Shown piece after piece: positions 1 through 64,000 of a DNA stretch of 64,000 nt. The notes beneath the pieces are model-generated. The model saw only the letters and a list, made by a program, of their open reading frames with translations, was not told the origin of the DNA and did not search any database. Positions within the stretch are counted from its first letter, which is position 1. Every line of letters starts with the position of its first letter. The DNA lies in NCBI RefSeq assembly GCF_016888135.1, contig NZ_JACSWB010000172.1, forward strand, positions 62,001-126,000, in the 5' to 3' direction. The translations under genes and the position numbers were made by a program. Source of the stretch: Leptolyngbya sp. CCY15150 (GTDB lineage Bacteria; Cyanobacteriota; Cyanobacteriia; RECH01).

Positions 1-1
1 A

Positions 2-88
2 CCTTCCCTAGTTTTCGATGGTAGTGGCGATGATCTGTCCCATCCTTTCTACTGGGCAGCCTTCACCATGGTGGGAAATCCTTGGTAG
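2..88 (+). CDS. CHAT-domain haemagglutinin-like protein, C-terminal end (partial)
   Basis: The first 28 codons of the window read as the extreme C-terminus of a CHAT-domain protein, ending in the residues AAFTMVGNPW before TAG. The same ending closes the complete gene at 545-4234, and the two are almost identical at DNA level over about 85 bases. The gene therefore continues upstream of the window and is a tandem paralogue of the next gene. The frame is fixed by the match; nothing can be said about its N-terminus. A strong hairpin terminator follows at 168-203. Confidence 0.85.
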   Translation, partial: PSLVFDGSGDDLSHPFYWAAFTMVGNPW

Positions 89-167
89 GGACGAGAGCAT
101 AGTCCTGGCTGCACGAGTGCGACCCAGTCTCCGATATCGGGCTATGGAATCGGGCTATGGAATCATG

Positions 168-203
168 TGCAAACCCCTTGTCGTCTGGGCAAGGGGTTTT
201 GCA
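168..203 (+). terminator. Rho-independent-type terminator after the partial CHAT gene
   Basis: Near-perfect hairpin: TGCAAACCCCTTG pairs with CAAGGGGTTTTGCA across a 9-base loop, with one bulged base and the T run inside the 3' arm. It lies 80 bases after the stop codon at 88 and should insulate the next paralogue from read-through. The rest of 89-544 holds a short duplicated GGGCTATGGAATC and no gene I can support. Confidence 0.75.
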
Positions 204-544
204 TAGGACAAGGCTCTCTGACTAGGTAATTTCCCACAGCAAACAACCGTACAATGTAGTCATCCATTTAGTCATCTCTATCTTGAGTTGCTTGCTGAAG
301 GTGAGGTGAGGGCGATCGCTCAGATGATGGGATGCAAGAATCAGGATCACAGCCGATGGGAGCAGGAAGCTTTCAGCTTATGTCCTAGTCAGAGTCCTGG
401 GTTTGTTCAACCTGCGCCACCGTCCTTGAACTCACCTGCCAATTTGCTTTAAGACCATCAGGCAACAGGGCCCGGTTCGTAGCCTAGTTCGCATCATGTC
501 GCTCATCGTCACATATCCGGTCTACTATCACAAGGTGGTTCATC

Positions 545-3500
545 ATGGCTCAAAAGCTGGGACAGGGGCGATCGCTCTCCCACGTCGGTGTCATCACGGT
601 TATGGGGTTACTCGGGGTCGTTTTGCCGGTGCAGGCTCAAGTGACACCGGGGCAGGATGAACTGGGGACGGAGGTGCGCCGCCAGGGCGATCGCTTCCTG
701 ATCCAGGGCGGTACGTTGTCTGAGAATGGTGCAAACCTATTTCATAGCTTTGAAGACTTTGGGCTCTTGCCAGGGCAACTGGCCAACTTTCGCACCGATG
801 CCGAGGTACAGACCATTCTGGGTCGGGTCGTAGGCGGTAATCCTTCGCTGATCGACGGTTTGATTCGGGTAACGGGCAGTAATGCCGACCTACTGTTGAT
901 GAATCCAGCGGGCATCGTGTTGGGGGCCAATGCTCGGCTAGATGTCCCAGCATCCTTCACTGCTACCAGTGCCGATCGCATCACCTTCGGCGATCGCTTC
1001 TTCAGCAGCACTGAGAGCAGTGAGTATCAAACCTTGCTAGGACAACCCGATGGCTTTACCTTCCGATTGAGTGAACCGGGAGCGATCGTCAATGCGGGAC
1101 GGCTACGGGTGGATCCAGGCGCATCAATCACCCTCCTGGGCGGCACCGTGGTGAATACGGGCACGCTGATCGCCCCTGGCGGCACCATCACCCTGGCGGC
1201 GGTGGAGGGTGAACAGTATGTACGCCTTCAATCCGAGGACAGGCTCCTTAGCTTTGAGCTGGCTGCCATACCCTCCGCCGGTGGCATTCTGCCGTTGACC
1301 GCCCCCTCCCTGCCAGAACTGTTGACTCGCCCCGGTTTGCGCCATGCCACCGGCGTCCAGGTGAACCCAGACGGCACCGTGGTGCTCACCGGCTCCCAGA
1401 TCTCCATTCCTACAGATCCAGGAACAGCGATCGCCTCGGGACGGTTGGCAACGGCAAGCGTCGAGTCTCAAAGGTCTCAGATTAATATCCTAGGCGATCG
1501 CATTGGTGTCCTAGACGCTACCCTCAACGTTTCAGGGGCCACGGCGGGCCAGGTGCGCATCGGCGGCGGCAACCAGGGGGAGGATCCCATACCCAATTCC
1601 CAAACGACGGTGGTCAATGACGGGACGCTGATTCATGCCAATGCTCTCACGCCCCAAGCTGAGGGGGGCGAGGTGGTGATCTGGTCTGATGGTGCGACCA
1701 GTGTTTCTGGGCAGATTGGAGCCCGAGGGGGCGAGGGGGGCCGGGGTGGCTCAGTGGAAATCTCAGGAGGGGAGTCTCTGCGATTCCATGGCCGGGTGAC
1801 GACCCGCACCCTCAACGGCACCCCCGGCACCCTGCTGCTGGATCCAGAAAATATCGTGATTGTGGCCGGAGCAGACTCGGCTCCTGATGACGATCAACTA
1901 GCCGATCAACAAATCCTGGCGGGTGATGCGCCGGGCAGCACCTTTACCATTTCCCAAGCGGCCCTAGAAAATGCTCTGCAGAGTACCAATACAATTTTGG
2001 AAGCGACGAACAATATTCGTATCGAGCCCTTAAGTGGTGGTAGACTCAGCGGCAGTTCTCTAGGCACCTCCCTGACGTTCATTGCTGATTCTGACAACAG
2101 CGGCGGGGGCACCTTCCGCATGAACCGCAATGACGCGATCGCTACCTTGGGCGGTGATATCACGATTTCTGCAGCGAGCATCATCGCAGGCAATTTTGAT
2201 ACCACCAGTGACTTCGGGGGCAGCGGAACGGTCGAATTAAGGGCCGAGAACTCCATTCAAACCAGCGACATTGAGACAGGCAGTATCTTCAGCAACGCTG
2301 GGGATGTGCGCATCATTGCTGGGGGAGACATTCGAACTGGCGGCATCGATACGTCGTTCAGATCTAGCGGGAGTGGTGATGCGGCTGGGTCGGTGACGAT
2401 TCTCAGCATCAATGATCCCAGCGTCGATACTCGCACGTTATCTAGCTCCGATAGTGCGACTCCCGCTGGCAATGTCACGGTTGAATATATTGATGCATCC
2501 AGCTTTTTTGGCCGAGGGGGGGATGTGATCCTCACGGGCGATCGCGTCTTGATTACGGGGACGGTGAGTGAAGAGGGTGCGCCTAGTATCGATACAAGCG
2601 GTGCCATCTCTGAGACCAGCCGCACCAGGCGGGTTGTGGACGAAAGTGGTCAGATCCAAATTACCCATTCGGGCGGCCCTAACAATGTGCCCTTTACGGT
2701 GGGAAATGTGTCTGCCTTCAACGGCACGGCGTCTGATATTGTGGCCGGCCCGGTGACCCTCACCGGGGGGAGGGTCAATAGCGTATTTCCTGTGCCTGTG
2801 ATTGGGGAAACGATCCGCACGTTTGATAACGCCAATGGCGATGAACGCATTCGCATTACTGGAGTGAACGAAGCGCCGATCCTGAGAAGGGATGCTAGAT
2901 CGTTTGAGCGCGATCAGCCGGCCCGACGTATCCCTGGTGAAGTGGGGGATGTGCGGGTGCTGCCCGATAACAGTAACGTGGTCGCTACGTTGAATGAGGG
3001 GCAGATTGCCTTGCAGAGCATTGAGGAAGAGGCTGGTGTCAAGCCTGCTGTTCTTTATGTAGACTTCGTGCCCCAAACGTCAACGCTCCCCCATGACTTT
3101 AACTCGTTGGAAACAGCCGTGAGTGGGGATGTTGCCGATCATCTGGATCGCTTCATCGATGCGCCGCTACGGGTGACCTCGGAATCTAGTCCTGACGATA
3201 TCTTAGAACTGCTGCTGGTGACCTCATCCGGGAATCCCATCCGGGTAGCGGTGCCTGGCGTCACGCGTAAACAGGTGCAAGATGCGGCCGACTCGATGCG
3301 CTTGGAGATCACCAATCCCCGCAGTCGTCCTCAGGACTACCTGCCGCCCTCTCAACAGCTTTACACCTGGTTGATTACGCCCATCTTGGCGGATCTGCAG
3401 GAGCAGGAGGTGGAAAATCTTGTCTTTGTCATGACCGCGGGATTGCGATCGCTCCCGGTGGCGGCGCTCCATGATGGCAATCAGTTTCTAGTGGAGACCT

Positions 3501-4234
3501 ATAGTCTTGGCCTCATGCCCAGTCTCAGCCTCACGGATACCCGCTATGTGGATATTCGCAACATGTCGGTGCTGGCTATGGGAGCCTCGGAGTTCACCAA
3601 TCAAGTGCCTTTGCCGGCCGTTCCGTTTGAAGTGCAGGGGATCACCGCAGAACTGTGGCGAGGACAGACCTTTTTGAATGAGGCGTTTACGTTAGACAAC
3701 CTGCGCTTTCAGCGATCGCAAACCCCCTACGGCATCGTCCACCTAGCGACCCACGGCGAGTTTAAGCCGGGCAATCTCGCTAATTCCTATATTCAACTGT
3801 GGGATCGGCAGCTTAGCCTGAGCGATATTCGTCAACTGGGTCTCGACAGTCCGGCTACAGAACTCTTGGTGCTCAGCGCTTGCCGTACTGCCTTGGGAGA
3901 TGAAACGGCGGAACTGGGCTTTGCTGGTTCGGCGGTGCAGGCTGGGGTGAAGTCGGTGTTGGCTAGCCTTTGGTATGTGAGCGATCGCGCCACCCTGGCC
4001 TTTATGCGGGAGTTTTACACCCAGCTACGCACGGCTCCGGTTAAATCCCATGCCTTGCAGGCTGCCCAACAGGCCATGCTCCGAGGCGATTGGCAGGTGG
4101 AACAAGGGCAGTTGGTTGATCGGAATGGCGATCGCCTGATCCTACCGCCTTCCTTGGTGTTTGACGGCAGTGGCAATGATCTGTCCCATCCTTTCTACTG
4201 GGCAGCCTTCACCATGGTGGGGAATCCTTGGTAG
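545..4234 (+). CDS. Secreted filamentous-haemagglutinin N-domain / CHAT protease-like protein
   Basis: A 1229-residue protein. A signal peptide (about residues 1-32, ending VQAQ) is followed by a TPS/haemagglutination-activity domain (about 35-160) with the NADLLLMNPAGI signature typical of two-partner-secreted beta-helix proteins. A long Gly/Ser/Thr-rich repetitive stretch follows (about 160-850). The C-terminal CHAT domain (about 900-1229) has the caspase-like dyad: His1070 in HLATHGEF and Cys1113 in LSACRTA. A good ribosome site (AAGGTGG) lies 6 bases before the ATG. The family is common in cyanobacteria and is thought to be exported. CHAT domains are cysteine proteases in several systems, but the substrate here is unknown. 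It is a tandem paralogue of the gene entering at the window start and converges on the DUF3084 gene with a 30-base gap. Confidence 0.9.
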   Translation: MAQKLGQGRSLSHVGVITVMGLLGVVLPVQAQVTPGQDELGTEVRRQGDRFLIQGGTLSENGANLFHSFEDFGLLPGQLANFRTDAEVQTILGRVVGGNPSLIDGLIRVTGSNADLLLMNPAGIVLGANARLDVPASFTATSADRITFGDRFFSSTESSEYQTLLGQPDGFTFRLSEPGAIVNAGRLRVDPGASITLLGGTVVNTGTLIAPGGTITLAAVEGEQYVRLQSEDRLLSFELAAIPSAGGILPLTAPSLPELLTRPGLRHATGVQVNPDGTVVLTGSQISIPTDPGTAIASGRLATASVESQRSQINILGDRIGVLDATLNVSGATAGQVRIGGGNQGEDPIPNSQTTVVNDGTLIHANALTPQAEGGEVVIWSDGATSVSGQIGARGGEGGRGGSVEISGGESLRFHGRVTTRTLNGTPGTLLLDPENIVIVAGADSAPDDDQLADQQILAGDAPGSTFTISQAALENALQSTNTILEATNNIRIEPLSGGRLSGSSLGTSLTFIADSDNSGGGTFRMNRNDAIATLGGDITISAASIIAGNFDTTSDFGGSGTVELRAENSIQTSDIETGSIFSNAGDVRIIAGGDIRTGGIDTSFRSSGSGDAAGSVTILSINDPSVDTRTLSSSDSATPAGNVTVEYIDASSFFGRGGDVILTGDRVLITGTVSEEGAPSIDTSGAISETSRTRRVVDESGQIQITHSGGPNNVPFTVGNVSAFNGTASDIVAGPVTLTGGRVNSVFPVPVIGETIRTFDNANGDERIRITGVNEAPILRRDARSFERDQPARRIPGEVGDVRVLPDNSNVVATLNEGQIALQSIEEEAGVKPAVLYVDFVPQTSTLPHDFNSLETAVSGDVADHLDRFIDAPLRVTSESSPDDILELLLVTSSGNPIRVAVPGVTRKQVQDAADSMRLEITNPRSRPQDYLPPSQQLYTWLITPILADLQEQEVENLVFVMTAGLRSLPVAALHDGNQFLVETYSLGLMPSLSLTDTRYVDIRNMSVLAMGASEFTNQVPLPAVPFEVQGITAELWRGQTFLNEAFTLDNLRFQRSQTPYGIVHLATHGEFKPGNLANSYIQLWDRQLSLSDIRQLGLDSPATELLVLSACRTALGDETAELGFAGSAVQAGVKSVLASLWYVSDRATLAFMREFYTQLRTAPVKSHALQAAQQAMLRGDWQVEQGQLVDRNGDRLILPPSLVFDGSGNDLSHPFYWAAFTMVGNPW

Positions 4235-4264
4235 CCCCAGCGCTGAGGGATGATCGCCCCACCG

Positions 4265-5656
4265 CTATGGCGTGTTCTCAATAGTAGCGGTGCTAAACAG
4301 CACTTGACCATTGCGGACAGCAACCAGGTCAATTTCTAGGGGCCCAGGGGTGGAGATGGTGCTGGCAGCCACGGCGCGAATTTCAATGGGAACGCTGTAT
4401 TGCCGGAGCTGCTGGAAGAAAGCGATCGCTGCCTCCGATCGCCCTCCGGCAATCGTGATCGTTTCAGCCAAAATCCCAGCCTGGCGGCCTTGAAAGCGGC
4501 TGGCGGAAATGAGCAATTCGTACTGTTCAACCAACTCGACGTTGCTTAGCTCCGATGGATTCACGGAAACCGTTGCGATCACGTCTCCTTGCTGAAAAAT
4601 AACCCGGTTAAAGGCTGCAACCGCATAGACCTGAACACAGGCTTCTCCAGCCAAGACGCAGGGTTCACCCACCACATAGTTGCCAGCCGAAAAGATTCGG
4701 ACAATATATTCGCGGCCGTCCTGAATTTGCTCCTTGATTTGCTCAACCTGCGCTACCGTGATCTGAATCACCTGCTCTTGCTCAGCGGCAAGAATATCTG
4801 GCAGAATGGCGCGGGTTGCCACGCGATTGGCTTCATTCAGCAAACGGTTGACCGCTTCACTGGCTAGGTCAGGGTTTTGCAAACGCACCCCGCTAGAAGC
4901 CAGGGGCTCGTTGCGCAAAAGAGCCACATTACCTTGGCGCAACCCCAGAAATTCTCGTTCTAGAGCGGCAATGTCGAGCTGAAGCTCGGCCTGTTCTTCT
5001 TCTAGGGCCGACAGACGGGTTTCTCGTTCGGCGATCGCTGCATCTCGCTGAGCGATCGCCGCATCCCGTTCTGCCAGCTCTAGCTCTCGATTGGCCAAAA
5101 GCTGGGCCCGTTCTTGCTGAATAATCTGAATTTCTGACTGCAGTTGCTCCGCCTGCTGGGAGGCCGTTGCCAACTGATCTTGGGCTTGGCGGAAATTAGT
5201 TTCTAGCTGATCTAGATTATTGCGAGTGCGCTCTAACTGCTGTTGGGTAAGCCGTTGGCGGGCGATCGCATCCCCCAGGGATTGGTTGATGTCTTGCAGC
5301 CGGGTTTCTGCCTGCCGCTGCTCATTCACCGATCGCTCTAACTCATCTTGAATCCGAGATTTTTCTGCCTGGGTTTCGTCTAATTCCTCTCCCGCCATGG
5401 CTAGATCGTCTTGAATTTTCTGGAGTTCAAACACCCCAGTCCGCAGCTGATCGCTGATTAAAAATAAGATGGCTAGGGTCGAGGCCGAGATTACACCACC
5501 GGTCAAAATAGTAATGACAGTGGCTGTCTGGCGGGGACGAAGGTTGAATAAACTCAGACGCGCTTTGCCCACGCGCATTCCAATGCGATCGCCCAATGTA
5601 GCAATGACACCGCCGAGTATCAAGATAGCCGTGATTAGAATCAGCCCGGTTGTCAT
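4265..5656 (-). CDS. DUF3084 coiled-coil membrane protein
   Basis: 463 residues. Two hydrophobic segments near the N-terminus (about 5-25 and 48-70) flank a basic GKARLSLFNLRPRQT loop. A long, almost continuous coiled coil rich in Gln/Glu/Ala (about 80-240) follows, with heptad-like repeats such as AERDAAIAQRDAAIAERE. The C-terminal third (about 250-463) is globular. This is the layout of the DUF3084 family, conserved across cyanobacteria; its function is not established. The membrane anchors plus coiled coil suggest a scaffolding or envelope-associated role (inference). It is transcribed toward the CHAT gene. Confidence 0.85.
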   Translation of the reverse strand: MTTGLILITAILILGGVIATLGDRIGMRVGKARLSLFNLRPRQTATVITILTGGVISASTLAILFLISDQLRTGVFELQKIQDDLAMAGEELDETQAEKSRIQDELERSVNEQRQAETRLQDINQSLGDAIARQRLTQQQLERTRNNLDQLETNFRQAQDQLATASQQAEQLQSEIQIIQQERAQLLANRELELAERDAAIAQRDAAIAERETRLSALEEEQAELQLDIAALEREFLGLRQGNVALLRNEPLASSGVRLQNPDLASEAVNRLLNEANRVATRAILPDILAAEQEQVIQITVAQVEQIKEQIQDGREYIVRIFSAGNYVVGEPCVLAGEACVQVYAVAAFNRVIFQQGDVIATVSVNPSELSNVELVEQYELLISASRFQGRQAGILAETITIAGGRSEAAIAFFQQLRQYSVPIEIRAVAASTISTPGPLEIDLVAVRNGQVLFSTATIENTP

Positions 5657-5810
5657 TCCTGGTTCTAGCGCTCCTCATTCCGATGACCTGGGAACCCTAG
5701 AGAATCTGGTAGATGAGATGCGATCGCACTCCTCATGGGTTAACTGTGCTTATTGTAGTAACTTGTGCTGGTGAATCCAACGCTTGAGTTTAGCAAACTC
5801 CCCTCTCTTT

Positions 5811-5848
5811 ACACAAACAAATGCGCTACCCGTTGTCGAGTAGCGCAT
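5811..5848 (-). terminator. Terminator downstream of groEL
   Basis: Perfect 9-bp stem ATGCGCTAC/GTAGCGCAT (5821-5829 with 5840-5848) and a 10-base loop. On the minus strand it is followed by a T-rich run (TTGTTTGTGT). It lies about 180 bases past the groEL stop, the only minus-strand gene that could use it. Confidence 0.65.
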
Positions 5849-5872
5849 TGGATCAACCTAGGTTGAAGGGGC

Positions 5873-5976
5873 GATCGCTGGTTGTGATCGCTGGTTGTGA
5901 TCAGTGATGGTGATCCGCGATGGTGATCGCTGATAGTGATCAGTGACTGTGGCCAGCGATGGTGATCTGCGATCGC
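5873..5976. repeat. Tandem array of eight 13-bp units
   Basis: Eight consecutive 13-base units beginning GATC (for example GATCGCTGGTTGT twice, GATCAGTGATGGT, GATCCGCGATGGT, GATCGCTGATAGT). The array starts and ends in HIP1 sequences. It fills the gap between the groEL stop and its terminator, so it would be transcribed as the 3' untranslated part of groESL mRNA. Confidence 0.8.
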
Positions 5977-6030
5977 CCCATGGGTCGTCCCCTAGGAACC
6001 AGCCTAGGGGAAAGACCTGAGACCGTAGTC

Positions 6031-7692
<1,662 letters not shown>

Positions 7693-7806
7693 TCAGTTTC
7701 AAGTGTTGAGTGATGTGTTGAAATGCAGGGATTGAGTGAGGTGCTAATTTGACCATGCGATCGCTTCGGAACCCAGGGATCGTCTAGCCCTCAAATCTCA
7801 TGGCGT

Positions 7807-8118
7807 CTATACAACGACGGCCAAAATATCTTTTTCGGACAGGAGAACATACTCTTCGCCGCTGAGCTTGATGTCAGTGCCTGCGTACTTGGAGTAGAGG
7901 ACTTTATCGCCGACTTTCACTTCGACTTCTTGGCGGGAGCCGTCATCATTGCGCCGACCGGGGCCAACGGCGGCAATTTCGCCCACCTGAGGCTTTTCTT
8001 TAGCGGTGTCTGGTAGCAAAATGCCACCAGCGGTCTTTTCTTCAGATGCGTTCACTTTTACAAAAACGCGATCGCCTAGGGGCTTAACGGTTGAAACGCT
8101 AAGGGATACTGCTGCCAT
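7807..8118 (-). CDS. groS: Co-chaperonin GroES (Cpn10)
   Basis: 103 residues from the internal ATG at 8118. An ATG 15 bases further upstream is less likely because the GGAGAG ribosome site lies between the two. GroES caps GroEL. Typical features: [12 protein letters not shown] at the N-terminus, the mobile-loop region [19 protein letters not shown], and the [16 protein letters not shown] core. First gene of the groESL operon, with the CIRCE operator about 175 bases upstream. Confidence 0.97.
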
Positions 8119-8293
8119 AGGAATACTCTCCAACTTCGTCGGTGTAATAGAAAAAACTTAGAATTGCACGGTGTGCAAGGCATATAAGTTTTAACGGATG
8201 CTACGGCTCTCTCAGATCAACCTGGTTGATTGAGCAGTCGTAGCCACTGCGATCGCAACTCGTAGTGAAGCGAGGGCAGTGAGGAATGAGGGA

Positions 8294-8320
8294 TTAGCAC
8301 TCTCACCTCCTGAGTGCTAA
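8294..8320. promoter_or_regulatory. CIRCE operator (HrcA binding site)
   Basis: Exact 9-9-9 inverted repeat: TTAGCACTC, nine bases, GAGTGCTAA. This is the consensus CIRCE element bound by the heat-shock repressor HrcA. Its position upstream of groES predicts heat-inducible groESL expression. hrcA itself is not in the window. Confidence 0.97.
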
Positions 8321-8407
8321 TTTAACGGACTGAGGTAGGCCTCCGCAACTTACTGATCAGTACGGTTTCCCGAACTGAAGCGGTCTTGAAGTTACCCATG
8401 GCTACGG

Positions 8408-9244
8408 TTAGGTTGCCGTTTGCAGCAGCCATAGGCCGGTGTAGGTGACCCCAGAGTCATCGGGCTGTACTAGGAGGAAATGTAGACCCTGGCTGGTTTG
8501 TAGGCGTTGTTGATAGGTCTGTCCGGCGGCGATCGCTTCGGGATCATCAAAGGTGGTGAGAATCCAGCGATCCACCAAACCAGCTTCGAGAATCAGTCCA
8601 TCGGGAGCACCGGGTATGTAGTGGAGCGATACTGGATCGGCCTGCTCCAGCCAGCGGGCCAGGGCCATAGACTGCCGCCCCCCGTAAATCACGACACCGG
8701 GCACCATGGTGGTGGAGGCAAGTTTTAGGCTTTGGGGGGTTAAGGCTTCGGGCCAAACGCGAATGGGAATGGGGCGATCGCCAAACACTAGGTCGAGGTC
8801 ACTGGCAGCGATCGCCGCAAAGCGCCAGCTTTCTCCCCAGAGGTTATCGGCCAGGGGCAGCGGCGGCGGGCGGTCGAGGGCGACGGGGTCGTAGGCTTCC
8901 CCGGTGTAGTTGGGCAGGTGGGGATAGTCTAGGGCCCGCTGTTCCAAAAGGGCGTGGAGCTGGGGGGTATGGCGGGTGGCTTCCACCGATAGGCCCAGAC
9001 TCTGGCAAGCGGTTTCCAGCAGGCTAAGGGATTGGGGACGAAACACCTGGAGGCGATCGGGCTGGCCATGGAGATTGATGGCGGTGGTGATCTGCGCCGT
9101 CAGCCATGCGCTGCTGAGGGAAGGTTGGGGGCAAGCGGCGATCAGTAGAGCGCGATCGCCCTCACAGACCACAACTTCCCATAAAGGATTGCCCGCCTCA
9201 TCCCGTAGGGGGCGACGATAAATGTCCGCTTGCCAAATTCTCAC
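8408..9244 (-). CDS. Tab2/Atab2-family RNA-binding protein (copy 1)
   Basis: 278 residues starting with GTG (MRIWQADIYRRP). Family hallmarks: the N-terminal W-x-D-x-Y/F-x-R-P segment, then WEVVVCE, a central PNYTGEAYDP linker, and a C-terminal GLHFLLVQPDDSGVTYTGLWLLQ block. Tab2/Atab2 proteins are A/U-rich RNA-binding factors needed for translation of photosystem I (psaB) and other photosynthetic mRNAs in chloroplasts; the cyanobacterial role is less clear. A second, clearly related but distinct copy lies at 59074-59937 and shares the same start, linker and ending. It sits downstream of the groES promoter region on the same strand as the histidine kinase next to it. Confidence 0.85.
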   Translation of the reverse strand: MRIWQADIYRRPLRDEAGNPLWEVVVCEGDRALLIAACPQPSLSSAWLTAQITTAINLHGQPDRLQVFRPQSLSLLETACQSLGLSVEATRHTPQLHALLEQRALDYPHLPNYTGEAYDPVALDRPPPLPLADNLWGESWRFAAIAASDLDLVFGDRPIPIRVWPEALTPQSLKLASTTMVPGVVIYGGRQSMALARWLEQADPVSLHYIPGAPDGLILEAGLVDRWILTTFDDPEAIAAGQTYQQRLQTSQGLHFLLVQPDDSGVTYTGLWLLQTAT

Positions 9245-9291
9245 CGTCCTATGCCTCGCTATGCTGATTGCTGGGTTGACGGCCTCAGCCC

Positions 9292-10887
9292 TCAGGTATT
9301 GTAAATCGGTAGGAGGACATGGAAGATCGATCCTTCCCCGGGTCGGCTACGCACGGATACCGAACCGCCACAGTTGAGGGCCAGTTGCTGCACCATGGAC
9401 AATCCTAGGCCGGGCCCAGACGACTGATCTTCTTGATGGCCCCGTAGGCGATAGAACGGCCGGAAAACTCGCGATAGCTCTGCCGGTGCAATTCCCACGC
9501 CGGTATCTTTAAATTCAAGCTGGATGTAGTCACCCTGCTGCTTGGCAGACACCCAGACCTCGCCGCCGGGGGGGGTAAATTTAATCGCATTATCCAGCAG
9601 GTTGATGACAATCTGGCTGAGCCATTTGTGCAAACAAGACACGGCGGGTAGATCGCTGGAAATGGTGTAGGCCAGCATCATGCCGCGTTCGCGGGCGAGG
9701 GGCTGATAGGTGCTGACGACGCCGGGCACCACGTCCGATAGACGAATCGGCTGCATCAGGGCATGGTCGGCATGGTCTTCTAGCTGCATCAGGTCTAAAA
9801 CGCTGGTGATCAACGCACTCTGGCGATCGCATTCCTTGGTGAGCAGCTCCATGTAGCGCTGGCGCTGGGGCGGCCGTAGGTTGGGCGATTCCAGCAGGGT
9901 CAGGGCTGTCTTCATGGTGGTGAGGGGGGTGCGCATCTCCTGCCCCACGTTTTTGAGGAATTCATCTTTGATCCGCAGACGATTGGTTAAGCCTTCGCAT
10001 TCGAGCTGGAGGGTGGCGACTTGCTCCGATAGTTTGCGATCGGCGGCGCTACGATGCCACAGCTCTTCCTGGTAAAACATCTGTCGACTGTAGAATTGTC
10101 CGAGCAGGGCTGGGCTGGGGGCGATCGCCTCCCCTTGGGTGAGGTTATCCCACTGCTCCAACAGCGCCTGACCCTCGGGGCTGGGTTCGCTGAGCTGTCC
10201 TGCCTGAATCGCCTGATGCACGCCGGAGAAGACCTGCTGAATCGTTTGGGGAATAAAGGAGCAAATGCAGAGGAGGGGGTGTTTCCGCCGACTGGGGTTA
10301 CCCTCATCACTCAAAATTGCCGTGGTTTGGGGACGAATACTGGGAGGTGCCGGGTCAGGACTGGTGCTGGGACGGACGCTGCGCGGACGATGGGCCAGCA
10401 GCAGGACGGAAAATCGAGGCGATCGCACCATCAAAAAATATTCCCGTCGCAGTTGGCTATGGGCCGCTAGGGGGAGGGAGGTCGCCGAACAGATTGTAAA
10501 CGGCGAGGGCAGGGGCTCGATAAAATGAATGTCTGAATCCGCGTCGGAGTCCCAGTCGAAGATGTTGGAGTCGCCGCTTACGGGGCGAGAGGGGGGGCGA
10601 TCGCTCTCCTCAGGGGTATGGTAGGCAGATTGGGGATTTTTAAGAATATAGATAGCGCTGTCGGGATGGGCCGACCGTTGGTAGCGCTCGACTTCACTCG
10701 ACCATGCATAGCCCCGAGGCAGCTTCATCCACAGCGTTGCGGGTTCTTGCGCCTCACTGAGCACATCCATGATCGCCGACAGCATCGACTTGAACGTGGT
10801 GGGACTGACCTGCAGGGGTTGGGAAACCTGCTCGATGCTGGCTGCTAGCTCATACAGAGACGAGTCTTGAAAACTGGATGCGTTCAT
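9292..10887 (-). CDS. DICT-domain histidine kinase-like protein lacking the phospho-acceptor His
   Basis: 531 residues from ATG 10887 (an in-frame TTG lies 21 bases upstream). The N-terminal region (about 1-230), with segments LWMKLPRGYAWSSEVERYQ, YFLMVRSPRFSVLLLAHRP and HPLLCICSF, looks like a DICT sensory domain. A coiled linker (about 270-310), a HisKA-like helix pair and a HATPase domain follow; the latter has an N box (LLDNAIKFTP), G1 (DTGVGIAP) and G2 (GPGLGLS). The H box, normally S-H-E-L-R-T-P, reads GQEMRTPLT, so the phosphorylated His is Gln at about residue 316; I checked this on the DNA. ATP-binding motifs are intact. It may be a signalling pseudokinase or an allosteric partner of another kinase (inference). 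No response regulator is adjacent. Confidence 0.8.
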   Translation of the reverse strand: MNASSFQDSSLYELAASIEQVSQPLQVSPTTFKSMLSAIMDVLSEAQEPATLWMKLPRGYAWSSEVERYQRSAHPDSAIYILKNPQSAYHTPEESDRPPSRPVSGDSNIFDWDSDADSDIHFIEPLPSPFTICSATSLPLAAHSQLRREYFLMVRSPRFSVLLLAHRPRSVRPSTSPDPAPPSIRPQTTAILSDEGNPSRRKHPLLCICSFIPQTIQQVFSGVHQAIQAGQLSEPSPEGQALLEQWDNLTQGEAIAPSPALLGQFYSRQMFYQEELWHRSAADRKLSEQVATLQLECEGLTNRLRIKDEFLKNVGQEMRTPLTTMKTALTLLESPNLRPPQRQRYMELLTKECDRQSALITSVLDLMQLEDHADHALMQPIRLSDVVPGVVSTYQPLARERGMMLAYTISSDLPAVSCLHKWLSQIVINLLDNAIKFTPPGGEVWVSAKQQGDYIQLEFKDTGVGIAPAELSRVFRPFYRLRGHQEDQSSGPGLGLSMVQQLALNCGGSVSVRSRPGEGSIFHVLLPIYNT

Positions 10888-10968
10888 AGATTCCAGTGAA
10901 TGAATCAATTGGGCATGGCTACTCGGACGGATGCATGAACAAGGTCACAGTTCCTGGGGCCGCAAGGC

Positions 10969-11085
10969 AGAAGAACGAGGACAGAAAAACGAAAAGGAAG
11001 TCTAGGACACACCAGGTTTCCCGCCTCAGCACATAGGCGGGTTACTGATGCCTCAGAGTACTAGCCATCCGCCCTGTCAGTGATG
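10969..11085 (+). repeat. Diverged interspersed repeat, copy 1 (partner at 30144-30260)
   Basis: About 117 bases beginning with two 14-base units (AGAAGAACGAGGAC, AGAAAAACGAAAAG), then GGAAG, AGGACACA, GGTTTC, and a conserved CTAGCCATC/TTAGCCATC near the end. The same order of blocks recurs at 30144-30260. Both copies lie upstream (5') of a minus-strand histidine kinase gene. The copies are too diverged to be recent duplicates. Confidence 0.65.
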
Positions 11086-11165
11086 TCACCAGTTCTGCCA
11101 TGGAGTTACCTGTCGGCACGTTGATGAACTTTGTGGGCCATACACGCTCTGATCCAGTGCGATCG

Positions 11166-11243
11166 CTGACTTGTATACGTGACCTGAATCTGTGACCTGA
11201 ATCTGTGAACCGTATGCGTAACCTATATGCGTGACCTATATCC
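11166..11243. repeat. Tandem array of six 13-bp units
   Basis: Six back-to-back 13-base units, including two identical GTGACCTGAATCT copies, then GTGAACCGTATGC, GTAACCTATATGC and GTGACCTATATCC. The unit length equals that of the array at 5873-5976 but the sequence differs. It lies in the 600-base gene-free stretch 10888-11486 between a histidine kinase and the epimerase. Confidence 0.8.
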
Positions 11244-11381
11244 GCATCGCCACGGTAACATTCCCATGGCTAAACGAACTCCGTAGGCTAGCTGTTGCAT
11301 CTAGCGAGAGGATCACAACCATGATCCGTCCCGCCCGTGGGCCAAACTGACGATGCAGCGCCAAGCTACTTGAGGGCGATC

Positions 11382-11403
11382 GCTATCCTAGCGTTAGGAT
11401 AGC
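11382..11403 (-). terminator. Hairpin downstream of the epimerase gene
   Basis: Perfect 9-bp stem GCTATCCTA/TAGGATAGC with a 4-base loop, about 85 bases past the epimerase stop on the minus strand. There is no T run, so it may act as a 3' end protector or processed hairpin rather than a classical terminator. Confidence 0.4.
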
Positions 11404-11486
11404 GCTATCCTACTGAGTTACAAAGGACACATTCAGGGTATCCGATCCAGTGCTGGTGGTAAAGGTAGCCTGCCCCCCTGGAAATA

Positions 11487-12422
11487 CTATGCGCTTTTTA
11501 GAATTTCATCATCTAGGCTGAAATCGACGGGGCTGCGATCGCCCCCATTCGCCAGGTAGTCGGTTTGGAAGGAATCTTTCAAGCCAGCGATTAGGTCATA
11601 CTTCGGATGCCAGCCTAGGTCAGCTTGGGCGTGATGAATATCCGTAAAGAAATGCTGCACGCGCATGGGAAAGGCTTTCTTTTTGCCAAAGTCAAAGTCT
11701 TTGGGATTGTAATGGACGATCTGGAGCTGTTCGGGATCTTTGCCCGCCGCGATCGCACAGGCGCGGGCTAAGCCATCAAAGGTGACGTAGCGATCGCCGG
11801 AGATGTTGTAAATTTTACCAACGGCCTGCTGATTGCCCAAAACCTGGGTCATGGCCATAGCTAGATCGTACACGTGACCCAACTGGGTGAGATGCTGCCC
11901 ATTGCCGGGGATAGGAACGGGGCGATCTCGCACAATGCGATCAAAAAACCAGGCTTCAAGGGGATTGTAGTTTTGGGGGCCGTAGATATAAACCGGACGC
12001 ACTGAAGTAAACGGTACGGCTTGGGCAAATAAGGAGGCCTCGGTTTCAAACTTACCCTTGTGGCGACTGTTGGGATCAACCGTATCTCCCTCCAGATGGG
12101 GCATTTGATCGGATTTTTGGTAGACCCCTGCGGAACTCACGTAGACGAAATGCTGCACCTTGCCATTGAAAAGGTCAATCAACGGCTGGGTGTCGCGCTG
12201 CTCGCGGCCATTGTTGTCAAAAATGGCATCAAAGCGTTCATCACCAAGCTTTTGCTTTAGGTCATCCGCATCTTGGCGATCGCCATGGATCTGGGCTACG
12301 CCCTCAACCGGAGCGGGCCGATTGCCTCGGTTAAACAGCACCACCTCATGCCCCTGCTCAACCAAAAGCTGTGTGAGGTACACACCAATGAAGCGGGTGC
12401 CACCCATGACTAAAATTCGCAT
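11487..12422 (-). CDS. NAD(P)-dependent epimerase, CSP41-like (atypical SDR)
   Basis: 311 residues from ATG 12422 (AAGGGATAGGT ribosome site 5' of it). The N-terminal nucleotide-binding motif is GGTRFIG. The active-site Tyr region YVSSAGVY follows, but the usual YxxxK pair is not canonical. This is the cyanobacterial relative of the chloroplast stem-loop-binding protein CSP41, an atypical short-chain dehydrogenase that has been linked to RNA binding and stability of plastid transcripts. Whether this copy is an enzyme or an RNA-associated protein cannot be told from sequence. It is divergent from the methyltransferase gene at 12593. Confidence 0.85.
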   Translation of the reverse strand: MRILVMGGTRFIGVYLTQLLVEQGHEVVLFNRGNRPAPVEGVAQIHGDRQDADDLKQKLGDERFDAIFDNNGREQRDTQPLIDLFNGKVQHFVYVSSAGVYQKSDQMPHLEGDTVDPNSRHKGKFETEASLFAQAVPFTSVRPVYIYGPQNYNPLEAWFFDRIVRDRPVPIPGNGQHLTQLGHVYDLAMAMTQVLGNQQAVGKIYNISGDRYVTFDGLARACAIAAGKDPEQLQIVHYNPKDFDFGKKKAFPMRVQHFFTDIHHAQADLGWHPKYDLIAGLKDSFQTDYLANGGDRSPVDFSLDDEILKSA

Positions 12423-12592
12423 ATACCTATCCCTTGGATCTCTCAACTGATTGATCTATCGCCCTAATTGTACCGAAAAGGGGATCTGCCATTTCTGAGG
12501 AGTTTTCCATCCTCGGCTGAACTGACCCTCATTTCTTCGTTACACTTATTTACAGTAAACCGTGAATCGATGAATTTCTGCTAAGCAATCCC

Positions 12593-13651
12593 ATGACAGA
12601 TACCCTGACTAAGCTGGCTTATCAAACGTTTCAGCAAGGCAAGAGCGCATTTGGTTTAGCCCATAAGACCCTGAGCAGTCAAATGCTCAGCTTTTTTTCT
12701 CCTCTCGAAGACCGCCAAACCGATTCCTTGCCCGCAGATATTCTGGCTCTGCTTCATCAGCGACTCAACGTTTTACTGGAGACGGATTGGCATGATGCAG
12801 AGCAGGGTGTGTATCCGGTCGAGCTGCTGTTTGATAATCCCTGGGATGATTTTTTCCGGTTCTATCCCCTGTTAGTGATGGATATGCCCATCATCTGGGA
12901 GCGGGCTAAGCAAAAACGTCATCAAGACTTTGACACGACGATCAATACCGAGGCCTATCCCAGCTACTATTTGCAGAATTTTCACCATCAAACCAATGGC
13001 TATCTCAGCGATCTTTCTGCTAACCTCTATGACCTGCAGGTAGAAATTCTCTTCAATGGCTCCGCCGATGCCATGCGGCGGCGAGTCCTGGCACCGTTGA
13101 AACAGGGGCTGGCGGCGTTTAGCACCGTGCTGCCCAGCCAACTGCGAGTTCTGGATGTGGCTTGCGGAACCGGGAGAACGCTGCGGTTTGTGCGCGGCAC
13201 TTTCCCCCAAGCTTCACTCTATGGAACAGATTTGTCGCCTGCCTATCTCCGCAAGGCTAATCAACATCTATCTCAACTGCCGGGCGAGCTGCCCCAATTG
13301 GCCCAGGCAAATGCAGAAGCACTGCCCTACCAAGATGGCTATTTTCATGGAATAACCTGTGTCTTTTTGTTTCATGAACTGCCGCCGGCAGCCCGCCAAG
13401 CTGTGATCGATCAATGTTTTCGGGTGCTGAAGCCGGGGGGAACGCTGGTCATTTGTGACTCGATTCAGGAAAGTGATTCTCCTGAATTTGCGGTGAACAT
13501 GCGCAACTTCCCGAAAATGTTCCATGAACCTTACTACCGCCACTATGTGACCGATGACTTGGTGAAACGTTTAGAAACGTCCGGATTCACGGTGGAACCG
13601 ACCGTAACCCATTTCATGAGCAAGTATTGGGTGGCTCACAAACCTGTCTAG
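12593..13651 (+). CDS. Class I SAM-dependent methyltransferase
   Basis: 352 residues. The first 180 form an unassigned N-terminal domain (NPWDDFFRFYPLLVMDMP...); the methyltransferase fold starts at about 183 with motif I VLDVACGTGRTL. An acidic residue binding the SAM ribose follows in GTDLSP, then NAEALPYQDGYF, FLFHELP and a late VLKPGGTLVICDS motif. The domain resembles UbiE/COQ5-type small-molecule methyltransferases. The substrate is unknown. Divergent from the epimerase gene, with a 170-base shared upstream region. Confidence 0.85.
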   Translation: MTDTLTKLAYQTFQQGKSAFGLAHKTLSSQMLSFFSPLEDRQTDSLPADILALLHQRLNVLLETDWHDAEQGVYPVELLFDNPWDDFFRFYPLLVMDMPIIWERAKQKRHQDFDTTINTEAYPSYYLQNFHHQTNGYLSDLSANLYDLQVEILFNGSADAMRRRVLAPLKQGLAAFSTVLPSQLRVLDVACGTGRTLRFVRGTFPQASLYGTDLSPAYLRKANQHLSQLPGELPQLAQANAEALPYQDGYFHGITCVFLFHELPPAARQAVIDQCFRVLKPGGTLVICDSIQESDSPEFAVNMRNFPKMFHEPYYRHYVTDDLVKRLETSGFTVEPTVTHFMSKYWVAHKPV

Positions 13652-13806
13652 AACTGTAAGGGATGAAGGGCGATCGCTCCTGAATGCCTCCTCTAGCTAG
13701 GTTTAGACCAAGCTGTTCTTGCGATCGCACCTACCGATCTCAACCAGATCTCAACCAGGGGGTGTTTCTCCCGTAGCTCTAAGGTCAAACCATGGCACCA
13801 GCACCC

Positions 13807-15000
13807 CTAAGACGGATTATCCTGCCGTCGCTCTTGAGCCTGGGCAATCAGGTGATCATTCACGAGGGCGGCAGACGACGTGGGAGGGGTTTGGGGAAGG
13901 GCTGCCAGCACATGGGCTTCGTAGTTAACCACTCCGCTTCCCTCGCTGTTGATGCACTGGGCTGCTTGGTGAGACAGATCGAGCGATCGCTCTCCTACGT
14001 AGGGGCCGCGATCGTTAATGCGCACGATCACAGATTGGTCGTTGTCTAGGTTGATCACCTCCAAGTACGTGCCAAAGGGCAGAGAGGGATGGGCTGCGGT
14101 CAGCTCGGTTTGGTCAAAGGTTTCCCCTGTCGCCGTGATGCGACCGTGGAAATAGGGGCCATACCAAGATGCCAGACCATCCATGACTTCCCCGGTGTAG
14201 GCAAGACCATAAAGCTGGGTTTGGGCTTCGACGAGGGACATGGGGGATTGCCCTAGGGCAATCAGTAAATTGTTGGCCCAAGCGATCGCCAGAAGATCGG
14301 CGCTGCGATCATAGGCTGTCGCTAGGTCATCATGCACCATTACCAGCAATTGATCGTTGAGATACAGCGTCGGGACGCCATCGCGCTGCACGAGCCGCAC
14401 ATTCATGGGCTCCAAGGAAAATTCTTCCAACTGGTAGCGTAGTCGCTGCGCCACCCAATCGGCTCGAATTTCCGTGGGCAGTTCGAACACTGGATATTTA
14501 CCCACCCAAACCTGATAGCTGGCTTGGTGCTTGTCGTTGGCTAATACCGGTCTGGTGAGCAGGCCCACCTCCTCGCCTGGGAAGGGCATGCATTGATGAT
14601 CGGAGGCTATGGGCTGAAAGGCCGATGGCATCTCTACTCCCTCAGGCAGGGGCAGGTGGAAGCGCGGGACGTAGGTGACGTCTACCGACAAAGGCGTAGA
14701 CAACTCGGGCATGACGGCCATGGAGTTGAACGCATCTCCTAGCCACAAGGGTGCCTCAGATGGCGGGCGATCGCCTTGGGGATCATCGGAATTGAAAGCC
14801 ATTTGCCACGTTGGCTTTTTAAAATCTGGGTTGAGGTCACTGATGAGCTGCTCGCCTAGCTGGGGCGATACCTGGGAAACTCCAGCTTCCGCCATGAGCA
14901 GTGCATCCGATAAACCCATCTCTAAGCTAGATGCAGCCTGCCCTGTCAGTGTCGCCGCTACGGTATACGACGCAACCCAGATTGATTGAGAAATGACCAT
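13807..15000 (-). CDS. RlpA-like septal ring lytic transglycosylase family protein
   Basis: 397 residues from ATG 15000 (GAGAG lies 8 bases upstream; a GTG nine bases further upstream overlaps that site). The N-terminus is signal-peptide-like (about 1-25). A long middle region shows no recognised domain. The RlpA double-psi beta-barrel is at about 300-385: GLASWYGPYFHGRITATGE, TAAHPSLPFGT and the catalytic-type VRINDRGPY. RlpA proteins cleave peptidoglycan strands without stem peptides and act in the periplasm at division sites. No SPOR domain is visible. Confidence 0.85.
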   Translation of the reverse strand: MVISQSIWVASYTVAATLTGQAASSLEMGLSDALLMAEAGVSQVSPQLGEQLISDLNPDFKKPTWQMAFNSDDPQGDRPPSEAPLWLGDAFNSMAVMPELSTPLSVDVTYVPRFHLPLPEGVEMPSAFQPIASDHQCMPFPGEEVGLLTRPVLANDKHQASYQVWVGKYPVFELPTEIRADWVAQRLRYQLEEFSLEPMNVRLVQRDGVPTLYLNDQLLVMVHDDLATAYDRSADLLAIAWANNLLIALGQSPMSLVEAQTQLYGLAYTGEVMDGLASWYGPYFHGRITATGETFDQTELTAAHPSLPFGTYLEVINLDNDQSVIVRINDRGPYVGERSLDLSHQAAQCINSEGSGVVNYEAHVLAALPQTPPTSSAALVNDHLIAQAQERRQDNPS

Positions 15001-15352
15001 ATTAATCACTCTCTAATACTTTACATTTTGTTAAAAGACTGAGCCTGTCATTATACAAGCTTGTGTGAATTTTGATAATTTCGGCACAGATTTTTCAGTA
15101 ATTCTCATGATGAGATTTTCTGTTCTCGCAGATTGGGGTAAGGGGCATGAACCTTAAGCCCCATTGGAGGGGCGCGGAGTCTCATCGTTGGTAGAGCCAT
15201 GATAGACAACTATTGGCCAGGCGATGTCCTTTAAAAAGGCTACAAAAAGGCTGCAAACGAATCGAAAATCCTGCATCTTATAGATGTGGTCACCGATAGA
15301 GCGATCGCTTATCGCCGTGACATCGCTATCATCAACATTTATGCGCAGGTCG
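15001..15352. other. Intergenic region between rlpA-like and DUF3598-like genes
   Basis: AT-rich for about 110 bases next to the rlpA-like start, including TTGTTAAAAG and TTATACAAG, consistent with promoter sequence. A GGGGC/GCCCC hairpin sits near 15140-15165. Open frames here overlap and have no family features, so I annotate no gene. Confidence 0.4.
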
Positions 15353-16186
15353 ATGACGGAATTACCTTCCCTCTCCCAATGGGAACGCCTTTTGAAAAAT
15401 TCAGGTATGTGGGCCGGCTCGTTCACGCGTCTTGGAACCAGTGGACAGGTCGAATCAGACACGCCGACGCTGGTTTCCTTGGTGCCCACGACGGATCGAT
15501 CAACCATGCAGCAAACGGTGCAGCGTTTTCCCAGCAATGGCGCTGCTGAATCTGCTCAAACCTTTGAGTACAGCTCCTTAAGTCGGAGTGTCCTGTTTTT
15601 TGAAAACGGAGCCTTTTCCCAAGGATCGATGCAGTACGGCCCCTTCTCGCAGTTTGGGGCTGAATTTGGGTTTATTGAGGGCGATCGCCGCCTACGTTTG
15701 GTGCCGCTTTTTAACACCGAGAGCCATCTGGACAGCATCACTCTGATTCGCGAACAGCGGCAGGGCAGCCAAGCGGCAGAGCGCCCACCCCTGACGGTGG
15801 ATCAACTCGTCGGTCTATGGCGCGGGGAAGCGATTACCCTCTATGCCGATCTGCGATCGCCCACCACCTGTCGCACGACGCTCACGATTCAACGCGAGGG
15901 CGATCGCCTCGTCCAATCTTTACTATGGAGCGATCGCTACATTACCTCTGAAGCCAGCATTGATGGCGCGACGCTCACCTTCAAGCAAGGAGCCTATGCA
16001 ATCCAACTGCTGATGCTGCCTGATGGAGCGTCTTGCAACACACCTTTGACGATTCCCAACCGGCGCTCTTTCTTCTTGGAAGCAGGTTGGCTGGTGCGCC
16101 CTGATCTCCGCCAGCGGCTGATTCGCAGCTATGACGATCGGGGCACCTGGTTAAGCCTCACCCTGGTGACAGAATGGAAAACCTAA
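15353..16186 (+). CDS. DUF3598 family protein
   Basis: 277 residues from ATG 15353, whose product begins MTELPSLSQWERLLKNSGMW. The frame is open 69 bases further upstream, but that extension does not look like the family. The pattern GSFTRLG...DTPTLVSL, FFENGAFSQGSMQYGPFSQFGAEFGF and the paired C-terminal lipocalin-like block (LWRGEAITLYADLR, LRQRLIRSYDDRGTW) matches the DUF3598 family of cyanobacteria, thought to be two related beta-barrel halves. No function is established. Probably cytosolic; no signal or membrane segment. Confidence 0.75.
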   Translation: MTELPSLSQWERLLKNSGMWAGSFTRLGTSGQVESDTPTLVSLVPTTDRSTMQQTVQRFPSNGAAESAQTFEYSSLSRSVLFFENGAFSQGSMQYGPFSQFGAEFGFIEGDRRLRLVPLFNTESHLDSITLIREQRQGSQAAERPPLTVDQLVGLWRGEAITLYADLRSPTTCRTTLTIQREGDRLVQSLLWSDRYITSEASIDGATLTFKQGAYAIQLLMLPDGASCNTPLTIPNRRSFFLEAGWLVRPDLRQRLIRSYDDRGTWLSLTLVTEWKT

Positions 16187-16981
16187 GGACATCCTCAAGA
16201 TCGTGAAAAAAGCTGGACATTCTAGATGCTACAAGTGTAGTATTTGGATACTTGAGTTGTATTGGGATTAATGGCATCTGCTTTCCAGTTTCCAGGTCAG
16301 GTCTGGCTGTGATTCCCGACTGGTTTCACCGTTGCCCCTCCTGGGCGTCAAGCCATTGATCTATCTTGCTTAGACCTGTATTGTTCAAAATTTTTCTATC
16401 TTCACCGTTCAACCCTGGCTAGTTCCATGTTTAGACCCCTTGCCCTACAGCCACTTCTACAGCACCTCAACGGCGTATCCGTTGAGCGATCGCTGGCTGC
16501 AAGCAGCACCGACCATCGGTGCCGGGCTACCCATGGGCATGGCACGCATTCCAGCCTTGGGGTATGTCATCTCCTGGGGCATGGGCTGATCGCATGGGCT
16601 CTAGGGCTTGGCATCCAGGCGACAGGTGAACCTGTAGGGGCTGCGTTGACCGCTGGGCTGCGATCGCTCGTATCCAGCCTGTTGGATGATACCGGCCGAT
16701 TGGTATCCCTGCTCCATCGTGAAACCAACAACCTAGATGTAAGTGCCGATGTCCTAGGGATTGATCACCCTATTTTCGTCTATCCAATCCAAGTCATCCA
16801 TCAGAGCGGTAGGTATCGACCTCAGGTCATACCCAGTGTCACCTAAACCTAGCCTTGGGCTAGATCTTGACCCCGCTTCTGAGTTACCAGGAGCGGGGTT
16901 TTTGTTGGTCTCTAGGCTCCGCGATCGCATCGTTATATTCATCATTTTTCTCATCCAGATGGTTTAACCCAGAGGTGATCC
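16187..16981. other. About 800-base stretch with only a doubtful ORF
   Basis: A 139-codon frame (16427-16846, plus strand) is open here. Its product is low-complexity and His/Leu/Ser-rich with no family signature, and another frame over the same bases reads equally well (GAGLPMGMARIPALGYV) before a stop. I do not call a gene. A good terminator hairpin at 16871-16904 suggests that a plus-strand transcript does cross this region, possibly an untranslated or degraded gene. Confidence 0.35.
16871..16904 (+). terminator. Intrinsic terminator
   Basis: CCCCGCTTCT pairs with AGGAGCGGGG (one mismatch) and is followed directly by TTTTTG on the plus strand. It lies about 75 bases before the gene at 16982 and 685 bases after the DUF3598-like stop, so the transcript it ends is uncertain. 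Confidence 0.7.
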
Positions 16982-17398
16982 ATGCTCAAACTCACCTACT
17001 CCGATATGGGGTTGTATCTCGAACGGGTCGCCGAGCCCCTAGAGGTGCTGCTCGCTCGTCGAGCTTTGCTAGCGCTACGTACGGGGCACAGCATGCACAT
17101 TCACAGCAGTCGCGCCTCCCTGTTGTTTTCCACTCAAGCGATTCAACGAACCGATCTAGAACAGGCCATTCAAGCTGAATGGACGAATCCATGCCGCCAT
17201 TTTTCGCAGGATTCAGTCATTACCCTAGAGGCTGTTGACGAACACTGGATTGAAGTCAGCCTCCCTGGGGTATGGATTGCCAGCGATCGCCATACCCACG
17301 ACGGCATTGTCATGACCTGTCTGGGCGATCGCTTAGAGGCACTGTTCATGCAGCTTTGGCGGATGCAAAATTCTGTGTCCTTCTGCTCGGAATCGTGA
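16982..17398 (+). CDS. alr0857-family conserved cyanobacterial protein
   Basis: 138 residues beginning MLKLTYSDMGLYLERV, followed by LLARRALLALRTG, SASLLF-like (RASLLFSTQ), a conserved EVSLPGVWIAS core and a C-terminal LGDRLEALFMQLWRMQ. I recognise this as the small alr0857-type family restricted to cyanobacteria. No function is known. No signal peptide or membrane helix, so probably soluble. Ribosome site GAGGTG 6 bases before the ATG. Confidence 0.75.
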   Translation: MLKLTYSDMGLYLERVAEPLEVLLARRALLALRTGHSMHIHSSRASLLFSTQAIQRTDLEQAIQAEWTNPCRHFSQDSVITLEAVDEHWIEVSLPGVWIASDRHTHDGIVMTCLGDRLEALFMQLWRMQNSVSFCSES

Positions 17399-17700
17399 GG
17401 TGATGCCATGATCGTCTACCGCTGCCCTGGCTTTGATAACGGTTGCCGCTCTCCTTAAAGACAAGCGATCGGCAACGTTGCCATCCCGTCGTCTTGGCAG
17501 ACAACCCAGCTCCCGATTCACTCCAAAACCTGGCACAACCTAACCGTAATTTACAGATCTAGGTGTGTATGTCCGTGGTAAGGGGTGCCAACATTATCAG
17601 CGTTACGTGATTGCTATCCAACCATTCTTCATCTAACCTTTACGCCACTCATCATTCGACTCACTCCATCCACTTACCCCTAGCGGAACGGGAGGCTACC
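17399..17700. other. Intergenic region, nothing recognised
   Basis: 302 bases without an open frame that has coding character. No hairpin with a T run and no tRNA. It probably carries the promoter of the small membrane protein gene at 17701. Confidence 0.4.
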
Positions 17701-17931
17701 ATGAGACCGAATTATCCCCCTAATTGGTTATTTAGCGCTGCTATCCAGGTTGGCAAGTATACGCTCTTGTTTGTCTTTGGTGGCACTCTCTTCTCATTGG
17801 TTTCTATCACCCTGGGCGTTCTGCCTGTGGCAGAGATCTTTATATTTCTGATTGCTCTATTCCTATGGCGGATCGTCTTGATTGTCCTATGTTTGTTAGC
17901 TGCGGGCGTTCTTGTTGAATCGTTTAGATAG
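17701..17931 (+). CDS. Small two-helix membrane protein
   Basis: 76 residues from ATG 17701, placed by an excellent GGGAGG ribosome site 6 bases upstream; an earlier ATG 90 bases upstream gives a Ser/His-rich leader without support. Two hydrophobic segments (about 12-37 and 42-72) leave almost no soluble part. I do not recognise the family. It stands alone between genes of the same strand. Confidence 0.65.
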   Translation: MRPNYPPNWLFSAAIQVGKYTLLFVFGGTLFSLVSITLGVLPVAEIFIFLIALFLWRIVLIVLCLLAAGVLVESFR

Positions 17932-18109
17932 GACAACTCCTAGAGCCAGGGGCGATCGCTTTGACTAACATGGGGCGATCGCTCGGGGCAGTCTGGGACT
18001 AGACGCATCCCCGCCCACTTGCACGATTTCTAGAATTCACTGGTCAAGGTTGCCCTTTTTGGGGCAATATGGCCAGAATATGCACAATTACTGTACGAGC
18101 TAATCTGCA

Positions 18110-18595
18110 ATGAGCAAAACGGCGATTGATGTGACCTATCGCTTGGCAACACTGGCAGACCTTGAACTTGCCCTGAACCTGATGCAGGAGTTCTATGCAA
18201 TCGAGCGAATTCAGTTTCAAGAATCATGGACTCGTCCTGTCTTGACGGAATTTTTGCAAAACGAGACCTATGGCCAGTTTTGGCTAGTGGAAGCCCATCA
18301 AGCGATCGCTGGTTATGGAATCATTACCTTTGGCTATAGCCTGGAGCTGGGCGGGCGAGATGCCTTGCTCGATGAGCTCTACCTAAGACCAGCGTTTCAA
18401 GGGCAGGGGCTTGGGTCGCAGATGCTGGACTTGATGGAGACCACCTGCCGCCGTCAGGGCATCAAAGTTCTTAGTCTTGTGGTCGATCACCATAATCCCA
18501 AGGCGCGATCGCTCTATGAACGGTCTGGCTTCCGTCAACCCACCCGCGACATTTTACACAAGTGGCTCGAACCCCAGCCATCCATGCCGAGTTGA
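18110..18595 (+). CDS. GNAT family N-acetyltransferase
   Basis: 161 residues. GNAT layout: N-terminal YRLATLADLELALNLMQEFY, central beta strands with GYGIITFGYSLELGGRDALLDELYL, and the acetyl-CoA pyrophosphate loop RPAFQGQGLGSQML (Q/R-x-x-G-x-G/A form). A C-terminal VVDHHNPKARSLYERSGF motif completes the fold. Transfers acetyl from acetyl-CoA to an amine; the acceptor is unknown. Next to a conserved hypothetical gene on the same strand, 67 bases apart. Confidence 0.88.
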   Translation: MSKTAIDVTYRLATLADLELALNLMQEFYAIERIQFQESWTRPVLTEFLQNETYGQFWLVEAHQAIAGYGIITFGYSLELGGRDALLDELYLRPAFQGQGLGSQMLDLMETTCRRQGIKVLSLVVDHHNPKARSLYERSGFRQPTRDILHKWLEPQPSMPS

Positions 18596-18662
18596 GCACC
18601 CGATGTTAGAATCATGTGCCCAACCCTCTGCGATCGCCGCCCATAGATGAGCGATCGCCCCC

Positions 18663-19007
18663 ATGTATGAACTAAGCAGTAGAGATATGATGCTAGACAT
18701 TAACCCCAGACAAAATCGGCTCTACATTCGACTTCAAGAGGCATTTCGCCAAGGCCATGAAGTTCGAGTGCGGCTGCCCCATGGCGACTTTATGGGGGTG
18801 CCCATTTATCTCGATGCAGACTTTGTGGAGCTGCTCGATCTGTATATTCCTACACCGGATGAGGGAGACGATTGCTGTGAGCGAACCGTTTGGTTGATTA
18901 AGCTGTCGGAAATTATCACCATTTCCCTTTCCACGGAATATTGGTCGAAGGATCGGCTAGAACAATTGCTCAGTCAAGAAAATGAACCGTCGGAATCTCG
19001 GGAGTGA
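18663..19007 (+). CDS. Conserved cyanobacterial hypothetical protein
   Basis: Up to 114 residues; ATGs at 18687 and 18690 are alternative starts that would trim 8-9 residues and give the more usual MLDINPRQNRLYIRL beginning. The middle RVRLPHGDFMGVPIYLDADFV and ERTVWLIKLSEI stretches look strongly constrained. No function is known to me. Soluble and acidic, possibly an Sm-like or RNA-associated small fold, but this is a guess from length and strand pattern only. Confidence 0.7.
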   Translation: MYELSSRDMMLDINPRQNRLYIRLQEAFRQGHEVRVRLPHGDFMGVPIYLDADFVELLDLYIPTPDEGDDCCERTVWLIKLSEIITISLSTEYWSKDRLEQLLSQENEPSESRE

Positions 19008-19097
19008 TGTCTGGGGCTATGCCAAGGTACTCACGGCATTCTTCTAGTCTTCTTCTAGTCATTGAGTAGTGGGGCACTAGGGTTTCCTGGGCTCATT

Positions 19098-19248
19098 GTT
19101 TCCCTGTGCGAACGAGTTCTCAGAGCCGACGAGTTCCCTGAGCGAACGATTTCCCTGTGCGAAGTCGTTGGCGTAGCTGCCCCAGAGGGGCTAGGGAACG
19201 ATGGTTTTTTGGCTTTCTTCCTTCGGGAGACGTTCCCAGGGGCTACGC
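19098..19248. repeat. 17-bp tandem repeats followed by a long imperfect palindrome
   Basis: Four imperfect 17-18-base units (GTTTCCCTGTGCGAACGA, GTTCTCAGAGCCGACGA, GTTCCCTGAGCGAACGA, TTTCCCTGTGCGAAGTCG) run to 19167. A palindromic block follows whose arms are GCGTAGC...GGGAACG and CGTTCCC...GCTACGC (19171-19248). Similar iterated palindromes occur in many filamentous cyanobacterial genomes. An open frame over the block is not a credible gene. The stretch 19008-19401 otherwise holds nothing I recognise. Confidence 0.65.
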
Positions 19249-19401
19249 TGGCTGAGCGAAGCCTCTGGGAGCGAGGGGGCTGCGACGTCCAGCGTCCATG
19301 TCAGCTAAGTTGGGCATTTGTCGGGGGCCGGCATAGAATGTAGAAGATTCAGGCAAGGCTGCCTCTTTCGGTGATTATCCCCTAGGGCCTTTAGCAGATC
19401 T

Positions 19402-19815
19402 ATGACCTCGGTAAAGTCAAACCCGATTTTCGCTCGCTATCCACGCCGCACGATCCTTCGAGCTGAGCGAGCAGTGCGCTGTTCGCCCTTTTCCCCGGCT
19501 TTATTTGTCATTATGAGTCGGGAGGGGGTTGCCCTAGGGGCGATCGCTGGAGAATCGGGCCGCAAGCTGGGCTATACTCGTCGTCCTGTGGCGGAATTGG
19601 TCGCAGAGTCAGAACTTCTGTGGCTGATCCAGGTGGGGATGCTGCGTCGGGAAGTGGATGGACAAGGCTTAACCGATAGTTTTCGGTTGACCCCCCTAGG
19701 TCGGTTGCTGCTGGATCAGTGGCATTCAGCCAAAACGATGCCACCGCCATCTTGGCTGGATCGCATCCTCAATACCCTAAGTCGATGGATACGCTGGTCA
19801 GAATGGCTACAGTAA
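19402..19815 (+). CDS. Npun_F0494-family conserved protein
   Basis: 137 residues. It has the family pattern: FARYPRRTILRAERAVRCSPF, SREGVALGAIAGESG, GYTRRPVAELVAESELLWLIQVGMLRREVDGQGLTDSFRLTPLGR. The C-terminal half reads like a winged-helix segment, so a DNA-binding role is possible, but none is established. It ends 22 bases before the cobQ start and is probably co-transcribed with it. Confidence 0.75.
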   Translation: MTSVKSNPIFARYPRRTILRAERAVRCSPFSPALFVIMSREGVALGAIAGESGRKLGYTRRPVAELVAESELLWLIQVGMLRREVDGQGLTDSFRLTPLGRLLLDQWHSAKTMPPPSWLDRILNTLSRWIRWSEWLQ

Positions 19816-19837
19816 TGCACCAGTGGGAGGCACTGAC

Positions 19838-21352
19838 ATGAAGGCAATTATGCTGTTGGGAACGCTTTCCCGATCGGGAAAATCGCTGCTGGTGACGGCC
19901 TTGTCCCGAATTTTGGTTCGCCAAGGCTGGCGAGTTGGCCCCTTTAAGGCCCAAACCTGTGGGGTGAGCACGTACTTTACATCGAGCGGTGGCGAAATTG
20001 GCTATGCGCAGGCGGTGCAGGCCTGGGCAGCCCAAACCCTGCCACGGGTGGATATGAATCCCATCGTCCTCAAGCTTCAAGATGCAGCGATCGCCCGCGT
20101 GGTGTTTGCTGGCAAAACGGCAATTGGTGAAATTAATCTATCGGACTATTATCCGCAGCACCATGAAGCAGCATGGCGGGTAATTCAAGACGCCTTGCAT
20201 CGACTCAAAGATGAGTTTGATGTGCTGGTCTGCGAAGGAGAGGGGACACCGTCAGAGCTGCCGATTAAACCCTACGATGTTTCTAATTTTCGGGTAGCTC
20301 AGTCCCTTGATGCAGCAGTTTTTTTGGTGGTTGACCTAGAGCGAGATGGAGCGTTTGCGCAAGTTTTAGGAACCCTGGAAACTCTGGAACCTGACGAGCG
20401 ATCGCGGGTAGCGGGACTCATCCTCAACAAGGTTCACGGATCGCGATCGCTGCTGCAATCCACCATTCAAACCCTGGTAGAGCGCACAGGCATTCCGGTG
20501 GTGGGTACGATTCCCTACCTCGACCAAAACTTTCCTGCCATTGAATCTCTTTCCTTAATTGATCATCGTACCCACGATAGCGGTCGCGAAGTCAATATCT
20601 CGATTATCAAGCTACCGCGAATTTCTAACCTGACGGACTTTGATCCCCTGCGATCGGAGTCCAGCGTTTCTCTGCGCTACGTAGGTTTGAAGGAAACCCT
20701 GGGCTATCCTGATGCGGTGATTATCCCCGGCTCCAAATCTACCATCGCTGATTTGCTAACCCTGCAGCGCACTGGCATGGCTGAACAATTGCAAAACTAT
20801 GCAGCGGCGGGTGGCACTGTCTTGGGGATTTGTGGTGGCTTTCAAATGATGGGTAAGCTATTGGCAGATCCGGAGGGCATTGAAGGTCAGGAAGGACGCT
20901 TTAAGGGACTAGAACTTATTCCCTTGAAAACAGTGATTACTTCCCAAAAAACAGCGAGGCAGCGATCGGTGACCTCTAACTATCCCCAGGCAGGATTGCC
21001 GGTGGTGGGCTATGAGTTCTGCCAAGGACGTAGTCACACTTTGGATAAAGATGTTAATGAAACCGGTGAGTCACCTTTTACCGCCTTATTTGACGATCGC
21101 AATCTAGGCGTCGTAGACAACGCTCAGCTTCTCTGGGGCACGCATCTCCATGGCTTATTCGATAATGGCCCATGGCGACGCACCTGGCTGAACCGTCTGC
21201 GCCAACAGCGCGGGCTGTCCTCCTTACCTACAGGCATCTCCAACTACCGCGAACAGCGGGAAATGTTGCTGGATGCGATCGCTGATGTGGGAGAAGCCTA
21301 TCTAGACCTAGGAGCTATTCTCGCTTCCTTGGGTGATGCCAGTCCAGTTTGA
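19838..21352 (+). CDS. cobQ: CobQ-family cobyric acid synthase, divergent motifs
   Basis: 504 residues from ATG 19838 (GGGAGG ribosome site 7 bases upstream). CobQ amidates the side chains of adenosyl-cobyrinic acid a,c-diamide using glutamine. Seen: a P-loop-like GTLSRSGKSLL, GGEIGYAQAVQAWAA, DMNP, and a C-terminal class I glutaminase with nucleophile Cys in LGICGGFQMMG and His in GTHLHGLFDN. Overall length and order match CobQ. However, several stretches that are near-invariant in the family differ: QNMxLN is QTCGVS, EGAGSPAEINL is EGEGTPSELPI, and DxDRGGxF is DLERDGAF. It could be a CobQ paralogue with altered substrate rather than the main cobalamin enzyme. It follows the Npun_F0494-type gene. 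Confidence 0.75.
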   Translation: MKAIMLLGTLSRSGKSLLVTALSRILVRQGWRVGPFKAQTCGVSTYFTSSGGEIGYAQAVQAWAAQTLPRVDMNPIVLKLQDAAIARVVFAGKTAIGEINLSDYYPQHHEAAWRVIQDALHRLKDEFDVLVCEGEGTPSELPIKPYDVSNFRVAQSLDAAVFLVVDLERDGAFAQVLGTLETLEPDERSRVAGLILNKVHGSRSLLQSTIQTLVERTGIPVVGTIPYLDQNFPAIESLSLIDHRTHDSGREVNISIIKLPRISNLTDFDPLRSESSVSLRYVGLKETLGYPDAVIIPGSKSTIADLLTLQRTGMAEQLQNYAAAGGTVLGICGGFQMMGKLLADPEGIEGQEGRFKGLELIPLKTVITSQKTARQRSVTSNYPQAGLPVVGYEFCQGRSHTLDKDVNETGESPFTALFDDRNLGVVDNAQLLWGTHLHGLFDNGPWRRTWLNRLRQQRGLSSLPTGISNYREQREMLLDAIADVGEAYLDLGAILASLGDASPV

Positions 21353-21465
21353 TCTGCCCCCGTTATCCTGAAAACAGGCTGGATAAAATGTCTAGAGTTG
21401 ATCTGGATCGCTCTAGTTATTTTAACGCCAGCAACTTACTTCAATTTTTACACTAAGGGCTGTCT

Positions 21466-22194
21466 ATGCGGATTAAGGTCATTAATGGCAATACGTTTGA
21501 GTTGATGACGCAGGAGATTGATCGCATTGCTCAACAGGTGCGATCGCCCCATGTTGAAATCGTCACCACCCAGCCGCGATCGGGGCCTCAGTCTGTTGAA
21601 AGCTACTATGATGAATATTTAGCTATTCCTGGCATTCTAGAAGAAATTATCTTATCAGGTGATGATTTCGATGCTTTTATTCTGGCCTGCTGGGGTGATC
21701 CGGGCATAGAAGCAGCGCGGGAACTCACCCGTTGTCCGGTGATTGGCGTGGCGGAAGCCAGTATGTATGTGGCCAATATGCTGGCGGCCCGTTGGGGCGT
21801 GGTCACCACCCAGCATCGCACTCTGGATATGATTGAAAAAACGATTCACAAAGCTGGCTTTAGCCATCGCTGCGTCTCTATTCGCACCACGGGCATTCCG
21901 GTAACCCAAACGGAGACCGATCGCCCCGCCACGGTGGATGCCCTGGAGCGAGAGATCCGGGATGCCATGGCCAGCGATCGCCTCGAAGCTGTCTGTCTCG
22001 GCTGTGCTGGCATGGCGGGGCTAGATCATGAACTGGAAGCCCGGCTGGGCATTCCGGTGATTGATGCTGTCGCAGCGGCGGTGAAACTAGCGGAGGCGGT
22101 GGTGGGGCTGAAGAAATATACCAGTAAAGCCCTCACCTACCAGCCGCCCGACCCCAAGCCCATCCTGGGTTATCCCGATCATATGCAGCCCTAG
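21466..22194 (+). CDS. Asp/Glu/hydantoin racemase family protein
   Basis: 242 residues. Family hallmarks: N-terminal MRIKVINGNT, FDAFILACWGDPG carrying the first catalytic Cys, CPVIGVAEASMYVA, and AVCLGCAGMAGLDHEL carrying the second Cys. The closest layout is HyuE-type hydantoin racemase and related allantoin racemase, which invert a carbon alpha to a carbonyl by a two-cysteine mechanism. The C-terminal 20 residues (KALTYQPPDPKPILGYPDH) look like an extension. The substrate is not known. 113 bases after the cobQ-like gene, same strand; co-transcription is uncertain. Confidence 0.85.
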   Translation: MRIKVINGNTFELMTQEIDRIAQQVRSPHVEIVTTQPRSGPQSVESYYDEYLAIPGILEEIILSGDDFDAFILACWGDPGIEAARELTRCPVIGVAEASMYVANMLAARWGVVTTQHRTLDMIEKTIHKAGFSHRCVSIRTTGIPVTQTETDRPATVDALEREIRDAMASDRLEAVCLGCAGMAGLDHELEARLGIPVIDAVAAAVKLAEAVVGLKKYTSKALTYQPPDPKPILGYPDHMQP

Positions 22195-22295
22195 GCAGCC
22201 CGTCTTGACCATATGCTGATCCCGAATCTGGGCTAAGATTCTGTCATCGTCCCCGTGCTAACCCCTAGGCGATCGGGTATAGCCCACTTTTGTAG

Positions 22296-22390
22296 CCCTC
22301 ACCCTAAATCCCTCTCCCAGAGCGGGAGAGGGACTTTGAATCCAGTCCCCCTTCGCCCTTTTTGGGGAGAAGGGGTTAGGGGATGAGGTC
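22296..22390. repeat. Interspersed repeat of the CCCTCACCC/GGGTTAGGGGATGAGG type
   Basis: Begins CCCTCACCCTAAATCCCTCTCCC and ends GAAGGGGTTAGGGGATGAGG, with two internal hairpins (CCCTCTCCC/GGGAGAGGG and CCCCTTC.../GGGGAGAAGGGG). This is a common cyanobacterial intergenic repeat; a second member is at 60005-60090 and a remnant near 31285-31320. Upstream of the hybrid kinase gene. Confidence 0.7.
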
Positions 22391-22467
22391 ATCGTCCCTG
22401 TGCTAACCCCTCAGCGATCGCTGTCTTCTCTACCGTGACGCTTTCTACGACCTATCCCCGTACGAGC

Positions 22468-25224
22468 ATGGCCCATCTCACCGTTTTATGCATTAGTTCC
22501 CAGAGTAGTCTTGCTGTCCTACTTGAGCAGGAACTATCAAGCATCTGTAAGATCTTGGATGCTGAACTTCTGAACCATGCCAGCCTGGACGTGCGCACGT
22601 TTGACCATTGGCAGGCAGCCCTGGATGTTGTACAAACTTGCCAAGCGGCGGAGCAGGCTATCCCGATCGCCCTCATGGACTGCGTTGAGCCAGACTGGGG
22701 CGATCGCTTCTGGGAGGTGCTGCAGAGCCAGTCTCCGCAAACCGTGGGCATTAGCCTGGTGGAACCCTGCGATTCAGCAGATGCTCTTTTTCAGCGATCG
22801 CCCAGCCATCGTCTGCTGCTGAAACCCTTACACCGTCCTAGCCTGCGCCTTGTCCTACACCAAGCCCTGCGGCAGTATGTGCTGGAAATCCAGCAACAGC
22901 AGCACCATGCGCAGCTAGCCCAGATCAACCAACAGATTGTTCAGCAAATTGAACAGCGCACCCAGGCTCTGGCCGAGCAAACCCACAACCATGCCCAAAT
23001 TTTGCATGAGCAGGCCCAGCTTGAAGAAACCCTGCGGCAGTCGGAGGCTAAGTTCTCCATTGCTTTTCGCGCCAGTCCCGTCATTTTGTCGATTACTGAC
23101 CTCAGCGATCGCCGCTACATTGAAGTCAACAATCGTTTCTTGGAAACCTTTGGCTATGAGCGGGATGAAGTTGTCGGACGCACTACGCTGGAGTTTAATA
23201 ACTGGAATAACCTAGACTCCCGCGAGCAATTTCGCCAACTGCTGCAAGAACAGGGGGTGGTGCGGGGGCAGGAGCATGAGTTTGTCACCAAGTCGGGGCA
23301 AATTATTACCGGCATCGTCTCCGCCGATATTATTCCAGTCAACGGTAATCCCTGCATTTTGTCGGTGATTGAAGATATTACGCAGCGCAAGAAAATTGAG
23401 CAGGCGCTGAAGCAGGCGGAGCTGAACTATCGCAGCATTTTTGAAAACGCCGTTGACGGTATTTTCCAAACGACGACCGATGGGCGATATTTAGCAGCCA
23501 ATTTAGCCTTGGTGCAGCTCTACGGCTATGCCACCACGGAGGAATTTCTAGAGTCGCAGTTCAATGCTTCGGATTTGTATAGTCATCCCAATCGACGGGC
23601 GGAGTTTCTGGCCATTCTCCACCAAGAGGATCTGATCGCCAATTTTGAGTCTGAAATCCGTCGCCGCGATGGTAGCCATGTGTGGATTTCGGAAACGGCA
23701 AGAGTGGTGCGGGATGCCAACGGAGACATTCTCTATTACGAAGGGCTGGTGCGGGATATCAGCGATCGCAAGCGGGCTGAACTAGCGCTGCAGGCCGCGA
23801 AGGAGTCGGCAGATGCGGCCAACAAGGCCAAGAGTGAGTTTTTGGCCAATATGAGCCATGAGCTACGGACGCCTCTCAATGCCGTGATTGGCTTCACTCA
23901 AATTATGCTGCGGGACAGCAGTATTTCTAATGAGCATCGAGAAAATCTGGAAATCATTCATCGGGCCGGTGAACATCTCCTAGATTTGATCAATGATGTG
24001 TTGGAAATGTCCAAAATTGAGGCAGGCAAGACGGTGCTGTCCTCCGATAATGTTGACCTCTACGGGTTATTAGAAGCGCTGCACACCATGATGCAACTGC
24101 GGGCAGAGGGGAAAGGGTTGGATCTCAACGTGGCGATCGCCCCGGATGTGCCACGCTATGTCAACACCGACCAGCGCAAGCTCCGCCAAGTGTTGCTCAA
24201 CCTGCTGAGTAATGCCATTAAATTTACCGAAGCAGGCTGTGTGACCCTGCGCGCCTGGGTGCCATCGAAGCCCAAGCTCACCTCACCGCCAACCCCTTGG
24301 ATGATTCAGTTTGAGGTGATCGATACGGGGGTAGGCATTGCCGACCATGAACTCGATTTCTTGTTTGAAGCCTTTGCCCAAACCGAAAGTGGGAGGCTGT
24401 CTAACCAGGGGACAGGTTTAGGTTTGCCCATTAGCCGAAAATTTATTCAGCTCATGGGCGGGGAAATCACGGTTCGCAGCATCCCCCAACAAGGATCCCA
24501 GTTTCAGTTTTATATTCAAGCTATGCCCGTGAGCGCAACCGATGTGCAGCCCCAGATCTCCGATCGCCGGGTCATTGGCCTCGTACCGGGTTTGCCCCAA
24601 TACCGCATTTTGGTGGTGGATGATAAGTGGGAAAATCGTCAACTGCTGATGAAGCTACTCACCCCCATTGGCCTGCTGGTGCGGGAGGCAGAGCATGGCC
24701 AGACAGCGATCGCCATCTGGGAAGAATGGGATCCCCATCTCATTTGGATGGATATGCGGATGCCGGTGATGGATGGCTATGAGGCCACCAAGCAAATTCG
24801 CGCATCCCTTAAAGGACAGGCGACGGTGATTCTGGCCTTGACGGCCAGCGCCCTAGAAGAGGAAAAACTTGTGGTACTATCCGCAGGTTGCAACGACTTT
24901 GTCCGTAAGCCGTTTCGAGAAGCTGATTTATTTAGCAAAATGGCAGACTACCTGGGTCTGCGCTACGTTTACGAAGAGCAGGCGATCGCCCCCCCAGCAA
25001 CCCTGGATCCCCTCGATCTCACCCCTGAAGACCTATCGGTGATGCCCCCCACCTGGGTTCAGGAGCTATACACCGCCGCCCGCAGCGGTGATGATGAATA
25101 CCTGCATGGTCTCATTCAGGACATTCCATCCTGCCATGCCTCCCTGATTAACGGACTGACTGATCTGACCAACAATTTCCACTTCGATCACATTACTCAA
25201 TTGGCCAGCTTGCAGCATGACTAG
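22468..25224 (+). CDS. Hybrid sensor histidine kinase (REC-like, PAS-PAS, HisKA-HATPase, REC)
   Basis: 918 residues from ATG 22468; an in-frame GTG at 22435 is possible, and neither start has a clear ribosome site. Order: an N-terminal receiver-like domain without a clear phosphorylation Asp (about 1-130), a coiled coil (140-190), two PAS domains (about 195-445), HisKA with His464 in NMSHELRTPLN, HATPase with N box NLLSNAIKFTE, DTGVGI and GTGLGLPIS, and a C-terminal receiver with Asp762 in WMDMRMP and Lys in RKPF. The 70-residue tail resembles a short HPt-like helical region but lacks an obvious His motif. The stop overlaps the start of the REC-GGDEF gene by eight bases, so the two probably act in one signalling chain. 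Cytosolic: no membrane segment. Confidence 0.92.
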   Translation: MAHLTVLCISSQSSLAVLLEQELSSICKILDAELLNHASLDVRTFDHWQAALDVVQTCQAAEQAIPIALMDCVEPDWGDRFWEVLQSQSPQTVGISLVEPCDSADALFQRSPSHRLLLKPLHRPSLRLVLHQALRQYVLEIQQQQHHAQLAQINQQIVQQIEQRTQALAEQTHNHAQILHEQAQLEETLRQSEAKFSIAFRASPVILSITDLSDRRYIEVNNRFLETFGYERDEVVGRTTLEFNNWNNLDSREQFRQLLQEQGVVRGQEHEFVTKSGQIITGIVSADIIPVNGNPCILSVIEDITQRKKIEQALKQAELNYRSIFENAVDGIFQTTTDGRYLAANLALVQLYGYATTEEFLESQFNASDLYSHPNRRAEFLAILHQEDLIANFESEIRRRDGSHVWISETARVVRDANGDILYYEGLVRDISDRKRAELALQAAKESADAANKAKSEFLANMSHELRTPLNAVIGFTQIMLRDSSISNEHRENLEIIHRAGEHLLDLINDVLEMSKIEAGKTVLSSDNVDLYGLLEALHTMMQLRAEGKGLDLNVAIAPDVPRYVNTDQRKLRQVLLNLLSNAIKFTEAGCVTLRAWVPSKPKLTSPPTPWMIQFEVIDTGVGIADHELDFLFEAFAQTESGRLSNQGTGLGLPISRKFIQLMGGEITVRSIPQQGSQFQFYIQAMPVSATDVQPQISDRRVIGLVPGLPQYRILVVDDKWENRQLLMKLLTPIGLLVREAEHGQTAIAIWEEWDPHLIWMDMRMPVMDGYEATKQIRASLKGQATVILALTASALEEEKLVVLSAGCNDFVRKPFREADLFSKMADYLGLRYVYEEQAIAPPATLDPLDLTPEDLSVMPPTWVQELYTAARSGDDEYLHGLIQDIPSCHASLINGLTDLTNNFHFDHITQLASLQHD

Positions 25225-26614
25225 CGCTCCTCACTCCTCCGCCAAGGCTGACATCCTTGTGGTAGACGACCAACCGGATAACATTCGTCTCCTGTCAACC
25301 TTGCTCATTGAACAGGGTTACAAAGTTCGCAAGGCAACCAACGGCGAGATGGCTCTCAATGCCATTGATATTCGCCTGCCAGACTTGATCTTGCTCGACA
25401 TTAACATGCCCAGCCTAAATGGGTATGAGGTTTGCAGGTCGCTCAAAGCCAATCCTAAAACCAGTCACATTCCCGTGATTTTCCTTAGCGCCCTCGATGA
25501 CAGCCTCGATAAGGTGCGTGCGTTCCAGGTGGGGGGATCGGACTATGTCAGCAAGCCATTCCAGGTGGAAGAGGTGCTGGCCCGGTTGGAAAACCATCTC
25601 ACCATTCAGCGGCAGCGGCAGCAGCTCTGTGAACAGAATACTCGCCTGCAGCAGGAAATTGAAACGCGGCAGCAGACGGAGGAAATTCTTTATCAATCTC
25701 GGGCGCTGCTGGCGAGTGTGTTAAACAGTTCCCTAGACGGGGTTGGCGCGGCCCAGTCGGTGCGCGATCGCTTGGGAGAAATTGCCGATTTTCGTTGCTT
25801 GGTGGTCAACCCCGTTGCGGCACGGCTGGTGGGACAACGGCGCGAAGATCTCACCGGCAAATTACTGCTGCGATCGCTGTTGGATAAGGTCGATAGTGCA
25901 TTATTCCCGTCCTTGGCCAACGTGGTCGAAACCGGACAGGTGCTAGAGCGCGAACTCTACCATGTCTACGAAGGCATTGAAACCTGGTTCCAACTGGTGT
26001 CTGTCAAACTAGGGGATGGCTTTGCGGTTACCTTTCGAGACATCACCCGCCAAAAGCAATCGGAAATGGAATTGCAGATGGCGAATCTAGAGCTACAGCG
26101 CTTAGCGAATCTGGATGGTCTCACCCAGTTGGCCAACCGCCGTCGATTTGATGCTTACCTCGATCAAGAATGGCGACGGCTGCGACGGGAACAACTGCCG
26201 CTGTCGTTGATTGTCTGCGATGTGGACTACTTCAAATCCTACAACGATCGCTATGGACACCAAGCAGGCGATGATTGCCTGAAGCGGATCGCCCAAGCCT
26301 TAACCGCGACGATTCGCCGACCGGCAGATCTAGTCGCCCGCTACGGAGGTGAAGAGTTGGCGATTATTCTTCCCAATACCAGTGAAGTGGGTGCCATCCA
26401 TGTGGCCCAGCAAGTGTCAGCAGCGATCGCCCAGTTGCAAATTCCCCATGCCGATTCCAGCGTCAGTGCCCACGTAACTGCCAGTATGGGCATTGCTAGC
26501 TTCATTCCCTCCGAGGAGCGATCGCCCCATAGTCTTTTTGCGGCGGCGGATCAGGCCCTCTATGCAGCGAAACAACAGGGACGCGATCGCTACTGTCTAG
26601 CGTCTCAAACCTAG
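25217..26614 (+). CDS. Response regulator with GGDEF diguanylate cyclase output
   Basis: 465 residues; the ATG overlaps the kinase stop by eight bases (translational coupling likely). Receiver (about 10-130) with Asp61 in LLDINMP and Lys in SKPF; coiled linker; a PAS-like region (about 165-285); GGDEF domain (about 295-460) with GGEEL at 377-381, an active-form signature. An RPAD inhibitory I-site lies five residues before it. This predicts a phosphorylation-controlled cyclic di-GMP synthase subject to product inhibition. The output is cyclic di-GMP, controlling motility or attachment in cyanobacteria (inference for this strain). Confidence 0.93.
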   Translation: MTSAPHSSAKADILVVDDQPDNIRLLSTLLIEQGYKVRKATNGEMALNAIDIRLPDLILLDINMPSLNGYEVCRSLKANPKTSHIPVIFLSALDDSLDKVRAFQVGGSDYVSKPFQVEEVLARLENHLTIQRQRQQLCEQNTRLQQEIETRQQTEEILYQSRALLASVLNSSLDGVGAAQSVRDRLGEIADFRCLVVNPVAARLVGQRREDLTGKLLLRSLLDKVDSALFPSLANVVETGQVLERELYHVYEGIETWFQLVSVKLGDGFAVTFRDITRQKQSEMELQMANLELQRLANLDGLTQLANRRRFDAYLDQEWRRLRREQLPLSLIVCDVDYFKSYNDRYGHQAGDDCLKRIAQALTATIRRPADLVARYGGEELAIILPNTSEVGAIHVAQQVSAAIAQLQIPHADSSVSAHVTASMGIASFIPSEERSPHSLFAAADQALYAAKQQGRDRYCLASQT

Positions 26615-26664
26615 GGCGATCGCCCATCCCAAGGCCCATTCCAGAGCGATCGCTTACCTGTCTA

Positions 26665-27063
26665 TCATGAGTCAAGCGATCGCTCTTTGATAGCGACTCC
26701 CATGACCTTCACTCGACCACCAAAAGGAAGCGCTGCTGCCTGATAGATTGTCCTAGCGGGTCGTCGATCTTCTGGAAATAGATCAGCGTATAGCTTATTG
26801 ACTTCCGCTACGTCATTGAGGTCAATAAAGGCAATATCAATAAAGGTGAGATCGTCTACGGAGAAGTCTGCAGCTCGAAGGGCGGCGAAAAGGTTACTAA
26901 AAGCCCGCTCGGCTTCATCGCGGACGGTACCTGGAATATAGTCACCAGACTCGTTAATGGAAAGTTGACCACTGAGATAACAGATATTATCTACAACGAC
27001 GGCATGGCTAATAGGCGAAGACCATTGGGGTAAACCGTCACCATGCATCACAAATTTGCGCAT
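26665..27063 (-). CDS. RidA family protein
   Basis: 132 residues from ATG 27063 (MRKFVMHGDGLPQW). An upstream ATG at 27111, 48 bases back, has an AGAGAG ribosome-like site and cannot be excluded. RidA-fold features: AVVVDNICYLSGQLSI, AFSNLFAALRAADFSVDDL, and RPARTIYQAAALPFGGRVKV with the conserved Arg that binds the carboxylate of imines. The Glu that completes the deaminase site in canonical RidA (VEIE-like) is not present (VKVMGVA), so it may bind rather than hydrolyse enamine/imine intermediates. Convergent with the GGDEF gene. Confidence 0.85.
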   Translation of the reverse strand: MRKFVMHGDGLPQWSSPISHAVVVDNICYLSGQLSINESGDYIPGTVRDEAERAFSNLFAALRAADFSVDDLTFIDIAFIDLNDVAEVNKLYADLFPEDRRPARTIYQAAALPFGGRVKVMGVAIKERSLDS

Positions 27064-27442
27064 TGCTCTTTTGCTAAAAAAAGTGCTGTGTAGAGACCTA
27101 TCATACAGCATCAACTCTCTTTCTTTGATTGCATTGGTTTGATACGCCGTTGCTGTCTAACGGTTGAAATGATGTGAGGCGAACCCCTACCGAGCGCGCC
27201 AGAATTTAATGGGTAAGCTAACAAACAACGTCGCTATTTAATTATTGTGCCTATGGAGTAACCTAGGAATTACATCTGTTGCGATCATTGCAACCATTAA
27301 GTAGCCGAGTAGCCAACGCATCTTGCAGATAAGCGATCGCCCTGGGTAGTACAGCAACTCAGTGGAGTGAAGGTAAGTTAAAGGTCACTTCACCATGGGT
27401 GGCTTTTAATTATCTTTTGAACCGAATGATTGGGTTGCAACG
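27064..27442. other. Intergenic region, nothing recognised
   Basis: Contains one HIP1 site and an AT-rich stretch (27215-27300). No ORF, hairpin terminator or RNA gene is visible. It includes the alternative N-terminal 48 bases of the RidA gene. Confidence 0.4.
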
Positions 27443-28036
27443 CTATCTTGGTGCTCTCTGCCAACCTGCTGCAACCGCTTCTGATTCTGAGCAGAACCAC
27501 CTTTCTCCCTTGCTAGGATCAATGATTGTTCCGCTGTAATCTCTCATGCCTGGAACATGATAAAGCCTAGCCCCCGTGGAAATTGAAATATTACCTTTGA
27601 CAACACAGTCTGGTTTTACAATTGATGCAATTGGTGTGGGTGAGCGGCTAGGACTGCTCTGTATCTGAAGCAGAACAATGCCGGCCATAATGACAAGGAC
27701 AAAGAGACCAAGGATAGTTTCGATCAATCCACCTTTCCTTCTTCTCCGCTTGCTTGGCGCACTTCTCTGCTTGTTTGGCGCAGGTTTTACGTTTTGTAAT
27801 GTTGAAGATTGGGAAACAACGCCTTGAATTGCAGCACCAGAAGCACGAGTTTTTCCATCCGATTGAGTGACTAACTCATAGAAAATGGTGTCTCCAACTT
27901 TTGGGCGACGACCCGTTGTTCTTATGGCACTGATATGGAGAAAAACCTCTTCTCCGCTTTCGCTGGGCTTGATAAATCCAAACCCTCTATCATCGTTCCA
28001 CTTTACTAATTGCCCCTTATTCAAACCAGGCTTCAT
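27443..28036 (-). CDS. Cold-shock domain protein with a transmembrane helix and C-terminal sunset-like domain
   Basis: 197 residues from ATG 28036 (GAGGG about 11 bases upstream). Residues about 5-70 are a cold-shock domain: KGQLVKWNDDRGFGFIKPSE has the RNP1-like aromatic patch, then VFLHISAI (RNP2). A basic linker (KRRRRKGG) precedes one hydrophobic helix (ETILGLFVLVIMAGIVLLQI). The C-terminal 60 residues (GARLYHVPGMRDY, GERWFCSESEAVAAGW) match the small sunset-type domain found at the end of secreted nucleases. This predicts an RNA/ssDNA-binding domain in the cytosol tethered to a periplasmic or lumenal domain. No HIP1 sites in the gene. Function unknown. Confidence 0.8.
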   Translation of the reverse strand: MKPGLNKGQLVKWNDDRGFGFIKPSESGEEVFLHISAIRTTGRRPKVGDTIFYELVTQSDGKTRASGAAIQGVVSQSSTLQNVKPAPNKQRSAPSKRRRRKGGLIETILGLFVLVIMAGIVLLQIQSSPSRSPTPIASIVKPDCVVKGNISISTGARLYHVPGMRDYSGTIIDPSKGERWFCSESEAVAAGWQRAPR

Positions 28037-28189
28037 GAAAAACTTTACCCTCAAATCGCCTGAGCATCTCAGCCAGAAAAACTTGCTCCATGTATGCCTG
28101 GAAATCTAATGGACAGTTGTCATGCACCGTCCCAACCAAAAGCTAAGCAGCTCAACTGTTGTTTATGCTGAATGTATCCTCTCAGGTCA

Positions 28190-28312
28190 TCATAACATCC
28201 CTCATCAGGTCAAATAGCTAGACCATAGTTGAATGCTCTTCAACTGATGCGGGCTAGGCTGAAAATTATCCGTATAGCAGTATTCTTTAGGCTGTTATGC
28301 AGATGCTGTTCT
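28190..28312 (+). repeat. Diverged direct repeat, left copy (partner 29989-30110)
   Basis: About 120 bases with the blocks CATCATAACA, CAAATAGCTAGAC, TAGTTGAA, GCGGGCTAGGCTGAAAAT, CGTATAGC and GCAGAT in the same order and spacing as at 29989-30110. The pair brackets the histidine kinase gene at 28519-29643. The rest of 28037-28518 holds no gene. Confidence 0.75.
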
Positions 28313-28518
28313 GTCCTATGGATGATGTCATAGCTACACCCCTCCCAGGAAAATTGGTTGCTCCTTTATCCATGGAATCATATTGCTGGAGTTGGTTAAT
28401 ACGCATTGGTTTCTTAGGAGGATGCGTGATGCTGCGCTAGAGCATTCTACGAGATGGGCGATCGCCCTTGAAATACCGACTATTATGCTGAAGTTCTTTG
28501 CCTAACCGGGCGTTGCCG

Positions 28519-29643
28519 CTACCTTTGTCGTCCGGGGAGCGTAAACCGGAATATTGAGCCGACACCGAGTTCGCTCTCTAAGGTCACGACCCCGTCGTGC
28601 GCTTCGACAAACGTTTTAACGATGGCGAGACCCAGCCCAAAACCTCCTTTCTTATCGGGATCTGTTTCGTGTTTCTCGAACACGGTCTGGCAGCGCTCCG
28701 GCGAGATCCCGCCCCCATTGTCTTGAACGAAACACTCAACATCACCTGCCACACCTATCTCACGCGCACCGATGATGACTTCCCCGTGCGGCGTATAGGC
28801 GATCGCGTTGGAGATCAGGTTTTGGAAAATCCGTCTCACCAGGCTGGCATCAGCGTAGGCGACAAAATCCTCGGGTACGGTATTGGTCAGGCGAGTGGTG
28901 CTTGTCCCGTCAACGGGGTAGAGGTCATGGATGAGGACTTCGACCAAGGGCCACAGATCAAAGTTCCGGCGCGCCAACTTAACGCCGACCTCGGGTACCA
29001 AATTGGTGTTCTCCTTGATGACCTTACTGATTAACTCTTCTAGGTGGTGAACATTCCGGTTGAGAATCTTGATCATCTGTGTAGCTTGTGGCGCTTCGGT
29101 ACAATCCCGAGCAAGGAGCTTTTCGAGAACCCGCGCGGAAAGCGCAATGGCATTCAGGGGCGTGCGCAGGTCATGGGCTACGAACGATAAATACTGCTCT
29201 CGCTGCCGTTGCACCTCGACTGCCTTATGGGTAGCAAATGACTGCACAGCCGACCCGATCGCTCCATCGAGGACGCGGTTGAGAACATGGAACGGCCTTC
29301 CCTGTATGCTCAAACCATTCCGATCGGCTAGGTCGTGGATACAGCCGCGCAGGATGTTGTATTCGGCAACCACCTCCTCAATATCGAAGGCGTCTTTGGC
29401 CCGCTGCAAGCCGTGGGTGGATGGACTGTCGCCGACAAGGGCTTGGGCGATCGTCTCGCTTGACCCGACTCGGAGGGCGGTTGCAAGTTCTGTCAGCAGA
29501 TGGGGCATGTGATCGTTGAGGTTCGGCACGTCGAGATCCCGCGCTGCTGGGAGTGTCCGGACTTGGGCCCGCCACTCAGCAAGCAAGGCGTCGCGCTTGT
29601 GATCGATAAGCTGTGCAAGTTCGCCGATGATGTTCATAGCCAT
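28519..29643 (-). CDS. Sensor histidine kinase with RsbRD-like N-terminal region
   Basis: 374 residues; GGAGGG lies 4 bases before the ATG at 29643. The N-terminal helical region (about 1-150, [18 protein letters not shown]..., LGHL-type [22 protein letters not shown]) resembles RsbRD-type input domains. HisKA carries the phospho-acceptor in [11 protein letters not shown]; HATPase has [21 protein letters not shown] and [10 protein letters not shown]. No membrane segment, so cytosolic. An orphan: no response regulator is adjacent. It sits in a gene-poor region bracketed by diverged direct repeats, with a MITE-like element upstream, which suggests past mobility (inference). Confidence 0.88.
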
Positions 29644-29786
29644 GAACCCTCCGCTGACGCGATTAGTTGAGACTGCCTCTTCCGCTTAACTGCTCGTTGT
29701 ACTGAATATATAGCGGTCATCCATTCAGTTGAGACGGCAAATCCCCGCGCTCTGGCAGCTATACAGACCAAACCCGCCTACACGGG

Positions 29787-29917
29787 GGCGTTGCTGAATC
29801 GACCATTTGCTGATTTGCGCTAAGAAACCGTGAGCGAAACGCTCACACTACCTTGATGGTGAATGAGTGGGAGCATCTTGCTACCATGCCAATTTCATCG
29901 CCTCATTCAGCAACGCC
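29787..29917. mobile_element. MITE-like element, 131 bp
   Basis: Perfect 13-base terminal inverted repeats, GGCGTTGCTGAAT and ATTCAGCAACGCC. Flanks are TACACGGG and TACATGGG, a probable 8-base target duplication with one mismatch. An internal GTGAGCG/CGCTCAC hairpin is present and there is no coding capacity. It would need a transposase in trans; none is in this window. Confidence 0.75.
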
Positions 29918-29988
29918 TACATGGGTTCAAAACACCCTAATCTTTGGATGCCCTAGCCCATCTGACTCCTGCTAAATCTTTCCTAAGC

Positions 29989-30110
29989 ATCATAACACCC
30001 CTTATAAGAGCAAATAACTAGACTTTAGTTGAAGATGCTGCTGCTGAGGCGGGCTAGGCTGAAAATCGTCTGTATAGCCACTCTGATTGGGATGGTACGC
30101 AGATTTGGAT
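29989..30110 (+). repeat. Diverged direct repeat, right copy (partner 28190-28312)
   Basis: Shares the ordered blocks CATCATAACA, CAAATA.CTAGAC, TAGTTGAA, GGCGGGCTAGGCTGAAAAT, TGTATAGCC and CGCAGAT with the left copy; by eye about three quarters of bases agree. The two copies are about 1.8 kb apart in the same orientation. Confidence 0.75.
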
Positions 30111-30129
30111 CAGCCTAGTACCGAAAAAT

Positions 30130-30260
30130 AGAAGAACGAAGACAGAAGAACGAAGACAGAAGAACGAAAAGGAAGTTCAGGACACATAAGGGTTTCTGCT
30201 TTAGCAACTAGGTGGATCACGTCCGTCTCAGCGTATTAGCCATCTATGCAGGGTGGTATG
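30130..30260 (+). repeat. Diverged interspersed repeat, copy 2, led by a 14-bp tandem array
   Basis: Three 14-base units (AGAAGAACGAAGAC twice, then AGAAGAACGAAAAG; 30130-30171) lead into GGAAG, AGGACACATA, GGTTTC and ATTAGCCATC. This is the same order as the repeat at 10969-11085, which has only two 14-base units. The rest of 30261-30390 shows nothing recognisable. Confidence 0.65.
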
Positions 30261-30390
30261 ACAACTAGACTCTTGATAAAACCTCACCTAGGGCAATGAT
30301 AGATATCAACGTCACCAGATTGCATATCTTCTAGGGTGTCCTGCAGATAAGTTTAGACAATCATTATGATAAGGAGCGATCGCTCTCTGG

Positions 30391-30984
30391 TCACAAATCC
30401 CTTTGTAGCTCTTTTGCGTAGTGCATCAACCTTGGGAAAAAGTCTAGGAAATCCTGTTCTAAATCATCATAATGCTGCATCACCTCTTGCCCTGCGGTTG
30501 CCAAGCAGGTTGGACGCTTAAACCGGCGGGCTACTCGTGCAAAGGTACGATCGACCCCAGCCATGGTACGGCAGTCGCCCAGCCAGTTTTGCTGAATCAT
30601 GGTCGGCAATGCCCGCTGCAACGATTCTGGGAGGCGATCGCGATCGCGCCACAGGAGCTGATAGATGTCGTCAATAAATTGATCAAGGCTGTTGGCATAG
30701 AAGTGATGCCAGTTGCGCGTTAAAAAATGGTCGTAACTGATATCAATAATGATGCCGGCTAGCCGACGGTAGGGTGGCTGAAGGCGCTGACGGCTGCGAC
30801 AGTGGACGGGATGGCGATCGGTGAATTGGTCGATATCGCGATGGGTTTGAATGCCTTGGAGGATGACAGGGCTGTAGCGATCGCTATGGTTCGCAAGGCA
30901 GCCTTTAACAAAATCACCGAGGAGGTTGCCCAGGCGTGCCTCATCGGAAGGGTTGGCCAGTCGCAGGTGGGCTAGGTGGTTCAT
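30391..30984 (-). CDS. ACP phosphodiesterase (AcpH family, DUF479)
   Basis: 197 residues from ATG 30984 (MNHLAHLRLA), the usual length. AcpH removes the phosphopantetheine arm from holo acyl carrier protein. Family motifs: NHLAHLRLA, GNLLGDFVKG, the metal-ligand-type QGIQTHRDIDQFTDRHP, and DISYDHFLTRNW. HD-like His/Asp residues are present in the expected order. In vivo importance of the enzyme is debated in other bacteria. It stands alone, with gene-poor sequence on both sides. Confidence 0.87.
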   Translation of the reverse strand: MNHLAHLRLANPSDEARLGNLLGDFVKGCLANHSDRYSPVILQGIQTHRDIDQFTDRHPVHCRSRQRLQPPYRRLAGIIIDISYDHFLTRNWHHFYANSLDQFIDDIYQLLWRDRDRLPESLQRALPTMIQQNWLGDCRTMAGVDRTFARVARRFKRPTCLATAGQEVMQHYDDLEQDFLDFFPRLMHYAKELQRDL

Positions 30985-31353
30985 GGTTCTAGGGTAGCCT
31001 GTGCAGCAAATCATAGCCTCAAGGTGAGCTAGGCCACACTATTTCTTGGCCAGCTCTTCTAAAATCCAGGGATGGGTTTTGAGGTTTTGCATAAGAGCAC
31101 ATGCGGTTCTGCTGAACACCTAACCCATGGCCAGGCTCTAAGCAAGCTGTTTCGCTAAAATCGAAGATAGGACGTCTTAACCTAGAAACGTCTAGGACTG
31201 GTTGACTGAGAAAATTTGTGAGCCAGATTTCCGAAAGCCCGCACCTCAGCTCTTGAGACAGGACACCGGAAGGGTAGATCGGCTCCCCTCGCCCTTGGGG
31301 CAAGGACTTGGAGGTGAGGGTTACCAGCTTTTGTCAGTCCACCAGCTTCCAGG
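30985..31353. other. Gene-poor stretch upstream of the HypF-like ORF
   Basis: Contains a remnant of the CCCTCACC-type interspersed repeat (about 31285-31320). Open frames here do not resemble proteins, except that the plus frame ending at 31477 carries a short LMLALG segment just before the point where the HypF-like ORF picks up the alignment in another frame. This is consistent with a decayed 5' part of that gene. Confidence 0.4.
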
Positions 31354-32736
31354 ATGGCGATCGCTTCACTATCCCGTGATCTCCTCTCCACGCAGGCTCA
31401 TGCTGGCTCTGGGCATGAGGAGAACGATTTGTTCGCCGCGCAGGATCAGCGTATGCAATATATTGACATCAACATGACCCCGTTAGCTCGGTTGGAACGT
31501 CATTCCTTGAGGAGTAGAGCGTTGCTCCCGGCCAATGGCGTTGTCCTTCCCCCAGGTTTTGAGCGATCGCCGACGGTGGCAGCCCTAGGGAGCGATCGCC
31601 CTTCGCGGGTGGGTCTATTGCGGCGAGGTCGAGCCTTGGCGCTACCGATGCCCCATAACTGGTTAGCATCCCAGCCCCTGAGTTCTAGGTCTCGGCGGAG
31701 ACAAGCTTCTCCCCAAGCGATCGCCACAGAGCTCAAGCCCCAGGGAACGATGCCCCAATATGCCCATTCCTCCGTGGTCACCCATCCGGTGCAAATTTAT
31801 CCGGTGCAGTCGCACCATGCCCAGATAGCGGCTTGCTTGGTCGAGCACCATTGGCCGTTAGAAGCTGGGCCCGTGTTAGGTCTGGCCTTTGATGAACCGG
31901 CCTATGGAGAAGATGGCATGGTGTGGGGCGGCGAATTTTTCCGAGCAGACTACCATCAGGTGCAGCGGTTGGCTACGCTGAAGCCGGTTCCCCTGCTGGG
32001 TAATGAGCGGGCGATCGCCGAACCTTGGCGGAATACCTACGCCCACCTCATTTCTGCGTTTGACTGGGATGATGTCAATGCTGTCTATGGTCAGCTTGAG
32101 CTGATTCAGTTTCTCCATGCACAGCCACGGATCTTGCTGAACCAATTGATGATTACTGGAGCCCAAGCGCCGAAAACCTCCTCCGTGAGTCGCTGGTTTG
32201 ATGCCGTGGCGGCGGCTATCGGCCTGCATCGTGAGGCAGCAGACTATGGTGGTCAGGGGGGGGACGCTCTAGAGCAATGTATTCAACCTACGGACTGGAT
32301 CCGTGCGGAGCGATCGCCCTATCCCTTCTCGGTGGATAAGATGCGTTTACGCACAGGACAGCGGCTTCCCTATTTAGATCCCCGTTCTATGTGGCATGCT
32401 TTGCTGGAAGATCTGAGCCAAGGAGAATCCATGGGGTTGATGGCAGCCCGCTTTCAGGTGGGTCTAGGACATGCGATCGCGGACTTAGCGATGGAGTTAG
32501 CCCAAGCACAAGGGCTGACCCATGTTGCCCTCGTGGGGTCGATGGTGCATTATCCACGCCTCACCCAGTTGATCACCCAGCGTTTGATCGATAGCGGCTA
32601 TCCCGTCTTGGCGGCTCCACGCCGATCTCCGGAAGCCCAAGTGCTGCTAGGACAGCTTGCCGTTGGTGCAGCCCGCACCCTGAATGTTGCATCAGCAGAG
32701 ACCTTGATCGCCCAAGAATCGGTGATTTGTTCCTGA
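31354..32736 (+). CDS. HypF-like (Kae1/carbamoyltransferase lobe) protein, degenerate
   Basis: Up to 460 residues; the true start is unclear (ATGs at 31454, 31472 and 31749 are options). The C-terminal 330 residues follow the Kae1-like lobe of HypF, which carbamoylates HypE for NiFe-hydrogenase CN ligand synthesis: PVQIYPVQSHHAQIAACLVEH, DGMVWGGEFF, RLATLKPVPLLGNERAIAEPW and a final LTQLITQRLIDSGYPVL. The acylphosphatase, zinc-finger and YrdC parts are absent. Key motifs are altered: HHAH is HHAQ, DGTGYG is DEPAYG, SGGVFQN is VGSMVHY, and the NDGG segment is missing. An apparent frame change near 31414 separates the LALG segment from EENDLFAAQD. It remains open for 460 codons, so it is either a young pseudogene or a repurposed non-catalytic protein. 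Confidence 0.65.
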   Translation: MAIASLSRDLLSTQAHAGSGHEENDLFAAQDQRMQYIDINMTPLARLERHSLRSRALLPANGVVLPPGFERSPTVAALGSDRPSRVGLLRRGRALALPMPHNWLASQPLSSRSRRRQASPQAIATELKPQGTMPQYAHSSVVTHPVQIYPVQSHHAQIAACLVEHHWPLEAGPVLGLAFDEPAYGEDGMVWGGEFFRADYHQVQRLATLKPVPLLGNERAIAEPWRNTYAHLISAFDWDDVNAVYGQLELIQFLHAQPRILLNQLMITGAQAPKTSSVSRWFDAVAAAIGLHREAADYGGQGGDALEQCIQPTDWIRAERSPYPFSVDKMRLRTGQRLPYLDPRSMWHALLEDLSQGESMGLMAARFQVGLGHAIADLAMELAQAQGLTHVALVGSMVHYPRLTQLITQRLIDSGYPVLAAPRRSPEAQVLLGQLAVGAARTLNVASAETLIAQESVICS

Positions 32737-32937
32737 TGTGGCGGATTCGGATGGAAAAGACCGCTATCGTTTTGTTGCAGGTTACGTCTGAATCATGGAT
32801 CCCTTGTCAGGATGTTAAAGGGGTATTGATCGGCCCTTGCCCTAGGGCAGACCCATACGATATCTCTTTGAGCTAGACCGTCCCTTAGCTTTTCTGACGC
32901 GATCGCGCTCAATGCAAACGTTACGGAGTTTTTTGCT

Positions 32938-33297
32938 ATGAATCCCCCCCTACTGCATCCCGATGACTCCTCGCCTCAGGATCCTTCATCTCTAGACCAA
33001 CTCCTGCATCGGCAACTGCGTCAGTCTGTGTCTCGCTATTTCTATGAATCCTGTGATGGAGTGATGCAGGCGCTCTTGCTAAGCTGCCAGTGGCAAATTA
33101 CCACCACCGTCGATGCGCTGACTCTTGTCATCCACTGTCCTAACCCTGCTACCCATCACCGGGTATTGAACTACTTGCCGTCCCTGGCCCGCTATCTAGC
33201 CCGCTTTGGCAACACAGCCCGCATCCACATCGGCTCAGCAGATAGCGATGCTCCTGCTTTAGATATTCAAGTCGATGATTACTCGTTGACGGAGTGA
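32938..33297 (+). CDS. Conserved hypothetical protein
   Basis: 119 residues with GGAG 10 bases before the ATG. Acidic, no signal peptide, no membrane helix. The segment FYESCDGVMQALLLSCQWQITTTVDALTLVIHCPNP alternates strand and helix and looks like a small alpha/beta domain. I do not recognise the family. It is separated by 200 bases from the HypF-like gene and has no obvious operon partner. Confidence 0.6.
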   Translation: MNPPLLHPDDSSPQDPSSLDQLLHRQLRQSVSRYFYESCDGVMQALLLSCQWQITTTVDALTLVIHCPNPATHHRVLNYLPSLARYLARFGNTARIHIGSADSDAPALDIQVDDYSLTE

Positions 33298-33386
33298 GCT
33301 GGTTGACATGATCTGGTGCTGGTGAGGTCTAGATGGGTGAACTCAACTCCATGAACCTGAGTTTGATGATGTTATGAAAGAACTCT

Positions 33387-33463
33387 ATGGATGGATAGGA
33401 TGGCGTATGGCCTGCGGTATGGCTCCGCTCAACGCATCCAAGCCTCATGAAACGGTGCGCTAC
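33387..33463. repeat. Interspersed repeat related to 38821-38936
   Basis: Contains GGATAGGATGGCG...AACGCATCCAAGC.TCATGAAACGGTGCG.TAC. The last 30 bases match almost exactly the stretch CATCCAAGCTTCATGAAACG with GTGCGTTAC at 38901-38929. It lies in the gap between the hypothetical gene and the CCB-like gene; the short ORFs over it are not credible. Confidence 0.65.
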
Positions 33464-33583
33464 AGCAACGAATTCACGTTCGATGAAGCTAAGGTGCCGG
33501 GTTTCAACGTTGCTCAGCCCTCGTCTCATCAGGATTTGAGCAGTTCGGCGTCGCTCCATTCGCCCATCGTTAAGTCGTCCCAC

Positions 33584-34246
33584 TTATCCCTGTTGACCAC
33601 AACTAACCCTGTCTTGCAGCGTTAGGGCAAGTTTGTCGGACAAACCCGAGACCCAGGCTTCATCCTGAGCGGTGTAGCTACGGGGAACATTGGCTCCGAG
33701 GATGATCACACCGCGATCGCCTAGGGGTTGGCAGATCACCCCTTGGGTATTGTCAGGCAAGTAGTTGAATTCAACCCGTCCAGGATAAAGATCCAGCTTC
33801 ACCAAATACACTGGCTTCTGAGTGGTCATCACTCGTTGCACAATGGTTCCCGGCGTTACCTGGGGAACCGTTCCCAAAATACCCCGTCGCAGGATCGTGT
33901 GGCCGTCGTAGTAAACTACCAGCGATCGCGTCACGGTGTTGGTGAGCAGCAGATGGGATGCCCAGGCCAGCTCGGTTTTGATGTCGTCTGGCAAGGTGGG
34001 ATCCAGCTCAAATCCTTCCTCTCCCACCAGCTCGACCGCATCGGGCGATCGCGGCTGCACGCGTTGCCACAAGAGGCCTGTTAAGATCAACACCGCACAG
34101 GCAATCACGCCCAGCACATCTGCCCTGGCCTGAGATTCTGTTAACACCGGAGTGACTAAGCGATTCACCATCAGCAGCGTGCCAGCCAAGCCACCCACCC
34201 AAATGGGTAGACGACGCAATACTAAGGTTTGATCCGGCTTCGTCAT
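33584..34246 (-). CDS. Complex C cofactor assembly protein, subunit B-like (CCB family)
   Basis: 220 residues. Two N-terminal hydrophobic segments (about 12-32 and 44-62) are followed by a soluble domain with ELAWASHLLLTNTVTRSLVVYYDGHTILRRGILG, RVEFNYLPDNTQGVICQPLGDRGVIILGANVPRSY and a C-terminal DEAWVSGLSDKL. This matches the family needed to attach haem ci' covalently to cytochrome b6 of the b6f complex in plastids and cyanobacteria, and is expected in the thylakoid membrane. Divergent from the PBP4-type gene at 34395. Confidence 0.82.
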   Translation of the reverse strand: MTKPDQTLVLRRLPIWVGGLAGTLLMVNRLVTPVLTESQARADVLGVIACAVLILTGLLWQRVQPRSPDAVELVGEEGFELDPTLPDDIKTELAWASHLLLTNTVTRSLVVYYDGHTILRRGILGTVPQVTPGTIVQRVMTTQKPVYLVKLDLYPGRVEFNYLPDNTQGVICQPLGDRGVIILGANVPRSYTAQDEAWVSGLSDKLALTLQDRVSCGQQG

Positions 34247-34394
34247 AATAATTGAAGAATGAGGTGGAAACTTTTTGGGGTAGGGTCACGGTTTCACCGC
34301 CCATTCCCATGACAAGTCCCCTACCATCATAATCGAAGTGGCAGGCTGACCAGCTTTCCCACTCTTGCTCTATCGCATTGATGACACGCGGATT

Positions 34395-35747
34395 ATGCAC
34401 CACGCCCAATTGGCTTTAGTCGGTTTTTTGTTTGCTTGGATGGGAGGGGGAGAGGTGCAAGTCCTGCGCCCCTCAAACCTATCCAGTTGGATTGAGGAGA
34501 TGACCTGGATTCAGCCGTTTAAGCCTATTGTCCTCAGCCCGACGCCCGAAACCGATGCGATCGCTCAACGCTATCTGGCAGCCCTTGATGATTTAGGCTT
34601 TGCCAGCGAAGAGCAAGGCATCTGGCTGCAGGTGGGGGATGATGTGGTGCTGGATCATGAAGGGACAACTCCCCTGTCGGCTGCGTCTCTGACCAAAATT
34701 GCCACGACCCTTGTGGCCCTGGACGAATGGGGCCCAGATCATCGGTTTGCCACGGTTCTGGCTACCACGGGGCCAGTTGAAAATGGTGTCCTCCAAGGCA
34801 ATTTGATCATCCAGGGGGACGGCGATCCCTTTTTCGTGTGGGAGGAGGCGATCGTTTTGGGTAATGCCCTGAATCAAGCAGGCATCACCCAGGTGGCCGG
34901 GGATGTGGTGGTGGTGGGCAATTTTGTCATGAACTACGAAACGGATCCTTTGGTGGCGGGGGAGCTGTTTGTGCAGGCCTTGAACTCTCAGGACTGGGAT
35001 GGTGAGGTGGCGGATCAATATGCGCGGTTACCTGAAAATACGCCCAAACCCACGGTGGCGATCGCTGGCTCGGTGACGGCAGCCTGGCAGATGCCCACGC
35101 GGGCCGTACCGATTTTGCAGCGCGACTCCCTGCCCCTGTCGCAAATCCTTAAGGCCATGAACATCTACAGCAACAACACCATGTCGGAGGTGATGGCGGA
35201 GGCGCTGGGCGGTGCAGATGTGGTGGCGGAACGGGCGGCGGCGATCGCTGGCGTGCCGGGGGAAGAAATTCAGCTGATCAATGGATCGGGTCTAGGGGAA
35301 GAAAACCGGGTCTCGCCAAGGGCGTCGGTGGCGATGCTGATCGCCATTCAGCGGGATATGCAGGAGACTCAACTGACGGTCTCTGATCTCTTTCCCGTGG
35401 CGGGGCGTGATGAAGGCACCCTGCTCTCCCGCGATCTTCCCACCCTGGCCGCTGTGAAAACCGGTACCCTCAACCAAGTGAGCGCCCTAGCTGGAGCCTT
35501 TCCCACCCAGCGCGGCGTGGTGTGGTTTGCCTTGATTAATCGCGGCTGGGATCTCGATAGCTTTCGCCAGCAGCAGGATGTGTTGCTACAGCAGGTGTTG
35601 GCAGAGTGGGATCCAGTGGCGATCGCTCCCCGTGAGCTACGCCCCGACAATACGGAAAACCCTGAGGATTTACTGGGAGCCCCAGAACGGACAAGGCAAC
35701 TGACGGAAACGGCTCAGACGGCTGATAGCAATACTCTAGATTTCTGA
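34395..35747 (+). CDS. D-alanyl-D-alanine carboxypeptidase/endopeptidase, PBP4 (S13) type
   Basis: 450 residues from ATG 34395; a TTG start 30 bases earlier is possible. The N-terminus is signal-like (LALVGFLFAWMGGG). The S13 triad of motifs is present: SxxK as SLTK (Ser98), SxN as SNN in YSNNTMSE, and KTG in VKTGTLNQVSA. The enzyme trims or opens peptidoglycan stem peptides in the periplasm. The C-terminal 60 residues are Pro/Glu/Thr-rich and look like a flexible tail. Length and order fit the class; the exact role (DacB-like) is inferred. Confidence 0.9.
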   Translation: MHHAQLALVGFLFAWMGGGEVQVLRPSNLSSWIEEMTWIQPFKPIVLSPTPETDAIAQRYLAALDDLGFASEEQGIWLQVGDDVVLDHEGTTPLSAASLTKIATTLVALDEWGPDHRFATVLATTGPVENGVLQGNLIIQGDGDPFFVWEEAIVLGNALNQAGITQVAGDVVVVGNFVMNYETDPLVAGELFVQALNSQDWDGEVADQYARLPENTPKPTVAIAGSVTAAWQMPTRAVPILQRDSLPLSQILKAMNIYSNNTMSEVMAEALGGADVVAERAAAIAGVPGEEIQLINGSGLGEENRVSPRASVAMLIAIQRDMQETQLTVSDLFPVAGRDEGTLLSRDLPTLAAVKTGTLNQVSALAGAFPTQRGVVWFALINRGWDLDSFRQQQDVLLQQVLAEWDPVAIAPRELRPDNTENPEDLLGAPERTRQLTETAQTADSNTLDF

Positions 35748-35795
35748 CCAAAACACGTTGAAAATTCCCGCGCCTTTGGGCTACGGAGCGTTACA

Positions 35796-36938
35796 TTAGC
35801 GGCGCTGGAGGCTGCGAGGATCGAGGGCATCCCGCAGCCCATCGCCCAGCAGGTTGAACGACAGCACCGTCAGCACAATCAGCACCGCAGGCGACCAAAC
35901 CAGCCAAGGCTGCAGCACCAGCACCGATGCATTGGTGGCTAGGGAGAGCATATTGCCCCAGGAAGGATCGGGCTGTTGAATACCCAGGCCAATGAGGCTG
36001 AGCACCGCCTCGGCAATGATGAAGCTGGGAATGGACAGCGTGGCGGCAATGATCACGTAGGTTGCGGTCTGGGGCAAGACGTGGCGGACGATGATGTATA
36101 GCGGTTTGGCTCCCATGGCCTGGGCCGCCTGCACAAATTCTCGTTCCTTAATGGACAAGACCTGTCCACGAATCACCCGCGCCAGACCTGACCAACTGAC
36201 GAAGGAGGTAATCAAAATAATCAGCATGAAACGCTGGGAACTGCTGAGCCCCACCGGCAGCACCGCCGCCAGGGCCACCAAGAGGTAAATGGTGGGAATG
36301 GTCATCAACACCTCCACTAGACGCATGAGGGTCGCATCGACCATGCCGCCAAAATAGCCGGAAATGCCGCCGACCAGCATCCCCAGCGGGAAGGAAATGG
36401 CAATCCCAATTAGGCCAATACTGAGGCTAATACGGCCGCCGTGGATGAGCCGACTTAACTGATCCCGAGCTTGTTCATCGGTGCCTAGGAGGTTCAGCCG
36501 TCCTTCGCCCACGGTGCCAAAGAGATGGCGATCGCCCGGAATGCCTGGAAACAGGGTCACTTCTTCAAAGATGCGATCGCCCCCAGAACCTAGATTGACC
36601 GGCAGGGGCAAGGTGACTCTTAGAAATTGATAGGCATCACCGCGTACAAACAAACGGATCGGCGACGGTTGGCTATCGTCGGCAATTAGTTCCCGTTTGC
36701 CAGTTTCTAGGCTTACGGGCCCTTGGGTGGTGGGATAAACATGGGGGCCAATAAACTGCCCGGATGCATTCCGCCAGTAGATTTGGGTGGGCGGCAGCAG
36801 CGATCCATCCAGCTGAGACTCGTAGGGATCGTAGGGCGCTACAAATTCTGCCAATCCTACGGTTAGGTAGAACAGGATCAAGACCGTTGCACCGAAGCGA
36901 GCCAGGTTATTCTTCGAGAGTTTTTGCCACCAGTTCAT
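35796..36938 (-). CDS. OppC-type oligopeptide ABC transporter permease
   Basis: 380 residues. An N-terminal helix is followed by a long extracytoplasmic region of about 130 residues. The binding-protein-dependent transport core (about 170-380) then has five more helices, the EAA coupling loop (EREFVQAAQAMGAKPLYIIVRHVLPQ) and a C-terminal LLGDGLRDALDPR typical of the OppC/DppC family. The long loop is longer than in E. coli OppC. It is an orphan here: no partner permease or ATPase is adjacent, so it must pair with subunits elsewhere. Inner membrane. Confidence 0.9.
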   Translation of the reverse strand: MNWWQKLSKNNLARFGATVLILFYLTVGLAEFVAPYDPYESQLDGSLLPPTQIYWRNASGQFIGPHVYPTTQGPVSLETGKRELIADDSQPSPIRLFVRGDAYQFLRVTLPLPVNLGSGGDRIFEEVTLFPGIPGDRHLFGTVGEGRLNLLGTDEQARDQLSRLIHGGRISLSIGLIGIAISFPLGMLVGGISGYFGGMVDATLMRLVEVLMTIPTIYLLVALAAVLPVGLSSSQRFMLIILITSFVSWSGLARVIRGQVLSIKEREFVQAAQAMGAKPLYIIVRHVLPQTATYVIIAATLSIPSFIIAEAVLSLIGLGIQQPDPSWGNMLSLATNASVLVLQPWLVWSPAVLIVLTVLSFNLLGDGLRDALDPRSLQRR

Positions 36939-37066
36939 ACGTCAGCCCGAATCATCGTTGCCTATGATTTTAGTGCGTTTTTGAGATGGTGGTGGATCGC
37001 AGGCGTGAATGTTGGGGATAGTGCCAGGGTATTGCTCACCCTACAACTCCAGCTACTGATCACGTC

Positions 37067-37432
37067 TCACGTCAGTCCATGGTCAGCGGCATAGCTCAGC
37101 AGCCAGTTCACCATGGTAGCTCGACGGGTTTTGCGGGGGATGAGTTCATTGATGGAATAGCCCTGGAAGCCGAGGTGCTCTTTCAACAGTTGCTTATGTG
37201 GCTTGGGAATGGAGCGGGTGAGCTGCACGGTGGCAGGACGGCTTTCGATGAAGGCGGGGGGGGTGGGGTAGCGTTCTTGCCAGTCGGGCGACACTTGGCT
37301 GAGATCCCAGCCATCCTCGGTCTGCCGATAGCCGAGGTAGTGCCAGACTAAGCGATGGACGGTGTCGTCATCGAGGTCGTCGTTGAGAATGGCCCAGAAG
37401 GTCTCGGTGGTTAAGGGAGGCAGGTTATCCAT
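37067..37432 (-). CDS. DUF1823 family protein
   Basis: 121 residues. Strong family pattern: LPPLTTETFWAILNDDLDDD, VHRLVWHYLGYR, FIESRPATVQLTRSIPK, QLLKEHLGFQGYSINELIPRKTRRAT and NWLLSY. The family is conserved across cyanobacteria and occurs in plastids of some plants and algae; no function is established. Likely soluble. It lies 17 bases downstream of the DUF4258-like gene on the same strand, so they may share a transcript. Confidence 0.85.
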   Translation of the reverse strand: MDNLPPLTTETFWAILNDDLDDDTVHRLVWHYLGYRQTEDGWDLSQVSPDWQERYPTPPAFIESRPATVQLTRSIPKPHKQLLKEHLGFQGYSINELIPRKTRRATMVNWLLSYAADHGLT

Positions 37433-37449
37433 GGGCGATCGCGTTCTAG

Positions 37450-37704
37450 CTACAGATATTGAGTGTAGACCGTGATCACGATGATTTCGGCCGATCGCTC
37501 CACAAAAATGGGCTTGATTTGCTTGGTGCTATAGAGTTTGCCGTTCCATTCTTGCTGAAAGGGCACGCTGTATTGGCACTGAAATTGATTGACGCCAAGG
37601 GATTTCCAAGCACTGTTGCGGATTGCTTCCTGCACTTCATCAATCGAAAATCCACGCCTGAGCGTGTAACCATGGGCGTGCTTAGAAAGGCGAATGGGCT
37701 TCAT
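37450..37704 (-). CDS. DUF4258-like small protein
   Basis: 84 residues: IRLSKHAHGYTLRRGFSIDEVQEAIRNSAW, then EWNGKLYSTKQIKPIFVER and a final IIVITVYTQYL. This is the layout of the DUF4258 small-protein family (a RelE/BrnT-like fold often found as the toxin of type II toxin-antitoxin pairs). No DUF2283 or other antitoxin is adjacent here: the neighbours are a DUF1823 gene and a secreted protein gene. It may be a solitary, domesticated member. Confidence 0.7.
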   Translation of the reverse strand: MKPIRLSKHAHGYTLRRGFSIDEVQEAIRNSAWKSLGVNQFQCQYSVPFQQEWNGKLYSTKQIKPIFVERSAEIIVITVYTQYL

Positions 37705-37716
37705 TCGGTACCGGCA

Positions 37717-38028
37717 CTATTGGAGTAAAAAGGGAAACACACTGCGGATGGCGCGCCGCAGATGGAGGAGATAGATGGTGTATTCTACTTCGGGGGATAG
37801 GCGCGGGCGAATGTCTGGCCCCTCTTGCAGTTCGGCAATTAGTTCTTCATACTCTGCCACGGTCAACGGTTCGCCATCTAAGGGCGATCGCGCGTCGGTA
37901 ATAATTTCCGTTTGCAGAATTTCCTCAGGCATGTCCTCCGGGGGCGGCAAGGCTACTCCTGGCAGCCATCCACCTCCGATCAAAACCGTTGTTAGCAATC
38001 CAATCCCAAGCGATCGCCCAGCGTTCAT
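37717..38028 (-). CDS. Small exported conserved cyanobacterial protein
   Basis: 103 residues from ATG 38028 (a TTG six bases upstream is in frame). N-terminal signal-type segment (about 1-28, SLGIGLLTTVLIGGGWLPGVA). The mature part holds LPPPEDMPEEILQTEIITDARSPLDGEPLTVAEYEELIAEL and a C-terminal LHLRRAIRSVFPFLLQ. I recognise the pattern as a cyanobacterial conserved hypothetical found in the periplasm or thylakoid lumen. It ends 12 bases before the DUF4258-like start, same strand. Confidence 0.7.
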   Translation of the reverse strand: MNAGRSLGIGLLTTVLIGGGWLPGVALPPPEDMPEEILQTEIITDARSPLDGEPLTVAEYEELIAELQEGPDIRPRLSPEVEYTIYLLHLRRAIRSVFPFLLQ

Positions 38029-38098
38029 GGTCAATTTTCTCTCTCATGCCACGATCATTCCCTACCTTAACCCGTTTGTCGCCAACTCGTACTAAGCG

Positions 38099-38761
38099 TC
38101 ACGTTAATCCTGGCGGCAGGGGTTCTTGGCATTGGTGATGGATCTCGGTGATCCGGTCAAATAGCCAGCCGTGGGCTTGGCGATAGGTGGGAATCAAGGC
38201 TAGGGGGCTGAGGAGGGCGGCGGCGGCAATATCGGCAGCAGTGAGGCGATCGCCCACGAGGAAAGGAGTCTGCCAGCGGTGGTGCAGGATCTCCAGCCCT
38301 GTATCTAACCGCAGGCGGGCCTGGGCTACTTTGGCGGGAGTCATGCCATATTGCGATCGCACGATGCGGATCACGGCTTGGCTCATCCAGGAGGGATCGA
38401 TGGCCTTGCCTTCTCCGGCGCGATAGTCGTAGTACACAAAGCGGGTGGCGGTGCCGATGCTTTCGTCGAGCCAGTCTTCCAGGAGCCAAATGTCGGCGGC
38501 TTGGGTGGGATCTTCTAGGGATAGGCTAGGGGCGGGCTGATGCTGGTCTAGAAAGTGCAGGATTTGGGTGGAATCACCAAGGGCGATCGCTCCCTCGGAG
38601 GGAATTAGGGTAGGTACGGTAGTCAGCCCCGTGAGCGGTTTCAGCCGCAGGGCGTGAATGCCGGGGGTGAGATTTTCTACGCGGTAGTCGATCTGTTTAT
38701 AACCTAGGGCCAGCCGGGCTTTGCGGCAATAGTGGGAGGTGCTAAACTGAAGCAGCAGCAT
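38099..38761 (-). CDS. Glutathione S-transferase family protein
   Basis: 220 residues from ATG 38761; the frame runs 62 codons further upstream but only through repeat sequence. N-terminal thioredoxin-like domain: MLLLQFSTSHYCRKARLALGY with Ser/Cys at the active-site position, and TVPTLIP (cis-Pro motif), ALGDSTQIL. An all-helical C-terminal domain (about 95-220) follows with GDRLTAADIAAAALLSPL. It conjugates or reduces substrates with glutathione; the substrate is unknown. Confidence 0.85.
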   Translation of the reverse strand: MLLLQFSTSHYCRKARLALGYKQIDYRVENLTPGIHALRLKPLTGLTTVPTLIPSEGAIALGDSTQILHFLDQHQPAPSLSLEDPTQAADIWLLEDWLDESIGTATRFVYYDYRAGEGKAIDPSWMSQAVIRIVRSQYGMTPAKVAQARLRLDTGLEILHHRWQTPFLVGDRLTAADIAAAALLSPLALIPTYRQAHGWLFDRITEIHHQCQEPLPPGLT

Positions 38762-38917
38762 GGGGGGCTCGGTGAAGGGGCAGTAACGAGGACACGACGA
38801 CGTGATGGGGAGGAACCTCTGTGGATGGGTAGGATGAGCGGCACCATAACGCATCAATGTTCTGCAAGTATCAGTAGGATGCGTAAGCGATCGCGTCATG
38901 CATCCAAGCTTCATGAA

Positions 38918-39033
38918 ACGGTGCGTTACGGCTGCGCCTAACAGCACACTACCATGGGGGCACTAGCTCGGATCTCCCCACACCAATGCTTTACGAGACG
39001 GTGCGTTACGGCTGCGCCTAACAGCACACTACC
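38918..39033. repeat. 36-bp perfect direct repeat, 80 bp apart
   Basis: The 36-base stretch starting ACGGTGCGTTACGGCTGCGC and ending CAGCACACTACC occurs at 38918-38953 and again at 38998-39033, without mismatch. A third, shorter relative is at 33387-33463. The whole 38800-39060 interval is made of this repeat type, between the GST and PhoH genes. Confidence 0.85.
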
Positions 39034-39071
39034 GTAGATGGATGTTTGCTGAGCGATCGCAGGGCTTTATC

Positions 39072-40397
39072 CTAAAGCAAAATCGAGGCTTCTTCGGCTA
39101 GCTTCGATCGCTCGCCTTTATACAGGGTAATGTGGCCGGCTAGGGGATTATTTTTGAACCGTTCTACCACATAGGTTAGACCGTTACTCGCCGCGTCTAC
39201 GTAGGGATTGTCGATCTGGTCAATGTCGCCGGTGAGCACAATTTTGGTGCCCTCACCTGCCCGCGTCAGGATGGTTTTCACTTCGTGGGGCGTGAGGTTC
39301 TGGGCTTCGTCGATGATGAAGTATTGCTGGGGGATGCTGCGTCCGCGAATGTAGGCTAGGGCTTCAATTTGCAAGAGGCCGCGATCGCTGAGTTCTTCAT
39401 AGCCATGCCGCCAATGGCCGGGTTTATCCACGGAGCTGGGGTTGCCAAAAATCAGGTCAAAATTATCGTAGAGGGGACGCATCCAAGGGGTGAGTTTTTC
39501 GTTGACATCGCCCGGTAGATAGCCCAAGTCTTTACCCATGGGGACGATGGGGCGGGAAATCAAGAGGCGGCTGTAGAGGCGTTCATCGGCCACTTTATGT
39601 AGACCGGCAGCGATCGCCAAGAGGGTTTTGCCGGTGCCAGCTTTGCCCACTAGGGTCACCAAGGGAACCGAATCTCGCAGCAGTAGCTCGAAGGCAAACT
39701 TTTGTTCGCGGTTGCGGGCCTGGATGCGCGAAATGCCCGTGTAGGGAAATTTGGGCAGGGGAGTAATCTGACCGGTCAACCCATCGACGAGACCCAGGGC
39801 CGTGTGGGAGGGATTGGTTTCATCGACTAAGGTAATGGCTTGGTTGGGCAATAGCTTGGCATCAAGGGCGATCGCTCCTTCGCGATAGAGTTGGTCGATC
39901 ACCTCAGCAGACACCATCACATCCACCATGCCGGTGTAGAGATCGTCAACGTCTACCTTATCGGTTTCGTAGTCTTCCGATCGCAGATCTAGGGCATCGG
40001 CCTTAATGCGTAGATTGGTATCTTTACTCACCAGAATGACGGGGCAATCACATTGGCGCTTAAGTTCTAGGGCCACGGCTAAGATGGCATTATCCGCCTG
40101 ATCGCCTTCCAACTCGGGCGGTAGGGCCTCCAAGGTTTCTCGATGGCATAGGGCCACACGCAAATGGCCGCCATTCTCTAGGGGAATGCCGTCCGTTAAA
40201 TGGCCTTGCTGGCGCAGGGCGTCGAGGTTACGAGACACTTGGCGGGCATTGCGCCCGGTCATTTCTGGCTGTTTCTTGAAGCGATCCAGCTCTTCAATGA
40301 TGGTGATCGGTAAGACCACGTCATTATCCTCAAACCTCAGCATCGCACTTGGATCATGGAGCAATACATTGGTGTCGAGAACAAAGACTTTTTTCAT
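39072..40397 (-). CDS. PIN-PhoH ATPase (YlaK-type)
   Basis: 441 residues from ATG 40397 (an ATG nine bases earlier is also possible). N-terminal PIN ribonuclease domain (about 1-150): VFVLDTNVLLHDP, IIEELDRFKK and GDQADNAILAVAL supply the acidic residues. C-terminal PhoH/RNA-helicase-like ATPase (about 215-441): Walker A GKAGTGKTL, Walker B YFIIDEAQN, and LTGDIDQIDNPY. Such PhoH2-type fusions unwind and degrade RNA in a sequence-specific way in other bacteria. No antitoxin is adjacent. A 35-aa membrane ORF lies just upstream on the same strand. Confidence 0.93.
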   Translation of the reverse strand: MKKVFVLDTNVLLHDPSAMLRFEDNDVVLPITIIEELDRFKKQPEMTGRNARQVSRNLDALRQQGHLTDGIPLENGGHLRVALCHRETLEALPPELEGDQADNAILAVALELKRQCDCPVILVSKDTNLRIKADALDLRSEDYETDKVDVDDLYTGMVDVMVSAEVIDQLYREGAIALDAKLLPNQAITLVDETNPSHTALGLVDGLTGQITPLPKFPYTGISRIQARNREQKFAFELLLRDSVPLVTLVGKAGTGKTLLAIAAGLHKVADERLYSRLLISRPIVPMGKDLGYLPGDVNEKLTPWMRPLYDNFDLIFGNPSSVDKPGHWRHGYEELSDRGLLQIEALAYIRGRSIPQQYFIIDEAQNLTPHEVKTILTRAGEGTKIVLTGDIDQIDNPYVDAASNGLTYVVERFKNNPLAGHITLYKGERSKLAEEASILL

Positions 40398-40468
40398 TGA
40401 GGACATTCCATAAAGATGCAGTGGGCGATCGCACAGAGACAGAAAACCGGGATGTCTAGAGATCTCTC

Positions 40469-40576
40469 TTAGACGGCTGCCATAGCAAAAATCCAGAGCC
40501 AGAGCAGCACCGCGATGACTAGACTAACCAACAATCCCATGAAATGGGGACGATTCGGGAGTGAACTAGGACGCAT
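40469..40576 (-). CDS. Short single-helix membrane ORF (35 aa)
   Basis: Reads MRPSSLPNRPHFMG then a 20-residue hydrophobic helix (LLVSLVIAVLLWLWIFAMAA) and stops. A strong ribosome site, GGGAGGA, lies 6 bases before the ATG. It is about 70 bases upstream of the PhoH gene, same strand. Coding seems likely because of the ribosome site and the clean helix, but the product matches no photosystem or cytochrome subunit that I recognise. Too short for ordinary gene finders. Confidence 0.6.
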   Translation of the reverse strand: MRPSSLPNRPHFMGLLVSLVIAVLLWLWIFAMAAV

Positions 40577-40677
40577 CGTGCTTCCTCCCTTAGTGCTATA
40601 CCTTAATTATTGAATAAAGCTTAGAGCCACGGGGGATTCGGCAACGAACTGTCACATCTTGGCTACCTGAGCGTTAG

Positions 40678-41454
40678 CTAGTCACAGCGTTGCTGGGCCT
40701 GCTCTTGCCATTGCTGGTGGGACTGTTTTAAAAGAGCGATCGCTTCATCGAAACTATCGACACAGTGGGGGATTTGCAGATCGGTGGGGGCAATAAACGG
40801 CGTGGTGCCCTGCACCATATGCTTGTCCACCCAGCGGATTAAATCTGTCCACATCTCGCCGATAAAGATCAGCGGCGTACCGTCTAGCTTGTCCACCTGC
40901 AGCAGTTGCCAAATCATCAGAGCTTCCAGGGTGGTGCCAATGCCGCCGGGTACCACCACAAAGGCATCGGAAATCAGCGCAAAATGATGCAGGCGCGAGA
41001 AAAAGGTTTGATGGTTATACACATGTTCGACAAAGGGATTGGTGGATTGTTCAAAGGACAGATCAACCCGAATCCCGATCGATTGGGTGAGGTTATCGGG
41101 ATCTGCCAACACACTGCCCTCATTGGCTGCCTGCATCAACCCTGGCCCGCCGCCGGTGACAATATCACAGCCCCAGCGGGTGAGCTCCCCTGCCAAATAT
41201 TGAACGCCTTGATAGATCGGATCGTGGGACGCCATGCGGGCTGAACCAAAGATGGCCACCCGGTAGCGATCGCGCTTGTGTGGACGGATGCGCGTTAGGT
41301 TGTTCACTACCTGCCACAGACTCATGACCGCCTCGTCTACGATTTCGAGAGCTGCATCATCGGCACACTTCACCCCATCTACGGAGGGAGAGATGAGGTG
41401 AGGACGACAGCTAGGATCAGAGTTGGGAGGATAGTTCACGCCAAATTGTGTCAA
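40678..41454 (-). CDS. LOG family protein (lysine-decarboxylase-like, cytokinin-type)
   Basis: 258 residues. Rossmann-like core after a 70-residue N-terminal extension: VAIFGSARM, DIVTGGGPGLMQAANEG and the signature PGGIGTTLEALM. LOG enzymes release cytokinin nucleobases from nucleotide monophosphates; bacterial members also act as nucleotide phosphoribohydrolases. The substrate is unproven here. Cytosolic. Confidence 0.88.
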   Translation of the reverse strand: MTQFGVNYPPNSDPSCRPHLISPSVDGVKCADDAALEIVDEAVMSLWQVVNNLTRIRPHKRDRYRVAIFGSARMASHDPIYQGVQYLAGELTRWGCDIVTGGGPGLMQAANEGSVLADPDNLTQSIGIRVDLSFEQSTNPFVEHVYNHQTFFSRLHHFALISDAFVVVPGGIGTTLEALMIWQLLQVDKLDGTPLIFIGEMWTDLIRWVDKHMVQGTTPFIAPTDLQIPHCVDSFDEAIALLKQSHQQWQEQAQQRCD

Positions 41455-41470
41455 ACACTACGTTTCTATC

Positions 41471-41668
41471 CTACGTTCTGGGCGCTGGCTTCGGGAGAAT
41501 TGCCCCCAGATCAGGATCTGTGGGAGTCAGTTGGTGAAAATCGTGGGTTGTGCGGCCGCATGGACAAACGATAAAAACCGTTTGATAGATACCGTTCCGG
41601 TGATAGATACCGTTCAGGCTGAGCTTGTCGAAGCCCATAGGCTCCAGCAGCCATAGATACTTGATCAC
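41471..41668 (-). other. Doubtful short ORF in repeat-bearing intergenic sequence
   Basis: The open frame ends with QTVFIVCPCGRTTHDFHQLTP, which looks protein-like. Its N-terminal half falls on an 18-base tandem (GATAGATACCGTTC..., about 41584-41620) and on a repeat containing GGCTGAGCTTGTCGAAGCC. It could be a small gene with a damaged start or chance. The interval 41455-41721 holds nothing else. Confidence 0.25.
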
Positions 41669-41721
41669 CGATTTAATTAACCAGCTTCAAACGGCTTCAA
41701 ACAAGCAGGGGCGATCGCTCC

Positions 41722-42693
41722 CTAGGGTGAAAAGGGCGTGAACTGTCCCCCTAGATTCACCACGATCGCTTCGGTATTGGCCTCGATCATGGTGATATAG
41801 GTGTCGCCACGGCTGCCCTGTGCGCCGAGGGAGTCGGAATAGAGTTCTTGGTCGGCTAAGGGCACGCCGGCCTCTTGGGCAACGGTGGTAATCAGTTGGG
41901 GATTGAGGGTGGTTTCGGCAAAGATAGCCGGGACATTGAGGGTACGAATGGTGTCTACGAGGCGCTGCACGGTTTGGGCGCTGGGCTGTTCTTCGGTGCT
42001 AATGCCGATCAGGGTGCCGGGTACCTCCAGCCCATAGGCGCGGGCGTAGTACTGAAAGGCATCATGGGTGGTGACCAGTTGCCGTTGATGGGCGGGAATG
42101 GTGGCCACCTGCTCGGTCACCCAGGCATCCAGCGATCGTAGTTGGGTGATGTAATCCGTGGCATTTTGCTGAATGCGATCGCGTTCTTCGGGCAGCAGGG
42201 CGATCAGCTGATCGCGCATTGTTTCCACCATGGTCACCGCATGGCTGACATCGCCCCACACATGGGGATCGGGTACACGTTGACCCTCCTGCTCCATATC
42301 CAAGGGCGACACCGATTCCGCTACCGGCACCACGGTGGCATCAATCCCCGTCGCTTCGATGATGCGAATCAGCCCTGGCTCCAGGTCATAGCCGTTGTAG
42401 AAAATCAGATCCGCCGACTCGATGGCCACCGTATCTGCCGGTACCGGTTCATAAATATGAGGATCGACTCCCGGATCCATCAACGGCACCAGCTCAATGG
42501 CGTCACCGCCCAGCTCCTGCGTCCAGTGAGCAATCACGGTGGTGGTAGTGACGACCCTAGGGCGATCGCTCTCTCCTTCTCCCACCGGCGCTGAGCCACA
42601 GCCCGCAAGTAACGAGCCAATCAGGGCGATCGCTCCCCATGTCGCCCTGGCTCCCTGAGTTGTTACTCTCCCCATGTCGTTATGTTTTTTCAT
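41722..42693 (-). CDS. TroA-like metal-binding lipoprotein of a Mn/Zn ABC transporter
   Basis: 323 residues. Lipoprotein signal with lipobox LLAGC (Cys32). Metal-ligand candidates in the cluster 9 (A-I) fold: His79 in DPHIYEP, His144 in DPHVWGD, His210 in TTHDAFQYY and Asp287 in YSDSLG. The third ligand is His, as in TroA and ZnuA, and not Glu as in Synechocystis MntC, so zinc or mixed Zn/Mn specificity is plausible. There is no His-rich loop of the ZnuA type. It delivers metal to the permease. Divergent from the ATPase/permease genes, with a 79-base shared control region. Confidence 0.88.
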   Translation of the reverse strand: MKKHNDMGRVTTQGARATWGAIALIGSLLAGCGSAPVGEGESDRPRVVTTTTVIAHWTQELGGDAIELVPLMDPGVDPHIYEPVPADTVAIESADLIFYNGYDLEPGLIRIIEATGIDATVVPVAESVSPLDMEQEGQRVPDPHVWGDVSHAVTMVETMRDQLIALLPEERDRIQQNATDYITQLRSLDAWVTEQVATIPAHQRQLVTTHDAFQYYARAYGLEVPGTLIGISTEEQPSAQTVQRLVDTIRTLNVPAIFAETTLNPQLITTVAQEAGVPLADQELYSDSLGAQGSRGDTYITMIEANTEAIVVNLGGQFTPFSP

Positions 42694-42772
42694 ATTGCTT
42701 TCATTTTTTCACGATACAATGTTTTCATAATCGTTTCATATTTGATTTGTCAAGCTTAGATGGAGTTCGTCC
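42694..42772. promoter_or_regulatory. Divergent promoter region of the metal transporter
   Basis: 79 bases, strongly AT-rich, between the binding-protein and ATPase starts. It repeats TTTTCAT several times and contains an inverted pair ACGAT...ATCGT. It must hold both promoters and probably an operator for a metal-responsive regulator (inference). No regulator gene is in the window. Confidence 0.6.
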
Positions 42773-43552
42773 ATGGTTCAGCCCAACTCATCCCCATCCG
42801 TTGCCCTAAGGGCCCATGCTCAGAGTATTGAGGTGCAGCATCTGAGCGTGATGTATCAAGATGTGCAGGCCTTGCGCAACCTAACGGTGACGATTGCGGC
42901 GGGGCAACTGGTGGGCATTTTTGGCCCCAATGGTGCGGGCAAAAGTACGCTGGTGAAGGCCATGCTAGGGCTGATTCCCGCAGCCACCGGCACTGTTACC
43001 TATGGCGATCGCCCCCTAACTGAGCAACGGCAGCGCGTCGCCTATGTGCCCCAGCGATCGCAGATTGACTGGACATTCCCCGCCACGGTGTGGGATGTGG
43101 TGATGATGGGACGGGTACGCAAAACCGGATTTCTGCGGCCTTTTTCTGGAGTGAGCCGTCGCCTGGCGGCCAATGCACTGGAACGGGTTGGCATGGCAGA
43201 GTATGGCGATCGCCGCATTGGTGATTTGTCTGGCGGGCAGCAGCAGCGGGTGTTCTTAGCTCGTTCCTTAGCTCAGGATGCAGATATTTTTTGCTTTGAT
43301 GAACCGTTTGTAGGTGTGGATCAAACCACGGAGCAGATCTTATTCAGCATTTTCCGAGAACTCGCCAGCCAAGGTAAGACCGTGATGGTTGTCAACCACG
43401 ATCTCGGGGAATCGATTACCCACTTCGATCATCTGATTTTACTGAATCGGGAACTGATTGCGGCGGGCGATCGCCGCTCGGTCTTGCAGCCTCAGCATAT
43501 GACCCGTGCCTACGGCGGCCACGTGCGCTTTTTTGAATCCCAGGCTGCCTAG
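42773..43552 (+). CDS. Mn/Zn ABC transporter ATP-binding protein
   Basis: 259 residues; GGAG lies 8 bases before the ATG. Walker A GPNGAGKSTL, ABC signature LSGGQQQRVFLARSLA, Walker B with CFDEPFVG, and the H-loop VVNHD. The family is the manganese/zinc/iron chelate ATPase. It powers uptake together with the permease encoded next; their genes touch (stop at 43552, permease ATG at 43555). Confidence 0.93.
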   Translation: MVQPNSSPSVALRAHAQSIEVQHLSVMYQDVQALRNLTVTIAAGQLVGIFGPNGAGKSTLVKAMLGLIPAATGTVTYGDRPLTEQRQRVAYVPQRSQIDWTFPATVWDVVMMGRVRKTGFLRPFSGVSRRLAANALERVGMAEYGDRRIGDLSGGQQQRVFLARSLAQDADIFCFDEPFVGVDQTTEQILFSIFRELASQGKTVMVVNHDLGESITHFDHLILLNRELIAAGDRRSVLQPQHMTRAYGGHVRFFESQAA

Positions 43553-43554
43553 TG

Positions 43555-44439
43555 ATGCTGGAGTTGCTTTGGGAACCGTTGCAGTATGGCTTCATGCAGC
43601 GATCGCTAGTTGTGGCGGTGTTGGTCGGCATTATCTGTGCAGTGGTGGGTAGTTATCTCATGGTGCGGCGGCTGGCCATGCTGGGTGATGCCATTAGCCA
43701 TTCTTTGCTGCCAGGGTTGGCGATCGCCTTCGCCCTAGGTATGAATCTGTATATTGGTGCATTCATCGCCGGTGTCCTGAGCACCGTGATCATTGCCTGG
43801 ATTCAGACGCGATCGCCCATCAAGGAAGATGCGGCTATGGGGATTGTCCTCTCGTCCTTTTTTGCCCTGGGTATCACCCTGATTACCGTCATCCAGCGAG
43901 ATAACAAAATTGATCTAAATCATTTCCTGTTTGGCAATATTCTCGGCGTTAGTTCTGGAGAAGTGCGGGACACGGCTATTATTGCTGTTGTGGTTCTCGT
44001 GACGGTTGTTTTACTTTACAAAGAATTATTATTTTACAGCTTCGATCCTCTAGGGGCCCAAGCCGCTGGCTTACCTGTCAATCTCCTCAACTTCGGGCAG
44101 ATGATCCTGATTGCCCTAACCGTAGTTGCCAGTATGAAATCTGTAGGGGTGGTGCTGGTATTGGCGATGCTAATTACACCGGGGGCGATCGCTTATCTCT
44201 TAGTCCCGCGCTTGCATCAAGTCATGCTGCTCGGTGCTTTGTTGGGGATGGTGGCGAGTGTGGCAGGCCTATATCTTAGCTATTACTACAATATTCCCTC
44301 TGGGCCAGCGATCGTGCTGGTGATTTCTGGGTTATTTTTCCTGACGCTGCTGTTCAGCCCTCGCTATGGCGTCCTGAAGCGATCGCTCTCGATGCCGTTA
44401 CCCCTATGGCGGGATCTGCAAGCATGGCTACGGCGTTAG
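43555..44439 (+). CDS. Mn/Zn ABC transporter permease
   Basis: 294 residues from ATG 43555 (a GTG at 43552 overlaps the ATPase stop). Eight or nine transmembrane helices, with typical motifs VGSYLMVRRLAMLGDAISHSLLPG and a later GVVLVLAMLITPGAIAYLL. Family 3 cluster of metal-ion permeases. Together with the ATPase and the divergent binding protein it forms one transporter. Possibly terminated by the hairpin at 44475. Confidence 0.93.
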   Translation: MLELLWEPLQYGFMQRSLVVAVLVGIICAVVGSYLMVRRLAMLGDAISHSLLPGLAIAFALGMNLYIGAFIAGVLSTVIIAWIQTRSPIKEDAAMGIVLSSFFALGITLITVIQRDNKIDLNHFLFGNILGVSSGEVRDTAIIAVVVLVTVVLLYKELLFYSFDPLGAQAAGLPVNLLNFGQMILIALTVVASMKSVGVVLVLAMLITPGAIAYLLVPRLHQVMLLGALLGMVASVAGLYLSYYYNIPSGPAIVLVISGLFFLTLLFSPRYGVLKRSLSMPLPLWRDLQAWLRR

Positions 44440-44474
44440 GGATATGATCTGAAACCTATACCTGTAGCGGCAAT

Positions 44475-44495
44475 GGGGACAACCGAAGTTGCCCC
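44475..44495 (+). terminator. Possible terminator after the permease gene
   Basis: GGGG-A-CAAC pairs with GTTGCCCC around a CGAA loop, 35 bases after the stop. The T content downstream is modest, so the termination strength is uncertain. Confidence 0.4.
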
Positions 44496-44542
44496 GTTCG
44501 ATCGCTTTATAATTGAGTGATGTCCTGCCTTGGTTCACTCAT

Positions 44543-45040
44543 ATGCCTAAAATCGATCCTGCTGTCCTCAAACAGGTGACCGTTAGCCTGCCCTTTGGCA
44601 TTGGTTCTGCCTCCTGGGAAGCTGATCCTACGGAGCGCCATGCCGCATGGGAACTTTACATTGAGCTAGTAACGCGGGTTGCTGTTCAGTCTATGGATTC
44701 AGATCTTGGCACGCTCCGGGAGGCGATGAACTCGCTCTATAGCTTGTTTGGTTCTACCCGCGACATTTTGCGCAAGGCAGGGCCTAAGGTGGGGGCTTCT
44801 CGCGATTCGGTGGGCGGAATCGCGATCGCTGTCCTCAATAATGGTCTGCGGCCCTTTTTGTCCAAGTGGCATCCGCTATTGCAAGACTGGGAAGTGAAGC
44901 GAGCGGAGGGTATCAGTGTACAGGTGCATGAGAAAGCGTGGGACATGGAGTCAACGCTACGGGGTGACCTAGAAAAGCTTCGGGGTAATTTGGAGCAGTA
45001 TGCCCATGCATTAGCCAATATTGCTGGGGTGCAGGATTGA
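44543..45040 (+). CDS. Conserved hypothetical protein of an island next to a TIR-GUN4 gene
   Basis: 165 residues from ATG 44543, where the product begins MPKIDPAVLKQVTVSLPFG; a TTG ten codons upstream is also in frame. Highly regular helical stretches: AWELYIELVTRVAVQSMDSDLGTLREAMNSLYSLFGSTRDILRKAG, then GGIAIAVLNNGLRPFLSKWHPLLQDWE. No enzyme motif, signal or membrane segment. I have seen this type as a hypothetical protein in many bacteria but know of no function. Its stop overlaps the next gene, so the two are probably translationally coupled. Confidence 0.75.
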   Translation: MPKIDPAVLKQVTVSLPFGIGSASWEADPTERHAAWELYIELVTRVAVQSMDSDLGTLREAMNSLYSLFGSTRDILRKAGPKVGASRDSVGGIAIAVLNNGLRPFLSKWHPLLQDWEVKRAEGISVQVHEKAWDMESTLRGDLEKLRGNLEQYAHALANIAGVQD

Positions 45041-45291
45041 AGACAACGGCTTATTTTGAACAAAAGCTCCTCGACCGGCCAGAAATCCGGCGAGAATGGT
45101 GTCAACAAGTCTTGGAAAACACGCTCAAGACCCAGGTTCAAAGCAATGGTCGCATTAGTCATTGGGCTGTGATTCCAGACTATGGCGATCGCGTCCTGAG
45201 AGTGATTACCCTAGAGGATGGAGAAACCATTCATAATGCCTACTTTGACCGAAATTTTCGCTCTCGACTTCAACAAGGCTTAGAACCATGA
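45037..45291 (+). CDS. Small toxin-like protein paired with DUF2283
   Basis: 84 residues with a TTG start (45037) that overlaps the previous stop by four bases; a GGGG run is 8 bases upstream. Pattern: EWCQQVLENTLKTQVQSNGRISHWAVIPDYGDRVLRVITLEDGETIHNAYFDRNF. This matches the small partner typically encoded next to DUF2283 proteins, which are proposed toxin-antitoxin pairs; direct proof of toxicity is unknown to me. The stop overlaps the DUF2283 start by four bases (ATGA). Confidence 0.75.
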   Translation: MKTTAYFEQKLLDRPEIRREWCQQVLENTLKTQVQSNGRISHWAVIPDYGDRVLRVITLEDGETIHNAYFDRNFRSRLQQGLEP

Positions 45292-45503
45292 AAATTCAGT
45301 ATTTTCCCGATACAGATACGCTTTCCATTCGCTTGAATAACAATCCCAGCACAGAATCCACTGAAATTGCGCCAGATGTGGTCGTTGACTTTGATGCTGA
45401 AGGAGCAGTTGTAGGTCTAGATATCGATCTGGCTTCTTCAAAAGTAGATCTCAAACACCTAGATTTACAAGGATTACTGAGGCCAGAGTTGTTATCACGT
45501 TAG
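45288..45503 (+). CDS. DUF2283 domain protein (probable antitoxin-like partner)
   Basis: 71 residues: MKIQYFPDTDTLSIRLNNNP, APDVVVDFDAEGAVVGLDIDLASS, the beta-rich DUF2283 pattern. The ATGA overlap with the preceding gene implies coupled translation. Members are commonly found beside a small toxin-like partner and are presumed to neutralise it. The TIR-GUN4 gene starts 58 bases later. Confidence 0.85.
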   Translation: MKIQYFPDTDTLSIRLNNNPSTESTEIAPDVVVDFDAEGAVVGLDIDLASSKVDLKHLDLQGLLRPELLSR

Positions 45504-45560
45504 AGCCATAAGACCAATGACCACCCTGAGCACTAGACCTAAAGACAAGATTAAGGTGAT

Positions 45561-47024
45561 ATGGGGATGAGCTTTATTTTTATTAGCTATAGTCGTGAAG
45601 ATGTCGCCTACATTAAAAGGCTAGTACAGGCTCTTCAACAATATGAACTGCCCGTATGGCTCGATGAGCATACTGATGATGGCACAATATGGACGCATGT
45701 ACTTCAGGAAAAAGTTGAAGCCTGTCAGGCATTTCTGGTGGTAATGACACCTCGCTCTTATGCGTCTAGCTGGGTGCAGTCCGAGGTAACTTATGCTTTA
45801 GAGTTGAAAAAGCGAATCTTCCCGTTGTTGCTAGAAGGTAACCGCTGGCTAAGTGTTTCGGCTTTACAGACCGTGGATGTGACTAATGGAGAACTGCCGC
45901 CAGATAAGTTTTTTGATGGGCTATGCAAGCTTGTGCCACCCATGTCCTCAGGTTCTCTAACTCTGTCTAACGATGATGACCTTAGCAGTGAAAGAGGTAT
46001 TGACTATACCCGTCTACGCGATTTGCTTAAATCAGGTAACTGGAAAACCGCTGACATGGAAACGTATAAATTGATGATTCAGGCAGTTGGCAAAGGGACA
46101 AACGAGTGGTTTTCCGAAAAGGATTGTGATAGCTTTCCCTGTACTGACCTACTAACTATAGATAAATTATGGACAAAATATAGCAAAGGGCGATTTGGCC
46201 TTAGTGTGCAGCAGCAAATCTATGCTAGCTGTCGTGCGAAGCTTGATGAAAAATGTACAGATAATGAAGTTTGGAGTGAGTTTTGTAAGCAAGTTGGCTG
46301 GAGAGTAGATGGGCATTGGATCACATCAAGTGATGTTGTATATGATATGTCTGCTCTTCCAGGCCACCTTCCTGGAGGAAATCCAGGAAGCAGAGTATGG
46401 GTTGATGGTTTTGCTCTAGGAATTTGGTGTCATCCAAGACTCCTACATCGCATTGAGGCTTGTAATTTACCCTCAGAGAAAGGACTAGACTATTCTCGCC
46501 TGCGCAGTTTTCTCCAAGCATGTAATTGGCAAGCTGCAAACCAGGAAACCTCTGAATTAATGCTTCTGGCTGTTGGTAAGAAGCTAGGTGACGTTTTCAC
46601 GCCAGAAGAACTATTGAGTTTTCCGTTTACTGATCTACAGACTATTGATAGTTTATGGGAACAGTATAGTCAAGGAAAATTCGGCTTTAGTGTCCAAAAA
46701 CAGCTTTATGTTAGTTGTGGAGCAAAGCTCAGCGCGGAGTATCCAGGTGGTCAAGTTTTCTCTAATTTTGGAAAAATAGTAGGTTGGAGGGTGGATAACA
46801 CATGGATAGACTATGATCAAGTAGATTTTACAGGCACCGCTCCTCGCGGACATTTGCCAATGCCTCCTAGCACACTTATGAGTAAAATTGATAATGTTGT
46901 AGAAGTTGGTGACTGGTTTGGTTTCCCTTACCTTGCTTATAGGTTAGAATTTGGACGTAGCCCTGTTCACCGCGAAATTAAGTTTTTCTCGATTGATGAT
47001 GGATCTTATAAGAGACACAAGTAA
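45561..47024 (+). CDS. TIR-GUN4-GUN4 protein
   Basis: 487 residues (ATG at 45567 gives two fewer). TIR domain, about 2-125: FIFISYSREDVAYIKRLVQAL, VWLD, FLVVMTPRSYASSWVQSEV with Glu75 at the position of the catalytic Glu of NAD-cleaving TIRs. Two GUN4 domains, about 150-285 and 315-450, each with the GxDYxxLRxxLxxxNW/GNW start (DYTRLRDLLKSGNW; DYSRLRSFLQACNW), TIDKLW/TIDSLW and RFGLSVQ/KFGFSVQ. GUN4 binds protoporphyrin IX and Mg-protoporphyrin and stimulates Mg-chelatase. A fusion with TIR suggests coupling of tetrapyrrole or light state to TIR signalling (inference). The gene has no HIP1 site, unlike neighbouring genes, and is AT-richer: signs of transfer. The 58-base gap allows co-transcription with the three-gene cluster before it. 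Confidence 0.88.
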   Translation: MGMSFIFISYSREDVAYIKRLVQALQQYELPVWLDEHTDDGTIWTHVLQEKVEACQAFLVVMTPRSYASSWVQSEVTYALELKKRIFPLLLEGNRWLSVSALQTVDVTNGELPPDKFFDGLCKLVPPMSSGSLTLSNDDDLSSERGIDYTRLRDLLKSGNWKTADMETYKLMIQAVGKGTNEWFSEKDCDSFPCTDLLTIDKLWTKYSKGRFGLSVQQQIYASCRAKLDEKCTDNEVWSEFCKQVGWRVDGHWITSSDVVYDMSALPGHLPGGNPGSRVWVDGFALGIWCHPRLLHRIEACNLPSEKGLDYSRLRSFLQACNWQAANQETSELMLLAVGKKLGDVFTPEELLSFPFTDLQTIDSLWEQYSQGKFGFSVQKQLYVSCGAKLSAEYPGGQVFSNFGKIVGWRVDNTWIDYDQVDFTGTAPRGHLPMPPSTLMSKIDNVVEVGDWFGFPYLAYRLEFGRSPVHREIKFFSIDDGSYKRHK

Positions 47025-47147
47025 ATCTGGGATATGAATCATTAAGCCTATGACTGATTTACCATACGTTAATATAACGAATTCCAACCAAAGTCGAAAC
47101 TCCGACTGATTTGATACTCATCATGCAGACATATTCAAAATGAATAT

Positions 47148-48212
47148 TTAAATTGGTGCTTGGGTCATATCTTGAACGTGAGTTGTCAATCGCGTCAGGG
47201 TATCCGCCACAGTTCCTTCGCTCAACAATGTTGTTGCCAGATCCAGACCTGCGCTCAAATCGCTACAGGCTCCCGCCTGCCATAGATAAAATCCGCCATT
47301 CCACACCACCGATCGCATCATCTCACTGGGTTCTCCTGCCAAAACACGTTGGTAGCTGGCGATCAGGTCGCTGAAGGGCGGAAGGGGAACGTCGGTGCCG
47401 TCTAGGCCATAGTCGCGGGGGTGGAGCAGCAGGCGTTCGATGGGTTCTTCTGCACTGTGATGGACGCCAACAATGCCCGTGCGATCGCGGGGGAGATCGC
47501 AGCTTCCTTCCAGCCCCTTGACGGTCAAAAATCGTGGGGTGCCTCGCAGGGCAAAGGTCTGTTGGGCCATGCCTTCGGTGGGGGGATGAACATAGCCGAC
47601 GGCAATCTGGGCGGAGCCGGCGTAGGGTGCCCAGAACAGTTCGGCGGTGGCGAAGGGGGGGCGTTTACCAATTTGGTCGCGGTAGGGGACGATCTGCTGG
47701 GCCAGGGGGAAATGGTTGGGTAGATAGACGAAGCCGATGCCGATGGTTTCTAGGCTTTGCTGGCTTTGCTCTAGACTCAGGCGTTGCCAATCGACGCCTA
47801 GCCCTTGCCATAGTTCGACCAGGGGAACGCCGTACTTGGTGGGCATGCGATCGCCCCCATGCATGACCACAGGACAATCGGCTGCGGCCAAAATCAATGC
47901 CGTTAGGGGACTGATGGGAGCGGTGCGCGATCGCCCGTCGTAGGGATTGCTGAGAATCGTCACGGGGCGATCGCTGTTGATCGGCTGCAGTTTTGGGCCA
48001 AGGTCATCATAGGCATCCAGGATGCCGGCTAGCTCGTCCCCGTTGGGGCGCTTGATGCGATGGGCGATCATGAATGCGCCGATTTGGGCAGGGGTGGCCT
48101 CCTGCTGCAAGATCATCCGTGTAGCAGCGGCCGACTCTGCCCGAGTCAGGTCTTTGTGGGTATGGGTTCCACTTCCCACCTTTTGCAATAGTTCCCGAAA
48201 GACATGGCTCAT
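47148..48212 (-). CDS. TrpD2-like anthranilate phosphoribosyltransferase family protein
   Basis: 354 residues from ATG 48212, placed by GAGG 8 bases upstream; the frame is open 29 codons further upstream. Family features: FRELLQKVGSGTHTHKDLTRAESAAATRMIL, AAADCPVVMHGGDRMPTKYGVPLVELWQGLG, FVYLPNHFPLAQQIVPYRDQIGKRPPFATAEL and GTPRFLTVKGLEGSCDLPRDRT. It has the TrpD fold, but the usual nucleotide motif GTGGD is replaced by SNPYDGRSR. TrpD2/YbiB members are not tryptophan enzymes and bind nucleic acid in E. coli, so the pathway is open. Downstream of the LysR gene (55 bases). Confidence 0.82.
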   Translation of the reverse strand: MSHVFRELLQKVGSGTHTHKDLTRAESAAATRMILQQEATPAQIGAFMIAHRIKRPNGDELAGILDAYDDLGPKLQPINSDRPVTILSNPYDGRSRTAPISPLTALILAAADCPVVMHGGDRMPTKYGVPLVELWQGLGVDWQRLSLEQSQQSLETIGIGFVYLPNHFPLAQQIVPYRDQIGKRPPFATAELFWAPYAGSAQIAVGYVHPPTEGMAQQTFALRGTPRFLTVKGLEGSCDLPRDRTGIVGVHHSAEEPIERLLLHPRDYGLDGTDVPLPPFSDLIASYQRVLAGEPSEMMRSVVWNGGFYLWQAGACSDLSAGLDLATTLLSEGTVADTLTRLTTHVQDMTQAPI

Positions 48213-48267
48213 AGTAGGGGCCTCGGTAGCATAGACAGCAGGTGGCTGAGGGCCAAGATTTAGCAGT

Positions 48268-49194
48268 TTAGCGGATTTTGAGGAGCGATTGTATGCCAAG
48301 TTGGCTGCCTAGGAGTTGATGGGCTAGGTCGCGGAAGTGGGCGATCGGGGGAATCTGGAGGCGATCGCTGGTGGTCACGAGCACCACCTCTCGATGCAAG
48401 GTGGGTGTATCGGTGTCGCGAATAGCAAGGGTTTCATCCTGATGAACATCAGCTAAAGCGGAGGCGGGCAGCAGCGCCACCAGTTCGCCCTGACGGACGA
48501 TGCCACGAAAAGCATCGAGGGTATTCAGCTCCATGGCGACTTTGAGGGTCATATCCTGGCGCTGAAACTGTTCTTGCACCAAGCGCTGCATCCCATAGCC
48601 ATCTTTAAAGACCACATGGGGAAACTGGGCGAGGTCGGCCCAGGGTACCTGTTGGTAGCGGGTGAGGGGATGCTGGGCCGACATCAGAACGCATACGGGT
48701 TCGGTGTAGAGCAAATCCACGACCAGCTCGGCGCTGCTGGTGAGGAAGCGGTTATTCATCACGATCGCTAGATCTACTAAGCCGTCTTTAAGAACCTTCA
48801 GGGCGCGATCGCTGCCCAGGGAGGTGACCCGCAACTGCACGCCAGGATAGTCGCGGCAAAAGGTTTGCAGCACCGGCGGTAGGTAGCGGGCGCAGACGGA
48901 ATGGATGGCGGCAATGCATAGCTCTGGCTGTTTGCCCTGCAAAAGTTCGCCAATATCCTCGACTGCTGTTTGCCATTCTCGGCAAATGCGCTGGGCCCGG
49001 GGTAAGAAGCGTTCGCCAATGGTGGTCAAGGTGGCGGTGTTGCCGCGATGGAAGAGGGGTGCGCCCAGTTCAGCTTCTAAGCTCTGAATCTGGCGGCTGA
49101 CCGTAGACTGAGTGATATTGCAGCGCCGTGCCGCTTGTTGAAAGCTAGCCGTATCTGCGACCGCCAAAAACGCCTGCAATTGCTCCAACCGCAT
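48268..49194 (-). CDS. LysR-type transcriptional regulator
   Basis: 308 residues. Winged HTH at 1-60 (QLQAFLAVADTASFQQAARRCNITQSTVSRQIQSLEAELG) and a periplasmic-binding-like effector domain, about 90-300 (VRLRVTSLGSDRALKVLKDGLVDLAIV). It resembles the cyanobacterial NtcB/CbbR-like LysR subfamily by pattern, but I cannot assign the inducer. Same strand as, and 55 bases before, the TrpD2-like gene, so it may be co-transcribed. Confidence 0.88.
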   Translation of the reverse strand: MRLEQLQAFLAVADTASFQQAARRCNITQSTVSRQIQSLEAELGAPLFHRGNTATLTTIGERFLPRAQRICREWQTAVEDIGELLQGKQPELCIAAIHSVCARYLPPVLQTFCRDYPGVQLRVTSLGSDRALKVLKDGLVDLAIVMNNRFLTSSAELVVDLLYTEPVCVLMSAQHPLTRYQQVPWADLAQFPHVVFKDGYGMQRLVQEQFQRQDMTLKVAMELNTLDAFRGIVRQGELVALLPASALADVHQDETLAIRDTDTPTLHREVVLVTTSDRLQIPPIAHFRDLAHQLLGSQLGIQSLLKIR

Positions 49195-49542
49195 ACTAGT
49201 CCGTGAGATCTGCTCTTAGAGGCTGACCATACCCAATTTTGACGGTTCAATTCGGTACCGTTTGATACCGCTGGCGATCGCAATCATGGGGTTTGCCCAT
49301 CTTGGATCAAATGTTGGATCGCGTCCCTAGCGTTGGCGGTGAATGGGGAACCTGTGGATCGGCCCATGGATGGGCAAGCAGGCTGGTATGACTCGTTGGG
49401 TTCGAACGATCGCCCAGAACTTGCCGTCTTGTTGCCGTGACTCACAGTCAAGAATGCACCATCAAGGAAGCGATCGCTGACCGGTCACACCTTAGCCCAC
49501 CCTTGGCCTAGATGATCTGTAGACAAGGTGAGTTATCTTGTT
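49195..49542. other. Intergenic region, nothing recognised
   Basis: About 350 bases. It contains two HIP1-like sites and the promoter side of the LysR gene. A GGTTCGAACGATC stretch near 49400 is not part of a tRNA fold. Confidence 0.4.
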
Positions 49543-50328
49543 CTAGCGAAGTAAGAATCTTAGAACCATAGTGGACAACGAGCTAACGAAGTTCAGGAAG
49601 TTTGGCTGTCCTGCATCATATTCTCGCTCGGATGCTTGCTCATACAGTGCCACCATCGTACTCAGTTGGAGGGCTGATTCTTGCCCCGCTACGTTATTCT
49701 CCGCCACATACATCTGTTCAGCCGTGGCTGCATCTGTCAGGGCTCCTTCCATATCTGCAAGACGATAGCGGGAGATGCCCCGTGCCAAGATGGCATTGGT
49801 ATAGTCCGGATCCATGGCTAAGACGCGGTTATAGTAGTCAATGGATCCGCTATAGTTACCTCGCTGAGTTTCAGTGAGTCCCCAACTGTAGAGCATGTCG
49901 GCGGTGATGACACTTTCAGGTAAGTTAACTGCGCCGACCAAGAAGGCGTTGGTGAGAATAGCGCCGGTCATGTTGGAGTTAGTAAAATAGGCTTCTCGCA
50001 GATCGGCTCCCGTAAGATCTGCACCGCGTAGATCGGTATCCGTGAGATCCGCATAGCTCAACACCGCGCCCCGGAGATTTGCCCCTTGTAAATTTGCTCC
50101 CCGCAAATTGGCTCGGTTGAGGTTAGCGTCTCGCAGATCGGCTCCAGATAGGTCAACCCCGCTCAGATTGCTATTCACAAGTCCAGCATTGAAGAGGTCA
50201 CATCCCGAACATTCGCGGGTGTTCATCAACTGCTGTAGATGTACAAGATCCTCGGCACGGGCTGGCGTACTCAGACCAACGACCGTGGCCGCAACAGTGA
50301 GGGGAATCAGCAAAGAGTGACGGTTCAT
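49543..50328 (-). CDS. Exported pentapeptide-repeat/TPR protein
   Basis: 261 residues. Signal peptide (about 1-25, ending ARA), CSGC Cys pair at about 40-43, then about 15 pentapeptide repeats (A/C-D/N-L-x-x type: NLSGVDLSGADLRDANLNRANLRGANL...) at 45-130. A TPR-like segment, SWGLTETQRGNYSGSIDYYNRVLAMDPDYTNAILARG, follows with helices to the end. It would form a right-handed beta-helix next to a helical repeat, probably in the periplasm or lumen. Function unknown. Confidence 0.85.
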   Translation of the reverse strand: MNRHSLLIPLTVAATVVGLSTPARAEDLVHLQQLMNTRECSGCDLFNAGLVNSNLSGVDLSGADLRDANLNRANLRGANLQGANLRGAVLSYADLTDTDLRGADLTGADLREAYFTNSNMTGAILTNAFLVGAVNLPESVITADMLYSWGLTETQRGNYSGSIDYYNRVLAMDPDYTNAILARGISRYRLADMEGALTDAATAEQMYVAENNVAGQESALQLSTMVALYEQASEREYDAGQPNFLNFVSSLSTMVLRFLLR

Positions 50329-50656
50329 GGGTGCGATCGCTCCTGGGTAACGCGGTGTGTGAGACTGTGCCCCTTGAGTGTACTCAAAGAAGCTGGTATT
50401 GGGCCAAGACGCTAGAACTCCTGCCTAGGTGCCATAACATGTTGTAACAACCTCAGAAAGCATCGTCAATGCGAGCTGGATTGGGTGGGGGCAGCGGTTG
50501 TGACGCTAGCTACAGACAGTGCGCTGATCTTCAGCCCAGGATGACAAACGGAAACATTTCAGTGGAAATGAGTCAAGACCGGTTTGAGCCGTGCAAACTG
50601 GAAGTACCTCGGCTGATTGATCCCCGTTTGTTCCGCCTAAGCTATAGGAGACCGCA
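50329..50656. other. Intergenic region between the exported protein and the cupin gene
   Basis: No credible ORF or hairpin terminator. It carries a palindromic-like ATGTTGTAACAAC and, next to the cupin gene, the ribosome site TAGGAG. Confidence 0.35.
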
Positions 50657-51121
50657 TTGGCTATGGATGACACTACACGCTGCATGATTCCTGTTGTAAA
50701 GTCCCCCCGTGACTTACAGGTCTTTCAAATTAGTCCTGAAGACCGCAACCGCTTGGCCATTGTCTTCGATCCTGAAACAGCTAACACCTCGCTCACCTAC
50801 TGTGTAGAAATTTTTGAAGAGGGTGGCCGCACGCCGGCCCATCGCCACTGCATGGCCATTGAGATGTTTTTTATTCTCAAAGGGACTGGTCGAGCGGTTT
50901 GTGACGGCAAGACCATGATCCTCAAGCCTGGCGATAGCATTCTGGTACCCGCTGACGGCATCCATGCTCTGGAAAATGCTGGGCCAGGTCGCCTTTATGC
51001 CCTATGCATCATGGTTCCCAATGAGGATTTTGTGGAGCTGATTCGCAATGGCATTCCTGCAGAGTTGGATGAAGAGGATTTACGAGTCTTGAACCGTACC
51101 GATATGCTAGTAGCCTGTTAA
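50657..51121 (+). CDS. Cupin-domain protein
   Basis: 154 residues with a TTG start that is correctly spaced from TAGGAG; an ATG two codons later is 13 bases from it. The conserved cupin strands contain PAHRHCMAIEMFFILKGTGRAV (metal His-x-His plus Glu) and PGDSILVPADGIHALEN (metal His). Single-domain cupin with no identified substrate. Fifteen bases before the CocE-type hydrolase gene: an operon is likely. Confidence 0.85.
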   Translation: MAMDDTTRCMIPVVKSPRDLQVFQISPEDRNRLAIVFDPETANTSLTYCVEIFEEGGRTPAHRHCMAIEMFFILKGTGRAVCDGKTMILKPGDSILVPADGIHALENAGPGRLYALCIMVPNEDFVELIRNGIPAELDEEDLRVLNRTDMLVAC

Positions 51122-51136
51122 GGAATCAACAAGCAC

Positions 51137-52801
51137 ATGTGGCCGGTTCAACCGAAACAAACCCTGTCGATGCACACCCGCGACGGGGTGCGTCTGGATG
51201 CGGATGTCTACTATCCTGCTCTGGAGGGTGACTATCCCGTTTTACTAATGCGGCAGCCCTATGGACGGGCGATCGCTTCCACGGTGGTCTACGCTCATCC
51301 AGCTTGGTACGCCGCCCATGGCTACATTGTGGTCATCCAAGATGTGCGGGGGCGAGGCAGTTCGGAGGGAGAGTTTCGTCTCTTTGCCCAGGAAATCGAC
51401 GATGGGTTCGATACGGTTGCCTGGGCTGCGAGCTTACCCGGCAGTACAGGACAGGTGGGCATGTATGGCTTTTCCTATCAAGGCATGACCCAGCTCTATG
51501 CGGCCATGGCTCAACCGCCAGCCTTGGTTACCCTCTGCCCCAGTATGATTGGCTATGATCTTTACGCCGACTGGGCCTATGAGGGCGGTGCTTTTTGCCT
51601 TCAGGGTAATCTGGGTTGGGCGATCCAACTGGCGGCAGAAACAGCGCGGCGAACTGGACAGGCAGAGGCCTATCGATCGCTCTATCAAGCTGGCCACGCG
51701 CTGCCCTTGACCGATCCGGTGAACGGGCAGTCGGATCTCTTGCGCCAATGGGGCCCCGACTCCCACTACCACGATTGGCTGCACCATGGGACGCCGGATG
51801 ACTATTGGCGATCGCTGTCTCCCCAGGGCTTTCCCAGCGTGATGGACTTGCCCATGCTGCATATTGGCGGCTGGCATGATAGCTATTTGCGGGGCAGCCT
51901 GCGGTTCTACCATCTGATGGCGGCGGGTAGTATTCACACTCAGCATCTCTGGGTGGGCCCCTGGGGTCATTTGCCCTGGGGACAGCAGGTTGGATCGGTG
52001 AACTACGGCCCTGAGGCTGCTAGCCCTATTGACCGGGTGCAGCTTCGCTGGTTTGACCAATTTCTCAAGGGAGAATCTACTGGTTTACTAGATGAGCCAC
52101 CGGTGCAGTGGTTTGAAATGGGCAGCAATCAATGGCGATCGCTTTCCCAGGTTCCTAGCACGGCCGTTCCCTATACCTTAGTCAGCCATGGTCTAGCCAC
52201 GATTGATCCTCAGGATGGGCAGCTTGTGCAGGGTATGGTGGTTCAGGATGCCGTGGGTGAAACTGCGACCCCAGACCAGCTCGTTCATGATCCATGGCGG
52301 CCAGTGCCGACGGTGGGCGGCCACGCGGCGTTTCCGGCTGGGTCGGGCGATCGCACGGCCGTGGACTGCCGCACGGATGTGGCCACCTACACCACTGCGC
52401 CGCTCTCCCATGACCTCCATCTGGCTGGAGCCCTGCGGGCTGTGATCTATTGCACCGCCGATGCTCCCAGCTTTGACCTCTGCGCCGTGGTGTCCCAGGT
52501 TGATGCCGCTGGACGGGTGATGTCTATGAGCCAAGGCTATCAGCGCACGGACGATATCCCGCCGGGGCAGCGCCATGCTGTTGAGGTGACGCTCCAGCCC
52601 ACCTGCATCTGCATCCCCGCTGGTCATGCCCTACGGCTCAGCCTCAGTGCGGCCTGCTTTCCAGCCTATGCGGTTAACCCTGGCACGGGCGATCGCCCCC
52701 ACGATGCCCAACTCATGCAGGCTCAGATCATCACCCTAGCCATCCACAGCGCCGCCACCCACGTCTCCCAACTGTGGCTGCCTGTGGTCGCATCGCCCTA
52801 G
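51137..52801 (+). CDS. CocE/NonD-family hydrolase (X-Pro dipeptidyl-peptidase-like)
   Basis: 554 residues. Alpha/beta-hydrolase core (about 1-320): YGRAIAS, VIQDVRGRGSSEGEF (oxyanion side), nucleophile GFSYQGM, and IGGWHDSY with the acidic residue. A C-terminal jelly-roll domain (about 330-554) is present as in cocaine esterase and glutaryl acylase relatives. Cleaves an ester or an acyl/peptide bond; the substrate is unknown. No signal peptide. It follows the cupin gene with only 15 bases between. Confidence 0.9.
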   Translation: MWPVQPKQTLSMHTRDGVRLDADVYYPALEGDYPVLLMRQPYGRAIASTVVYAHPAWYAAHGYIVVIQDVRGRGSSEGEFRLFAQEIDDGFDTVAWAASLPGSTGQVGMYGFSYQGMTQLYAAMAQPPALVTLCPSMIGYDLYADWAYEGGAFCLQGNLGWAIQLAAETARRTGQAEAYRSLYQAGHALPLTDPVNGQSDLLRQWGPDSHYHDWLHHGTPDDYWRSLSPQGFPSVMDLPMLHIGGWHDSYLRGSLRFYHLMAAGSIHTQHLWVGPWGHLPWGQQVGSVNYGPEAASPIDRVQLRWFDQFLKGESTGLLDEPPVQWFEMGSNQWRSLSQVPSTAVPYTLVSHGLATIDPQDGQLVQGMVVQDAVGETATPDQLVHDPWRPVPTVGGHAAFPAGSGDRTAVDCRTDVATYTTAPLSHDLHLAGALRAVIYCTADAPSFDLCAVVSQVDAAGRVMSMSQGYQRTDDIPPGQRHAVEVTLQPTCICIPAGHALRLSLSAACFPAYAVNPGTGDRPHDAQLMQAQIITLAIHSAATHVSQLWLPVVASP

Positions 52802-52964
52802 GAAACTCCCTAGGTCAGCGATCGTCAATGCCCAAGGTTCAGCCCAAAGAGTTATGGATAGGCGCTCCAAGATTTGGGAGAATCCAAGAAGCGATCGCCC
52901 CCATGAACCATTCAATGACAGGCTGGGGGTAGTCCCATTTTTGTTCCCTACCTAAGGCAACCCC

Positions 52965-53675
52965 GTGGTACCCCTAAAAGACGACAACCCCGTTCGCATT
53001 ACTCCCTATCTTACCTATGCAATTGTTGCTATCAATATCCTCGTATTTTTGTACGAGATTACTCTCTCCCCCCAAGCCCTCGACACCTTCTTTAGAACCT
53101 GGGCCGTTGTGCCTGCTGAGTTAACCCGCAGCTTTCACTATCCCAGCGGTTTTGCTGGAGCAAAAGCTGCTGAATGGTTTACGTTAATTACATCCCAATT
53201 TATGCACGCCGGCCTGGCCCACGTAGGCGGCAACATGCTGTATCTGTGGATTTTTGGCAACAATTTAGAAGAACAGCTTGGACGCGTGCGGTTCTTGGTC
53301 TTTTACCTAGCCTGTGGCGTCTTGGCCTCGCTAGCCCAGTGGTACTTTGCGCCCCTGTCGGACATTCCATCCCTAGGGGCAAGTGGAGCGATCGCTGGGG
53401 TCATGGGTGCCTACATTATTCGGTACCCTAAGGTGAGAATTCTTACGTTGATTCCCCTAGGAATTTTTATCACTACCGTGCGAATTCCTGCTTTTATCTT
53501 TTTGGGAATTTGGTTTATCCAGCAAGCCTTTTATGGTGTGGCCAGCCTAGAGGTGACCACGAATGTCGGCATGGAAAGCGGCGGCATTGCCTACTGGGCC
53601 CATGCAGGCGGCTTTGTTTTTGGTGCCGTGCTTGGCCCATTGCTAGGACTGTTTGACCGACGTCCGCGCCTTTGA
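52965..53675 (+). CDS. Rhomboid-family intramembrane serine protease
   Basis: 236 residues with GTG start. Six helices. Catalytic Ser lies in LGASGAIAGVMGAY and His in WAHAGGFVFGAVLG, with the helix-1/2 region HAGLAHVGGNMLYLWIFG (His/Asn oxyanion elements). Cleaves single-pass membrane proteins within the bilayer. 31 bases before the proline iminopeptidase gene. Confidence 0.9.
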   Translation: MVPLKDDNPVRITPYLTYAIVAINILVFLYEITLSPQALDTFFRTWAVVPAELTRSFHYPSGFAGAKAAEWFTLITSQFMHAGLAHVGGNMLYLWIFGNNLEEQLGRVRFLVFYLACGVLASLAQWYFAPLSDIPSLGASGAIAGVMGAYIIRYPKVRILTLIPLGIFITTVRIPAFIFLGIWFIQQAFYGVASLEVTTNVGMESGGIAYWAHAGGFVFGAVLGPLLGLFDRRPRL

Positions 53676-53706
53676 TGTGTTGATCTATCTAACTTCACGG
53701 TGATCT

Positions 53707-54654
53707 ATGCGTGACCTTTATCCCCCTATCCAGCCCTATCGCACCTATACCTTACCCGTTTCAGATCTGCATACCATCTACATTGAAGAATGTGGCAATC
53801 CTGAGGGAAAACCCGTCGTCTTCCTCCACGGTGGGCCAGGCGGCGGCATTCATCCCAGCTATCGCCAATACTTCGATCCCCAGCGTTGGCGTGTCGTCTT
53901 GTTTGAACAGCGAGGATGTGGACGCAGCACGCCCCATGCTGAACTGCGAGACAATACCACCTGGGATTTGGTCAACGATATCGAAGCGTTGCGGCACCAT
54001 CTTGGGATTGAACAATGGACGGTCTTCGGCGGCAGTTGGGGCAGCACCCTGGCTCTGACCTATAGCCAAGCTCACCCCGATCGCTGCGCTGGTTTGATTT
54101 TGCGGGGTATTTTCATGCTGCGCCAAAAGGAAATTCGCTGGTTTTACCAAGAAGGGGCTAGCTTTCTGTTTCCAGATGCTTGGCAAGCCTATCTCGCACC
54201 GATTCCTGAGAGCGATCGCCATGATTTATTAACCGCCTACTACCAACGGCTGACCAGTGACGATGAAGCAGTGCGCCTAGAAGCAGCTCGGGCCTGGTCT
54301 ATCTGGGAAGCTAGCACCAGTAAGCTGATTCAAGATAAGAATCTCATGGCTCAGTTTGGCGATCCTCACTTTGCCGCTGCCTTTGCCCGCATTGAATGTC
54401 ACTACTTTGTCAACGGTGGCTTTTTCGAATCCGATGATAATCTTCTGCAGCACATTGATCGAATCCGATCGATTCCGGCGGTGATTGTTCAGGGGCGGTA
54501 TGACGTCGTCTGTCCGATGATGTCTGCCTGGGAGCTCCACCAAGCCTGGCCCGAAGCTGAGTTCATCGTCATTCCCGATGCTGGCCACTCTATGACTGAA
54601 CCGGGTATTCGCACTGCTCTCCTTGATGCCAGCGATCGCTTTGCTGATCTCTAG
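53707..54654 (+). CDS. pip: Proline iminopeptidase
   Basis: 315 residues, alpha/beta-hydrolase of peptidase family S33. Oxyanion-side HGGPGGG, QRGCGRSTPHA, catalytic Ser in GGSWGSTLAL, Asp in GRYDVVCPM and His in DAGHSMTEPG. The motif GGSWGS and GGPGGG are the pip signatures. Releases N-terminal proline from peptides in the cytosol. Probably co-transcribed with the rhomboid gene. Confidence 0.93.
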   Translation: MRDLYPPIQPYRTYTLPVSDLHTIYIEECGNPEGKPVVFLHGGPGGGIHPSYRQYFDPQRWRVVLFEQRGCGRSTPHAELRDNTTWDLVNDIEALRHHLGIEQWTVFGGSWGSTLALTYSQAHPDRCAGLILRGIFMLRQKEIRWFYQEGASFLFPDAWQAYLAPIPESDRHDLLTAYYQRLTSDDEAVRLEAARAWSIWEASTSKLIQDKNLMAQFGDPHFAAAFARIECHYFVNGGFFESDDNLLQHIDRIRSIPAVIVQGRYDVVCPMMSAWELHQAWPEAEFIVIPDAGHSMTEPGIRTALLDASDRFADL

Positions 54655-54674
54655 AGGTTCTGTAGGACATGGTG

Positions 54675-55076
54675 TTAAGACTCAACGGGATCAAGGGCGA
54701 TCGCTCCCCGAGCCATCAAGCTAGTTTCTAGATGCAGCGACAGTTTGGGTAGTCGGGTAAAGCGCATCTGAGTAAAACATGTACCCCGTGAATCTGCCCA
54801 GGTCAGCGGTGTATCTAGCACTTGAGCGTGGCTAAGATCGGCATGGGATATATCCACCTGGCGCAGCACTGCGCCAGAAAGGTCGGCATGGCTGAGATTG
54901 GCATGGCTAAGGTTAGCCTTCGTTAAATCCACAGACCGTAGATTAATCTGCTGTAGATCTAAACCACTCAGATCCGCTTCACTCAGATCAACCGATACCT
55001 CTGGATGGCGATCGCGCCATTGATTCCAAGACGCCACGCCTTGCTGCAATTGCTCTAACTGGGCTAGATTCACCAT
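54675..55076 (-). CDS. Pentapeptide repeat protein
   Basis: 133 residues. A 30-residue leader is followed by about 11 pentapeptide repeats (DLSEADLSGLDLQQINLRSVDLTKANLSHANLSHADLSGAVL...) forming about five coils. No signal peptide. The family is widespread in cyanobacteria and mostly of unknown function. Convergent with the pip gene, 20 bases apart. Confidence 0.87.
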   Translation of the reverse strand: MVNLAQLEQLQQGVASWNQWRDRHPEVSVDLSEADLSGLDLQQINLRSVDLTKANLSHANLSHADLSGAVLRQVDISHADLSHAQVLDTPLTWADSRGTCFTQMRFTRLPKLSLHLETSLMARGAIALDPVES

Positions 55077-55308
55077 ATGCGATCGCTCCCCTAGTGGTCT
55101 AGCTCAAGTCTATCACTCACTCACGGCTGAGCTAGTATGGGGTGTTCTGTACCACTGAGGTGGATGCCCGGTTTTCTCTTCTAGAATTGAGATAGATTCA
55201 GATAGGTTTTGACCTGAGCTGAATACAAGAACATTTGTTCATAATGCTTGTAGGTGCATTACCTTAGTAGTAACATGGGTACTTGGTTTTAGTTTCGTCT
55301 CCGAAAGC

Positions 55309-56736
55309 ATGACTCACCCATACCTCTCTGTCAAAGAAACTGCTGATATCCTAAACTGCTCAGAGCAATATGTTCGTCAGTTGCTCCGGCATGGCGAAAT
55401 TAGCGGGGAGAGGATTAGCAGTCGGTGGATTGTAGCGTCAGAGTCTGTTCAGGGTTACCGCATCAAAGGAGAAAGCGCAAGTTCAGGTGTTCCTGATCAT
55501 GGGCGGCGCTCATTTATAAAACCTGATCTCAAAGCCCTGAGTTTTTTTTCTGGCTGTATGGGGTTAGACTTGGGGCTAGAAAAGGAAGGCATTAAGGTGC
55601 TACTTGCTTGTGAAATTGATGCCGCTGCCCGAAAAACCATTGAGATCAACCGACCAGAGATGGCGCTGATTGGAGATATTCGGGATTACTCAGCAGCAGA
55701 AATTCGAGAAAAAGCAGGATTAAGTTCGACGGATGACATTGATATCATCGTTGGTGGACCACCATGTCAAGCCTTTAGCAGCGCCGGAAAGCGAAAAGGA
55801 TTCAACGATGAACGCGGCAATGTTTTTTTAACATTCATTGATTTAATTACTGAACTGAAGCCCAGATTTGCAGTCATTGAAAACGTTCGGGGATTATTGT
55901 CTGCTCCGTTAAAACATAGACCTCATGATATGAGAGGAAAGGATTTCCCATCCTTGTCTCAAGATGAACAGCGAGGCGGTGCATTGCTGTTCGTTATACA
56001 AAAGCTAAGAAGGGCAGGATATAGTATTTCTTTTAACTTATACAATGCTGCCAATTTTGGGTCGCCACAACAACGAGAACGGGTTGTCATTGCCTGTAGT
56101 CGTGATGGAAAAAAACTTCCCTATCTCACCCCAACTCATTCAGACAAAGGTCTATATGGACTGCCAGCATGGAAAACGTTACGAGAGGCGTTAGACGATC
56201 TTCCTAAGAGTGGACATCATTTTGTCAAATTTCCTGAAAAACGGCTCAACTATTACAGGCTACTGAAGCCTGGACAATACTGGCGAGATTTACCAGAAGA
56301 GTTACACCAAGAAGCACTAGGGGCTGCTTACCATGCAGGAGGAGGAAGAACTGGCTTTTATCGTAGGTTAGCCTGGGATAAACCTGCACCAACGCTAGTT
56401 ACTCATCCAGCTATGCCTGCGACGGATTTGGCACATCCAGAAGAAGACAGACCTCTCAGCATTGAGGAATACAAGCGTATTCAAGAGTTTCCAGATGATT
56501 GGTTTATTGCAGGTACGTTAATCGATCAATATCGACAAGTTGGTAATGCCGTACCCTGTTCCTTGGGAAGAGCGATCGCTAGAATGTTGCTAGCTCATTT
56601 AAGAGATGAGCCACTGATGGCGTATCCAGATTTTCCCTATTCCCGCTATCACAAAACTGATGATATCAGTTGGATGAGTGATATGGGTTGTCTTGAAGAA
56701 TCGTCAGGAAAACAACTCTCGTTTAACTTGGCTTGA
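55309..56736 (+). CDS. C5-cytosine DNA methyltransferase with N-terminal HTH
   Basis: 475 residues. An excisionase/MerR-type HTH at about 3-52 (YLSVKETADILNCSEQYVRQLLRHGEI). C5-methyltransferase motifs: I in LSFFSGCMGLDLGLEKEG, IV PPCQ (catalytic Cys153), VI ENV (Glu191), and X QVGNAVPCSLGRAIA. The variable target-recognition region lies at about 280-380. The gene converges with a SinI-family endonuclease gene (10-base gap), so it should protect that enzyme's site. The HTH may bind its own promoter (inference). AT-richer and nearly HIP1-free; likely acquired. Confidence 0.94.
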   Translation: MTHPYLSVKETADILNCSEQYVRQLLRHGEISGERISSRWIVASESVQGYRIKGESASSGVPDHGRRSFIKPDLKALSFFSGCMGLDLGLEKEGIKVLLACEIDAAARKTIEINRPEMALIGDIRDYSAAEIREKAGLSSTDDIDIIVGGPPCQAFSSAGKRKGFNDERGNVFLTFIDLITELKPRFAVIENVRGLLSAPLKHRPHDMRGKDFPSLSQDEQRGGALLFVIQKLRRAGYSISFNLYNAANFGSPQQRERVVIACSRDGKKLPYLTPTHSDKGLYGLPAWKTLREALDDLPKSGHHFVKFPEKRLNYYRLLKPGQYWRDLPEELHQEALGAAYHAGGGRTGFYRRLAWDKPAPTLVTHPAMPATDLAHPEEDRPLSIEEYKRIQEFPDDWFIAGTLIDQYRQVGNAVPCSLGRAIARMLLAHLRDEPLMAYPDFPYSRYHKTDDISWMSDMGCLEESSGKQLSFNLA

Positions 56737-56745
56737 CGAATCTGT

Positions 56746-57480
56746 TCAACATTGCCAAGGATTGTTGGTCTCGACAGCTAAAGCATCGGGGTTGCTGTGT
56801 AGAACCTGCTGAACGAAAGCGACAAAATTTTCTTCTGAAAAGCGATCTGTGTTGTATTTGTCGTTAAAATAAGACCATCGATAGGAACCTGTTCTGGCAT
56901 CAACTCTGTACCATTTTTCAATAGGCTGGTTAATTCTGACTCTGGACGATGAACTGTTTTCCGAATTACTACGGTTCTTGACTTGTAAAAGAGAACCATC
57001 AATGTTGCAAAAATCTACGTGCCGTATCGATTCTCCCCAGCAGCAATACCAACCATAATCGGCAAGCTGTTCAGCCAAAAACTCTTCTAGTAGCAGTCCT
57101 TGAATATTTTCGGCAGACATCGATAGCCTATGGGCGTATTTTATTTGTTCAAGATGCGCTGCTGTTAGTTCTGTGAATCGAGCATGGATGATGACACTGA
57201 CAATTGGGTCGGCAACGGTACCCGGTGGTTGTGAAATTCGTCTTGAAATCCGATGTTCATAGCTATCGTTATACCTCTTTAACCACGCTGTAGCCAGCAA
57301 TTCCGGTGTCTTGGCTTTTAGCGGCGGGGAAAGTCCTGGATTTCTATAGCAAGCTGTTAAAATTGTGCGGTGTGCTTCAAGAAATAGCTGATCGTGTTGA
57401 GAGACTATACGTTGAAACAGGTGTAAAAAGTCTTCTTCAGTACTTGAGGTGCTGATTATCGTATCAAAATTAACAGGCAT
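56746..57480 (-). CDS. SinI-family type II restriction endonuclease
   Basis: 244 residues from ATG 57480 (AAAGGAAC 8 bases upstream; nine further codons are open). Recognised by the SinI family pattern: SAENIQGLLLEEFLAEQLADYGWYCCWGESIRHVDFC, then the catalytic-type GSLLQVKNRSNSENSSSSRVR with the Q-V-K element of a PD-(D/E)xK-like site. SinI itself cuts GGWCC; whether this protein has that specificity is unproven. Partner of the convergent C5 methyltransferase. Confidence 0.85.
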   Translation of the reverse strand: MPVNFDTIISTSSTEEDFLHLFQRIVSQHDQLFLEAHRTILTACYRNPGLSPPLKAKTPELLATAWLKRYNDSYEHRISRRISQPPGTVADPIVSVIIHARFTELTAAHLEQIKYAHRLSMSAENIQGLLLEEFLAEQLADYGWYCCWGESIRHVDFCNIDGSLLQVKNRSNSENSSSSRVRINQPIEKWYRVDARTGSYRWSYFNDKYNTDRFSEENFVAFVQQVLHSNPDALAVETNNPWQC

Positions 57481-57573
57481 TTCAATAGTTCCTTTCTGAA
57501 CGTACAAAAATACGCAACAGGAATGTCCATGATTGTACGCCCTGGGAATGATTTTGGGTTCGCTGCTCCAAGA

Positions 57574-58887
57574 CTAAGAGCTGCGTCCAGTAATCGACAA
57601 GCCATCGACCACAATCGACGGGGTATAGCACGACCCATTCCAGGCGGCATCACTGCCCAAGGCGACGACCTGCTTCAGGGCCGTGTAGACATTGCCCGCC
57701 ACCATGGTGTCTTTCACGCGACCTATGATTTCCCCTTGGCGCACGGCGTAGCCTAGATCGACATTGATGGAAAAATCACCCGAAATGCCAGCGCCGCCGC
57801 CTAGGATCTGATCCACAATCAGCCCATGCTCTAGGTTGCCGATCATCTCATCCAAGGACTGGAAGCCTGGCTCGATGACGATGTTGAACAGACCTGGGGT
57901 GGGATAGCTGCCTAGCCCTGGACGGAAGCCGTTGCCCGTAGTGCCGCTACTCAGCGATCGTCCTATGGTGCGGTCGGTGTAAAACAACTGCAATACGCCG
58001 TCTTTGATGAAGGTAATGGGGTGGGTGGGTGATCCTTCGTCATCAAAGGGGCAGCTAAAGGGGCCGCGATCGGGCTGTTGGGATAGGGTGAGGATCGGGT
58101 CTACGACGGGTTCTCCGAGGCGATCGCTCCAGGGTGATGCTCGTTCAATGACGCGCTTACCGTTCATGGCCGCTTGCAGGGTGCCCCAGAGCATATCGGC
58201 GGCTTTGGAGGTGAAGAGGATGGGGAAGCGTCCGGAGGCTAGGGCGGCATTGTCGTTGGCCCAGTCGAGGCGTTGAATAATTTGCTGGGCTAGCTCGACG
58301 GGGTTGAGGCGATCGCGGAGGGTTTGCCCGTCGGCCACGTTGAGGAAGTCATCTCCCCGCACCCATTCGGCGGACAGGTAACAGCTTAGGGTGGTGTCTA
58401 GGTAGCCGCAGTCTAGCCCTTCGGAATTGGTCAGATGGGTGAGTTCGGTTTCGCAGTCCCATTCTGCTGAGCAGAGGGTTTCGGGGGAATGGTCACGCAC
58501 GAGGGCGATCGCTTCTTTGCCCCAGTCTACTAATTGCTCTACGGAGACCGATTGGCCTAAGTCTGGGTAGCGAATCCGCGACTGGGAAGCTAGTTCGATG
58601 GTTTCGGGTTCATTGAGTTGACTGATCGCGATCGCCCGTTCTACTAATGCCTGAGGATCCACAGCACCATAGGCGACGGCTAGCCCCGGTCGCCCTTCTT
58701 TCCATAGGCGCAGGGCGGTTCCTTCCGACTGGGAGCTTTCCAACTGCTTCAGGCGATTGGCTTCAAAAAACACCGGACATGCCAGCGACTGCGATTGAAA
58801 TACCTCCGCTGCGTCGGCTCCAGCCTGGGCGGCCTGTTTCAAAAGCTGCTCGGCCATTGCCTGTCGCTGTGCATCATCAAAGGTCAT
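57574..58887 (-). CDS. TldD/PmbA family protein (PmbA-like)
   Basis: 437 residues. Family features: N-terminal AEQLLKQAAQAGADAAEVF, LESSQSEGTALRLWKEGRPG, FLNVADGQTLRDRLNPVELAQQ, and a C-terminal GISGDFSINVDLGYAVRQGEIIGRVKDTMVAGNVY. PmbA pairs with TldD to form a peptidase that processes certain modified peptides (microcin B17) and CcdA in E. coli. The metal-binding HExxxH is in the TldD partner and is not expected here. No tldD in this window. Confidence 0.9.
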   Translation of the reverse strand: MTFDDAQRQAMAEQLLKQAAQAGADAAEVFQSQSLACPVFFEANRLKQLESSQSEGTALRLWKEGRPGLAVAYGAVDPQALVERAIAISQLNEPETIELASQSRIRYPDLGQSVSVEQLVDWGKEAIALVRDHSPETLCSAEWDCETELTHLTNSEGLDCGYLDTTLSCYLSAEWVRGDDFLNVADGQTLRDRLNPVELAQQIIQRLDWANDNAALASGRFPILFTSKAADMLWGTLQAAMNGKRVIERASPWSDRLGEPVVDPILTLSQQPDRGPFSCPFDDEGSPTHPITFIKDGVLQLFYTDRTIGRSLSSGTTGNGFRPGLGSYPTPGLFNIVIEPGFQSLDEMIGNLEHGLIVDQILGGGAGISGDFSINVDLGYAVRQGEIIGRVKDTMVAGNVYTALKQVVALGSDAAWNGSCYTPSIVVDGLSITGRSS

Positions 58888-59073
58888 AGAACGTTCGCTT
58901 CAGAATCGGACAGTATGATGGTCACCCATGGTTGTTCACCCGAGAGCCCTTGCAAAGGGCTGGGTCTGGCGGAGGGTTGATGAACCTGTCTGGAGGGGGT
59001 CTCCTAGAACAATCCGCCGTCCCGTGGGGTGAGTACAGGAGTCACCTCTTTATCTTCCGAGATTTTGGCCCCA

Positions 59074-59937
59074 TTACGCTAAATTTAGTTCTTGCATCAG
59101 CCAAAATCCGGTGAAGGCATCGGCATCAGCATCGGTTTGGGTGGCCAAAAAGTGAACGCCCTGGGCCTTTTGCTTGGCATTTTCAAAGTTTTGAGCTTCA
59201 GTGTTCAGGGTATCGGTGGTTAGATTGGCCAGGATCCAGGATTCACTCGCGCCTGTTTCTAGGGCCAGCACCGGCGGTTTACTGGGCAGGGCTTTGACGA
59301 AGGCGAGTTCTAAGCCTGACATCCAGGCGGCTAGGGGCAAGGCCCGAGGTGAAAAGATCAGCACGCCGGGAATGCGGGTATCAGGGGGTAGATTTAGCAA
59401 TGGAAAAGAGAAAACTTCGCCAAAATCCACGGCCCAGTCTGGAAAGTCGGCAAAGGCGCTGGCTTCTAGGGTGACCAAGGTCCATTGCTGGCCGACCAAG
59501 GCATCGGGCAGGCGCTGGGGCACACTGTCGCCTAGGTTCACCGATGGATTGGCGCTAGGCTTGTAGTTGGGCATGGCGGGATAGACCTGATCCATACGAG
59601 CCTGTAGCCATTGATTGAGCGCCACCGTGCGCCGGCTGGGATAGGCCGGAATGCCAGCATCCTCACAGGCTTTGGTGATCATATTGGTCATCTGGCGGCG
59701 GAAAAAGCGAATGCGGTCGGGGGGAGCGGCGGCCTGGGCGATCGCTTCCTCCAAGGCCTGCCGCAGCCATACCGAATTCACTTCCGTGTTGGCACAAAAT
59801 TGGCTATAGCGAAACAGGTCATCCGGCGGTTGGTCAATGCGTAGCGGACTTTCGCAAATCAGCACCTCCCACTGTTTCTTATTGCGCTCATCTAGCACTG
59901 GGCGCGAGTAAAAATCGATTTCCCAAATAATCCCCAT
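59074..59937 (-). CDS. Tab2/Atab2-family RNA-binding protein (copy 2)
   Basis: 287 residues from ATG 59937 (MGIIWEIDFYSRPVLDERNKKQWEV). Longer open frames upstream are not supported by the family. Same blocks as copy 1 at 8408-9244: W-x-x-D-x-Y-x-R-P start, MPNYKPSANP linker (PNYTGEAYDP in copy 1), IPGVLIFSPRALPLAAWM (VPGVVIYGGRQSMALARWL) and GVHFLATQTDADADAFTGFWLMQ. The two are clearly diverged. Copy 2 keeps the usual length. Presumed RNA-binding translation factor for photosystem mRNAs. Confidence 0.88.
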   Translation of the reverse strand: MGIIWEIDFYSRPVLDERNKKQWEVLICESPLRIDQPPDDLFRYSQFCANTEVNSVWLRQALEEAIAQAAAPPDRIRFFRRQMTNMITKACEDAGIPAYPSRRTVALNQWLQARMDQVYPAMPNYKPSANPSVNLGDSVPQRLPDALVGQQWTLVTLEASAFADFPDWAVDFGEVFSFPLLNLPPDTRIPGVLIFSPRALPLAAWMSGLELAFVKALPSKPPVLALETGASESWILANLTTDTLNTEAQNFENAKQKAQGVHFLATQTDADADAFTGFWLMQELNLA

Positions 59938-60004
59938 GCGGTTCTCTAGCAGATGGTGAACAGTAGGCGTAGCGTTACTGAATCTAGGTATGAATCGCAC
60001 CATC

Positions 60005-60090
60005 TACCCTCACCCTAGCCCTCTGCCAACAGGAGAGAGGACAAGAGTTTTAGCCCCCTTCTCCCTAGGGAGAAGGGTTGGGGATGGGGG
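60005..60090. repeat. Interspersed repeat of the CCCTCACCC type
   Basis: Starts CCCTCACCCTAGCCCTCTGCC and ends AGAAGGGTTGGGGATGGGGG; hairpin CCCTTCTCCC/GGGAGAAGGG. Same class as 22296-22390, in the same orientation. Confidence 0.7.
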
Positions 60091-60124
60091 CAATTCATCC
60101 TGCTATCCAGCAATGCCGTAGGCG

Positions 60125-60319
60125 TTACTCGACGGTATGGCCGGCCGAGGTGATGGCTTGGCGCACATCCGCTTCGCTGGAGGTTGTGATCACGGTCACA
60201 TTTTTGTTGTCTAAATCAGCATCTACTTGGGCTGATGCGTCCAGCTTGGCGATCGCCTTGGTGACGGTTTTGACACAGGCATCGCACATAATAGACGGCA
60301 CGTTGATGGTCATCGCCAT
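60125..60319 (-). CDS. Small HMA-domain heavy-metal-binding protein (CopZ/Atx1-like)
   Basis: 64 residues from ATG 60319, placed by GGGAGA 7 bases upstream. Single ferredoxin-like HMA fold with metal motif MCDAC in PSIMCDACVKTV, then AQVDADLDNKNVTV and a C-terminal QAITSAGHTVE. Such proteins ferry copper(I) or related metals to ATPases or regulators. No copper ATPase is adjacent. Confidence 0.9.
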   Translation of the reverse strand: MAMTINVPSIMCDACVKTVTKAIAKLDASAQVDADLDNKNVTVITTSSEADVRQAITSAGHTVE

Positions 60320-60380
60320 GACAGTTCTCCCGTAATCCATACGTCCTATGACTCATTGTGCCGTGAGAGTGGCCCCTTGG

Positions 60381-61502
60381 CTACTGGCAAGCGATCGCGG
60401 TTAGGGCTTCCTGCACCACGGTGGCGGGTACCTGGTCGGTGACGATCGCCGTGCCGATGCTCTGGGGCAAGATAAACCGCACTTGGCCATCGAGCACCTT
60501 TTTATCGTGACTGAGGGCAGCGACGATCGCGTCCAAATCCATCCCGGCTGGCAGTTGGGTGGGCAGGCCGGTTTTTTGGATCAAGGCGGTTTGGCGATCG
60601 CTCTCGGCGGCAGTCCACATCCCGAGCTGCACGGCAATATGGCCAGCGGCAACCATGCCGATACCCACGGCCTCACCGTGGTTGACCAGCTTATAGCCCG
60701 TCAGACTTTCTACGGCGTGACCAATGGTGTGCCCGTAGTTCAAAATCGCTCGCAGCCCCGCCTCTTTTTCATCCTTGCTGACCACATGGGCCTTGGCCTG
60801 GCAGGAGCGGGTGAGAATGGTATGCAGCAGTTCCTCGGGTAGATAACGAACTTGATCCAGGCGCTTGGCGGCCTCAAGCTGCTCAAACAAGTCGGCATCC
60901 CAGATAATGCCGTACTTAATCACCTCTGCCATGCCGGCCCGAAACTCCCGCGCTGGCAATGTGCGCAGGACTTGGGGATCGATCAAGACCAGGCGCGGTT
61001 GATGGAACGCACCAATCAAATTTTTGCCCTGGGGATGGTTCACCCCGGTTTTGCCGCCCATGGAGGCATCGACCATGGCCAACAGCGAGGTCGGCACCTG
61101 CACCACGGCGATACCCCGCAGCCAGGTGGCCGCCGCAAAGCCTGCCATATCGCCAATCACGCCGCCGCCAAGGGCCACGATGCAGGACGATCGCTCTAGG
61201 TGATGGGCGAGGGCGGCATCGTAGATCTTTTGGATGGAGTTTAGGGTTTTGTAGCGTTCCCCCGGTGGCAGGAGGCAGACGGCAACCTGAAAACCCGCCG
61301 TTTCTAGGGATGCCACGACGCGATCGCCATAGTGCTTAAAGATCGCCGGGTTTGATACCAGCAGGATACGTTTCCCTGGCGACTTGGCCACAATCTCTGG
61401 ATCTTGAAGCCAAGGGCCGAGATGATCTAACCCTTGGGGAGCGATCGCCACTTGATAGGACTGTTGGGGCAGATCGACGGTCACAAAAGAGGTTGCTGTC
61501 AT
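60381..61502 (-). CDS. aroB: 3-dehydroquinate synthase
   Basis: 373 residues from ATG 61502 (the frame is open 11 codons further). Second step of the shikimate pathway, in the cytosol, with NAD and a divalent metal. Seen: [78 protein letters not shown], and the metal-binding [13 protein letters not shown] complete and canonical enzyme. Divergent from petL. Confidence 0.96.
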
Positions 61503-61623
61503 GGTGGAGGAGGGGTTGTGCTGCAAAGTTTTCAAGGTCTGTGGGCTGTATTCTACTTCACAAAATGGTTCAATAGATGCAGTCGGACTGATCCGCAGTT
61601 GTTAGCGTGATGGAGGAATCACT

Positions 61624-61719
61624 ATGTCTGGAGCGATCGCCTACGTGTTGATCTATGGGGGGGCCTTGGCCTTGGCCTTTGGTCTATATCTCACCCTCAA
61701 GGCCGTCAAACTCATTTAA
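61624..61719 (+). CDS. petL: Cytochrome b6f complex subunit PetL-like, 31 aa
   Basis: Reads MSGAIAYVLIYGGALALAFG followed by LYLTLKAVKLI. A single hydrophobic helix with the C-terminal RAIKLI/KAVKLI ending typical of PetL, at the usual length of about 31 residues. GGAGG lies 7 bases upstream of the ATG. PetL stabilises the b6f dimer in thylakoids. Short membrane subunits are easy to misassign, so the symbol is a family-pattern call. Confidence 0.72.
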   Translation: MSGAIAYVLIYGGALALAFGLYLTLKAVKLI

Positions 61720-61960
61720 GAGGTTGATGCTTCCTAGATTAGGGGAGCTTGGGGGATACCGAGGTGTTGCGCCACCAATCGCAGATGTGTTGGAACACCC
61801 CGACGATCCCCTCTGTCTACCTTAATCGGTCTACCTTAATAAGTCAGATAGACTCAATTTAATGAAGCTGAGGAGCCGGGTTTCGACTTCGCTCAACCCT
61901 CTTCTCCTAAAGATTTGAGCATTGGGCGACGTTGAGCGCTTGTGTTGCCTGACAAGCTAG

Positions 61961-62038
61961 GGCGTGTTTTAAAACTCACCCAAACCCTGATTCTTTTGTA
62001 CGAAAGATCAAGGGGTTTAGCAGGTTTTAAAACAGAGC
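61961..62038. mobile_element. MITE-like palindromic element, 78 bp
   Basis: Terminal arms GGCGTGTTTTAAAAC and (reverse complement) GCTCTGTTTTAAAAC, 12 of 15 identical, continuing as imperfect inverted repeat toward the centre (AAACCCTGATTCTTTTGT against AAACCCCTTGATCTTTCGT). Flanked on both sides by CTAG, the kind of target duplication made by IS5-group elements. No coding capacity. The rest of 61720-62089 holds no gene. Confidence 0.65.
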
Positions 62039-62089
62039 CTAGTTTTTGACCAACTGATCTGTGATCGACCTGTACCTGTAACTGCACCC

Positions 62090-62689
62090 GTGACCGCGAC
62101 CACCCCAACACCAATTAAATTTTTGCAGTCTGCCACCTCCATAGCCTGGGTTGAGCAAGCGATCGCTCACCTCGATGTGGTGCTGCTGGATCATTCCCAC
62201 TGCGAACGCAAGGCGGCTAGCGTTGCCCTCAACCTGATGTTTCGCTATCCGTCCCATACCCAACTGGTGCGCACCCTGACAGCGATCGCTCGGGAAGAGC
62301 TGGAGCATTTTGATCAGGTTAATCAGTGGCTAGAACGGCGGGGTATGGCCCTGGCACCCTTGGCTGCACCTCCCTACGGTGCCGGACTCACGGCCCACGT
62401 TCGTCGCCAAGAACCTGAACGCTTGCTGGATTCGCTGTTGGTTGCAGGGTTGATTGAAGCCCGCAGCCACGAACGCTTAGGTCTCCTCGCTGCCCATTGC
62501 CCAGAGCCGGAGCTGGCCGCTTTCTATCGCGGTCTCATGGCCTCCGAGGCGCGCCACTACGGCGTCTATTGGACGTTGGCGACCACTAGCTTTAGCCGTG
62601 AGCAGGTGAAGGCTCGTTTACTGGAACTGGGGGCGATCGAAGCCGACCTTTTGGCCACCCTGCACCCCGAACCCCGGATTCATAGCTAA
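62090..62689 (+). CDS. miaE: tRNA-(ms2io6A)-hydroxylase (MiaE family)
   Basis: 199 residues with GTG start. Di-iron ferritin-like four-helix fold: LDHSHCERKAASVALNLM, IAREELEHFDQV (EExxH), IEARSHERLGLL (ExxxH-type) and MASEARHYGVYW (second ExxH). Hydroxylates the isopentenyl group of modified A37 in tRNA. Its start lies about 50 bases after a MITE-like element, so its promoter may be displaced. Confidence 0.87.
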   Translation: MTATTPTPIKFLQSATSIAWVEQAIAHLDVVLLDHSHCERKAASVALNLMFRYPSHTQLVRTLTAIAREELEHFDQVNQWLERRGMALAPLAAPPYGAGLTAHVRRQEPERLLDSLLVAGLIEARSHERLGLLAAHCPEPELAAFYRGLMASEARHYGVYWTLATTSFSREQVKARLLELGAIEADLLATLHPEPRIHS

Positions 62690-62707
62690 GGCTTGATCCG
62701 AGGGTGC

Positions 62708-63139
62708 CTATCCCGATCGATTAATCCATGCCCAGAGGGGATGTTTGGGGCCCTGCTGGCGAATTTTCCAGACTTGCAGCTTGAGGCGATCGCGATCGAG
62801 CTTGGGCAAGCCCCACAGGATATTGCGGCTTTGCCAGACGAGGACGGAGACCGTCATACCAATGCAGGTCGCTATACCAATGGCCGGCAAGCGGTTAAAA
62901 ATGATCGCATAGCGCAGGGCTGCCCAGGTAAAGTAATCTGCCCATAGCTCTAGTTCGTGGCGCACATGCCACAGGCTGAGTAGGCCCACACTCATCCATA
63001 GCCCTAACACTGCCGCCCAACGGCTATAGACCGTTAGATGGTGTAGGCGCTCAACCTGCTGTAAGAAGGTAGGATCTTCATTCTCTATGCTGTCCATCTC
63101 ATCAGCCAATGAGTGGGATTGATGTTCGGGGTGAACCAT
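62708..63139 (-). CDS. Conserved cyanobacterial membrane protein
   Basis: 143 residues from ATG 63139; the open frame extends 27 codons upstream without support. Two clear hydrophobic segments (about 42-60 and 88-108) with a charged N-terminal part (QQVERLHHLTVYSRW) and a C-terminal KLDRDRLKLQVWKIRQQGPKHPLWAWI. I know it as a cyanobacterial hypothetical, with no function. Minus strand, convergent with miaE. Confidence 0.7.
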   Translation of the reverse strand: MVHPEHQSHSLADEMDSIENEDPTFLQQVERLHHLTVYSRWAAVLGLWMSVGLLSLWHVRHELELWADYFTWAALRYAIIFNRLPAIGIATCIGMTVSVLVWQSRNILWGLPKLDRDRLKLQVWKIRQQGPKHPLWAWINRSG

Positions 63140-63314
63140 AGGATCGTACAACTGTGAATGCTGGCATCGATGGCAGGTGGATGCACGATGGCAGACGATC
63201 AGCCAGGCAAACCATAGCATTTCCGCCTAATATCCTGCTAGTACAGGCGATCGCCCCTGAGAGAGCGGTGTTTCCGTGGCGATACGAGGGGCTAATGAAG
63301 GGATTCACCGGCTG

Positions 63315-64000
63315 TTAACCAGGATTTTCGAACTCAGCGTCGATGATCTCGGGTGGGGCTGCCTTCGATGCATCGGTAGCGGGTTGATCAATGGGTTGAT
63401 CAACGGCTTGAGCGGGTAGCTGATCCTGAGGGACATCAGCCACCGTAGCATCGACGTAGGTGCTGGGCTGACTGGTCAAGGGCTGTTCCGATCGCTCTCT
63501 CCACCATGCTAGCAAGGTGCTGGCGATAAAGATGCTGGAATAGGCACCGGTCAGGAAGCCAATAATCAAGGCTAGGGCGAAGTATTTTAGGGTCTCACCG
63601 CCAAACAGGAAGATGGCGACGAGGGTGAGCACGGTGGTTAAGGTGGTGTTGATCGATCGCGCTAGGGTTTGGTTCACCGCGTCGTCTACGATGTCGTCGA
63701 TGGAGCGATCGCTGTGGTAGGTGCTGGTTTCCCGAATGCGATCGTAGATCACCACCGTATCGTTGACGGAGAAGCCCACAATGGTCAGCAGCGCCACAAT
63801 AAACAGGCTATCGACCTCTACCCCCAGCACCAGCCCTAGGATGGCGAAAATGCCTAGGGTGACCAGAACATCATGGAGCAGGGCAATGAGGGCGAAGGTA
63901 GCGTAGTCTGGCTTAAAGCGAATGCTCAGGTAGACGGTGATGCCAGCAAAGGCGACGAGCAGCGCCAGCAGCCCCGATGAAAAAATCTGTTGACCGATCA
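63315..64000 (-). CDS. secF: Protein translocase subunit SecF (C-terminal part, cut by window end)
   Basis: The reading frame stays open to position 64000, so at least 228 C-terminal residues are present and the N-terminus is outside. Signature: [67 protein letters not shown] and [17 protein letters not shown]. SecF works with SecD in the membrane to pull proteins through SecYEG using the proton gradient. The C-terminal 70 residues are Pro/Ala/Gln-rich and acidic, a longer tail than in E. coli. Confidence 0.95.

What the first reader, a model, noticed from the sequence alone, without database searches (positions are those of the whole stretch)
9292..10887. Histidine kinase homologue with Gln in place of the phospho-acceptor His
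The H box reads V-G-Q-E-M-R-T-P-L-T where the family has S-H-E-L-R-T-P. I confirmed it on the minus-strand DNA (GGGCAGGAGATGCGC). The ATP-binding N, G1 and G2 boxes are intact. Such pseudokinases can still bind ATP and regulate other kinases allosterically. It also has a DICT-type input domain and no adjacent regulator.
Basis: partly seen in the sequence, partly recalled or inferred. Interest (0 to 1): 0.6.

Follow-up and report, generated by a model that had tools for sequence, protein, structure and literature searches.

The report
Histidine-less kinase with complementary partner
A cyanobacterial signalling protein keeps its ATP-binding site but has lost the histidine it would normally phosphorylate; the loss is an old family trait, and a related protein with the opposite defect suggests, but does not prove, that the two form one split kinase.

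Summary
The window ORF (9292-10887, minus) is a DICT-HisKA-HATPase_c protein with Gln316 (CAG) at the phospho-acceptor position and intact N, G1 and G2 boxes. It belongs to a family ("A") found in 175 of 388 sampled cyanobacterial genomes. In 131 non-redundant members read, the acceptor is Gln 118, Arg 7, Glu 3, His 2, Leu 1; Gln is ancestral and the ATP site is intact in 123 of 129 covering rows. It is neither an error nor a recent mutation. The neighbourhood gave a second family ("B"): homologous beyond the kinase core, His in 60 of 60 rows read, G1-box Asp in none. B lies within 4 kb of A in 22 of 94 loci, 13 of them convergent within 300 bp, is present in 171 of 175 A-bearing genomes, and shares with A a Cys-x-x-Gln signature absent from 38 other kinases of this genome. 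I propose that A phosphorylates B's histidine in trans, a natural split kinase. This is inferred: B also occurs in 198 genomes without A, and no interaction was tested.

The parts
9292..10887 (-). CDS, DICT-HisKA(Gln)-HATPase_c protein, 531 aa (family A)
   Evidence: ATG 10887 fits the start of homologues
10387..10866 (-). DICT sensory domain, residues 8-167
   Evidence: Pfam PF10069, 3.6e-27
9970..10113 (-). predicted signalling helix leading into the HisKA domain, residues 259-306
   Evidence: secondary structure of a low-confidence model
9778..9969 (-). HisKA (DHp) domain, residues 307-370
   Evidence: Pfam PF00512, 1e-11
9940..9942 (-). codon CAG, Gln316 in place of the phospho-acceptor His
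9820..9831 (-). Cys353-x-x-Gln356 signature in DHp helix 2, shared with family B
9304..9627 (-). HATPase_c (CA) domain, residues 421-528
   Evidence: Pfam PF02518, 3e-28
9589..9591 (-). N-box Asn433
   Evidence: Asn in 129 of 129 covering family rows
9493..9507 (-). G1 box, D461-x-G-x-G465
   Evidence: D461 129 of 129, G463 128 of 129, G465 124 of 129
9403..9417 (-). G2 box, G491-x-G-x-G495
   Evidence: G491 125 of 129, G493 126 of 129, G495 126 of 129

Best explanation
The protein is an ATP-competent histidine-kinase homologue (no membrane segment looked for or assumed) that cannot phosphorylate itself at the usual place. Shown here: the acceptor His was replaced once, early in the family, by Gln and has stayed non-His, while the ATP site is conserved; a homologous family B, often a neighbour, has kept the His and its H box and lost the ATP site. 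Inferred: A and B pair through their DHp domains; A's ATP domain, gated by its DICT domain and linker, phosphorylates B's histidine in trans; B then passes the phosphate to a response regulator not identified here. In genomes without A, B must be served by another kinase or work as a phosphotransferase or phosphatase.
For: Acceptor in 131 rows: Q118 R7 E3 H2 L1. Gln ancestral, 7 amino-acid changes against 33 CAA/CAG synonymous changes among Gln rows. ATP-site residues intact in 123 of 129 covering rows, in 7 of 7 rows whose acceptor became Arg. B: His, Glu, Arg, Thr, Pro of the H box in 30 of 30 rows from A-bearing genomes; the G1 Asp in 0 of 60 rows. A and B align outside the kinase core (hhalign 93.5%, 2.4e-7, against about 2% for B with two other DICT proteins). 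B within the held stretch (usually about 5 kb each side) in 22 of 94 loci, 18 convergent and 4 upstream on the same strand. A without B only 4 times in 175 genomes, three of them under 80% complete. Cys-x-x-Gln of DHp helix 2: A 45 of 45 sampled, B 59 of 60, other kinases 0 of 38. An engineered pair of the same two types, MtrB H305Q and N419D, has been used in vitro to ask whether phosphorylation goes in trans (PMC5956149, passages).
Against: B is in 369 of 388 genomes, 198 of them without A at the threshold used, and its ATP site is dead there too, so A is not B's universal kinase, and co-occurrence alone says little because B is near-universal. B was not found near A in 72 of 94 loci, nor in the window's genome (B is on contig C174). 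The core tree does not make A and B sisters: five other kinases intrude, at weak support. The MtrB pair did not complement because MtrB works in cis, so complementary defects need not function together. A's acceptor returned to His in two genomes that still have B next door. Six of 129 rows have lost part of the ATP site. No dimer model or binding data.
Confidence: 0.4

Rival explanations
1. DivL-like allosteric pseudokinase: A binds ATP and a phosphorylated response regulator or another kinase and changes that kinase's activity, transferring no phosphate.
For: DivL has a Tyr conserved in place of the His, with Ala in Magnetospirillum, keeps the H, N, G1, F and G2 boxes, and senses a phosphorylated regulator (PMC4211667, passages); family A shows the same pattern, Gln with Arg, Glu or Leu in places, and a well-conserved DHp helix 2.
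Against: Does not by itself explain a sibling with the opposite defect encoded next door.
Confidence: 0.33
2. Dedicated phosphatase: without the acceptor His, A keeps the E-x-x-T/N motif and only dephosphorylates a response regulator.
For: E or D at +1 with T or N at +4 in 101 of 131 rows. That some His-to-Asn/Gln mutants of bifunctional kinases keep phosphatase activity is recalled, not from a call; the one search for it found no paper.
Against: In the 7 Arg rows the +4 residue is P, V, P, T, L, T, I, so the motif is kept in 2 of 7 while the ATP site is kept in 7 of 7: selection follows the ATP site rather than the phosphatase motif.
Confidence: 0.15
3. Neutral decay, sequencing error or recent mutation at the acceptor codon.
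For: Two tips have His, one base away from Gln.
Against: 129 of 131 rows lack His; 33 synonymous against 7 amino-acid changes at the codon; ATP site conserved; the close relative L041, 98.7% identical over the protein, also has Gln.
Confidence: 0.01

Closest known systems
DivL (Caulobacter, Tyr at the acceptor position)
   Same: Histidine-kinase homologue with a conserved non-His acceptor and retained N, G1, F and G2 boxes
   Different: DivL has PAS domains, belongs to alphaproteobacteria and has a known partner network; family A has a DICT domain, Gln or Arg, was looked for and found here only in cyanobacteria, and its partner is unproven. No test here makes them one family.
ChpT / Spo0B (DHp-like phosphotransferases; from recall)
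   Same: Resemble family B: a phosphorylatable His with an ATP domain that has lost ATP binding
   Different: Family B keeps a HisKA-type H box (Pfam HisKA 18 of 18) and a long N-terminal region; one of 18 members gave a weak HPTransfase match (0.062)
RetS-GacS heterodimer
   Same: Natural hetero-association of two histidine kinases (PMC12189002, passages)
   Different: There one kinase inhibits the other; here one partner would supply the ATP domain and the other the histidine
MtrB H305Q / N419D and CheA complementation pairs
   Same: One partner lacks the His, the other the ATP site; MtrB even has His to Gln
   Different: Engineered, not natural; MtrB does not complement (cis). CheA complementation was seen only as a cited title

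Membership tests
Active HisKA histidine kinase | phospho-acceptor His in the H box | tested here: not met
   Gln316; 129 of 131 family rows lack His
Active HisKA histidine kinase | N, G1 and G2 boxes of the ATP domain | tested here: met
   123 of 129 covering rows
Active HisKA histidine kinase | HisKA and HATPase_c domains | tested here: met
Pseudo-histidine-kinase (DivL-like class) | acceptor replaced across orthologues, other boxes kept | tested here: met
Pseudo-histidine-kinase (DivL-like class) | regulates another kinase without own kinase activity | not testable with these tools
   needs biochemistry
DICT-domain signalling proteins | DICT domain over the Pfam cut-off | tested here: met
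   95.3 bits against 23.8
Split (heterodimeric) histidine kinase | partner with His but a dead ATP site | tested here: met
   family B; B of this genome: L290
Split (heterodimeric) histidine kinase | the two partners occur together and only together | tested here: not met
   A with B 171 of 175, but B without A 198 of 213
Split (heterodimeric) histidine kinase | physical pairing and phosphoryl transfer | not testable with these tools
   no dimer modelling offered; needs biochemistry

The most novel reading that the evidence does not exclude
A and B are products of an ancient duplication of a DICT-linked histidine kinase that decayed in complementary ways, one keeping only the ATP-driven catalytic half and the other only the phospho-acceptor half, so that in about half of the sampled cyanobacteria the working kinase is an A-B heterodimer; a conserved Cys in DHp helix 2 and a glutaredoxin-like gene upstream of murE would tie it to redox state and to cell-wall synthesis.
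Probability: 0.3. Interest if true: 0.85.

Novelty: new variant of a known kind. Interest (0 to 1): 0.6.

Why it matters
Pseudo-histidine-kinases with a fixed acceptor loss are known from few cases, DivL being the best that I found. Here is a family in 175 of 388 sampled cyanobacterial genomes, plus a near-universal sibling with the opposite defect. If they act together, one can study how a homodimeric kinase became a heterodimer, and cyanobacterial signalling maps would have to treat both as one unit. If they do not, B still raises the question of who phosphorylates a conserved histidine in nearly every cyanobacterium examined.

Tried and rejected
Rejected: sequencing error, recent mutation or neutral decay. 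Another His in the DHp domain taking over: no column between residues 305 and 372 has His in 10% or more of the rows, although 68 of 131 rows have some His somewhere in that stretch. Phosphatase-only reading: weakened, not excluded. Co-occurrence of A and B as proof: rejected because B is near-universal. Sisterhood of A and B in the core tree: not supported.

Led nowhere: the genome-contig scan with the single protein gave only 4 loci. The AlphaFold model from 5 sequences is poor (pLDDT 61.7, pTM 0.42); I did not use it beyond secondary structure and ran no fold search. NCBIfam names nothing over its cut-off in the part of the table shown, 25 of 89 matches. Literature: searches for 'DICT domain', pseudo-histidine kinase, cyanobacterial kinases lacking His, H399Q/H139N (0 papers), ChpT-like in cyanobacteria, Prochlorococcus kinases and complementation listed no paper that I recognised as describing either family; passages read in PMC7063779, PMC9927289, PMC3198397, PMC9953108 and PMC13421787 do not mention them. 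Most subscription papers are not held, so this is no proof of absence from print.

Limits: the H box was read in 131 non-redundant rows, not in every one of the 175 genomes; rows with the same last 200 residues were merged (169 loci to 132 rows), and one row, L036, does not cover the H box. In some searches the first alignment (A1) left out L017, the row with His, and some divergent rows; they are in the later counts. Outgroups for the trees come only from the window's own genome. Trees are FastTree, quick. B was read in 60 rows of one alignment: 30 from A-bearing genomes, the best-scoring ones, and 30 from genomes without A that I picked by hand for spread of family codes, plus 20 neighbour rows (a 21st locus, L164, left out because its gene is in two pieces). 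One search used 45 randomly and specially chosen A rows of 131.

Full report
WHAT IS THERE. The ORF at 9292-10887 on the minus strand encodes 531 residues with DICT, HisKA and HATPase_c domains, all above Pfam cut-offs. The H box reads KNVGQEMRTPLTTMKT; the codon at the acceptor position is CAG at 9942-9940. The N, G1 and G2 residues are present. Flanking genes are a Tab2/Atab2-type protein 47 bp downstream, then groES and groEL, and an NAD-dependent epimerase upstream (groES and groEL named from the sequence by recall). No receiver-domain gene is among the ORFs read.

IS IT CHANCE? In the same genome 88 HisKA matches were listed. I read 86 others: 85 have His, one has Glu. Loss of the acceptor is rare in this genome.

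THE FAMILY. A first search of 59 genomes found matches in 30; nearly all showed Gln. A profile of 25 members then found family A in 175 of 388 genomes of the class, one copy each except G308 with two. After merging near-identical rows I had 132, 131 of which cover the H box: Gln 118, Arg 7, Glu 3, His 2, Leu 1. Codons of the Gln rows are CAA 63 and CAG 55. On a FastTree of the core with the acceptor column left out, family A is one clade (support 0.995) against 38 other kinases of the own genome; the ancestral state is Gln, with 7 amino-acid changes but 33 CAA/CAG changes among the Gln rows. Gln to His needs one base and is seen only at two tips (L017, L141). This is purifying selection for a non-His residue, in practice Gln. 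The six ATP-site residues checked are all intact in 123 of 129 covering rows. In the seven Arg rows the ATP site is intact 7 of 7 while the phosphatase-type E-x-x-T/N is intact 2 of 7. So the ATP site is what selection keeps. The deepest branches, L040 and L086, are single sequences on long branches, and support within the clade is uneven.

NEIGHBOURHOOD. In 48 of 94 loci with flanks, murE (TIGR01085, 8.4e-165 for one example) lies directly upstream on the same strand, mostly 75-500 bp away, and a glutaredoxin-like gene (Pfam Glrx-like) lies before murE in 35 of the first 77 loci. The window's genome does not have this order. A second conserved neighbour proved more telling: a HisKA protein, family B, within the held stretch in 22 of 94 loci, 18 convergent downstream (13 within 300 bp) and 4 upstream on the same strand, spread over nine family codes (codes).

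FAMILY B. It is the mirror image of A. All rows have His in the H box (20 of 20; 60 of 60), but the ATP domain is degenerate: Asp of G1 in 0 of 60, the Gly corresponding to G493 in 2 of 60, Asn of the N box in 9 of 60. Pfam's HATPase_c scores only 0.038 on the own genome's member. The window's genome has B on contig C174 (sequence). A and B profiles align over 363 columns, including residues 129-280 of A, outside the kinase core; cut to the N-terminal parts alone the match stays at 93.5%, E 2.4e-7, whereas B against two other DICT proteins of the genome gives about 2%. Both carry a Cys-x-x-Gln in DHp helix 2 (A 45 of 45, B 59 of 60) that none of 38 other kinases of the genome has (four of those have gaps there). 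The core tree, however, places five other kinases among A and B, so sisterhood is suggested by the shared N-terminal region and signature, not by the tree.

B is in 369 of 388 genomes. Of the 175 with A, 171 have B; the four without are 78, 69, 96 and 68% complete. But 198 of the 213 without A also have B, and B's ATP site is dead in the 30 of these that I read. In those 30 hand-picked genomes the best A-profile hits, where any passed 1e-48, were generic kinase cores no better than 3e-58, and most in long frames, so I take A to be missing there. In the same 30, the Glu after the His is lost in 4 (at least three of them of one family code, f19) against 0 of 30 with A; this fits a kinase step that depends on A but is too few events to weigh.

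MECHANISM. Shown: A cannot use the canonical acceptor; A's ATP site is under selection; B has an acceptor without a recognisable ATP site; the genes are linked in many lineages. Inferred: A and B form a heterodimer in which A phosphorylates B. Histidine kinases are dimers and some phosphorylate in trans; the pair MtrB H305Q and N419D is the engineered version of this test, and there the answer was cis and no complementation (PMC5956149, passages), which shows both that the design is sensible and that it need not work. The main rival is a DivL-like allosteric role (PMC4211667, passages), for which the conservation pattern is equally good. The existence of B next door tips me slightly towards trans-phosphorylation. 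A dedicated phosphatase is less likely because its motif is lost where the ATP site is kept.

NOVELTY. Acceptor-less kinases are a known kind. The breadth of this one, the fixed Gln, and a natural complementary sibling are, as far as my ten paper searches show, not described in the held open library; most subscription papers are not held.

Noticed in passing
L270:1547-2668 (-), own genome contig C120: A second acceptor-less HisKA protein: receiver-HisKA-HATPase_c with Glu at the acceptor position (ASEELRGPL) and no recognisable G1 box.
   Followed up: partly
L290:217-1872 (-) and 369 of 388 genomes: Family B: a near-universal cyanobacterial HisKA protein with conserved His and dead ATP site, also where family A is missing; its phosphate source there is unknown.
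   Followed up: partly
48 of 94 related loci, e.g. L150:2936-4853: Conserved order glutaredoxin-like gene - murE - family A, a possible link to cell-wall synthesis or redox; absent in the window's genome.
   Followed up: partly
window 9820-9831: Cys-x-x-Gln in DHp helix 2, near-invariant in families A and B only; the Cys (128 of 131 rows) might be a redox switch.
   Followed up: no
L017 and L141: Two independent returns from Gln to His (CAT, CAC) inside the family, both with family B close by.
   Followed up: no
L236, own genome contig C289: A second DICT kinase, with a normal His (HELRTPLST), so DICT input does not imply acceptor loss.
   Followed up: no
window 8408-9244 (-): Tab2/Atab2-type RNA-binding protein gene directly downstream on the same strand, 47 bp gap; not recognised among the 15 most widespread neighbour clusters printed for the first 77 loci.
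   Followed up: no

Follow-up and report, generated by a model that had tools for sequence, protein, structure and literature searches.

The gene at positions 45561–47024 of the window (the whole stretch of 64,000 nt analysed here) encodes a protein with one TIR and two GUN4 domains, whose relatives carry a hypervariable segment where the GUN4 coding sequence approaches its 3′ end; this segment is replaced wholesale, not altered by drift, at a fixed DNA element. We propose, with a probability of roughly 0.55, that this large cyanobacterial family consists of conflict-type signalling proteins in which GUN4 is a display scaffold, and that its recognition loop undergoes an untemplated diversification linked to a RAYT. 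The window gene itself is probably a now-fixed or decaying member of this hypervariable GUN4 family.

The plus-strand open reading frame at 45561–47024 specifies 487 aa, and the domain order which the earlier note had read from it, TIR followed by two GUN4 domains, was confirmed by Pfam and by a GUN4 search of the genome. The TIR domain covers residues 6–115 (45576–45905; TIR_2, 3.6e-22), and PF05419 matched the whole protein at 4.7e-74 (score 247.6 against a cut-off of 29.2 bits) in two stretches, which the genome search placed at 45987–46400 (GUN4 domain 1) and 46473–46862 (GUN4 domain 2). Glu75, to which the same note had drawn attention, is present within SSWVQSE, and we take it to be the catalytic Glu at the WxxxE position of TIR NADases; the TIR domain is a predicted NADase. 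A single-sequence AlphaFold2 model of the protein reached a mean pLDDT of only 40.5. PD-T4-6 was the top PADLOC model (1.8e-80), with its best stretch, model positions 301–448, falling on the GUN4 part of the protein, but the kinase domain that PD-T4-6 requires had no Pfam match in the window protein. No ThsA domain of Thoeris was found in the five nearest neighbouring ORFs scanned. A scan of the genome contigs with the window protein gave a single weak relative, and the closest TIR–GUN4 relative (L012) is 49% identical, with a confirmed TIR domain and a recognisable copy of the DNA element at its end.

One housekeeping gun4 (L001) and nine other GUN4 matches, all in fusions, were found in the window genome, and the partners are TIR, SEFIR, caspase, NACHT and other regions (TIR and SEFIR labelled by Pfam; caspase, NACHT and HEAT by eye). 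Among 95 fused GUN4 proteins, the effectors are kinase (55), TIR (20, by TIR_2), caspase (7) and NACHT (3), partners that agree with the immune-type setting suspected for the window gene at the outset. Kinase–GUN4 was noted earlier (PMC1262709), TIR–GUN4 and further GUN4 fusions were described together with a tetrapyrrole-sensor proposal (PMC7159879), and cyanobacterial TIR, kinase and caspase fusions also appear in PMC8195603; in the parts of these papers that were covered, the domain architecture is the same and the setting is that of conflict systems. In the own genome, a SEFIR–GUN4 gene, a TIR–GUN4 gene and a gene for a SEFIR plus ThsB-TIR protein adjoin one another (L006/L010; G000:C173, ∼86–90 kb). 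In the phage-resistant substrain RE2 of Nostoc 7120, a GUN4-domain/kinase gene is reported to be mutated, among other mutations (PMC10811720).

Fused GUN4 genes are conserved up to the GHLP codons, followed by a G/T-rich stretch which cannot be aligned, and then by a conserved element, TCTTCTCTCGCRTCGAGACTTGTA... The C-termini of the relatives fall into three classes, which read ...LLSRRDL, ...FSRVETCKL and ...SSLASRLVNCNI before the stop, and these are the same DNA element translated in three frames, each of which it supplies with a short stop. With a search pattern made of the 20-bp core, the element was found in 56 of 386 genomes of a phylum sample (one genome per species) and in 30 genera, and the reversed control gave 1 match. 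The conservation of this core reflects the search itself, which selected for it; TCTT, the sequence further downstream and a second motif lie outside the pattern. The element has a sharp left edge, TCTT, and loses conservation by about +40 to +60. The second motif, GTTACCTGGCAC, is present at 31 of 129 loci; in 29 of these it lies 104–106 nt downstream, compared with 1 for the upstream control, and some loci hold a unit of ∼120 nt with two conserved ends. The element was absent from viral contigs, and an Rfam search with it gave a single weak sub-threshold match. It does not count as a canonical REP: it has no GTAG tag, its 5-bp hairpin is weak and poorly supported, with no covariation found, and, unlike REP, it is located at the 3′ ends of genes next to a variable segment. 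On two Nostoc plasmids, one mobilizable and one conjugative (AP018319.1, L152; NZ_CP054694.1, L153), it lies at the 3′ end of genes with WD-40 repeat and AAA-like annotations, and in L153 a RAYT follows.

At 111 of the 139 loci that carry the element, recognisable GHLP codons precede the variable segment, whose length ranges from 25 to 255 nt. Segment lengths modulo 3 are distributed 39/37/35 (n = 111; 44/43/42 in an enlarged set), and 108 of the 111 segments are open in the GUN4 frame, compared with 40 ± 4.5 expected from shuffles; open frames in the segments are kept by selection. The composition is G37 T33 A18.5 C11 versus G25 T27 A31 C17 in the core, the segment peptides contain 16% Gly and 8% Trp, and the segment is likewise G/T-rich in the non-coding copies (L064, L091). 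In certain segments, the flanking GGACACCTCCC or the edge of the element is duplicated locally. A few joins are placed atypically, within GUN4 in L105, within the kinase in L068, and in non-coding DNA in L064 and L091. Two loci carry tandem copies of the element, 51 and 70 nt apart (L118, L058), and L058 looks as though it had undergone a second event: behind its older element come a new G/T-rich stretch and then a fresh copy. In two further loci (L169 in G235, L170 in G095), the GUN4 variable region holds a long internal direct repeat with a RAYT alongside and no recognisable element; these regions are nearly identical across the two species.

In 67 pairs with cores at least 85% identical, the identity of the segments was 1.0 in 3 pairs and at most 0.56 in all others, with nothing between, and unrelated pairs gave a median of 0.40, with 95% below 0.53. 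At one orthologous locus (L037 in G149, L193 in G387 and L089 in G153), the upstream flanks are 87–95% and the downstream flanks 98.5–100% identical, and the segments of 51, 66 and 35 nt are mutually unrelated. Other pairs share both flanks more loosely (strict orthology holds for part of them, and two entries are repeats inside one locus), and a common segment was found only for L047/L049. Identical segments do occur in close species (L047/L049, L067/L104 and L034/L080), so some loci turn over slowly. In active members, the segment is replaced as a whole at a fixed element.

Clustering of the ORFs downstream of the element yielded a RAYT-type Y1 HUH transposase in convergent orientation, whose C-terminal match lies 55–280 bp from the element. 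This linked RAYT matches Pfam Y1_Tnp (6.5e-18), carries NHIH, WE and YIHANP motifs, and resembles class 2 by comparison with PMC6006769. Among the best 30 RAYT loci, a convergent GUN4 domain was found in 18 (17 at 65–463 bp and one overlapping), and a GUN4 domain on the same strand in none. When subfamily membership was defined by E ≤ 1e-30, 21 of the 386 genomes had both element and RAYT, 35 had the element only and 19 the RAYT only (OR 9.8, p 1e-9, phylogeny not corrected for). With only 21 of 56 element genomes carrying it, the linked RAYT is either not indispensable or replaceable by other RAYTs. The whole Y1_Tnp family, present in 38 of 40 genomes, is uninformative because it is near-ubiquitous, and only the linked subfamily is informative.

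From this pattern we infer RAYT cutting, untemplated synthesis, loop recognition and effector activation. A cut by RAYT at the element's left edge would free the GUN4 coding strand at its 3′ end, which would be trimmed and then extended without a template by some polymerase. The extended end would be rejoined, giving the gene a new segment, and each new segment would end at TCTTCTCTCGC, at element sites. Each event would equip the GUN4 surface with a new loop of ∼8–85 residues, rich in Gly, Trp and Val, in analogy to N-region addition in antibody CDR3. The loop would set what the protein recognises, and binding would switch on the N-terminal effector, here the predicted NADase TIR. In vertebrate CDR3, N-region addition inserts non-templated, G-rich filler of variable length at the junction. 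The GUN4 segments are similar in their non-templated-looking, G-rich junction filler of variable length and in their local duplications, but the GUN4 system has only one fixed edge, provides stops in all three frames where CDR3 has a frame requirement, and has no known terminal transferase or Ku. That cyanobacteria thereby possess an RT-independent generator of diversity, in which a RAYT opens the gene at a three-frame-stop element and untemplated G/T-rich writing yields a new recognition loop, is a tentative proposal to which we give somewhat less than even odds.

A mobile-element scar would be another origin of the same tails: a RAYT-associated miniature element would insert with a non-templated G/T-rich junction, and the tails would be tolerated and functionless. 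The element does occur between genes and within truncated ones (L064, L068, L088, L105), and both the two-ended unit of ∼120 nt at some loci and the RAYT linkage fit such an origin. However, functionless tails do not account for the position of the segment behind GHLP at 111 of 139 loci, for the 108 open frames where 40 are expected, or for segments that are swapped where element and flanks stay in place, so we regard the scar as unlikely, at about one chance in five.

Ordinary recombination, with cassettes or gene conversion supplied by GUN4 paralogues or a donor pool, would also replace segments. In several pairs the GUN4 core beside the segment diverges far faster than both flanks (L070/L087, L101/L203, L142/L146), and in L070/L087 and L142/L146 the core looks as if it had been exchanged too; the core often shows more divergence than the flanks, so that exchange can extend further left. 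However, searches for a donor of two segments, of 196 and 90 nt, in their own genomes found none, and the 111 segments share just G/T-rich words of 13–17 nt, near-orthologues and tandem copies apart, which leaves this explanation improbable. Untemplated, RAYT-linked replacement of a recognition loop is the reading we prefer for the origin of the segments.

The porphyrin-contact residues were compared in an alignment of 126 fused domains with the housekeeping copy (Synechocystis numbering). For the window protein, the earlier note raised the idea of a porphyrin or light-state sensor, whose GUN4 part would take up protoporphyrin or Mg-protoporphyrin and thereby control the TIR domain, and considered this coupling new; the TIR–GUN4 fusion and a tetrapyrrole-sensor proposal had already been published (PMC7159879). 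The GUN4 fold is clear, W189 is retained in 108 of the 126 domains and an aromatic residue at 192 in most, but F196 is retained in only 2, the R214 position is a gap in nearly all and F132 is substituted in most. Both window domains lack all three residues: the F132/F196/R214 positions are E/V/gap in domain 1 and P/V/gap in domain 2. Mutating the equivalents of F196 and R214 reduces porphyrin affinity (PMC8967248). Moreover, the housekeeping stretch with N211, R214 and R217 is exactly the part that is hypervariable in fused GUN4, even among orthologues. Porphyrin binding by fused GUN4 is not supported by these residues, the sensor model appears very improbable, and the standing tetrapyrrole-sensor reading of these domains would be corrected accordingly in favour of a display scaffold.

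Of 30 genomes that bear the element, 6 gave no RVT_1 match and none gave Ku, and both reverse-transcriptase rewriting and NHEJ were rejected on these counts. G149 and G153, whose segments at the common locus differ, have the RAYT and neither RVT_1 nor Ku. A DGR or other reverse-transcriptase system rewriting the GUN4 3′ end would share the fixed 3′ boundary and the hypervariable region in conflict-type proteins, and DGR-linked FGS domains are known from the same class of systems (PMC7159879), but we give it very little credence, as an RT seems not to be needed in the genomes just named, no template was found for the two segments tested in their own genomes, and the G/T-biased filler is of arbitrary length and frame, whereas a DGR substitutes specifically at adenines and leaves the length of the region fixed.

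The known prokaryotic segment-replacing diversification systems that we considered use a template or an existing cassette, whereas the GUN4 pattern points to untemplated replacement. The effectors joined to it are diverse (kinase, TIR, caspase and NACHT), and the element tolerates any reading frame. In the covered parts of the published fusion papers, where GUN4 is interpreted as a tetrapyrrole sensor (PMC7159879), the hypervariable 3′ end, the three-frame element and the RAYT are not mentioned, and in open-licence literature we found no description of a hypervariable GUN4 or of a RAYT with untemplated synthesis. The GUN4-tail pattern looks like an undescribed way to diversify immune-type receptors. 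If RAYT is the nuclease, a group of domesticated transposases would gain a testable host function.

In the window gene, the corresponding features are partly eroded. The variable stretch 3′ of GHLP in GUN4 domain 1 lies at 46374–46439 (GGNPGSRVWVDGFALGIWCHPR; placed by comparing relatives), and is followed at 46440–46478 by a decayed copy of the element (CTCCTACATCGCATTGAGGCTTGTAA...) with a local score of 33, which was reached in 0 of 2000 Markov shuffles. This copy is in the frame of the ...FSRIETCKL class, has no stop, and is read through into GUN4 domain 2. In the tail of domain 2 beyond GHLP (46860–47021), the element is undetectable, and 607 of 2000 shuffles scored as high. No RAYT adjoins the window gene, and the window genome has no close member of the linked RAYT subfamily.

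The locus is also unstable between congeners. The gene had been thought imported because it is free of HIP1 sites, and no HIP1-free gap in the window is indeed larger than the one that contains it (45185–47481, 2,296 bp); by itself, this gap is weak evidence of import, because with 174 HIP1 sites per 64 kb ∼0.3 gaps of that size are expected by chance. Recent import or turnover is instead supported by composition and by congeners. GC3 is 0.355 in the TIR–GUN4 gene versus 0.56–0.67 in the flanking ABC-transporter, 175-aa, GT3 and LysR genes. In congener G393, the stretch 44447–47148 is missing: position 44446 is joined to 47149 with ∼27 bp between, and there is no TIR–GUN4 gene. Congener G394, with flanks 91–94% identical to the window, keeps the 5′ part of 44447–47148 and has a different TIR–GUN4 gene there, with 34% aa identity across TIR and GUN4 domain 1, and 48% to GUN4 domain 2. 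Replacement in G394 and absence in G393 thus make this a locus of turnover. Directly upstream, at 45037–45503, an 84-aa ORF overlaps a DUF2283 gene (71 aa), GC-poor like the TIR–GUN4 gene; these two genes, retained in G394 and missing from G393, could be a small toxin–antitoxin-like pair.
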